From contig JAKSVI010000001.1 in the NCBI GenBank assembly GCA_024408095.1, forward strand, positions 1 through 33,813: a stretch of 33,813 nucleotides of DNA, in the 5' to 3' direction. Position 1 is the stretch's first letter; every line of letters begins with the position of its first letter. The stretch is from Bacilli bacterium (lineage in GTDB: Bacteria > Bacillota_I > Bacilli_A > RFN20 > CAG-826). Positions 1 through 33,813 of the stretch are shown one piece after another. Position numbers and translations under genes: made by a program. The notes under the pieces were generated by a model, which was given only the letters and a program-made list of their open reading frames with translations, made no database searches and had not been told where the DNA came from.

Positions 1-7
1 CAAAAAG

Positions 8-40
8 AACGGGGATTGGTCCCCGATACTCCCCGTTTAA
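8..40 (+). terminator. GC-rich hairpin with two alternative pairings
   Basis: The arm AACGGGGA (8-15) can pair with TCCCCG at 20-25 (loop TTGG) or, more fully, with TCCCCGTT at 30-37. A short T-rich run follows. It looks like the terminator of a gene lying left of the window. Two competing 3' arms are unusual, but this may simply be a duplicated arm. Confidence 0.5.
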
Positions 41-81
41 TTTGAAAGGACCTAATTTAACTAAATCTCTAATCTAAAAAT

Positions 82-110
82 GGACCGAAATTTCAATTTT
101 CGGTCCTTTT
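82..110 (+). terminator. Terminator-like hairpin beside IS debris
   Basis: The 9-bp stem GGACCGAAA (82-90) / TTTCGGTCC (98-106) has a 7-nt loop and is followed by TTTT. An A-run precedes it, so it could act in both directions. It lies just outside the putative insertion-sequence end at 126. A related block (hairpin, TCCTTTT, ATATGGG, GCTCT) recurs near 553-600. Confidence 0.55.
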
Positions 111-132
111 ATATGGGCATAATTTGGCTCTG

Positions 133-147
133 TAACATTTGATGGGG
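133..147 (+). repeat. 15-nt direct repeat, copy 1
   Basis: TAACATTTGATGGGG. Copies occur at 188-202 (TAACATTTGTTGGGG, one mismatch) and 485-499 (TAACTTTTGATGGGG, one mismatch). All three are in the same orientation, and copy 1 directly follows the putative GGCTCTG element end. They are probably repeated subterminal sequences of the decayed insertion element. Confidence 0.6.
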
Positions 148-187
148 TTTTATGGGGTTTTCAAAAGAAAATCATGTAATAAAATCC

Positions 188-202
188 TAACATTTGTTGG
201 GG
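188..202 (+). repeat. 15-nt direct repeat, copy 2
   Basis: TAACATTTGTTGGGG, differing from copy 1 (133-147) at one base. It lies in the transposase remnant close to its C-terminal codons. Confidence 0.55.
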
Positions 203-225
203 AGTAATAACTTAAAATCAAAAGG

Positions 226-254
226 CTAAGGACCTCAAAATCCTTAGTCTTTTT
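226..254 (+). terminator. Hairpin inside transposase remnant
   Basis: The stem CTAAGGA (226-232) / TCCTTAG (241-247) has an 8-nt loop and is followed by TCTTTTT. It forms an intrinsic-terminator shape on the plus strand. It lies within the codons of the minus-strand transposase remnant. Outward-acting terminators near insertion-sequence ends commonly block read-through; that role here is inferred. Confidence 0.4.
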
Positions 255-484
255 GGTTCCTATTAATATAAAAAGTATCATTTTTCTCATTCTTTCGAAT
301 TTAGGCATTCCGTAACATATATCAATTAAAGTGCGAATTTGGTTTTTGGTCGCTTCAGCAATTGCGTTGCTTATTTTTATAGAATATGGATTACGAGTAA
401 ACATAAAAGTCTCCCTTCTGAATTTGTCTAGATAACAATATTCTAAGGAATTTTATATAGGTGACTGATCACATGTTAAAAATA

Positions 485-499
485 TAACTTTTGATGGGG
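485..499 (+). repeat. 15-nt direct repeat, copy 3
   Basis: TAACTTTTGATGGGG, one mismatch from the copy at 133-147 and about 350 nt from it. The same orientation suggests a second, independently decayed copy of the element end rather than the opposite terminal repeat. Confidence 0.5.
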
Positions 500-552
500 T
501 GGTCAAAAAAAGTACTCCCCATAGAAAGTTAGAGTGCCCTTAAAAAAACAAT

Positions 553-577
553 AGGACACGAAAATTCGTGTCCTTTT
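553..577 (+). terminator. Terminator-like hairpin
   Basis: AGGACACGA pairs with TCGTGTCCT (553-574) around a short A/T loop and is followed by TTTT. The following ATATGGG and GCTCT motifs parallel those after the 82-110 hairpin, suggesting both descend from the same type of element end. Confidence 0.5.
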
Positions 578-838
578 AATATGGGTTGCTCTATATAACA
601 TACTTGTGACTGAATGCTTATTGCAAAACATGTTTGTATTTCGTATATAAATAATGTTAAAGCTTCTTTTAAGAGAAATAAGACATATTTTTACAATCAT
701 TGAAAAAATTCGATTTAAATATAATCAACAAATAATCGACGTTATTATATTAAGGCTAAATAAAATTCTATAAGTATTAACTATTTCTTTATTACATAAA
801 TATGTTATATTATTAATGGATTTATTGGAGGCTTTCTA

Positions 839-1624
839 ATGAAACGAAAATTAGTTATTAACAAATTAGAAGTTATTGGCTTTCTTGGATATTTCTTATT
901 TTTAGGTGTTGAAAGAATCTTAGCTTTGATTCTTTCTACTTTCCAAGGCGGTAGCTTGAGCTTAACAGCTGGCTGGTTTTTCCCAATAGTTACTTATGTT
1001 ATTAGTGCATTAGCCCTTATTGGCGGACTTATTTTGTTTGCTAAGCCTGCAAAAGAGATGCTCAAAACATTATTTAAAAAAGAAGAATATGATCTTAATA
1101 AAGATTTAACAAAAATTGTAATTGCATCATCTATTTATTTATTTGGTGGTATGGTTCATACTGGATTCACTCTTTCTGCTCTGCAATTTGTTAGCTATGG
1201 ATTTTTAATCATGGCACTTATTGCCAAATGTGTTGATCATTGTAAAGATAACGGAAATAAATATATTTCTATTGCATCATTAATTTATATTGTCTGTTTC
1301 TCGATGGCCTTGCCAGTTTGTTATGCTTTACCACAAGATACAGGATTAGTGCTTTCCATTCCGTTTTATATATCTGAATTTGGTGGAATTTTTGTTCTTG
1401 TTCCAATGTTCGGACTTATGATGCTTGAATATTTTGAAACAGGTGTTCATAAATTCTATATTTCTCCATTAGTAGCTGTCACGATCTTTTCTGGAGTAGC
1501 GATTGTGCTTAGATGGGATTATGAAATTAATTGGTTCTTGCTCATAGCCTTGGGCACGACAATTTTAGTCTTCTTAGCACTTGGAATTGCTGCAAGAATT
1601 AAATTGAAAAAACAGAACAATTAA
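839..1624 (+). CDS. Polytopic membrane protein of unknown function
   Basis: I do not recognise this 261-aa protein. It is very hydrophobic with about seven or eight predicted membrane spans, for example near residues 13-32, 46-68, 93-110, 115-130, 142-162, 170-195, 208-225 and 230-250. A charged cytoplasmic loop (KKEEYDLNKD) lies near residues 80-90, and the C-terminus is basic. The start is supported by a good Shine-Dalgarno, GGAGG at 827-831, eight bases before ATG. A possible -10 (TATATT) lies at 806-811. A strong terminator follows at 1680-1711, so it is probably monocistronic. No transporter signature or catalytic motif is visible. The next two genes also encode small membrane proteins, but no clear homology among the three is evident by eye. 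Confidence 0.8.
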   Translation: MKRKLVINKLEVIGFLGYFLFLGVERILALILSTFQGGSLSLTAGWFFPIVTYVISALALIGGLILFAKPAKEMLKTLFKKEEYDLNKDLTKIVIASSIYLFGGMVHTGFTLSALQFVSYGFLIMALIAKCVDHCKDNGNKYISIASLIYIVCFSMALPVCYALPQDTGLVLSIPFYISEFGGIFVLVPMFGLMMLEYFETGVHKFYISPLVAVTIFSGVAIVLRWDYEINWFLLIALGTTILVFLALGIAARIKLKKQNN

Positions 1625-1679
1625 TTTAGAAAATATTCAAAATATATAGCAAATCACCTATTAATTTTCTGAATTTCAA

Positions 1680-1711
1680 AAGAACAATGGGAATTCTCTT
1701 GTTCTTTTTTT
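1680..1711 (+). terminator. Intrinsic terminator
   Basis: The stem AAGAACAA (1680-1687) / TTGTTCTT (1699-1706) is extended by imperfect inner pairs, and the T-run reaches 1711. It ends the 839-1624 transcript. Confidence 0.8.
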
Positions 1712-1797
1712 ATTTATAATTGTTAATGAAAAATTAACAAAGTCATTGAATAAATCGTTTATATAATATATAACTTATAATTGAAAGGAAAAAAATT

Positions 1798-2415
1798 ATG
1801 AAAACAAATATTAAAAAAGCATTAAATTGGTTAGTCCTAGCACAAGCACTTACAATCGTTTCTTCAATTGTTTCTTGCTTTTTAGCTTTTGGTTCCGGAT
1901 TCAACCCTAACCTTGGACTTAACCCAAGAATTTTATTAGCAGCTGCAATTACTTCTATTGTTGCTGTATTATGTGAAGTCATCGGCTACTGGATAGCCAA
2001 AAAAGAAGGATCTGGATTCTTTAAAACAGCATTTGGAGCTGGATTTATTTACCTTATAATGCAAGTCTTACTTGTCATTTTTGTCTTTACAGGCGTATTC
2101 CAATTCGTTTATCAAGTTAACGCATTCTACTTTGTTCTTACCTTCTTAGGTATTTTCATTGTTTGTGATGCTTTACTCGGAATTGTTGCCGCCGTTCCTA
2201 ATGTTGCAAGCTTCTTTATGGCAAGTTTCTGGGCACTAATTATTATCTTCTTCTTCTCAATTTTCTTCAGATGGATGTTCCCAGTTATCGTTACAACAAC
2301 TCCAACTGGAGTAGTTGTCACCAATACTTGGGTGAACGTTTCTAACGCAATCTTCGCTGTTGCACAAGGCTGGTACTTAGTTTTATTGGTTAAAGCAAAA
2401 ATAGAAGCTGATTAA
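1798..2415 (+). CDS. Small integral membrane protein, unknown function
   Basis: This 205-aa protein has about five or six membrane spans: roughly residues 9-31, 46-66, 80-103, 108-132, 140-165 and 180-200. A charged IAKKEGSGFFK loop lies after span 2. A Thr-rich segment (VTTTPTGVVVTNT) near 165-180 probably forms an external loop. The start ATG is preceded by AAAGGA at about 1784-1789, and TATAAT boxes lie at 1762-1767 and 1776-1781. The next gene starts 17 nt after its stop, so they are likely co-transcribed. Its overall layout (two spans, a charged K/E loop followed by F and K, further spans, a short basic tail) loosely resembles the next protein, so distant paralogy is possible but unproven. 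No function can be assigned. Confidence 0.78.
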   Translation: MKTNIKKALNWLVLAQALTIVSSIVSCFLAFGSGFNPNLGLNPRILLAAAITSIVAVLCEVIGYWIAKKEGSGFFKTAFGAGFIYLIMQVLLVIFVFTGVFQFVYQVNAFYFVLTFLGIFIVCDALLGIVAAVPNVASFFMASFWALIIIFFFSIFFRWMFPVIVTTTPTGVVVTNTWVNVSNAIFAVAQGWYLVLLVKAKIEAD

Positions 2416-2432
2416 TCAAAATACGAATATTT

Positions 2433-3074
2433 ATGGAAAAGAATAAATCAAAATTCAAAAAAACAATTATCTTTTTGTTTGTTGGTTCCATTATTCTTGC
2501 ATTAGTCTTATTATGTAATCCGCTTCAATATATATTCCCCAACGAGAAATCCGCTAATATATTTAATTTAAGCATTGTCTTCACAGTTGTGGCGTTATCA
2601 ATCATGGGTTTTGTGAGCCTTGTTATAGGTAGTAAAGAATCTAAATTTCTCAAATTCGCTTGGATATTCATATTAATAGCCACTTTATTAAACATTGGCT
2701 GCGGATTATGCAGATATTTTGGATCAACATTAAATAATGATGTTTTAAGCAAAATAGGTACTTATACCGATATCGCGGTAGTGTTATCCGCGATTGTTTC
2801 AATTATTTGTGTTATTGAAGCTATTAACATTAAATATGTTGAACAAGATAAACAACAATATATTAAATTCAATATGTTTACTGAAAAATTCTATATTGTT
2901 GTTATTATCATTTCTTCCTTATTTTCAATCTTAAGCCAAAGATTACCATATCTTGGTTTTCAAGCTGACAATATTTCACTCTTAATCTTTGTCATTTTAG
3001 ATGAAATTTTGAGTGCAACTTGTTACTTATTAGTTGTTATTTGCTTTGGCAAAGGCGCTAAACATCTAGAATAA
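2433..3074 (+). CDS. Small integral membrane protein, unknown function
   Basis: This 213-aa protein has a lysine-rich N-terminus followed by about six hydrophobic spans (near residues 10-27, 42-62, 70-90, 105-128, 148-166 and 180-205). A central cytoplasmic-looking loop near 130-147 (KYVEQDKQQYIKF) separates the third and fourth pairs. No clear Shine-Dalgarno precedes the ATG, which fits translational coupling to the upstream gene 17 nt away. The following ECF S-component ATG begins one base after this stop codon, strongly suggesting one mRNA. The operon link hints at a role related to uptake, but no family was recognised. Confidence 0.75.
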   Translation: MEKNKSKFKKTIIFLFVGSIILALVLLCNPLQYIFPNEKSANIFNLSIVFTVVALSIMGFVSLVIGSKESKFLKFAWIFILIATLLNIGCGLCRYFGSTLNNDVLSKIGTYTDIAVVLSAIVSIICVIEAINIKYVEQDKQQYIKFNMFTEKFYIVVIIISSLFSILSQRLPYLGFQADNISLLIFVILDEILSATCYLLVVICFGKGAKHLE

Positions 3075-3075
3075 G

Positions 3076-3621
3076 ATGAAAACAAAAACCATCGCAGGAA
3101 CAGGCGTATTTCTCGCCTTGACGATTGCATTCACATTAATCTCCAATTATATCCAAATAGGAACAGTGAGTATAAACTTAGCGCTTATACCCATTGCTCT
3201 AGCGGGTATTGTATTTGGACCTGTAGCTGGTTTTTTAGTAGGTTTTATTGGCGGAGCATTCTTGCTATTCGCCCCTTCCACAGCGACTTTTATGGCGGTT
3301 AACGCTTTTGGAACAGTAATTATTTGTTTATTTAAAGGTGGTCTAGCTGGATTAATCAGTGCCATATTATATAAATTAATCGCTAAGAAAAATGAATTAG
3401 TTGGAGCCATTGTTTCTTCATTAACTGTTCCGATATTAAATACTTCGTTATTTATATTAGGAAGCTTAGTATTTTATCAAGGCTCGTTCCAACAATTAGT
3501 AACTTTATTCGTCACAATTAATTTCGCGATTGAATTCGGTTCAACAGTATTATTGACACCCGTTATAAAAAGAATATTGATGAGTGTTAAATATCACAAA
3601 AATGAACAAAAGGAGAGTTAG
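3076..3621 (+). CDS. ECF transporter S component
   Basis: This 181-aa hydrophobic protein has the layout of substrate-binding S components of energy-coupling factor vitamin transporters: about six spans, a GPVAGFLVGFIGG segment near residues 48-65, and an FKGGLAGLISA segment near 95-106. In such systems the S protein binds a vitamin or precursor and docks on a shared EcfT-EcfA-EcfA' module, which is not in this window. The substrate cannot be told from the sequence. ATG lies one base after the previous stop, and there is no separate Shine-Dalgarno. The stop is TAG, and the Shine-Dalgarno of the next gene (AAAGGAG) lies inside its last codons, so it belongs to the operon running from 1798 to at least 5165. 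Confidence 0.8.
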   Translation: MKTKTIAGTGVFLALTIAFTLISNYIQIGTVSINLALIPIALAGIVFGPVAGFLVGFIGGAFLLFAPSTATFMAVNAFGTVIICLFKGGLAGLISAILYKLIAKKNELVGAIVSSLTVPILNTSLFILGSLVFYQGSFQQLVTLFVTINFAIEFGSTVLLTPVIKRILMSVKYHKNEQKES

Positions 3622-3626
3622 TTATT

Positions 3627-5165
3627 ATGAAAATATTTAGAGCATTATTTTCGCGTTTATTCTTTGTTATTTTGTCTTTTTTGCTCCAAATAGCATTGAT
3701 TGTTGTTATTTTGATATTTGCTAATGAATATGCATTTGTATATAGCTTTTATTTAATCTTTATCTTATTAGCAATTTTCTTATTCTTCAAAATAATAAAT
3801 AGCAAAATGAAATCAGAATACAAAATACCTTGGTTGGTACTTGTTATTCCTTTACCATTTTTCACTCTTTTCTTATATTGGTTCTACGCTAATCCTCAAA
3901 TAAAGAAGAGAGATTATAAGAAAATGATGAAAATATGTGACGAATGCTATAAATATTTGCCACAAGAAGCTATTTCTAGTAGAAAAAATAATGGCGAACT
4001 TGATCCTTATTTTGGAATAAGCACATATTTATCAAAAGTTGCAGAACATGAAGGAACTTTTGATAATAGAGTTACTTTCTACCCAATGGGAGAAGATTAT
4101 TGGGACGCAATGATTCCAGAAATGGAAAAAGCAAAAAGATATATCTATTTACAATTCTTTATCATTAAACCAGGTGTCATGTGGGACAGAATAGTGAATG
4201 TCTTACTTAAAAAAGCCAAAGAAGGTTTAGATGTTAGAGTTATGTATGATGATATGGGCAGCTCAACCACCCCAATCGCATTTGCTAAAAACTTAGAGAA
4301 AAACGGAATCAAATGTCAAAGATTTAATAAATTATCCTTCTTTTCAACTGGCAAAGTTAATAACAGAGATCATAGAAAGATTCTTGTTATTGATGGTAAA
4401 GTTGGCTTTACAGGTGGTGTTAATTTAGGTGATGAATATATTAACGTTGAACATCCTTTTGGCTCATCTTGGAAAGATACTGGATTAAAAATTGAAGGAG
4501 AGGCTGTTAAAGTCCTTTTATTCAACTTTTTATTATCCTTTGATTCTCATAAAAAACGTCCTTTAAGTGATTACAGATCCATTTTTAATATAAAATCAAG
4601 CAAATTTAATGAGCCAGGTTATGTACAACCATTTGTTGATGGACCAAAACCATTCTATGAAGAAAATATTGGCGAAAATAACTATTTGAATATGATTGGT
4701 AGTGCAACAAAGTCTCTTTATATAACCACTCCATATTTAATTTGCGATAACGCTTTATTAACCGCTGTTAGAAACGCTGCTATTAGAGGCGTAGATGTAA
4801 GGTTAATTACCCCACACGTTCCTGATAAGAAAGTTGTTTTTGCGGTCACCAGATCAAATTATGAAACATTAATGGAAGCTGGCGTAAAAGTATATGAATA
4901 TACTCCAGGCTTCTTACACGCTAAAGAGATGATTGTTGATAGCAAAGTAGCCTTTGTTGGCACAATCAACCTTGATTACCGTAGTTTAACACACCATTTT
5001 GAATGTGGAGCTAATTTATATGGCTCAAAAGCTGTTAAAGATATTGAAAAAGATTTCTTTGACACAATTAAAATTTCTGAAGAAGTGAATCTTAAAAAAT
5101 TATATTTGAACTTCTTCATGAGAATTGTTATTTCTATTGTTAATATTTTCTTACCAATGCTTTAA
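3627..5165 (+). CDS. cls: Cardiolipin synthase
   Basis: This 512-aa enzyme joins two phosphatidylglycerol molecules to form cardiolipin and glycerol at the membrane. The N-terminus has two or three membrane helices (about residues 10-32, 37-56, 68-88), as in Bacillus-type Cls. Two phospholipase-D HKD motifs are intact: HRKILVIDG from His249 with its GFTGGVNLGDEY continuation, and HAKEMIVDS from His431 followed by AFVGTINLDYRS. Their spacing of about 180 residues is normal, as is the overall length. The start has a strong Shine-Dalgarno, AAAGGAG at about 3608-3614, inside the end of the preceding gene. It is the last gene of the membrane-protein operon, followed by a short AT-rich gap containing the next promoter. 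Confidence 0.93.
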   Translation: MKIFRALFSRLFFVILSFLLQIALIVVILIFANEYAFVYSFYLIFILLAIFLFFKIINSKMKSEYKIPWLVLVIPLPFFTLFLYWFYANPQIKKRDYKKMMKICDECYKYLPQEAISSRKNNGELDPYFGISTYLSKVAEHEGTFDNRVTFYPMGEDYWDAMIPEMEKAKRYIYLQFFIIKPGVMWDRIVNVLLKKAKEGLDVRVMYDDMGSSTTPIAFAKNLEKNGIKCQRFNKLSFFSTGKVNNRDHRKILVIDGKVGFTGGVNLGDEYINVEHPFGSSWKDTGLKIEGEAVKVLLFNFLLSFDSHKKRPLSDYRSIFNIKSSKFNEPGYVQPFVDGPKPFYEENIGENNYLNMIGSATKSLYITTPYLICDNALLTAVRNAAIRGVDVRLITPHVPDKKVVFAVTRSNYETLMEAGVKVYEYTPGFLHAKEMIVDSKVAFVGTINLDYRSLTHHFECGANLYGSKAVKDIEKDFFDTIKISEEVNLKKLYLNFFMRIVISIVNIFLPML

Positions 5166-5198
5166 TTTGAAGCTTTTGGAAAATAATAGCAAATTTAT

Positions 5199-5226
5199 TT
5201 GCCATATTTTTAAATTTGATTATAAT
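5199..5226 (+). promoter_or_regulatory. Promoter for a leaderless HAD gene
   Basis: The -35 TTGCCA (5199-5204), a 16-nt spacer and a perfect -10 TATAAT (5221-5226) end only 7 nt before ATG at 5234. Transcription should therefore start on or next to the start codon. The palindrome GCAAATTTATTTGC (5189-5202) overlaps the -35. Confidence 0.7.
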
Positions 5227-5233
5227 AAACCTA

Positions 5234-5869
5234 ATGAAAAAATACGATTTATATATTTTTGACTATGATGGAACCTTAGTTAACTCTTTTAAGAGTTTAT
5301 ATAATATTTTCGACATATCTTATAGAGAAATTGGCATTCAAATAAAACCAGGAGACGAAGTGATGTTATCACGTATTTCTTTGGTGGATGGATATAAATT
5401 AATGGGTGGCAAATTAGAAGAAAATATGATGAATAAATTCGCTAATGCGATTATTCGAGAAGTTGATTCGCCCAACTCATTAATAGGCACAACTATTTAT
5501 CCAGAAACAATAAATGTATTAAAAACATTAAAAAATAATGGCGCAATTCTTGCTATATCGACATCAAATAAAAAAGAGCATGTTATTGAAGGATTAAAAG
5601 CCTTAAATGTCGATCCAAATTTATTCGATGTTATTATCGGAAATATGGAATGCGAAAAACATAAGCCTGATCCTGAACCTGTACTTAATGTGTTAAAAGC
5701 ATTAAACTACAAAGGTGATAAAAAGGATGTTATTTATATAGGTGACGCGATTAATGATACGATATGTGGCAAACGGGCCGAAGTTGATTATGTTCTGGTA
5801 GAAAGAATGAATGAATATCCAGAATATAAAGAACCTAAAATTAATACATTAGAGGAGTTAATCAAATAA
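5234..5869 (+). CDS. HAD-family phosphatase (phosphoglycolate phosphatase-like)
   Basis: This 211-aa hydrolase of the haloacid dehalogenase superfamily has motif I FDYDGTLVNS (nucleophile Asp10, acid/base Asp12), motif II ISTSNK, the lysine of KPDPEPVL as motif III, and motif IV YIGDAINDT. The size and alpha-helical cap between motifs I and II fit the Gph/PpaX subgroup, which acts on phosphoglycolate, pyrophosphate or similar small phosphates. The substrate is not decidable here. An in-frame TTG at 5216 would add six residues but falls across the -10 box, so ATG 5234 is chosen. No Shine-Dalgarno is present because the promoter abuts the ATG. mntP follows after one base, so the two genes are co-transcribed. 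Confidence 0.85.
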   Translation: MKKYDLYIFDYDGTLVNSFKSLYNIFDISYREIGIQIKPGDEVMLSRISLVDGYKLMGGKLEENMMNKFANAIIREVDSPNSLIGTTIYPETINVLKTLKNNGAILAISTSNKKEHVIEGLKALNVDPNLFDVIIGNMECEKHKPDPEPVLNVLKALNYKGDKKDVIYIGDAINDTICGKRAEVDYVLVERMNEYPEYKEPKINTLEELIK

Positions 5870-5870
5870 T

Positions 5871-6515
5871 ATGATTTGGACTCCTTCTTTATTTATACAG
5901 GCTTCTTTATTAGGAATTGCTCTTGCAATGGACGCTTTTAGTGTTTCTATCGCAAACGCCTTTAATGAACCACATATGAAAAAATCAAGGGCATTTATTA
6001 TTGCTCTTACTTTTGGCTTATTCCAAGCCATCATGCCATTAATCGGTTGGGTATGCGTATATTATTTAGCTGATTCTTTTAATGTTTTCGCAACCTACAT
6101 AGTTCCTTGTTTAGCATTATTAGCTTTAGGATTTATAGGTGGTAAGATGATTTTTACATTTATCAAAAACAGAAATAGTGAAGAAGAGGTTGTAACAATT
6201 AACAATTCTAAACATAGTTTTGTTATAGCCTTATTCATTCAGGCTATTGCCACATCTATTGATGCATTAAGTGTTGGACTAACAACCTCAAATTATAATT
6301 TTGCTCAAATGTCTGTTACCGCTGCAATTATTTTTGGTATCACTTTTATTTTGTGCATTATCGGTCTAATTATAGGTAAAACTATTGGATCTCATATCGG
6401 GAAGAAGGCTGAACTAATTGGCGGCATTTTGTTAGTTTGTATTGGGATATTTATATTTTCCAAAGGTATGATTAATGCCTTTGCCCCTTGGATGTTACCG
6501 CCATTTTTAAAATAA
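5871..6515 (+). CDS. mntP: Manganese efflux pump MntP
   Basis: This 214-aa protein has six membrane spans and the MntP (formerly DUF204) signature in both halves: AMDAFSVSIANAF near residues 19-31 and SIDALSVGL near 128-136. These repeat the Asp-containing helices that bind Mn(II) and reflect internal duplication. The family exports manganese from the cytoplasm and protects against Mn toxicity. The ATG lies one base after the HAD gene stop, with GAGGAG-type Shine-Dalgarno bases at about 5851-5857. No yybP-ykoY manganese riboswitch is visible upstream; expression is tied to the promoter at 5199. A hairpin of 11 bp at 6512-6537 includes the stop codon. Confidence 0.93.
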   Translation: MIWTPSLFIQASLLGIALAMDAFSVSIANAFNEPHMKKSRAFIIALTFGLFQAIMPLIGWVCVYYLADSFNVFATYIVPCLALLALGFIGGKMIFTFIKNRNSEEEVVTINNSKHSFVIALFIQAIATSIDALSVGLTTSNYNFAQMSVTAAIIFGITFILCIIGLIIGKTIGSHIGKKAELIGGILLVCIGIFIFSKGMINAFAPWMLPPFLK

Positions 6516-6537
6516 AGTAAATAAAAATTTACTTTAT
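6512..6537 (+). terminator. A/T-rich 11-bp hairpin overlapping stop codon and next promoter
   Basis: ATAAAGTAAAT (6512-6522) pairs perfectly with ATTTACTTTAT (6527-6537) around AAAA. It contains the mntP stop and overlaps the -35 (TTTACT, 6528-6533) of the next gene. It lacks a T-tract, so termination is uncertain; the dyad could equally be an operator. Confidence 0.4.
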
Positions 6538-6556
6538 AAATATAATAGATTATAAT
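6528..6556 (+). promoter_or_regulatory. Promoter for a leaderless Sel1-repeat gene
   Basis: TTTACT (6528-6533), a 17-nt spacer and TATAAT (6551-6556) are followed after 7 nt by ATG 6564. No Shine-Dalgarno fits between the predicted start point and ATG, so the mRNA should be leaderless. Confidence 0.7.
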
Positions 6557-6563
6557 CTATTAT

Positions 6564-7259
6564 ATGGTAATTGATGAATTAAGTTATTTAAAAGAAAAAG
6601 CGCTAATTGGCGATATAAATTCAATACTATCTTTATACGATTTGGCTTTAAAAGATGGTGATTTTTCTTTAGCTCACAAATATATTGATTTAGCTATCTT
6701 TTATCATTCAGATATTGCGTTTCATAAAAAGGGTTATTTATATGAAAAAGGGCTTGGAGTAAAAGTTGATTTAGAAAAAGCTGAAGAATATTATCGATTA
6801 GGAGTTTCAAAGAACGATCCATCTAGTATATATAATTTATCCTTATTATTAATAAAAAAAGATAATAACAATACTGAAGCATATACTCTTTTGAAAAATA
6901 ACGTATTGCTTCATAATCACTACAAAAGTGCATATCTATTATCAAAACTTTATTTTAATAAAGACAACCAACTTTCATTTGCTTTCTTAAATAAAGCTTT
7001 TGATATAAATAAAGAACTAGATATATTGGAACCAAAATTATGTTATGAATTAGGTAGATATTATCAAAAAGGGATTGGAACAGATATAAATCATAAAAAA
7101 GCATATCAATATTTTCTTATGGGGAGTCAATATAACGATCCGTTATGCTTATTAGAACTTTCCATATATACGAAAAATGGTATTGTAGCGGACAAGAACT
7201 CAGAACTATCAGAAGTGCTTTACAAAAAAGCTGTTGAACATGGTTTAATTAAAAAATAA
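6564..7259 (+). CDS. Sel1-like (tetratricopeptide-type) repeat protein
   Basis: This 231-aa soluble protein is built of helix-turn-helix repeats of the Sel1 type. Examples are KGYLYEKGLGVKVDLEKAEE followed by YYRLGVSKNDPSSIYNLSLL (about residues 55-95), and ELGRYYQKGIGTDINHKKAY followed by QYFLMGSQYNDPLCLLELS (about 164-202). The Gly and Ala pattern and the 36-residue period are typical. Such proteins are scaffolds for protein-protein contacts. No signal peptide or membrane span is visible, so it is probably cytoplasmic. Its partner is unknown and neighbours give no clue. It has its own leaderless-type promoter and no clear terminator afterwards. Confidence 0.75.
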   Translation: MVIDELSYLKEKALIGDINSILSLYDLALKDGDFSLAHKYIDLAIFYHSDIAFHKKGYLYEKGLGVKVDLEKAEEYYRLGVSKNDPSSIYNLSLLLIKKDNNNTEAYTLLKNNVLLHNHYKSAYLLSKLYFNKDNQLSFAFLNKAFDINKELDILEPKLCYELGRYYQKGIGTDINHKKAYQYFLMGSQYNDPLCLLELSIYTKNGIVADKNSELSEVLYKKAVEHGLIKK

Positions 7260-7400
7260 TTTGAGTTCCCCTTTTTCGCGTCTTTCACAATTTATAACTA
7301 TGAATTTTTTGAATTCGGATTTTTCAAAGAAAAAATAAACGAAAACACGTAAAAATCAAAGAATATAAAGGATTCCTAACAATTTAATCATAAAAAAATT

Positions 7401-7466
7401 ATGAAAGATTTGAAAAAGGAGGATTCAAAAATTACAAGATATTTACATTTTTTCAACTGTGTTTAA
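7401..7466 (+). CDS. Possible 21-codon leader ORF containing an orphan Shine-Dalgarno
   Basis: ATG at 7401 opens a 21-aa frame (MKDLKKEDSKITRYLHFFNCV) ending in TAA at 7464-7466, within the 236-nt gap before the large lipoprotein gene. No Shine-Dalgarno precedes this ATG. A near-perfect one (AAAGGAGG, 7415-7422) lies inside the frame with no ATG, GTG or TTG at usable spacing after it. It may be chance, a leader peptide, or the remnant of a lost start. Confidence 0.2.
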   Translation: MKDLKKEDSKITRYLHFFNCV

Positions 7467-7470
7467 TAAT
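7442..7470 (+). promoter_or_regulatory. Candidate promoter for the phosphoesterase lipoprotein
   Basis: TTTACA (7442-7447), a 17-nt spacer and AATAAT (7465-7470) give a predicted start near 7477, just upstream of the Shine-Dalgarno-like AAGAGGA before ATG 7496. The -10 match is imperfect. Confidence 0.45.
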
Positions 7471-7495
7471 AAAAGTAATAGTAAGAGGAATTTTA

Positions 7496-10400
7496 ATGAA
7501 AAAAGGATTAATATTGTCAATTATCGGATTAACTATTTTTGGTATGGTTTTAACTTCTTGTAGCCCTAGTAACACTGAGCAAAAAGAAACCGAAAAAGTA
7601 TCAATTACAGTTATTAACGGCTCTGGAACAGGTATTTATGAAAAAGGTAAGTCAATAACTATTTCTACTTTGCCTCAACAAGGGAAAATATTTATTGGCT
7701 GGATGAAAGATAATCAATTAGTTTCGACTCTAATGACATATACATTTACTGCTAACGATGATGGCGTTTATATTGCCCATTTTGAAGATGAAGAAAAACC
7801 AGTAAAAGTTAATATTATTGTTGAAGGCGGAACAGGTAGTGGAACTTATGATGTTGGAGACAGTGTTACTATAATTGCAACTCCTCAACAAGGAAAAACA
7901 TTTGTTAGATGGATGTATAAAGGCGACATTGTTTCAACAGATACTACTTACACATTCATAGCTTCTGAATCTGGAACTTATACTGCAATATTTGTCGATT
8001 CAGGACTTAGAGTATATGAAAAAACAATAATTAAAAAATCAAATCAAGATTTTAAAATCCTAAATTTTACCGATATTCAATTACATGATGGAGAAGATTA
8101 TTCTGTTGCAGAACATGTTATTGAGACTCTTGTTGAAAGAGAAAAACCAGATATGATTACATTTTTAGGTGATTTACTTAATGATGATAAAACATATAAC
8201 TCAGTAGTTAATGCTAAGAAATTCATTAGCCAAGTTGATAGCTATGATATTCCATGGGCGCCAATATTTGGCAACCATGATTATGAAGACTACCAAACTG
8301 GCTATCAATCCGCTAAAACAACAACAAGTAGTGAACTTGCAAGTTGGTATTCTGAAGCTGAGAACTGTTTATTTACATATGGACCATCTGAAGTTCCTGG
8401 CAAGGGTAATTATTTTGTAACCGTTGAGGATGAAACAACAGGAAAACCTGTTCAAACACTTATCTTCTTTGATTCTAGATTAAGCGGTTTATCTGATGCT
8501 CACGATACATTCTATAGACAAATCATCGATTATTCTAAGGGAAAGAATGATGGAAAACTTGTTCCATCCACATTCTTCTCACATATAGCTTTATCGCAAT
8601 ATGGTGATGAGTATGAAAAGTCTAGACAATGTGAATATTCTAATATTGTTGGTTCAATAAGTAGAAATCCATGTGATTTGGCAAGCGGAACTAGATTACT
8701 TTTCGAATCTATGAAAGAACTTGGATCGACTGATATGGTAGTTTGTGGCCACGATCACGAAAACGCTTATTATACCGTTAAAGATGGAATTACACTTGGT
8801 TATTCGATGAAATCATCTCAAGGTGATAATTTTACTAATTTTGCCGAAATTGGCGGTTCAGTTGTTACATTTAGTGATGAAACAAAATCGCTTAAATATT
8901 CTAAAGTTCTTGACCTTGAAATGAAATTAACAGGAACGAGCTCTAAAATGGGTGATTATGTTATTCATCCAGATACATTACCTAATTGGAGATTTTCTGG
9001 TGGAAAGCTATGCTTTGATATAGAAATTCCAAAATCTGGAAGCCTTAAATTTAATATTGAAGGAACAAATAAATATAGACCAAATCAAGATGAAAAAACT
9101 AGACTTGGTGAATGGAATAGATTAACAACAAATGTTGATATTGTTGGTGGTTCGAATCCTACAGTAGATTTTGGTAGATTAACAAAAATTTCTGGTTCTA
9201 AATATTCATACGAACTTGATTTAACGAAAATTGATTTGAATTTAGCTGGTGGTGAAGAAGCTTATGGAAGCGAAACTGCTAGACTAGTTTATTTCAATAG
9301 TATTATTGGAGATTTTAAAATTACAAATTTCCGCTATGAAATGGAAAAAATTACAGAAACAAATCAGGCCGATTTAGCAAATGCAGTCGTAGGAAAAGTT
9401 GATGATAAATTTGTTGATCGCGGCCTTCCTATAAGGCCAACACCTACAGTTTCTCTTAATGAAACCAATCTTGTTTTTGCAGATGATTTCTATATTGTTT
9501 TTGAAAATAATTTTAATGCAGGCATTGCAAAGGGAACGATTTTACCTTCTGGCAAGGGTGCTCATAAGTACAAAGGAAGCAAAGAATTTACATTTAACAT
9601 AGTTGAAAATCCTGATGATGACAAAAAACCAGGTCATGAGAATGCTATTCAAATTGATGAAAATATTGCATTAGAAAAGAATAATTTCATTGGTGAAGCC
9701 GGTTTAAAAGATTGGCATGCAGAAGGAAATGTCCTTCAATTTGATATTAAACCTTTAGTTTATGGTAAGAAAAAAGGAGAAGAAGGGGAAACAACCAGAT
9801 TTGCACTTTTTGGAACCAATTTAAATCTTCCTGAATCTCAAAGACAAGGCAGTTGGGATAGACTCACCGACTATTATCATATTGACTTTGGAACGAAATC
9901 TATTCATCTTACAGGTAAGACATCTGAAGATAATACTATTTGTCATTTTGTAGATATTACAGATGGATGGTATAGAGTGAGCATACCACTTAATAAGTTT
10001 GTATTAAATGATGGTGCACAAGGCAATGATAATGAGACATTAAAATTAATTTACTTTGAATACGTTAAACGCAGTTTTAAGATTGCCAATTTTAAAGTTA
10101 ATGGTGGTGATGAACCATTTGTTAAAACTACAGAATTTAAGATGAATGATGATGATTTTGTTGTAGCTAACTTTACTGATGTTCATGTGACTGATCAATC
10201 TATGATAAGTGAAACAGGAACCACTGGAAAAACAATTAAATATGGTGTTGAACATTCCAATCCAGACATCATGTTGTTTTCGGGTGATGTTGCGGGAAAT
10301 TTGACTCAATTAGGTTACTTATTAGATTATTTAGACCAATTTGAAATTCCATATTTCTTTGTTCAAGGAAATCATGATCATCAATTTTTGAATTACAATT

Positions 10401-11113
10401 CAATGGAAACAAGAATTGCACAATCGAAGTATGGTTATATTGAAAAAGGACCTGACAGTTTAGCATCACAAGGAAATTACACGATTAAAATTAAGAATTC
10501 TAGCGATGAGCTTGTTCATGGATTCATTATGATGGATACTGGAAACAAACATTCAACAATTGATGATTCATTAGTTGAATATGTTAAAAATCCAATTTCA
10601 GGTGTTAAATACGGAAGTTATAAAGGCCAAACAACATATTGTGATTCACAAGGTTGGGATGGATTACATGGCAATCAAATTGATTGGTATGAAAGTACTG
10701 TTAATGAACTTGGCTGTGATACATCATTAATATGCCATATCCCACCTTTAGAGTTTGTTAAAGCATATGAGCAATATCAAGACGCTAAAAATAAAAGTGA
10801 CACAGCAGCAATCGCTGCATGTGCACCTATTGGTCAATGTAATATGGGTGAACAATGTTGTGGTTCGATTGAACAATATGGTCTTTTTGAAAGCGTTTTA
10901 TCACTTGGCAGCACTAAAAATATTATTTGTGGTCATGATCATTTGAATGATTTTAGTTTACTTTATAAAGGTGTGAGACTTACTTATTCTTTAAAAACAG
11001 GCGAGGGATCCTATTGGAAAGATGATGGAACCCGTTGCGGTTATACTGAATTAACAATTGATAAGTCTGGCAAAACCTCACTTGATCAAATTTATTTTAA
11101 TCCATTAATTTAA
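7496..11113 (+). CDS. Surface lipoprotein with two metallophosphoesterase domains
   Basis: This 1205-aa lipoprotein has a hydrophobic signal peptide and lipobox LTSC (about residues 19-22), so it should be anchored outside the membrane. Two InlB-B-like beta repeats follow (about 35-98 and 101-168, each with GKxF..W and YTF motifs). A calcineurin-like phosphoesterase domain spans about 180-470: D193/H197 in DIQLH, D226 in GDLLND, N260-H261 in GNHD, H363, and H419/H421 in GHDH. Two related beta modules follow (about 480-625 and 735-875, sharing RLGEWNRLT/RQGSWDRLT and a final FKITNF/FKIANF). A second complete phosphoesterase spans about 885-1200: D895/H897 in DVH, D931, N959-H960, H1081, H1147/H1149. 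A cluster C1109, C1115, C1121, C1122 lies in the second domain. All metal ligands look intact in both. The substrate is unknown; phosphate release from extracellular phosphoesters is inferred. The start is supported by AAGAGGA before ATG. Confidence 0.9.
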   Translation: MKKGLILSIIGLTIFGMVLTSCSPSNTEQKETEKVSITVINGSGTGIYEKGKSITISTLPQQGKIFIGWMKDNQLVSTLMTYTFTANDDGVYIAHFEDEEKPVKVNIIVEGGTGSGTYDVGDSVTIIATPQQGKTFVRWMYKGDIVSTDTTYTFIASESGTYTAIFVDSGLRVYEKTIIKKSNQDFKILNFTDIQLHDGEDYSVAEHVIETLVEREKPDMITFLGDLLNDDKTYNSVVNAKKFISQVDSYDIPWAPIFGNHDYEDYQTGYQSAKTTTSSELASWYSEAENCLFTYGPSEVPGKGNYFVTVEDETTGKPVQTLIFFDSRLSGLSDAHDTFYRQIIDYSKGKNDGKLVPSTFFSHIALSQYGDEYEKSRQCEYSNIVGSISRNPCDLASGTRLLFESMKELGSTDMVVCGHDHENAYYTVKDGITLGYSMKSSQGDNFTNFAEIGGSVVTFSDETKSLKYSKVLDLEMKLTGTSSKMGDYVIHPDTLPNWRFSGGKLCFDIEIPKSGSLKFNIEGTNKYRPNQDEKTRLGEWNRLTTNVDIVGGSNPTVDFGRLTKISGSKYSYELDLTKIDLNLAGGEEAYGSETARLVYFNSIIGDFKITNFRYEMEKITETNQADLANAVVGKVDDKFVDRGLPIRPTPTVSLNETNLVFADDFYIVFENNFNAGIAKGTILPSGKGAHKYKGSKEFTFNIVENPDDDKKPGHENAIQIDENIALEKNNFIGEAGLKDWHAEGNVLQFDIKPLVYGKKKGEEGETTRFALFGTNLNLPESQRQGSWDRLTDYYHIDFGTKSIHLTGKTSEDNTICHFVDITDGWYRVSIPLNKFVLNDGAQGNDNETLKLIYFEYVKRSFKIANFKVNGGDEPFVKTTEFKMNDDDFVVANFTDVHVTDQSMISETGTTGKTIKYGVEHSNPDIMLFSGDVAGNLTQLGYLLDYLDQFEIPYFFVQGNHDHQFLNYNSMETRIAQSKYGYIEKGPDSLASQGNYTIKIKNSSDELVHGFIMMDTGNKHSTIDDSLVEYVKNPISGVKYGSYKGQTTYCDSQGWDGLHGNQIDWYESTVNELGCDTSLICHIPPLEFVKAYEQYQDAKNKSDTAAIAACAPIGQCNMGEQCCGSIEQYGLFESVLSLGSTKNIICGHDHLNDFSLLYKGVRLTYSLKTGEGSYWKDDGTRCGYTELTIDKSGKTSLDQIYFNPLI

Positions 11114-11150
11114 GTTAAAAGTGTTTCAATTATTTTATAGTGATTGTTTT

Positions 11151-11179
11151 TTGACATTTAAATATAATTCAATTTAAAT
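11151..11179 (+). promoter_or_regulatory. Intergenic promoter, perfect -35
   Basis: TTGACA (11151-11156), a 17-nt spacer and TTAAAT (11174-11179). A TATAAT at 11163-11168 is an alternative -10 with a weaker -35. It faces a stretch with no ORF that ends in a terminator about 100 nt later. Confidence 0.5.
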
Positions 11180-11185
11180 CTAAAC

Positions 11186-11287
11186 GCGAATTGAAAAACT
11201 AAATGCAACTTTATAGTCGAAAACAAAATTTGGCAGATTAAATGCAATAAAATAGGTTCCCTAAACAGCATTGGGGAATCCTTTTTT
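11186..11287 (+). ncRNA. Candidate small RNA of about 100 nt
   Basis: The 360-nt gap 11114-11473 contains no convincing ORF. A promoter at 11151-11179 predicts a start near 11186, and a strong terminator hairpin ends at 11287, enclosing about 100 nt of non-coding sequence. Inside it the segment TAAATGCAA occurs twice (about 11200-11208 and 11239-11247), each followed by an A/T stretch ending in ATAG. The alternative is that this is just the long 3' untranslated region of the lipoprotein mRNA. The rest of the gap (11288-11473) is AT-rich and contains only the promoter of the next gene. Confidence 0.4.
11255..11287 (+). terminator. Intrinsic terminator
   Basis: GGTTCCCTAA (11255-11264) pairs with TTGGGGAATCC (11271-11281) with one bulge and one G-U pair around ACAGCA, followed by TTTTTT to 11287. 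It ends the lipoprotein transcript and/or the candidate small RNA. Confidence 0.75.
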
Positions 11288-11458
11288 CTTTTCATCGGCG
11301 GTATTTAAGAAATATTTTGTATTTTTACCAATAGCAAAAAGAAACTACACAATGCAGTTTGTCAGTTCGCGAAATTTATATGAAAATTAAGACTAAATAA
11401 AATAAAAAAGGGAAGGTCAAATAAAAAATAACTATTTATTTTTATATATTTAGGCATA

Positions 11459-11464
11459 TATAAT
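11459..11464 (+). promoter_or_regulatory. -10 box adjoining start codon
   Basis: TATAAT at 11459-11464 lies 9 nt before ATG 11474. The -35 (TTATTT, 11436-11441, 17-nt spacing) is weak. No Shine-Dalgarno is present, so the mRNA is probably leaderless or nearly so. Confidence 0.55.
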
Positions 11465-11473
11465 AATCACAGT

Positions 11474-12619
11474 ATGAAAAATCGCATAAAAGAGATCGAT
11501 GGAGTCAAAGTACTCTATCCTTATAGTGGTGCTGGAATTTTCAGTGGTTTCATGTGTTTACTTTTGGCTGCAATTCCCGTCATTATGCTCTTCTTTCCAA
11601 TTTACAAAGTAAACAACGAACTCCTTTTCGCGGCCACTAATGGTGTCTCGACAGTCACTGGATTAGACATGTTTAAGATGGCTTTTGGTTTTCAAGAAGA
11701 CATATTGTATAACTTCTTGAGTCAAGCTGGTGGTGTTTACACTAATATTGCATTAGCGTATAAGCCATGCATTATCGCTGCAGCCGTGTGCTTATGTATA
11801 TTAGGTGTTTTTGCTTTTGTCGAATTCATCTTAATGCTTTGCTTAGAAATTGGCGGCAGATTAAAACATTATGGTGCTCCATATGTCTTATCTTGGTGGG
11901 GAACAGTATTCCATTTATTAATTATGGGATTCCCATTATTCTTAATGATTGATTTAAATCAAAAAAGTGGTAGCGCTATAACTGTAACTAACTGGTTCAG
12001 CTATGTTTATGCTGGAGGATCATTACTCATCTCTATCTTATTAACAATCGCTTTCTGCGCTGGATTTAATAATAGAATATCTATTAAAGAGGTTGAAAGA
12101 AATCTCAAAATCCAAAAAAATAGCACTCAAGCCGTTGCACCTATTATTATTCAAAACATGATGCCAGGTGTAACAACAAGTGTTCCGCAACAAGTTAGCT
12201 ATGTTAAAGAAGAAGATCGCTCCACTCAAGAAGCACCAGTTAAAGAATGTCAAGTTCAAATTATTGAACAACCAGTTAAGGTTATTCAAGATGTTCCACA
12301 GAATATCAAATTTATTGGTGGACATGCATTCAGTCAAAACGCTGATTTATTGACCGCCCACATTCCGCTTGGAGTTAATGAATTAGGAGCTGGAGCATTT
12401 GCTAACTGTGTTAATCTTCAAATTGTTTCTATTCCAACCTCAGTAAAAAAGATTGGATACAACTGCTTCTTTAATACTCCAAAACTAACTTCCGTTAATT
12501 ATCAAGGAACTAAAAAAGAATGGAGACTTATTATAAGAGGAAGTAACTGGCTTGTTAAAAGCGGTACAAACGTAGTTAATTGCTCAGATGGAAGCATCTA
12601 CGTTAACCCTCTACATTAG
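11474..12619 (+). CDS. Four-span membrane protein with BspA-type LRR tail
   Basis: This 381-aa protein's N-terminal half has four hydrophobic spans (about residues 20-46, 98-125, 140-160, 175-198). A polar linker follows (about 205-275) rich in Gln, Val and Pro. The C-terminal 100 residues contain leucine-rich repeats of the BspA/LRR_5 type: FIGGHAFSQNADLLTAHIP, then ELGAGAFANCVNLQIVSIP, then KIGYNCFFNTPKLTSVNYQG. BspA repeats are usually on secreted surface proteins and mediate binding. Here they are tethered to a multi-span membrane domain, and with an even span number they would lie on the same side as the N-terminus, possibly the cytoplasm. Its function is unknown. The stop codon is TAG, followed by a strong terminator. 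Confidence 0.78.
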   Translation: MKNRIKEIDGVKVLYPYSGAGIFSGFMCLLLAAIPVIMLFFPIYKVNNELLFAATNGVSTVTGLDMFKMAFGFQEDILYNFLSQAGGVYTNIALAYKPCIIAAAVCLCILGVFAFVEFILMLCLEIGGRLKHYGAPYVLSWWGTVFHLLIMGFPLFLMIDLNQKSGSAITVTNWFSYVYAGGSLLISILLTIAFCAGFNNRISIKEVERNLKIQKNSTQAVAPIIIQNMMPGVTTSVPQQVSYVKEEDRSTQEAPVKECQVQIIEQPVKVIQDVPQNIKFIGGHAFSQNADLLTAHIPLGVNELGAGAFANCVNLQIVSIPTSVKKIGYNCFFNTPKLTSVNYQGTKKEWRLIIRGSNWLVKSGTNVVNCSDGSIYVNPLH

Positions 12620-12644
12620 TTCTTATTATTAAATATCTATTCAG

Positions 12645-12666
12645 CCAGCCTTTAAGGCTGGTTTTT
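12645..12666 (+). terminator. Intrinsic terminator
   Basis: CCAGCC (12645-12650) / GGCTGG (12656-12661), with the inner TTTAA also able to pair partly, followed by TTTTT. Confidence 0.88.
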
Positions 12667-12715
12667 AGATATAACCAATACAAAAAAAATAATATAAAAA
12701 AGTGAAAAACATAAT

Positions 12716-12744
12716 AGATTCTTGCTTGTACGAGAATCTTTTTT
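12716..12744 (+). terminator. Second terminator-like hairpin in the same gap
   Basis: AGATTCT (12716-12722) / AGAATCT (12733-12739) with a further G-C pair inside, followed by a T-run to 12744. It lies about 50 nt after the first terminator and just upstream of the promoter of the next gene, perhaps as a backup terminator. No ORF separates the two. Confidence 0.6.
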
Positions 12745-12772
12745 AATTCATTTTTATTGATATTATCGAAAT

Positions 12773-12801
12773 ATATTGCATATCACACATATATGCGATA
12801 T
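12773..12801. promoter_or_regulatory. Promoter with overlapping 11-bp dyad (operator-like)
   Basis: TTGCAT (12776-12781), a 17-nt spacer and TATTAT (12799-12804) form a promoter. ATATTGCATAT (12773-12783) and ATATGCGATAT (12791-12801) are inverted copies with one mismatch, separated by 7 nt. The dyad covers the -35 and spacer, as a repressor-binding site would. A further CATATGC lies at 12806-12812. Confidence 0.5.
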
Positions 12802-12828
12802 TATCATATGCACAAAGGGAGGTAAAAA

Positions 12829-14871
12829 ATGAAAAAGAACCCTATATTTAAACTTATAGCCCCTTCAATTGCGGCTATTATTGCTTGCGGAACTGCCGCC
12901 GTCGGTGCGACATACGCTCTTTTTACTAGCAAGGCAGAATCTAATGTTATTATTACTGCTGGTAAAGTAAAAGTAGAATCAAGAATTGAAAATTTTCAAA
13001 CCTATTCAGGAAAATGGAATGACACAACTAGTTCATATGACATTGTTCCAACAGAAGAATTAGGTAAATTTAGTGTTGGTGGTACAGCTACTCTTTCAGA
13101 TGGCACATTAACTCTTGATCGAATTGTACCAATGGACAAAGTTGAATTCGACCTTGTCACAAAAAATCTCAGCAATGTTGAGGTTAAAGGTAGATACATC
13201 TATCAAGTTACCGAAGATGATGGTTTATTTGCTGGATTAAATGTTACTTTAGATGGACAAAAATTTGATGGAATCACAAAATATACCAAATGGGATACAT
13301 TACCAACTGGTGAAAAAACAGTCCACGTTGTAGCAGAACTTCCAAATACTGATGATGATGGATCAAATGATAACAAATATCAAGAAAAGACATGCTCCAT
13401 GAAATTTAGTATTGAAGCAGTCCAAGGTAACGCTCATGTAGTTGATGTACCTGAAGGCTTTGTTACTATTTATAATGCAAATGATTATAAATTATTCTCA
13501 AAATATGCAACTCAAGGATTATTAATGGATGCTGATGTTGTATTAATGAATGACATTGATCTTCAAAACGAATTAATGTCACCAATTACAAAATTTACAG
13601 GCACTTTTGATGGAAATGGTAAAACAATTTCAAACGTTAACATTAAAGGAGAAAAGAAAGTTGGTTTATTTGGTGAACTCACTTCACGCGGCACTGTCAA
13701 AAATTTAACAGTTAATGGCGCTAAAGTTGAAGGCATCAACGCTGTTGGAACAATTGCGGGTCTCGTATATTATGCTGACGTTGAAGGTTGCACAGTTAAA
13801 AACGCTGAAGTTATTTCTAAAGTAAAAAATAATGATGATGGAGACAAGGTTGGCGCTGTTGTTGGCCGTCTTTCTGTTGAAGAAGGAACAGGATCTGTTA
13901 AAAATTGTGCTGCACTTGACTCAAAAGTTACTGGTTATAGACAAGTTGGCAGTGTTTTAGGCGGAGCATATAAGACATCAGGTTCTTATGATATAAGTGG
14001 AAATACCGCTAAAAACATCAATATTCTTTGCGACATGACTGAAAATCCTGAAGGATATTCAGACATGAAAGATGTTAGACCTGTCGTAGGAAATGTTGAA
14101 TACGATCCTAGCGCAGCTGAAAATGTTGTTATTAACAAAATCCAACCTGTCGTTGTGAATCCAGGTCAATCAGTTAAAGAAGCTGTTTCATCTGCTTTGG
14201 CAAATTCAGTTCCAGGCGATAAACTTGTTCTTCCAGAAGTCGAAGGTTTAATTACTCTTCCTAATTTAAAAAATGGTATTACTCTCGACGGAAATGGTAA
14301 TAGAGTCGATACCTCAGAAGGTATGTTGGCACCAAATAATGCTACAATTAAAAATTTGTCATTTGAAAAAATTGGTAATACAAATTACCATGGATTTACG
14401 AATGACGGGTTGTTCGAAAATTGCGTTTTTGATGGTAGACTTACAACATATGGACTCCAAAAATTTGTAAATTGCACATTCAATATGGCCGTTTATGATT
14501 ATAATATTTGGGCTTATGGCAATGCTGAATTTGTTGGTTGCACATTTAATGGATTGGGAAAAGCCTTAAAAATTTATAATGAAAGTTCAAATCCTTCTCA
14601 AACCATCAGTGTTTTAGTGAAAGATTGCGTTTTTAACGCTCCTGTTGATAATACTAACAATAAACCAGCTATTGCTATCGATTCTCGTGGATGTATGTAC
14701 AATGTTACAATTTTAAACGCTGAAGTTAATAACTTTGCCGTCGCTCAAGATACTGCTATGGCTAATTGGTGGGTAAGAATTAGTGGTGCTAGCGACTATA
14801 TTAAAATGTTAGTTGGCGCCGAAAATACAATTTCAACCGTTAGCGTTTCAGTTGATGGCGTAATGTATTAA
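12829..14871 (+). CDS. SipW-type secreted protein with GLUG and beta-helix repeats
   Basis: This 680-aa secreted protein has a signal region ending in GATYALFTSKAESNVIITAG (about residues 26-45), the pattern of SipW-dependent signal peptides found in TasA/camelysin-like proteins. A beta-sandwich region follows (about 45-205). GLUG-type repeats lie at about 250-380, with FDGNGKTISNV, GLFGEL and VGAVVGRL motifs. The C-terminal half (about 440-680) has short Asn/Gly-rich strands with FENCVFDG, FVNCTFN and FVGCTFNG steps typical of a right-handed parallel beta-helix. No LPXTG anchor or membrane span is at the C-terminus, so it is probably released or polymerised. SipW signal peptidase is not in the window. 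Shine-Dalgarno GGGAGGT lies just before ATG. A role in matrix or adhesion is inferred from the families only. Confidence 0.85.
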   Translation: MKKNPIFKLIAPSIAAIIACGTAAVGATYALFTSKAESNVIITAGKVKVESRIENFQTYSGKWNDTTSSYDIVPTEELGKFSVGGTATLSDGTLTLDRIVPMDKVEFDLVTKNLSNVEVKGRYIYQVTEDDGLFAGLNVTLDGQKFDGITKYTKWDTLPTGEKTVHVVAELPNTDDDGSNDNKYQEKTCSMKFSIEAVQGNAHVVDVPEGFVTIYNANDYKLFSKYATQGLLMDADVVLMNDIDLQNELMSPITKFTGTFDGNGKTISNVNIKGEKKVGLFGELTSRGTVKNLTVNGAKVEGINAVGTIAGLVYYADVEGCTVKNAEVISKVKNNDDGDKVGAVVGRLSVEEGTGSVKNCAALDSKVTGYRQVGSVLGGAYKTSGSYDISGNTAKNINILCDMTENPEGYSDMKDVRPVVGNVEYDPSAAENVVINKIQPVVVNPGQSVKEAVSSALANSVPGDKLVLPEVEGLITLPNLKNGITLDGNGNRVDTSEGMLAPNNATIKNLSFEKIGNTNYHGFTNDGLFENCVFDGRLTTYGLQKFVNCTFNMAVYDYNIWAYGNAEFVGCTFNGLGKALKIYNESSNPSQTISVLVKDCVFNAPVDNTNNKPAIAIDSRGCMYNVTILNAEVNNFAVAQDTAMANWWVRISGASDYIKMLVGAENTISTVSVSVDGVMY

Positions 14872-14893
14872 TCTTAAACCTATAAGAATTATT

Positions 14894-14917
14894 AAAGCGG
14901 GATTTTCCCGCTTTTTT
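14894..14917 (+). terminator. Intrinsic terminator
   Basis: AAAGCGGG (14894-14901) / CCCGCTTT (14907-14914) with loop ATTTT and a T-run to 14917. It ends the SipW-type protein transcript. Confidence 0.92.
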
Positions 14918-14950
14918 ATATGGAGATATTATATTTAATAAAAAAATATG

Positions 14951-14979
14951 TTGTATTATTTAAATATAGTTGCTATATT
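14951..14979 (+). promoter_or_regulatory. Promoter of the rimP-nusA-infB-rbfA operon
   Basis: TTGTAT (14951-14956), a 17-nt spacer and TATATT (14974-14979), with TG one base upstream of the -10 (extended -10). The predicted start near 14986 is at the foot of the first leader hairpin. Confidence 0.7.
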
Positions 14980-14984
14980 TATAA

Positions 14985-15045
14985 AGCATCAAGAAATTGA
15001 TGCTAAACTCTGAACAAGAGTGGCTTGACGGCCACTCTTTGTTTT
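14985..15045 (+). ncRNA. rimP-nusA leader with attenuator-like terminator
   Basis: The leader RNA begins with hairpin AGCATCA (14985-14991) / TGATGCT (14998-15004). A terminator follows: AAGAGTGGC (15016-15024) / GCCACTCTT (15031-15039), loop TTGACG, then TGTTTTA. The terminator ends 10 nt before rimP ATG, so transcription must read through it. In Bacillus subtilis nusA is reported to be autoregulated through NusA-dependent termination in the leader of this operon; the same role here is inferred from position and shape. Confidence 0.65.
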
Positions 15046-15054
15046 ATAAAAGAT

Positions 15055-15513
15055 ATGAATATAGAATTAATCAAATCATCTTTAGAAGAAAAATTAAGTA
15101 GTTTAGGTTATAAACTATATAGCCTTTCTCTTAAAAGAGAAAAAGGCAATAATGTTTTAAGCATTGTTGTTGATCGAGTAAAGCCAATTAATATGGATGA
15201 CATTGTCGATTTAACTGGCAAAATTTCTTCATATTTAGATGAAATTGATATTTCTAATGATTCATATATTTTAGATATTTCTAGTTTAGGAGCGGAGAAG
15301 CCTTTAGAAATAAATGAACTCTCGCAATATATTGATTCCTATATAAATATTCATTTAATTAATGCAATTAATGGTGAAAATATCTATGAAGGATATATTA
15401 GAGAAGTCAATGAAAAGGAATTAATTATTGAAACTAGAAAGAAAACCAGAGTTATTAAATTGGTTATATTATTAAATAATATATACAAAATTCGTTTAGC
15501 GATTAAATTTTAA
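15055..15513 (+). CDS. rimP: Ribosome maturation factor RimP
   Basis: This 152-aa protein is the 30S assembly factor encoded just upstream of nusA in most bacteria. It shows the N-terminal alpha/beta domain (IKSSLEEKLSSLGYKLYSLSL..., VVDRVKPINMDDIVDLTGKI) and the YILDISSLGAEKPL segment corresponding to the family's conserved VSSPGxxRPL. The SH3-like C-terminal domain is short. ATG 15055 is chosen. An in-frame TTG at 15025 lies in the terminator loop and would add an implausible extension. No strong Shine-Dalgarno is visible. The stop TAA is embedded in the Shine-Dalgarno of nusA (TAAGGAG), a sign of coupling. Confidence 0.9.
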   Translation: MNIELIKSSLEEKLSSLGYKLYSLSLKREKGNNVLSIVVDRVKPINMDDIVDLTGKISSYLDEIDISNDSYILDISSLGAEKPLEINELSQYIDSYINIHLINAINGENIYEGYIREVNEKELIIETRKKTRVIKLVILLNNIYKIRLAIKF

Positions 15514-15523
15514 GGAGTGAATT

Positions 15524-17200
15524 ATGGCTATTAACGTAAGTGAATTCAATAGTGCCCTTGATGCTATTGAAGTCAACAATGGAATTTCAAGAGAAAGAGT
15601 TATTGAAGCATTAAAAGAATCGATGATCAAGGGTTATAAAAAAGAACTTGGCGGAGATGATGCTGATGTCAGAGTAAATCTTGACCTTGAAAAAGGCATT
15701 TTAGAGATGTATCAAGTAAAAATCGTCAAAAAAGATGTTGAAGATGATTTCTTAGAGATTAGTGAAGAAGACGCTAAAAAGGTTGATAAGAAATATAAAG
15801 ACGGAGATGAATTCCCAATTTACGCTTCTATTGATCAATTAAGAAAAGCAACTGCTATGTCTATTAAATCCATCTTAAGACAAAAATTTGCTGAAGCTGA
15901 AAAAGAAGTTCTTTATCAATTATTCCAAGATAAAATTGGAACAATCATCAGTGGAAGAGTCGAAACATGCGATGAAAGAGGCTGTTCAGTAAATATTGGT
16001 AGAACATCTGTATTCTTACCCAAAAAAGAAATGATTGGCGATGAACGTTACATTACTGGTGATACAATAAAACTTTACGTTAATGACGTTGATAGCGCTT
16101 CTAAAAATGCTCATATAGTTGTTACCCGTGCGGGTGAGGGTTTTTTGAAATGTTTAATGAATGAAGACATTCATGAAATCTATGATGGCACAATCATTAT
16201 TAAGTCTATTGCTAGAGAAGCAGGAGAAAGAAGCAAAGTCGCTGTATATAGCAACGACCCAAACGTTGACCCTGCCGGAGCTTGCATTGGTCCTAATGGA
16301 AGCAGAATTCAAAAGATTGTTGGACAACTAGGAAACGGACAAAGCAAAGAAAAGATCGATATCATCGCTTATAGCGATAATATTGGCTTATATATCATGG
16401 AAGCTTTAAAACCTGCTCGTGTAGTTGGCATTTCATTAAATGAGGAAACAAAAAGCGCAACCGTTGTTGTTAAAGATGACTCCTTATCTTTAGCAATCGG
16501 TAGAAAAGGTGTAAATGTCCGTTTAGCTGTCAAACTTACTGGATATAATATTGATATCAAAATTGAAACTGACGCTTTAAATGAAGGATTTGAATATCTT
16601 TCATTCGAACAACTTCAAGCAGAAGAAATTGAAGCTAGAAATAAAAAAGCTATGCAAATTCAACAAGAAGCATATGAAAAAGCTGCTGCTATATCAGATG
16701 TTTTACCAGGTCTTCCAAGTGGTTATGTAGCCCCACAAGCTAGAAATTACGAAGACGAAACCAATGATTTTGATGAATCATTAAGAGAAAAAGTTGAAAT
16801 GGAAGAAGCTACCACAATTTCTCCAGAAGTTAATGAAGAAGATGAAGTTGTTGAAGAAGTTAAAGAAACTGAAGTTAAAGAAACTGAAGTTAAAGTTGCT
16901 CCAAAAGAGACTGTTAAAACAACTACAACTCTTGAAGATTTAGAAAAATCATTAGAAAATGACAACAAAAAACAAGCAAATAAAACTACAAGTCGTAAAA
17001 ATAAAAAGAAAGAAGAAGCTGAAACTGAAGTTGAAGAAGCTCCAGCCACTAAAGCTGCTGATCCAAAAACCTTCATGTCCATTTACACCGAAGAAGAACT
17101 CAAACAAATGGAAGAAGAAGAAAACGAAAACGACGATCTTAACGACGAAGAAGATGATGTCGATTACGATGAATACGATGATTATTACGACCAAAAATAA
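15524..17200 (+). CDS. nusA: Transcription termination/antitermination factor NusA
   Basis: This 558-aa protein binds RNA polymerase and nascent RNA to modulate pausing and termination. Its domains are an N-terminal polymerase-binding domain (about residues 1-130), S1 (about 137-200, GRVETCDERGCSVNI), KH1 (about 235-300, IGPNGSRIQKIV) and KH2 (about 310-350, LAIGRKGVNVRLA). After residue 390 comes a 165-residue acidic low-complexity tail with a KKNKKKEE patch and an FMSIYTEEELKQMEEEE segment, ending DYDEYDDYYDQK. Bacillus NusA lacks such a tail (about 370 aa); long acidic C-termini also occur in some Mollicutes. The start follows TAAGGAG at 15511-15517. ylxR and ylxQ, usually next, are absent, with infB starting 49 nt later. 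Confidence 0.95.
   Translation: MAINVSEFNSALDAIEVNNGISRERVIEALKESMIKGYKKELGGDDADVRVNLDLEKGILEMYQVKIVKKDVEDDFLEISEEDAKKVDKKYKDGDEFPIYASIDQLRKATAMSIKSILRQKFAEAEKEVLYQLFQDKIGTIISGRVETCDERGCSVNIGRTSVFLPKKEMIGDERYITGDTIKLYVNDVDSASKNAHIVVTRAGEGFLKCLMNEDIHEIYDGTIIIKSIAREAGERSKVAVYSNDPNVDPAGACIGPNGSRIQKIVGQLGNGQSKEKIDIIAYSDNIGLYIMEALKPARVVGISLNEETKSATVVVKDDSLSLAIGRKGVNVRLAVKLTGYNIDIKIETDALNEGFEYLSFEQLQAEEIEARNKKAMQIQQEAYEKAAAISDVLPGLPSGYVAPQARNYEDETNDFDESLREKVEMEEATTISPEVNEEDEVVEEVKETEVKETEVKVAPKETVKTTTTLEDLEKSLENDNKKQANKTTSRKNKKKEEAETEVEEAPATKAADPKTFMSIYTEEELKQMEEEENENDDLNDEEDDVDYDEYDDYYDQK
16859..16895 (+). repeat. 15-nt tandem repeat in nusA tail
   Basis: GTTAAAGAAACTGAA occurs twice in tandem (16859-16888) plus a partial third copy, encoding VKETEVKETEVK in the acidic tail. 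It keeps frame (15 nt) and could vary in copy number between strains. Confidence 0.85.
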
Positions 17201-17249
17201 CCATTTATTTTAGATTTTTAAAAATTAATAAAAGAAAGAAGGCGATATT

Positions 17250-19088
17250 ATGGGTAAAAAAATGATGAATAACGAACGTGAAACAAACGTTTCTACAAAA
17301 GTTAACGCTAATAAAGTTAGAACCAAAGTTAACGGTGGCGTGTTTGTTTATACTGGCGCAATTTCAGTTAATGATCTTGCTAAAGCCCTAAATATTTCTC
17401 CTAGCGACATTATTAAATATTTATTCATGCAAAAGAAGATGGTGACCATTAATTCAATATTAGACGATGAATTAATCGGTACAATCTGCCTTGAATTTGG
17501 ATATGATTTTGAGAAAAAACATATTGTCGCTGCCGAAAACTTCGAAGAAGTTGAAATTAAGGATGATCCATCAAAATTAAAAGAAAGACCTCCTGTTGTT
17601 ACAATTATGGGCCACGTTGACCATGGTAAAACGACTTTAATTGATGCCATTAGAAATTCTAATTTAGTTGAAGGTGAAGTAGGCGGCATTTCTCAAGAAA
17701 TAGGTGCCTACCAAAAAGAAGTTAATGGCAAAAAAATTACTTTTATTGATACTCCAGGCCACGAAGCGTTTACTGCAATGAGAAGTCGTGGAGCTTCTGT
17801 TACAGACATTGTTGTGCTAGTTGTCGCTGCTGATGATGGTGTTATGCCTCAAACAATTGAGGCAATTGACCACGCAAAAGCCGCTAATGTGCCAATCATT
17901 ATTGCTATTAACAAAATTGATAAACCAGGTGCTGATTCTTCACGAGTTAAAAACGAATTGATGGCTCATGAAGTAGTCCCAGAAGATTATGGCGGTGACG
18001 CTATATGCGTGGAAATTTCTGCTAAGCAGAAAACAAACATAAACGCCTTACTCGATGCCATTATTTTAGTTGCTGAAATGAAAGAACTTAAAGCTAATCC
18101 TGATCGATATGCTTTAGGAACAGTTTTAGAGGCCCAACTTGATAAAAATGAAGGCCCTAAAGCAACTTTATTGATTCAAAATGGTACTTTAAAAGAAGGA
18201 GATTTCTTAGTTGTTGGCTCTTCTTATGGAAAAGCCAGAAGAATGACTAATGAATACAAAAAGACTTTACAAGATGCTTCTCCTAGCACTCCAGTTTCAG
18301 TAATTGGATTAACAGAAGTTCCTCAAGCGGGCGATAAATTTATGGCCTTTTCACTTGAAAGTGAAGCTCGTTCTATCGCTGAGAAGCGAAAATTATTAAA
18401 AAATGAAAAAGAACAAAATAAATCTAGCGCGGCATCATTAGAAGATTTGATGAATAAAGCAAAAGAAGGTTCTATACAAAACATTAATCTTATTGTTAAA
18501 GCTGATAGCACTGGTAGTGCAGAAGCGGTCAAAGCATCGTTAGAAAAACTTTCTACGGATGATATAAAGATTAATATTGTTCGTGCTACTAGTGGAGCTA
18601 TCACTGAAAGTGATGTTTTGTTAGCTACAGCTAGTAAGGCAATTATTTATGGTTTTAATGTTAGACCAGATGCAAAAACTAGAGCCAAAGCTTTAGAAGA
18701 AAAAGTTGATATAAGATTGCATCGTATTATTTACGCTTTAATAGAAGAAATTCAAGCCGCCATGAAAGGTATGCTTGCTCCAACATTAAAGGAAGAAGTT
18801 ACAGGACAAGCAGAAATTAGAAAATTATTTAAAGTTTCTAAATTAGGCACAATTGCAGGGTCAATGGTTATTGATGGCAGCATTAAAGCTAATTCCTTAA
18901 TTCGCCTTTTAAGAGAAGGCGTAGTGGTTTATGAAGGCAAAATTGCCTCATTACAAAGAGAAAAAGATTCTGTTAAAGAAGTCAAAGCAGGATTTGAATG
19001 TGGAATTTTAATTGAAAATTATAACGACATCAAAGAAGGAGATATCATCGAAGGATATTTGATGGTGGAATCAGCTGATGGCGAATAA
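17250..19088 (+). CDS. infB: Translation initiation factor IF-2
   Basis: This 612-aa GTPase brings fMet-tRNA to the 30S subunit. It has a short basic N-terminus, an IF2-N domain (about residues 25-80, [18 protein letters not shown]), and a G domain from about 115: G1 GHVDHGKTT from Gly121, G2/G3 [17 protein letters not shown]4 NKIDKPGAD. Domains II, III and the C-terminal fMet-tRNA-binding domain follow, ending with the [19 protein letters not shown] motif. The length is near the minimal form, as in Mollicutes and many Bacilli with a short N-terminus. The start ATG follows AGAAGGCG at about 17236-17243. rbfA overlaps its last 11 nt. Confidence 0.97.
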
Positions 19089-19404
19089 ACAAGAAAGAAT
19101 TGCGACTATTATTCGTAAGAATATAGCGGAAATTATTCAATTTGATTTAAAAGATCCTCATTTGGGATTTGTTACTATTCCTGAAGTAAGAGTGTCTAGT
19201 GATTTCTCCTATGCGAAAGTTTATGTCTCTTTTATTAAAGATGAAGACATTGTTCCATCAATGGAAGTATTAGAAAAATCAAAAGGATATATAAGAAGCG
19301 AACTCGCTAGTAAATTAGATACTAGAAGAGTTCCAGAAATAAGCTTTGTTCTTGATGAGGGATATAAAAAAGAGCAGAGAATAACTGAATTATTAAAAAA
19401 ATAA
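19078..19404 (+). CDS. rbfA: Ribosome-binding factor A
   Basis: This 108-aa KH-fold 30S maturation factor shows the family's N-terminal RIATIIRKNIAEIIQFDLKDPHLGFVTIPEVRVSSDFSYAKVYVS pattern (residues 6-50, abbreviated motifs DP.LGFVTI and V..D...AKVYVS) and the central helix LEKSKGYIRSELASKLDTRRVPEISFVLDE. It acts in late processing of 16S rRNA and cold adaptation. The ATG overlaps the end of infB by 11 nt. A bidirectional terminator covers its stop codon and that of the convergent next gene. ylxP, which sits between infB and rbfA in Bacillus, is missing. Confidence 0.94.
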   Translation: MANKQERIATIIRKNIAEIIQFDLKDPHLGFVTIPEVRVSSDFSYAKVYVSFIKDEDIVPSMEVLEKSKGYIRSELASKLDTRRVPEISFVLDEGYKKEQRITELLKK

Positions 19405-19427
19405 TGCGCGATTTGCACATTATTTTT
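19397..19427. terminator. Bidirectional terminator between convergent genes
   Basis: AAAAATAATG (19397-19406) pairs perfectly with CATTATTTTT (19418-19427), with extra inner GC pairs around GATTT. It overlaps the rbfA stop (19402-19404) and the minus-strand stop (19420-19422), serving both genes. Confidence 0.85.
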
Positions 19428-20610
19428 CCTTATATATCATTTTTACGTGATCTATATTTGCTTCTTTAAATTTTCTGCCAGTTTTAATAAATCCGCATTT
19501 TTCATAAAACTTTTGAGCGGAAACCATAGCGTTTAAATAAATGGTTTTAGGATTATAAATGCCCCATAAATAGTGGGCAAAATATATTAATGATTGTTTG
19601 CCTAATCCTTTACCTCGATATTTTTTTAAAATAGCAAATCTTCCTATTTGAATTTCATTTTCTTTTTCAATATATCTAATCGTGCCTATCGGCTGGTCAT
19701 CTTTAATTATTAAAAACCCTTTTGCACATTTTTCTTCTTCTACAACAAATTCATATTTAAATGGAATATCAAACTCATTAGTAAATACATTAGTTCTTAT
19801 ATTAATATAATCAACATATTGATTTGGTGATGTAATAGGCACTAATGATAGATTATCTTGCGAAACTTGTAGTGCGATATCTTTTTCCCATAAATCATGT
19901 CTTTCATAGTTATCTAACATGGTTAAAAAGTTTTCTTTACTTGTTGGATATTTTTTATTTATGGTTTTAAGTAATTCTTTAATGTCCTCTCTGGTTGTAA
20001 CTTTATCACTTGGACAATGAGAAGGAATTGCAATAAGCCCTTCTTCTTTCATTAAGGAGATTATTTCTTTTTCTCTCACTAATATAAGTGGGCGAATAAA
20101 TGTGATATTAGCTCTTTCTAATTTCATTTTTGGCGAAAATGTAGCGACTCTTCCACCATAAATTTCATTCATAAATAATGTTTCTATTGCATCATCAGCA
20201 TGATGAGCAAAAGCCACTTTGTTATAACCTAATTCAATTGCTACCTTATTAATTGCGGCTTTTTTCATTCTTGAGCAAATTGAACACGGAAGATGATTGT
20301 GATCTTTTTGTTGAATAGACAGTATCTTATAAACATCACGAGCATCGTGAACAATTAACTTTAAGCCTATATTTTCACAAAATTCTTCTAAAGGCTTAGA
20401 ATCGAAACCAGGAAATCCTAAATCAAGTGTTACTGGCTGAATGATGAAATTAGTGTGTGAAAACTTTTGGTATAAAGAAAGTGCATAGCAAAGCGCCATA
20501 CTATCTTTACCGCCAGATAATCCAACAACAATTTTATCTCCGTGATTTATGAGATTATATTTTTGGTCTGCTTTTCTTAGGCATGCTAAGACAGTTCTTA
20601 TTGCTTTCAT
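19420..20610 (-). CDS. TtcA-like tRNA thiolase fused to a GNAT acetyltransferase
   Basis: This 396-aa two-domain protein has an N-terminal (about 1-240) PP-loop ATPase of the TtcA type: SGGKDS at 32-37, PCSIC with Cys109 and Cys112, HHADDAIETLFMN at 136-148, and Cys199 in HCPSD. The three Cys match the ligands of the [4Fe-4S] cluster used by TtcA to make 2-thiocytidine in tRNA. The C-terminal part (about 285-396) is a GNAT domain of the ElaA/YjcF type, with the acetyl-CoA loop YRGKGLGKQ, an FYEKCGF strand-helix and an EANIDH motif. TilS is unlikely because the paired Cys are present. The fusion is in frame without a stop. It is convergent with rbfA and divergent from truB. TATAAT lies 8 nt before ATG, so it is probably leaderless. 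Confidence 0.85.
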   Translation of the reverse strand: MKAIRTVLACLRKADQKYNLINHGDKIVVGLSGGKDSMALCYALSLYQKFSHTNFIIQPVTLDLGFPGFDSKPLEEFCENIGLKLIVHDARDVYKILSIQQKDHNHLPCSICSRMKKAAINKVAIELGYNKVAFAHHADDAIETLFMNEIYGGRVATFSPKMKLERANITFIRPLILVREKEIISLMKEEGLIAIPSHCPSDKVTTREDIKELLKTINKKYPTSKENFLTMLDNYERHDLWEKDIALQVSQDNLSLVPITSPNQYVDYINIRTNVFTNEFDIPFKYEFVVEEEKCAKGFLIIKDDQPIGTIRYIEKENEIQIGRFAILKKYRGKGLGKQSLIYFAHYLWGIYNPKTIYLNAMVSAQKFYEKCGFIKTGRKFKEANIDHVKMIYKEK

Positions 20611-20638
20611 TGTAAATAATTATATTATCTTGTAAGAT
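20610..20638 (+). promoter_or_regulatory. truB promoter
   Basis: TTGTAA (20610-20615), a 17-nt spacer and TAAGAT (20633-20638) end 11 nt before ATG 20650, giving a leader of at most a few bases. The promoter overlaps the divergent one and a 16-bp dyad at 20625-20640. Confidence 0.55.
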
Positions 20639-20646
20639 AAAATCAA
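20619..20646 (-). promoter_or_regulatory. Promoter for the TtcA-GNAT gene
   Basis: On the minus strand TTGATT (20646-20641), a 16-nt spacer and TATAAT (20624-20619) lie 8 nt before ATG 20610. The spacer is exactly the palindrome at 20625-20640. Confidence 0.6.
20625..20640. promoter_or_regulatory. 16-bp palindrome between divergent promoters
   Basis: TTATCTT (20625-20631), GT, AAGATAA (20634-20640) form a dyad with perfect 7-bp arms. It occupies the minus-strand promoter spacer and the plus-strand -10, a position from which one protein could control both genes. It could be chance in AT-rich DNA. Confidence 0.4.
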
Positions 20647-20649
20647 ACT

Positions 20650-21501
20650 ATGAACGGCATACTTTTAATTGATAAAGATGAAACATGGACGTCTCGAGAT
20701 GTTTGCAATAAAATATCTAAAATTTTAAACGTCAAAAAAGTTGGACATTGTGGTACTTTGGATCCTTTTGCTACTGGTTTAATGATAATAGGCGTTGATA
20801 AAGGCACAAAAGCGCTCAGTTATTTTAAAGAAGATACAAAAGAATATGAGGCAACATTAGTTCTTGGTAAACGAACATCAACGGGTGATAAAACTGGCGA
20901 AATTATAGAAGAAAAAAAGATAGAAAAAATTACAAAAAAACAAGTTTTAGAATTGTTTCAAAAAATGATTGGAAAATCTACTCAAATACCTCCAATGACA
21001 AGTGCCATACACCATAATGGAATAAAATTATATAAGCTCGCTAGGCAAGGTATCGAGGTCGAAAGAAAACCACGAAATATCGAAATTTTTGATTTAAAAC
21101 TAGTTGATTTATCAGACCATAAAATCTCATTTAGAGTCAAAGTTTCTAAAGGAACATATATAAGAGTTTTAGGGGAAGATATTGCAAAAAAACTAAAAAA
21201 TATAGGGTTTTTGCAAAGTTTAAGAAGAATTTGTATTGAAAATTTAAATGTCTCAGACGCAATAAAAATTGGTGATGTGTCTGAAGAAAAACTTTTAAAT
21301 GTCTCAGATTTATTAGTCGATATGAAACACATACATACTGATGATTATAGAACACAAAAAATTAAAAACGGGTTGCCTTTTATCTATAAAGAAAACGATA
21401 ATTGTAATAAAATTTTATTTATTGATAAAAACAATAACGCAATCGCTGTTTATAAACGCGAAAAAGATGATAAATTTATCTGTGAACGAGGTTTGTGGTA
21501 A
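20650..21501 (+). CDS. truB: tRNA pseudouridine-55 synthase TruB
   Basis: This 283-aa enzyme isomerises U55 in the T-loop of tRNAs. Motif I KVGHCGTLDPFATG carries the catalytic Asp38. Motif II (YEATLVLGKRTSTGDKTGEI, about 76-95), the IPPMTSAIHHNGIKLYKLAR block (about 115-134) and KGTYIRVLGEDI (about 169-180) are intact. The length is normal, with a short PUA-like C-terminus. Its stop overlaps the ribF start (TAATG, 21499-21503). In Bacillus truB follows rbfA directly; here an inserted divergent gene gives truB its own promoter with almost no leader. Confidence 0.95.
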   Translation: MNGILLIDKDETWTSRDVCNKISKILNVKKVGHCGTLDPFATGLMIIGVDKGTKALSYFKEDTKEYEATLVLGKRTSTGDKTGEIIEEKKIEKITKKQVLELFQKMIGKSTQIPPMTSAIHHNGIKLYKLARQGIEVERKPRNIEIFDLKLVDLSDHKISFRVKVSKGTYIRVLGEDIAKKLKNIGFLQSLRRICIENLNVSDAIKIGDVSEEKLLNVSDLLVDMKHIHTDDYRTQKIKNGLPFIYKENDNCNKILFIDKNNNAIAVYKREKDDKFICERGLW

Positions 21502-22406
21502 TGAATATAAATATTATTGAACTTGAGCATAAAAACATTCATAAATTACCAGAAAATACCACGCTTTGTTTAGGTTTCTTTGATGGTGTCCATCTTGGGC
21601 ATAAAGAACTTATTAAAAAAGCCAAAGAAAACGGAGATGAAGTTTCCGTCTTAACTTTTGATATTTCTCCATCTATTTTCTTAGGCAAAAAACAAAACAA
21701 TCACGAGATCACTACATTATTCGATAAAGCTGAGATTTTTGACAAAATGTCTGTCAAATCCTTGCTGGTGATACGTTTTAATGAATATGTTTCAAATCTT
21801 ATGGCATTAGATTTCATACATGACTATTTAATGTCTCTATCGCCTAAGAAAATAGTGGTGGGCAGTGATTTTACATTTGGAAAAGGTGGCGTGGGCACAC
21901 CAGAATTATTAACATCCTATTTTGATGTTGACATTGTGCCTTTATTAGAAATAGATAATGAAAAAGTTTCTTCAAGAAAAATAGAGAATTTTATTAAAGA
22001 TGGAGAAATAAAAAAAGCAAAACGGTCGCTCGGTAGGCCATATAGAATATCAGGTTTGATTGTTCATGGTAATTCTAACGGAACTACAATAGGTTTTCCA
22101 ACTGCAAATTTAGAACTAGCCGATCCATATGTGATGCCAAAAGATGGCGTTTATATTGGATATGCATATATTATGGGTGAAAAAAAGAAAGCTCTTATAT
22201 GCGTTTCAACTCACCCAAGTATCATGGAATTAAAAAAGCCAATCATCGAAGTACACATTATCAACTTTAATGAAAACATTTATGGAAAAGAAATTTCTAT
22301 CGATTTTATCGATAAAATACGTGATATTGTTAAATTCGATAATTTAGATAAATTGAAGGAACAATTAAATAAAGATTTAATTTTGGCAAAAAAGTGTTTG
22401 CAATAA
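21501..22406 (+). CDS. ribF: Bifunctional riboflavin kinase/FMN adenylyltransferase
   Basis: This 301-aa enzyme phosphorylates riboflavin to FMN and adenylates FMN to FAD. The N-terminal nucleotidyltransferase domain has GFFDGVHLGH at residues 25-34. The C-terminal flavokinase domain starts near 175 (GRPYRISGLIVHG) with GFPTANL at 198-204 and a DGVYIGYAY strand. ATG 21501 overlaps the truB stop by one base, so translation is coupled. An in-frame GTG at 21495 would add two residues and is less likely. It precedes rpsO as in Bacillus. Confidence 0.95.
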   Translation: MNINIIELEHKNIHKLPENTTLCLGFFDGVHLGHKELIKKAKENGDEVSVLTFDISPSIFLGKKQNNHEITTLFDKAEIFDKMSVKSLLVIRFNEYVSNLMALDFIHDYLMSLSPKKIVVGSDFTFGKGGVGTPELLTSYFDVDIVPLLEIDNEKVSSRKIENFIKDGEIKKAKRSLGRPYRISGLIVHGNSNGTTIGFPTANLELADPYVMPKDGVYIGYAYIMGEKKKALICVSTHPSIMELKKPIIEVHIINFNENIYGKEISIDFIDKIRDIVKFDNLDKLKEQLNKDLILAKKCLQ

Positions 22407-22423
22407 AAAATGTAAACATTTAT

Positions 22424-22429
22424 TATAAT
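22424..22429 (+). promoter_or_regulatory. -10 box of rpsO
   Basis: TATAAT at 22424-22429 in the ribF-rpsO gap; no convincing -35 at 16-18 nt. The predicted start near 22436 gives a leader of about 75 nt. Confidence 0.5.
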
Positions 22430-22435
22430 TTCAGC

Positions 22436-22511
22436 GACTTTTTTCTAGGGTCTACGAATCCTCAACGTTTACCCCGGAGCTAAGTTAAGAAAGATTTAGG
22501 AGGAAAAATTC
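22436..22511 (+). ncRNA. rpsO leader (S15 autoregulatory element candidate)
   Basis: The leader has two possible helices: TAGGGT (22446-22451) with ACCCC (22471-22475), and CTAA (22480-22483) with TTAG (22496-22499). TCCTC in the first loop (22459-22463) is complementary to GAGGA (22500-22504) in the rpsO Shine-Dalgarno, allowing a pseudoknot that masks it. S15 represses its own mRNA through structured leaders of varied architecture in several phyla. This structure was read by eye only. Confidence 0.5.
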
Positions 22512-22781
22512 ATGGCGTTATCAAAAGAAACAAAAGCCAAAATCGTCAAAAAATACGGCAAGAATGAAAAAGACACAGGTTCTGTTGAAGTTCAAATTGC
22601 ATTATTAACTGAACAAATTAAGGCTTTAACTGAACATCTCAAGAACAACCACAAAGATGCTGCTAGCAAACGTGGACTCATGATTCTTGTTGGACAACGT
22701 AGGAGCTTACTTGATTACTTAATTAGAACTGATCGTGAAGCTTACTTAAAATTAATCGTTGAATTAGGATTACGTAAGTAA
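22512..22781 (+). CDS. rpsO: Small ribosomal subunit protein uS15
   Basis: This 89-aa protein binds the central domain of 16S rRNA early in 30S assembly. It has the typical length and sequence: [20 protein letters not shown] (about 14-33), [29 protein letters not shown] (about 41-69, with conserved H, D and RR) and a C-terminal LGLRK. A strong Shine-Dalgarno, AGGAGG (22498-22503), lies before ATG. A UUCG-loop terminator follows directly. Confidence 0.98.
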
Positions 22782-22786
22782 TAAAT

Positions 22787-22806
22787 GGCCACTTCGGTGG
22801 CCTTTT
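22787..22806 (+). terminator. Intrinsic terminator with UUCG tetraloop
   Basis: GGCCAC (22787-22792) / GTGGCC (22797-22802), loop TTCG, then TTTT. Because the T-run is short and the next Shine-Dalgarno (AAGGAG, 22810-22815) follows within 4 nt, partial read-through to the next gene is likely. Confidence 0.9.
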
Positions 22807-22828
22807 GTTAAGGAGTTTGATATTTATT

Positions 22829-23383
22829 ATGTTGAATAAAAAGCATACAGCAGTTATCGTTGTCGATATGCTCAACGACTTTGTTACCGGTGCATTAGGT
22901 TTTGATGGAGTTAAACCAACAGTTAAAGGTTGCGTGGACTTACTAAAAATAGCAAGAAATAAAGATGTTCCTGTAATTTTTACCAACGATTCTCATTTAA
23001 TGAGCGATCCTGAATTAAAAATTTGGGGAAAACACGCTATTCGCGGCACTAAAGGTGCGGAAGTAATACCCGAATTAAAAGTAAGCAAGAAAGATTATAT
23101 TATTCCAAAAAGAAGATATAGTGGATTTTTCCAAACTGAACTAGATTCTCTTTTAAGAGACTTAGCAATTAATGAAATAATATTATGTGGTTTGCACGCA
23201 CATATGTGCGTAAGACATACAGCAGCAGATGCTTATCAATCAGGATATAAAGTGTATTGTGCTACTGATGCCACTAACTCGTTTACCAAAGAAGATAGAG
23301 ATAGTGGTTTTAAATATCTTCAAGAGGTATATAACTGTACTTTATTAAATAATAAAGAAATTGAAAAATATTTAAGTAAATAG
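22829..23383 (+). CDS. Isochorismatase-fold cysteine hydrolase (nicotinamidase-like)
   Basis: This 184-aa protein has the isochorismatase/nicotinamidase triad: Asp13 (VVDMLNDF), Lys94 (IPKRRYSGF) and Cys127 (GLHAHMCVRHTAADA), with the usual spacing. Members hydrolyse nicotinamide, isochorismate, N-carbamoyl compounds or related amides; a PncA-like role in NAD salvage is possible, but the metal-binding residues are not clear enough to assign it. ATG 22829 is 13 nt after AAGGAG, and an upstream in-frame TTG at 22805 falls in the terminator. No separate promoter is visible, so it probably depends on read-through from rpsO. It interrupts the usual rpsO-pnp neighbourhood. The stop is TAG. Confidence 0.85.
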   Translation: MLNKKHTAVIVVDMLNDFVTGALGFDGVKPTVKGCVDLLKIARNKDVPVIFTNDSHLMSDPELKIWGKHAIRGTKGAEVIPELKVSKKDYIIPKRRYSGFFQTELDSLLRDLAINEIILCGLHAHMCVRHTAADAYQSGYKVYCATDATNSFTKEDRDSGFKYLQEVYNCTLLNNKEIEKYLSK

Positions 23384-23422
23384 CCAATATAAATACCTAT
23401 TTCATAGTAAATATATCCATGA

Positions 23423-23428
23423 TATAAT
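23423..23428 (+). promoter_or_regulatory. Extended -10 promoter of pnp
   Basis: TATAAT (23423-23428) is preceded by TGA (extended -10) and a weak TTCATA 16 nt upstream. The start near 23435 leaves a leader of about 30 nt. An ATG at 23438, 9 nt after the box, opens the same frame nine codons upstream of the chosen start. Confidence 0.6.
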
Positions 23429-23464
23429 TCTTTTTGTATGTTATTTAAAAAGAGGAAAAAAGAA

Positions 23465-25666
23465 ATGAAAAAAGTATTCGAATTAGAATTCGAAGGAAAG
23501 AAATTCGTCGTTGAAGCTGGCGAGATTGCCAAGCAAGCCGATGGTGCAGTACTTGTTAGATTAAATGAAACTGTTGTTCTTTCCACCGCATGTGCCTCAG
23601 ATTTACCAAAGGAAGGAGATTTCTTCCCACTTACAGTAGGATATGAAGAAAAACAATATGCAGTTGGTAAAATCCCAGGTTCATTTTTAAGAAGAGAAGG
23701 TAGAGCCGGAGAACACGCTACTTTAACTGCTAGACTAATTGATAGACCAATTAGACCAATGTTCTCTGAAGGATTCCGTAATGAAGTCCAAATTGTTAAT
23801 ACTGTAATGTCAGTTGACTTAGATTGCACTCCAGAAATGACAGCTATGTTAGGTTCTTCATTAGCATTAGGCATTTCAGATATACCATTTGATGGTCCTA
23901 TTGCTGGTGTATATGTTGGACGTGTAGATGGCAAATTTATCATTAATCCAACTGTTGAAGAAAAAGCAAAATCTGATATAAATCTTGCTGTTGCTGGTAC
24001 AAAAGATGCCATCAACATGGTTGAAGCAGGTGCAGATCAAGTTTCTGAAGAAGATATGCTTGATGCCTTAATGTTCGGACATGAAGCTATTAAGAAATTA
24101 TGTCTCTGGCAAGAAAAAATAATTAAAGAAATTGGTAAAGAAAAACGTCATATTGATTTATATGTTTGTGATCCAGTTATTGAAAAAGATGTCACGGAAA
24201 GAGCGGAAGCTAGATTAGTAAAAGCTATCTCTATCTTTGATAAATTAGAAAGACAAGATGCAATAGATGCCATCGAAAAAGAAATTATTGATGACTATGA
24301 CACTCGTAAATACGAAGACGAAAAAACTCATCAAAAGTCTGTTTCAATGGTCAAAGAAACATTAGAAAAATTAGTCGCTAAAGAGGTAAGAAGATTAATC
24401 ACTGATGAAAAAATAAGACCAGATGGTCGTAAAGTTGATGAAATTCGTCCATTGGATGCTCAAGTTGACTTATTACCACGCACTCATGGTTCAGCAATGT
24501 TTACACGTGGACAAACTCAGGTTATTTCCGTTACAACATTAGGTGCTAAGAGTGATGAACAAATTATTGATAATTTGACAGATGAGGAAACACGTCACTG
24601 GATGCATCATTATAATTTCCCACCTTATTCAGTTGGTGAAGTTGGAAAAATGGGTTCACCAGGACGTAGAGAAATTGGTCACGGTGCTTTAGGAGAAAGA
24701 GCTTTAAGCTATGTTATTCCTAGCGCTGAAGAATTCCCATATACTATAAGAACCGTTGCAGAAGTTGTTGAATCAAATGGTTCATCATCACAAGCCTCTA
24801 TTTGTGCTTCATGTATGTCACTTATGGCTGCTGGGGTTCCTATTAAAGCTATGGTCAGTGGAATTGCAATGGGATTGATATCTTCTGGTCCATTAGATGG
24901 GAAACATCCATATACAATTTTGACTGATATTCAAGGTTTAGAAGATCACTTTGGTGATATGGACTTTAAAGTTGCTGGTACTGAAAAAGGTATCACTGCT
25001 TTACAAATGGATATCAAAATCAAAGGTGTTACTAAAGAAGTTTTACGCGAAGCTTTAGCTCAAGCTCATGATGCTCGTGCAAAAATACGTGAAGTTATGA
25101 AAACAGCTATTGCTGAACCTCGTAAAGATGTCGGAAAATACGCACCGAAAATGGACACATTCTTCATTGAAGAAGACAAAATTAGAGAAGTTATCGGTAC
25201 AGGCGGCAAAGTCATTAACGATATTATTGATAAATGCGATGATGTCAAAATCGATATCGAAGATAATGGCCAAGTCACTTTATACCACATGAATCGCGAT
25301 ACCATTAACAAAGCAAAACAGATGATTCTTGATATTGTAAAAGAAGCTAAAGTTGGCGAAGATTATGTTGGAGAAGTCGTTAGAGTAGAAGATTATGGTG
25401 CGTTTGTGCATTTATTTGGAAACGTTGATGGCTTATGCCATGTATCAAGATTAGGCTGGGGATACATCAATAAAGCAAGCGATGTTGTCAAAATTGGTGA
25501 CAAATTAAAAGTTAGAGTTGTTGAAATTGATGATCACGGCAAAGTTAAAGTATCTGCTAGAGAATTTATGGAAAAACCAGATAATTTTGAAGAACGTCCT
25601 TCAAGAGTGGAGCACACTGATCGTCCTGATCGTTCGATTAAGGGCCCGAGAAAGTTCCATAAATAA
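23465..25666 (+). CDS. pnp: Polyribonucleotide nucleotidyltransferase (PNPase)
   Basis: This 733-aa phosphorolytic 3'-5' exoribonuclease has two RNase PH domains (about 10-220 with [20 protein letters not shown] and FLRREGR; about 310-540 with [28 protein letters not shown] and [10 protein letters not shown]). A KH domain follows ([12 protein letters not shown], about 578-589), then an S1 domain ([20 protein letters not shown], from about 635). All are intact. ATG 23465 is chosen because it follows AGAGGA (23451-23456) and gives the usual N-terminus. ATG 23438 would add MLFKKRKKE and could be used if the mRNA is nearly leaderless. PNPase works with RNase J and RNase Y in mRNA turnover. A terminator follows. 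Confidence 0.97.
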
Positions 25667-25684
25667 GTTTGATTTAATCATATA

Positions 25685-25710
25685 AAAGACCTTCTATTGA
25701 GGTCTTTTTT
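25685..25710 (+). terminator. Intrinsic terminator
   Basis: AAAGACCT (25685-25692) / AGGTCTTT (25700-25707), loop TCTATTG, then T-run to 25710. It ends pnp. Confidence 0.9.
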
Positions 25711-25711
25711 A

Positions 25712-25740
25712 TTGTGTATAATAAAATATAATTTTATAAT
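25712..25740 (+). promoter_or_regulatory. Promoter of the FAD/Fe-S redox operon
   Basis: TTGTGT (25712-25717), a 17-nt spacer and TATAAT (25735-25740). Two further TATAAT boxes lie at 25717-25722 and 25727-25732. Three -10 boxes in 24 nt suggest several start points. Confidence 0.5.
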
Positions 25741-25757
25741 TATGATAAGGGTTTTAT

Positions 25758-27200
25758 ATGTTTGATATATTAATTATAGGCGCTGGAATTACCGGATCAA
25801 TGCTCGCAAGAGATCTTTCTCGCTACAAATTAAAAGTTGCTGTAATAGACAAAGAAAATGATGTCGGCAATGTTACAAGCAGTGCAAATAGTGCAATTAT
25901 TCATAGCGGTTATGATCCTATACCAGGTTCATTAAAAGCAAAATTAAATGTTTTAGGAAATCCAATGTTTGACCAAATATGTGACGAATTGGATGTTAAA
26001 ATTCAACGTATTGGGTCATTGACTGTCGCACTAGAAGATGAGCAACTTCCTTTATTAAAAGAACTAGAATCAAGAAGTAAAGAAAATGGTGTCAATGTAA
26101 GATTAATTGATTCTATCGAACTTAAAAAAATAGAACCAAATATATCAAACGAAGCTAAAGGGGCTTTATTAGCAGAATCTGCTGGCATAATTGACCCATT
26201 TAATTTAGTTATTCATTTAATGGAAAACGCTGTCGATAATGGAGTCCAATTATTTTTGGACGAAGAAGTAATTTCTATATCAAATAAGAATGATGTTTTC
26301 TTTGTTAAAACAAATAAGCATGAATACCAATCAAAAATAGTAATCAACGCTGCAGGTTGCAACGCTGATAAAATTGCCAAAATGGTTGATGAAATTGATT
26401 GGAAAATGATTCCTAGAAAAGGTGAATATTTTGTATTCGATCATTTCTTACCTAAATTAGTAAATCATGTTATTTTTCCTTTACCAAGCATAAAAGGGAA
26501 AGGAATTTTGGTAGCACCGACTACAAGCGGTAATTTTCTAATGGGGCCAAGCAGTGAAGAAATATTGGATGCTAATGATGTTTCTACCGATTTACCAACT
26601 TTATCTAACATAAAAGAACAAGCTTGTGCTTTAGTGCCGATTGCTAAACAAAAATTTAATCAAATGATAAGAGTTTTTGCTGGCGTTAGGCCCACAACAA
26701 CCAGACATGATTTCATAATTGAATCCTCTAATAAATATAAGAATTTTATTAATGTCGCAGGTATAGAATCACCTGGTTTAGTTTCTTCTCCTGCTATTAG
26801 CAATTATGTAATCGATAATTTAATTAGTAAATTAATTGATTTAGAAATTAATCCATCTTTCAATCCGTTTATTAAGAAATATCATCATTTATCATCGATG
26901 AACGAAAAAGATAGAAACGACTTAATTAAAAAAGATCCGGATTTTGGCACGATTATTTGTAGTTGCGAAAAAGTTTCTCTTGGAGAAATTAAAGAAACTT
27001 TATCTAGAAGCGTTCCACCCCGAACAGTAAAAGGGGTTAAAAGACGCGTTCGAGCAGGTTTTGGCTTATGCCAAGGTGGATTCTGCTCACCTTCTGTCAC
27101 ATTGATTTTGGCTAAACATTATAATGTCTCTCCCTTAGAAATTAAATGGGACAAAGATGGATCAGAAATCTTACTGAATAAAGTTAAGGAGATTGAATAA
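25758..27200 (+). CDS. FAD-dependent oxidoreductase with BFD-like [2Fe-2S] domain (GlpA-like)
   Basis: This 480-aa protein has an N-terminal FAD-binding Rossmann motif IIGAGITGSMLARDLSRY (residues 5-22) and a DAO-type substrate domain of the glycerol-3-phosphate dehydrogenase/L-2-hydroxyglutarate oxidase group (SSANSAIIHSGYDP near 40-53; FAGVRPTT near 311). The C-terminal BFD-like domain (about 395-460) has Cys401, Cys403, Cys438 and Cys443 in CSC and CQGGFC, likely ligands of a [2Fe-2S] cluster. With the next two genes it forms the triad often annotated as an anaerobic glycerol-3-phosphate dehydrogenase complex in Firmicutes. The substrate is not proven. AAGGG precedes ATG, and the next gene starts 2 nt after the stop. 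Confidence 0.88.
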   Translation: MFDILIIGAGITGSMLARDLSRYKLKVAVIDKENDVGNVTSSANSAIIHSGYDPIPGSLKAKLNVLGNPMFDQICDELDVKIQRIGSLTVALEDEQLPLLKELESRSKENGVNVRLIDSIELKKIEPNISNEAKGALLAESAGIIDPFNLVIHLMENAVDNGVQLFLDEEVISISNKNDVFFVKTNKHEYQSKIVINAAGCNADKIAKMVDEIDWKMIPRKGEYFVFDHFLPKLVNHVIFPLPSIKGKGILVAPTTSGNFLMGPSSEEILDANDVSTDLPTLSNIKEQACALVPIAKQKFNQMIRVFAGVRPTTTRHDFIIESSNKYKNFINVAGIESPGLVSSPAISNYVIDNLISKLIDLEINPSFNPFIKKYHHLSSMNEKDRNDLIKKDPDFGTIICSCEKVSLGEIKETLSRSVPPRTVKGVKRRVRAGFGLCQGGFCSPSVTLILAKHYNVSPLEIKWDKDGSEILLNKVKEIE

Positions 27201-27202
27201 GT

Positions 27203-28453
27203 ATGACTGATGTTGATCTTCTTATAATTGGTGGTGGCAGCGCTGGTATGGCAGCAGCTATTGAAGCTTTTAATCATGGTGTTAAAAACATTTTAATAGT
27301 TGAAAAAGACAAACAACTTGGTGGAATTTTAAATCAGTGTATCCACAATGGGTTTGGTCTAACAGAATTTAAAGAAGAATTAACTGGACCTGAATATTTA
27401 TCTAGATTTGAAAATCAGGTAGAAACATTAGGTATTAAATATTTACTAAATACACTCGTATTAGATGTTTCTAAAGAAAAAGTCGTGACTTTATCAAATA
27501 AAAGTGGAATTACTTTATTAAAAGCACGCGCAATAATTTTCGCTGTTGGTTGTTATGAAAGAAATGCTGGAGCTATCCAACTACCTGGTGATAGACCGAG
27601 CGGTATTATAACTGCTGGAACTGCTCAAAAATATTTAAATATCCATGGTTATCTTGCAGGCAAAAAAATCGTTATTTTAGGCAGTGGAGATATTGGGCTT
27701 ATTATGGCCAGAAGAATGACGTTAGAAGGCGCAAAGGTTTTGTGTGTTAGTGAAATTATGCCATATTCTAATGGTTTAAATAGAAACATCGCTCAATGTT
27801 TAAATGATTACAATATACCTTTATATTTGTCTCATACCGTAAGCAAGGTTATTGGCAAAAGTAGGGTAGAAAAAGTTATATTGTCAAAAGTTGATGAAAA
27901 TCGTAATATTATACCTAACACTGAAATGGAATTTGATTGTGACACACTTATACTTTCGGTTGGCCTTGTTCCATATAATTCTCTTTTAGAAAATATGGGA
28001 TGTTTAATGTCATCAACAAAAGGCCCGTGCGTAAATGAAAACATGATGACAAATATACCAGGTGTTTTTGCTTGTGGGAATTGTTTGCATGTTCATGATG
28101 TAGTTGACTTTGTTACTGATGAAGGTAGAAACGCTGGAATTGGCGCAAGCAAATTTTTATTAGAAACATTTAATGAGACAAATTCATTAAAAATATCTCC
28201 AAAAAATGGAATTTCTTATGTAATCCCTCAATATTTAGACAAAAATTGTAATGAAAAGGTTACATTTAAATTTCGTGTTAGGCAGCCAATTAAAAATGCT
28301 TATGTTGTAATAAAATCTGGCGATAAAGAGATATTGAAAATCTTTAAACCAGTTCTCATTCCAAGCGAGATGGTTATGATAAAAGTTGATGCCGAAAAAT
28401 TAAATGATCTGACTGAAGATATTTTGATTACATTGGAGGGAAAAGATGAATAA
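27203..28453 (+). CDS. FAD/NAD-dependent oxidoreductase, second subunit of the redox triad
   Basis: This 416-aa pyridine-nucleotide-disulphide-oxidoreductase-fold protein has an N-terminal FAD motif IIGGGSAGMAAAIEA (about 8-22), then GGILNQCIHNGFG (about 41-53). A central NAD-binding Rossmann is at IVILGSGDIGLIMARR (about 154-169), and the second FAD motif is NIPGVFACGNC (about 285-295). The last 90 residues form an extra beta-rich domain (from about 330). The CxxC redox pair of thioredoxin-reductase relatives is absent. It probably passes electrons between the GlpA-like subunit and NAD or another carrier. AAGGAG lies at 27187-27192 within the end of the upstream gene. It overlaps the next gene by 8 nt. 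Confidence 0.88.
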   Translation: MTDVDLLIIGGGSAGMAAAIEAFNHGVKNILIVEKDKQLGGILNQCIHNGFGLTEFKEELTGPEYLSRFENQVETLGIKYLLNTLVLDVSKEKVVTLSNKSGITLLKARAIIFAVGCYERNAGAIQLPGDRPSGIITAGTAQKYLNIHGYLAGKKIVILGSGDIGLIMARRMTLEGAKVLCVSEIMPYSNGLNRNIAQCLNDYNIPLYLSHTVSKVIGKSRVEKVILSKVDENRNIIPNTEMEFDCDTLILSVGLVPYNSLLENMGCLMSSTKGPCVNENMMTNIPGVFACGNCLHVHDVVDFVTDEGRNAGIGASKFLLETFNETNSLKISPKNGISYVIPQYLDKNCNEKVTFKFRVRQPIKNAYVVIKSGDKEILKIFKPVLIPSEMVMIKVDAEKLNDLTEDILITLEGKDE

Positions 28454-28790
28454 GGAATTTACATGTATTGTGTGTCCTCGTGGATGTCATTTAATTATTG
28501 ATGATCAATTAAATGTAACAGGTAATTCTTGCCCTCGTGGAGCTCTTTACGCCAAGAGCGAAGTTACCCATCCTACACGTATGATTACATCATCTGTGAG
28601 GGTTAAAAATAGAGAAGACACTTTAGTATCAGTTAAGACGTCTATTCCTGTTCCAAAAGAACTGATTTTCACCATAATAAAAGAAATGGATAAAATATCT
28701 GTTGAAGCACCAACAAATATTGGTGATGTAATCATAAAAAATGTATTAAATACTGGCGCAGATATAGTAATTACAAAAAATATTAAATAA
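28446..28790 (+). CDS. DUF1667 four-cysteine protein, third member of the redox triad
   Basis: This 114-aa protein has Cys7, Cys10, Cys14 (CIVCPRGC) and Cys29 (NSCPRG), resembling the N-terminal cluster motif of molybdopterin oxidoreductases and typical of DUF1667. It probably binds an Fe-S cluster and acts as a small electron-transfer subunit with the two flavoproteins. The rest (about 45-114) has a TRMITSSVRV segment conserved in the family. ATG overlaps the previous gene by 8 nt, with GGAGGGA just upstream. No clear terminator follows in the AT-rich gap to 28863. Confidence 0.85.
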   Translation: MNKEFTCIVCPRGCHLIIDDQLNVTGNSCPRGALYAKSEVTHPTRMITSSVRVKNREDTLVSVKTSIPVPKELIFTIIKEMDKISVEAPTNIGDVIIKNVLNTGADIVITKNIK

Positions 28791-28834
28791 TATATAAATA
28801 ATTTTAAATAAATGTTAAAATTAGAACAGATTTA

Positions 28835-28840
28835 TATAAT
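28835..28840 (+). promoter_or_regulatory. -10 box of the RNase J gene
   Basis: TATAAT at 28835-28840, about 13 nt upstream of a strong GGAGG (28854-28858). The -35 is weak (TGTTAA, 16 nt upstream). Confidence 0.45.
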
Positions 28841-28863
28841 CTTTCAATTTTTTGGAGGTTTTT

Positions 28864-30552
28864 ATGGCGGATCGTATTAATGTTATGGGCCTAGGCGGCT
28901 TAGATGAAAATGGTAGAGATTGCTACATTATAGAAATTAACGATGATATTTTTGTCGTTGATTGTGGCTTTGCTTTACCTGATAAAACAATTCCAGGTGT
29001 TGATGCCATGCTTCCAAACCTTAATTATTTAAAAGAAAATAAATCTAGAATAAGAGCTTATTTTATGACTCATGGTCACGATGAAAACATGGGTGCATTA
29101 CGTTTTATTTATTCAAGCGTTCCCGCTCCAATATATACAACTGAAGACACTATGCGCATCATCAAATATCAGACTATTATGAGCAAATTAAATGTTAACC
29201 TCAACTTTGTTGTAGTTAATCCAAATGATACATTGTTGATTTCTAATCACAAAATTGATCTGTTCCAAACTTGCCATAACTCAAGTAATTCTTTTGGCGT
29301 TGTTTTCCATACCGATCAAGGAAATATTGTTTATACAAGCGATTTTATTGTTGATTTTACATCTGGAGATAATGATTTTTATTTCAATGTTAAAAAGCTT
29401 GAAAAATTAGCAGAAGAAGAAACATTGCTTTTAATGAGTGAAAGTAAAGCTGCAAATAAAGATGGATATTGCGCTCCAAGACATCGCGTTACTAATAAAA
29501 TTAGTAAATTTTTCTTAGATGATAAAAGAGTATTTATATGCTGCTTCTGGCAAAATGTCTTCAGAATTAAAGAAATATTAAATCTTGTTAGTGTTTCTCA
29601 TAAAAAACTCTATTTTTACAATGAATATACAAGAAAAACTGTTGAGACTTTATTTCCAAAACTAAGTGAATTTGGGTTAAACATGAATGATGTTTTATCT
29701 AAAGAAGACTTGCTCAGAGTGAGAAAAGAAGATACTGTTGTTCTTTTATTGGGTAAAGGAAAAGATATTTACCAAGAAATTTCTTTATTATCTAAGGGTG
29801 AAAATGAAGACAAACGACTATCAATTTCTAAAGACGACATCTTTATAAACGTTGCATTAGCGACTCCAACATTAGAAGTTATTTCTACAAATAGTATGGA
29901 TAACTTATATCGCTCTGGTTGTCAAGTTGTATGGCTCAAAAACAAAGACACAATTTCGATGCATGCAAGACAAGATGACTTAAAATTCTTTTTGTCCTGT
30001 TTAAAACCTAAATATTACCTCCCAGTTAGAGGAAGTTTTACACAAATCATGGCAAATGCAAAATTAGCATTGTCAATGAATATAGGATTAAATCATAGCA
30101 ATGTTTTTGTTCTTGATAACGGGATGAGCGTTAGCTTTGATGAAAACAGACACGTAAAAATAAAAACTGCTGAACAAAATAATGTTGATACTTCGCCTAT
30201 AATTTTAGATGGAAGTGCTATCAGTAATGTTGCCTCTGACATCATTGAAGAAAGAAGTCGTTTGAGCATTGATGGAGTTGTAATTATTGCTTCAACAATA
30301 TCCAGAAGCAGTCGAACAATTATTGCTGGTCCTGATTGTCAAATGAGAGGGTTTGTTTTTGTCAAAGAAGCTGAACCTTTACTAAAAAGCGTGACTCAAA
30401 TTTACGTAGAGGAAGTTGAAGCGACATTGAAATCTGGCTCATTAAATTTTGAACAAACTGCATTAACTATTAAAGATAGATCTAAAAAATATATTAAAAG
30501 GGACAACGGGCGAGAACCTCTTGTTATTCCAATAATTATTCAAGCAGAATAG
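28864..30552 (+). CDS. rnjB: RNase J2-like protein with degenerate active site
   Basis: This 562-aa protein has RNase J architecture: metallo-beta-lactamase, beta-CASP and C-terminal domains. Key residues deviate. The HxHxDH motif reads HGHDEN (His70, His72, Glu74, Asn75), losing the Asp and third His. His138 and Asp160 (YTSDF) remain. The PVHGE motif near 387 is PVRGS, replacing the last metal-binding His by Arg389. In Bacillus, RNase J2 also has a degenerate HxHxDH motif and acts as partner of RNase J1. The location just upstream of spoIIIE/ftsK matches B. subtilis rnjB. It probably has little nuclease activity and acts in a complex with a J1 paralogue not in this window. ATG 28864 follows GGAGG; TTG 28852 overlaps it and is rejected. 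The stop is TAG. Confidence 0.88.
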   Translation: MADRINVMGLGGLDENGRDCYIIEINDDIFVVDCGFALPDKTIPGVDAMLPNLNYLKENKSRIRAYFMTHGHDENMGALRFIYSSVPAPIYTTEDTMRIIKYQTIMSKLNVNLNFVVVNPNDTLLISNHKIDLFQTCHNSSNSFGVVFHTDQGNIVYTSDFIVDFTSGDNDFYFNVKKLEKLAEEETLLLMSESKAANKDGYCAPRHRVTNKISKFFLDDKRVFICCFWQNVFRIKEILNLVSVSHKKLYFYNEYTRKTVETLFPKLSEFGLNMNDVLSKEDLLRVRKEDTVVLLLGKGKDIYQEISLLSKGENEDKRLSISKDDIFINVALATPTLEVISTNSMDNLYRSGCQVVWLKNKDTISMHARQDDLKFFLSCLKPKYYLPVRGSFTQIMANAKLALSMNIGLNHSNVFVLDNGMSVSFDENRHVKIKTAEQNNVDTSPIILDGSAISNVASDIIEERSRLSIDGVVIIASTISRSSRTIIAGPDCQMRGFVFVKEAEPLLKSVTQIYVEEVEATLKSGSLNFEQTALTIKDRSKKYIKRDNGREPLVIPIIIQAE

Positions 30553-30557
30553 GTAAG

Positions 30558-30578
30558 AAGCACATTTGTGCTTTTTTT
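30558..30578 (+). terminator. Intrinsic terminator
   Basis: AAGCAC (30558-30563) / GTGCTT (30568-30573), loop ATTT, then seven T. It ends the RNase J transcript 44 nt before ftsK. Confidence 0.85.
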
Positions 30579-30609
30579 CTTTCTTATGGCGTAATTGCTT
30601 GCGTGCGTG

Positions 30610-30615
30610 TATAAT
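30610..30615 (+). promoter_or_regulatory. -10 box directly before ftsK ATG
   Basis: TATAAT (30610-30615) lies 6 nt before ATG 30622. No Shine-Dalgarno and no good -35 are visible. The distance predicts a leaderless ftsK mRNA. Confidence 0.55.
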
Positions 30616-30621
30616 GTAAAT

Positions 30622-33276
30622 ATGCAAGAAGAAAGAAAAAGATCGCATCATATTTCTGAAAGAGCAACGAAAGTAATAACGGGTATATTTTTAATTTTAT
30701 TATCTGCTGTTTTAGCATTAAATGTTGGTTACATTGCTAGAGTTTTATTTTTCCCATTATTATTTATTTTTGGAATGCCTGCCTATTTGATTCTTCTATA
30801 TTTTTTGGTCGATGGCTTTGCTTTAATAATTAAAGGAAAATCTCTTAAATTGAGAAATTGGTCTCAATACTTGGGAATTGCATTGTTTTTTATTGGAACA
30901 TCGATGCTTTCCTCATGCATTTGCTATTCGATAAATGGCTCATTCCCAGATATTTCAACATCGATAAATTTATTTTTCAAAGAAATTAGAATTGAATACT
31001 TAACGAATACATATCTCAATATTTTTACTGAATTACAATTTGGCGGTGGAATTATTGGAGCAACACTAGTTGGTTTAACCAATGGAATTCATATTATTTT
31101 TAGTTACACAATTGCTTCAATTGTTATTGCTCTTAGCATTGCTGCCTTTATTTTCAGTGAAATGTTCATCAGGCTTAAAAAGAATAAGTCAACAAATAAT
31201 ACATTTAATGAGAAGCCATTAGATTTAAATGACCTTGCGGCAGAAGAACCATCAATTCAAATAGTTCCGGAAGATACTATCCCAATTATTGAACGAGAAG
31301 AAGATATTTCTTTAGAAAATCCTTCTCAAACAGATATTAGTGAACCAATACTAGATACAGTTAAGGAAAATACACAATCGACAAATTCTTCAATGCTTTT
31401 TAATTCATCTAATTATGGAGAAAATGAAGAATTTAAAATTGCAAAACTTCCAAGCGCTATGAAGAAAAATTCTGAAGATTTAATTGAAACTGAAACTAGT
31501 AACAACAACGAACCTTCTGATACATATTTTTACGAGGAGCAAAATTCTTTTGAATTGCAAGATGAAACAGTCAACGAGTGTGAAGAGACTACCAATGTAG
31601 TTGAGGAAGAACCTATTTCCGAAGAGATTGTCGAACATCACGTAATTAATGAGTCTTTAGCTACAGCTCAGCCAGAATTTATTTCTCCAAAAAACGAAGA
31701 AATTAACGTAGAACCAGTGCAAAACTCTCCTATTTTAAACGAAATTTCAAAAGAAACTCCCAAAGTTAAGAAAAAAATTAAGTGGATTCCTCCATCTACT
31801 GATTTGTTAGTCACATACGAAACTTCACAAGAATTAGAGGCTAATCTTGCTGTTGCCAACGAAAGAAAAGAAGTTATCAATGCTTTCTTTAATGATTTCG
31901 CAATAGGCGCTGAATGTGTAGGGTTTACTATCGGTCCTAGTGTTACTAGATATGATGTTCAATATCAAAACAATGTGTCTAGCAAAAACGTTTCAAATCT
32001 AGTTCCAGACTTATCAAGAAGACTTAAGGGAGTCCCTGTAAGATTTGTTCAGGTTGTTTCTGGCTCTTATTATTCTGGATTTGAAATTCCAAACGCAAAA
32101 ATAACCACAGTTTCTTTTAAAGAAATTATTGAATCACTGCCCGATGTTAAAAAGAATCCTCTTTGTGTTGGTTTTGGTAAAGATATTTCTGGTGAAGTAA
32201 TTTCAGCTAACTTCAATGAATTTCCACATTTACTTGTTGCTGGTACAACTGGTAGTGGAAAATCAATATATATCCATTCGGTTATTGCAACATTAATTAT
32301 GAGGGTATCTCCCGATGATTTAAAAATAGTTTTGGTTGATCCAAAACAAGTTGAAATGACCAAATATAGAGATATGCCACACTTATTATGTCCAATCATC
32401 ACACAGGCAAGTCAGGCAAAGGTTATGCTCTCAAAATTAGTTGATGAGATGAATAATCGTTATTCATTATTTTATAATGCAGAAGGTTCAAGCAACATAG
32501 AGCAATACAATGAATGGGCACTTGAGAATGGAAAAGATAAGCTTCCGTATGTTGTTGTTGTTCTTGATGAATATGCTGATTTGGTTGATACATGCAAAGA
32601 GATTTCTCAGCCTGTAGTTTCCATCGCACAGAAAGCTCGTGCAGCCGGAATTCACTTGTTAATTTCTACACAACGTCCGAGCACAAATGTCATAACTGGT
32701 GTTATTAAAGGAAATTTGCCAACCCATGTTGCTCTTGTGACAGCTAGTTCTGTTGACAGCACAGTTATTTTAGGCGAAGGTGGTGCTGAAAAACTTTTAG
32801 GTAAAGGCGACATGTTAGTTCAATCACCATTAGTTAGCAGAAACGGACTAGTCCGTTTGCAAGGGTGCTACGTTCAAAATAAAGAACTTTTTAGAATTGT
32901 TGGTTATTTAAAAGAACATTATGAAACAAATTATGATGAAAATTATATGGATTTGGTTGATCATTCCAAAGATGAAGGTTCTAGAGCTGTTATGAATGGT
33001 CAATATGGAGCAATCGATGATGAAGAAGGACAATATCAAGCAATAAAGGAGTGGGTTATGACCCAACAATTTGCATCTATTAGTAAAATTCAGCGTAGTT
33101 GGCCAATTGGCTTTAACAAAGCTGGCAAGATTATGATTCGATTGCAAAGTGAAGGAATTGTCGCTGAAGTACCTGTCTCTGCTAGCAGAGGGTGCGAAGT
33201 TTTAGTGCATGCTCCTAGCTCAGAAACTGCAAACAGTCCAGTAACATCGAGTGAACAATCAGAATTACGAGATTAA
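30622..33276 (+). CDS. ftsK: DNA translocase FtsK/SpoIIIE
   Basis: This 884-aa protein has an N-terminal region with four or five membrane spans (about residues 14-190). An acidic, low-complexity linker covers about 190-390. The motor has Walker A GTTGSGKS at 541-548, Walker B VVVVLDEYADL near 645-655, and the STQRPSTNVITGVIKGN segment typical of the family. A C-terminal winged-helix gamma domain (about 800-870, ISKIQRSWPIGFNKAGKIM) reads polar DNA sequences. It pumps chromosomal DNA through the division septum. ATG 30622 is chosen; an upstream in-frame TTG at 30595 would place the -10 box inside the gene. The next gene starts 3 nt after the stop, suggesting co-transcription. Confidence 0.96.
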   Translation: MQEERKRSHHISERATKVITGIFLILLSAVLALNVGYIARVLFFPLLFIFGMPAYLILLYFLVDGFALIIKGKSLKLRNWSQYLGIALFFIGTSMLSSCICYSINGSFPDISTSINLFFKEIRIEYLTNTYLNIFTELQFGGGIIGATLVGLTNGIHIIFSYTIASIVIALSIAAFIFSEMFIRLKKNKSTNNTFNEKPLDLNDLAAEEPSIQIVPEDTIPIIEREEDISLENPSQTDISEPILDTVKENTQSTNSSMLFNSSNYGENEEFKIAKLPSAMKKNSEDLIETETSNNNEPSDTYFYEEQNSFELQDETVNECEETTNVVEEEPISEEIVEHHVINESLATAQPEFISPKNEEINVEPVQNSPILNEISKETPKVKKKIKWIPPSTDLLVTYETSQELEANLAVANERKEVINAFFNDFAIGAECVGFTIGPSVTRYDVQYQNNVSSKNVSNLVPDLSRRLKGVPVRFVQVVSGSYYSGFEIPNAKITTVSFKEIIESLPDVKKNPLCVGFGKDISGEVISANFNEFPHLLVAGTTGSGKSIYIHSVIATLIMRVSPDDLKIVLVDPKQVEMTKYRDMPHLLCPIITQASQAKVMLSKLVDEMNNRYSLFYNAEGSSNIEQYNEWALENGKDKLPYVVVVLDEYADLVDTCKEISQPVVSIAQKARAAGIHLLISTQRPSTNVITGVIKGNLPTHVALVTASSVDSTVILGEGGAEKLLGKGDMLVQSPLVSRNGLVRLQGCYVQNKELFRIVGYLKEHYETNYDENYMDLVDHSKDEGSRAVMNGQYGAIDDEEGQYQAIKEWVMTQQFASISKIQRSWPIGFNKAGKIMIRLQSEGIVAEVPVSASRGCEVLVHAPSSETANSPVTSSEQSELRD

Positions 33277-33279
33277 TCT

Positions 33280-33813
33280 ATGAACAACAATATTTTAGAG
33301 AAAAATTATGGTGCCATTTATACTTTAAAAAGTACGTCTTTCAATCTATATTCTCCAATTAGCGAAAAAGCTTATTTGATGCTTTTTACAAATGGCGATT
33401 TTGTTTCTCACGAGATGAAAAAAGATGCGGATGGTGTCTTTAATATTGAAATCAAAGGTAATTTAGCCAACACCTATTATTTCTATAAGCTTATTCAAAA
33501 AGGCAAGGAAATATTGACTAATGATCCATTTGCAAAAGGTGCCTCATTAAATTCAACTTTCAGCGCTGTTGTGAACGATGATGAAGTTAAAAAAATAAAG
33601 AAAATACCTGTGAAAAGAAATGTTCCACCAATTATATACGAAGTAAATATTAGAGATTTTACCGAAGATAAACATACAAATATTAAGAATAAAGGCAAAT
33701 ATTTGGGATTTGTGGAGCCACGTAGAGAGACAGACGGAGGCCATCCAGCTGGTTTAGATTATTTAAAAAAATTAGGAATTACACATGTTCAGCTTCAACC
33801 AATTCACGATTAT
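33280..33813 (+). CDS. pulA: Type I pullulanase (GH13), 5' part only
   Basis: The first 178 codons are open to the window edge. The N-terminal carbohydrate-binding/E-set-like domain (FNLYSPISEKAYLMLFTNGD, about 23-42; YYFYKLIQKGKEILTNDPFA, about 67-86) is followed by the start of the catalytic barrel. Catalytic-side motifs are PPIIYEVNIRDFT (about 115-127) and GLDYLKKLGITHVQLQPIHDY at the edge, typical of GH13 pullulanases that cleave alpha-1,6 branches of glycogen or starch products. The catalytic Asp and Glu lie beyond the window. ATG is 3 nt after the ftsK stop with no strong Shine-Dalgarno. A glycogen-debranching relative is the alternative. Confidence 0.88.
   Translation, partial: MNNNILEKNYGAIYTLKSTSFNLYSPISEKAYLMLFTNGDFVSHEMKKDADGVFNIEIKGNLANTYYFYKLIQKGKEILTNDPFAKGASLNSTFSAVVNDDEVKKIKKIPVKRNVPPIIYEVNIRDFTEDKHTNIKNKGKYLGFVEPRRETDGGHPAGLDYLKKLGITHVQLQPIHDY

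Follow-up and report, generated by a model that had tools for sequence, protein, structure and literature searches.

Two metallophosphoesterase domains of separate ancestry in one bacterial lipoprotein, probably joined by gene fusion

Results

The gene and its surroundings

The window (the whole 33,813-nt stretch of DNA analysed here) comes from an uncultured gut-type bacterium and carries at positions 7496-11113 of the + strand a gene for a lipoprotein with two metallophosphoesterase (MPE) domains, a single open frame with an ATG start that encodes 1205 aa. Its product begins with a signal peptide and a lipobox, LTSC, with Cys22 as the lipoprotein cysteine (7496-7561, +; MKKGLILSIIGLTIFGMVLTSC22, read by eye from the translation). 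Two divergent InlB B-repeats come next (residues ~35-97 and ~104-168; 7598-7999, +; two stretches of Pfam PF18998, E 2.9e-13), followed by the first MPE domain, MPE1 (residues 174-475; 8015-8920, +), which is of the D-x-Q type and is delimited by Pfam PF00149, its ligand columns and Foldseek. The middle of the protein consists of beta module 1 (residues 486-618; 8951-9349, +), a linker domain (residues ~619-730; 9350-9685, +) and beta module 2 (residues 731-869; 9686-10102, +). After a short candidate fusion junction (10103-10117, +), the chain ends with MPE2 (residues 875-1205; 10118-11110, +), which is of the D-x-H type and is placed by the second Metallophos stretch in Pfam, its ligand columns and Foldseek. 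Pfam thus finds two Metallophos stretches, with E 2.7e-18 for the whole 1205-aa protein, and the domain order is InlB-InlB-MPE1-beta module 1-linker-beta module 2-MPE2. The initial annotation had this order right, except that it missed the linker domain of ~90-110 aa between the beta modules.

An intrinsic terminator lies downstream (11255-11280, +; 10-bp stem and T-run, -12.7 kcal/mol, z -2.5), and a promoter-like site is present at 7442-7470, such sites being no more frequent in the region than expected by chance; together, the two seem to fit a one-gene unit. The neighbours are housekeeping or unrelated genes (cardiolipin synthase, HAD, MntP, Sel1, LRR; rimP-nusA-infB), so that the operon context gives no pointer to the substrate. 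Elsewhere in the window, a 680-aa ORF at 12829-14871, between an LRR_5 protein and rimP, has no Pfam match, and ORFs of 261 and 205 aa at 839-2415, near an ECF-type transporter subunit gene, match neither Pfam nor NCBIfam. Between rbfA and truB, in the opposite orientation to the adjacent genes, lies a gene (19420-20610, -) for a 396-aa protein that combines a PP-loop ATPase domain and a GNAT acetyltransferase domain in one chain.

Both heads keep a full set of metal ligands

When 42 MPE domains are aligned, the ligand residues prove to be D193, Q195, D226, N260, H363, H419 and H421 in MPE1, and D895, H897, D931, N959, H1081, H1147 and H1149 in MPE2. Because all seven ligand columns are filled (D-Q-D-N-H-H-H and D-H-D-N-H-H-H, respectively), both heads look catalytically complete. 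A PF00149 score above the cut-off together with five ligand motifs places MPE1 in the metallophosphoesterase (calcineurin-like) superfamily, and MPE2 belongs there by its own PF00149 score (31.8 bits versus a cut-off of 21.5; 10163-10423, E 1.1e-7) and its ligand motifs. Aligned with each other, the two domains share 23% identity over 310 columns and score 68.9 bits in BLASTP, whereas none of 100 shuffles exceeded 23.1 bits; on this comparison, they are truly related. The earlier claim that one lipoprotein carries two complete, separated MPE domains thus holds, with all seven ligands in each, two Pfam stretches and fold models of moderate confidence behind it. It also held that both heads retain the metal-ligand motifs, which they do, with the correction that motif I of MPE1 reads not D-x-H but D-x-Q (D193-I-Q195).

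Within the 42-domain alignment, D-x-Q is common to the whole MPE1 clade and occurs in other members too. MPE1 has the D[V/I]Q motif I that marks the ADPRibase-Mn-like family. In human ADPRibase-Mn, Gln27 was modelled as a ligand of metal 1, and the Q27H substitution lowered the efficiency ~11- to 27-fold (PMC4334965). By analogy with this active enzyme, D-x-Q is to be regarded as a working variant of motif I.

The four cysteines that had been described as special to MPE2 (C1109, C1115, C1121 and C1122; 10820-10861, +) are present in a loop of this domain, and their peculiarity was overstated. Of the four, only C1115 and one cysteine at or next to 1121/1122 recur in the MPE2-clade relatives C17 and L019 (both described below), whereas C1109 does not. 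MPE1 carries cysteines of its own in this loop region, C379 and C393, which are not kept in its relative L009. C1115 may plausibly form a disulfide with C1121/C1122; nothing points to a metal site at the cluster.

Predicted structures and the beta modules

AlphaFold models, built on thin alignments and of moderate confidence, have a mean pLDDT of 59.5 and 57.7 and are more reliable in the MPE cores than elsewhere. The best Foldseek matches of MPE1 are a purple acid phosphatase (5uq6, E 1.4e-8) and a dimetal phosphatase (2nxf, E 8e-7), and those of MPE2 are Lmo2642 (2xmo, E 1.3e-7) and a purple acid phosphatase (E 1.9e-7); Mre11 is also matched by both. The structure prediction and structural search that the initial annotation proposed as a check return an MPE fold for each head, the support for MPE2 being not fully independent since its model alignment contained MPE1-type rows. 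A single-sequence search of the PDB gave nothing useful, and a profile search gave superfamily-level matches only.

Purple acid phosphatases carry an Fe-coordinating Tyr within GDxxY, and this Tyr is absent from both heads (GD226-L-L-N229 and GD931-V-A-G934). Identity to the purple acid phosphatases and Lmo2642 is 13-16%, and the substrate is not comparable. MPE1 shares with the ADPRibase-Mn-like family (2nxf) the D-x-Q motif I and the dimetal MPE fold, but identity is ~12% and the studied members are eukaryotic enzymes. The family also has specific regions, s2s3, h2 and h7h8; in the MPE1 model, confidence in the loops is low.

The two beta modules are related to each other, as had been proposed: they align with 28% identity over 136 aa at 44.3 bits, compared with at most 19.2 bits in 100 shuffles. 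Each is predicted to be a CBM-like beta sandwich, a reading drawn from weak matches. Module 1, predicted mostly beta, is defined by orthology to module 1 of the relatives L009 and L018 (43-50% identity), and module 2 by orthology to their module 2 and a weak CBM30 match. The best Pfam match to CBM30 (PF21582, 16.5 bits, E 0.0082) remains below the cut-off of 27, and Foldseek gives CBM30 a probability of 0.95 at E 7e-3; we did not accept the modules as CBM30. The linker domain has no Pfam match; it is predicted to be beta-rich from the strands in the model and is 51-52% identical to its counterpart in L009 and L018.

Relatives encode the two halves separately

The closest relatives of the N-terminal part, L009/L017 (836 aa) and L018 (880 aa), come from two genomes; they correspond to the window protein over the stretch between the InlB repeats and module 2, both included, and then end. 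The MPE1 of L009/L017 is 59% identical to that of the window; L009 was recorded from a Bacilli MAG from horse faeces, and the neighbours of L009 and L018 differ, so the genomic context is not conserved. MPE2-type domains occur in separate proteins: the nearest (48%) is a 923-aa protein on contig C17 of the same genome, in which three other beta modules precede the MPE, and another, L019, is a 384-aa single-domain lipoprotein (37%) in a relative's genome. The junction in the window protein falls where the L009/L018 ORFs reach their stop codon and where mature L019 begins. The genome with L017 (G043) also has a broken MPE2-type remnant, 55% identical in one piece, on another contig, C39. This gene (L092, 2559-2951) is devoid of the stretch between GNHDH and GHDH, as if these two similar His motifs had recombined, and has a stop codon near its start.

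One further protein combines an MPE1-type domain with a second MPE. L010 (JAFYVL010000014.1, 1199-7879), a secreted 2226-aa protein of Oscillospiraceae RGIG7458, has a D-x-H MPE at residues ~773-1000 and a D-x-Q domain of the MPE1 type at 1528-1820 (43% identity to MPE1), along with a module-1-like domain. It differs from the window protein in that its other MPE is of another type and N-terminal, and in its many other beta repeats; a beta module that bears the motif W-x-x-Y-[FY]-G-Y recurs many times in it. L010 is a second pairing of an MPE1-type domain with another kind of MPE, independent of the window protein.

A domain-architecture search for lipoproteins with two MPEs separated by two modules bore out that the layout is rare: it occurs in one of the 279 genomes of the order (196 of the family were searched), the genus being represented in the searched set by this one genome. 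Samples of the class and phylum, searched at strict E-values, yielded no further double MPE; the samples have members in common, and distant pairs would escape such a threshold. There was one weak match among viral contigs, plasmids had single MPEs only (~24%), and phages had none. Our literature searches for two metallophosphoesterase domains, or for an MPE with InlB repeats, found nothing.

Discussion

Origin of the two-headed protein

The initial annotation explained the mirror-like arrangement by an intragenic duplication in which an MPE-module unit was copied and the order inverted, and it is true that MPE1 and MPE2, as well as modules 1 and 2, are each recognisably related. The trees contradict this. 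A tree of the 42 rows places MPE1 in a clade with L009, L010 and L018 (100/99) and MPE2 in another with C17, L019 and L066 (96/94); forcing the two together costs 146.6 log-likelihood units, and the sister pairing is rejected with p-AU 5.7e-47. As each head sits in a separate, supported clade with outside members, the MPE domains did not arise by duplication inside this gene. In the module tree, module 1 of the window protein pairs with module 1 of L009/L018 (97/98) and module 2 with theirs (100/99), and because these counterparts belong to single-MPE proteins, the module pair is older than its join with MPE2. With both modules and the linker already adjacent in relatives that have no MPE2, and MPE2-type domains in proteins of their own, duplication with inversion is refuted for the MPE domains and retains next to no credence overall. 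The mirror-like module order is a by-product of the addition of a second MPE at the C-terminus.

Under the simplest history, two different surface phosphoesterases became one protein by a fusion at domain borders: an InlB-MPE1-module-linker-module lipoprotein would have been joined in frame to the separately encoded surface phosphoesterase MPE2. GC3 is alike on both sides of the join (18.5% in MPE1, 18.9% in module 2, 18.4% in MPE2) and thus gives no hint that foreign DNA was recently acquired. We infer fusion over repeated loss. The double-MPE form could instead be ancestral, with MPE2 lost in the relatives, and the MPE1-clade relatives are so few (three besides the window) that the polarity rests on little data; yet this would require at least two losses, both ending just past module 2, would leave unexplained why C17 and L019, the nearest MPE2 relatives, are separate proteins with other N-termini, and does not fit well with the MPE2-type remnant of a single-MPE relative on another contig. 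We consider it unlikely. Since the layout is seen in one genome only, a draft of 65 contigs and 83% completeness, an assembly chimera of two genes also has to be weighed; the two parts meet in frame and at domain borders, within a contig of 108 kb, GC3 is the same on both sides, the gene has its own terminator and neither half has a near-identical copy elsewhere in the genome, which makes a chimera highly improbable.

A different question is whether both heads work. One of them alone might be catalytically important, the other having a binding or stability role like that of the second pair in EecP (below), and the D-x-Q of MPE1 departs from the commoner D-x-H; nevertheless, all ligands are kept in both, and D-x-Q is clade-wide and shared with the active ADPRibase-Mn family, which leaves this a minority view worth some weight. 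Taken as a whole, a two-headed, lipid-anchored surface enzyme that arose by fusion of two phosphoesterases is the explanation we hold to be probable, and the duplication reading is corrected accordingly.

Comparison with known two-headed phosphoesterases

Two-headed surface MPEs are a known kind. Bacillus subtilis YfkN, a trifunctional nucleotide phosphoesterase, has been described as a natural cpdB-ushA fusion and is induced by phosphate starvation (PMC8475336), and the cell-wall c-di-AMP phosphodiesterase EecP of Enterococcus faecalis has two tandem MP-NT pairs with ~24% mutual identity, of which the first does most of the c-di-AMP breakdown and the second a minor part (PMC13229355). Like YfkN, the window protein unites two different MPE catalytic units in one large extracellular protein, and like EecP its two extracellular units have low mutual identity. 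Unlike both, it does not carry 5_nucleotid_C after each MPE: PF02872 was not found in the window protein, while the same kind of scan finds it elsewhere in the genome. Each YfkN unit consists of Metallophos plus 5_nucleotid_C and belongs to other MPE subfamilies, and EecP has MP-NT pairs, an LPxTG anchor, no interposed modules and c-di-AMP as its substrate, whereas the window protein is a lipoprotein with InlB repeats and beta modules. Without the defining 5_nucleotid_C domain, it is no member of the YfkN/EecP type. The layout is unusual, not unprecedented, and we found no description, in the literature searched, of a variant from another subfamily with interposed beta modules.

Possible function and genomic setting

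In the most likely reading, the protein acts at the cell surface and its two phosphoesterase specificities complement each other; by analogy with YfkN and EecP, two substrates are plausible. The analysis gave no support to processive use of a single substrate, which the initial annotation had also raised. The InlB repeats would form a stalk, and for the beta modules, glycan binding or packing against the heads is probable. Two different phosphate bonds are the probable targets of the D-x-Q and D-x-H heads, which may act in successive steps on one organic phosphate; the phosphate and the carbon moiety set free would then be taken up, giving the enzyme a scavenging role. Fused genes often mark proteins that act together, and this rare fused form may thus link MPE1-type and MPE2-type enzymes that occur apart in relatives. 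The window protein and L010, with the opposite order, are two cases only, a hint that such MPE pairing is favoured. It is a speculative, rather doubtful extension that D-x-Q and D-x-H heads were fused repeatedly for consecutive steps on one glycan-linked organic phosphate; if true, the protein would be a surface enzyme of a sort not yet described, one that works in two steps and brings its own modules for substrate binding.

The 1.1-Mb genome has eleven Metallophos matches, among others on contigs C3, C5, C13, C17, C20 and C34 (L046-L051), and one canonical 5'-nucleotidase. At least five of the matches lie in large secreted multi-domain proteins, often together with Ig-like, laminin-G-like/lectin-like or similar beta modules. 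Such an investment in surface phosphoesterases is unusual, and several large secreted Metallophos proteins point to extracellular organic-phosphate use as a repeated theme. Best read as a two-headed surface phosphoesterase, the fused protein offers a single construct with which to find the extracellular substrates of this bacterial lineage.
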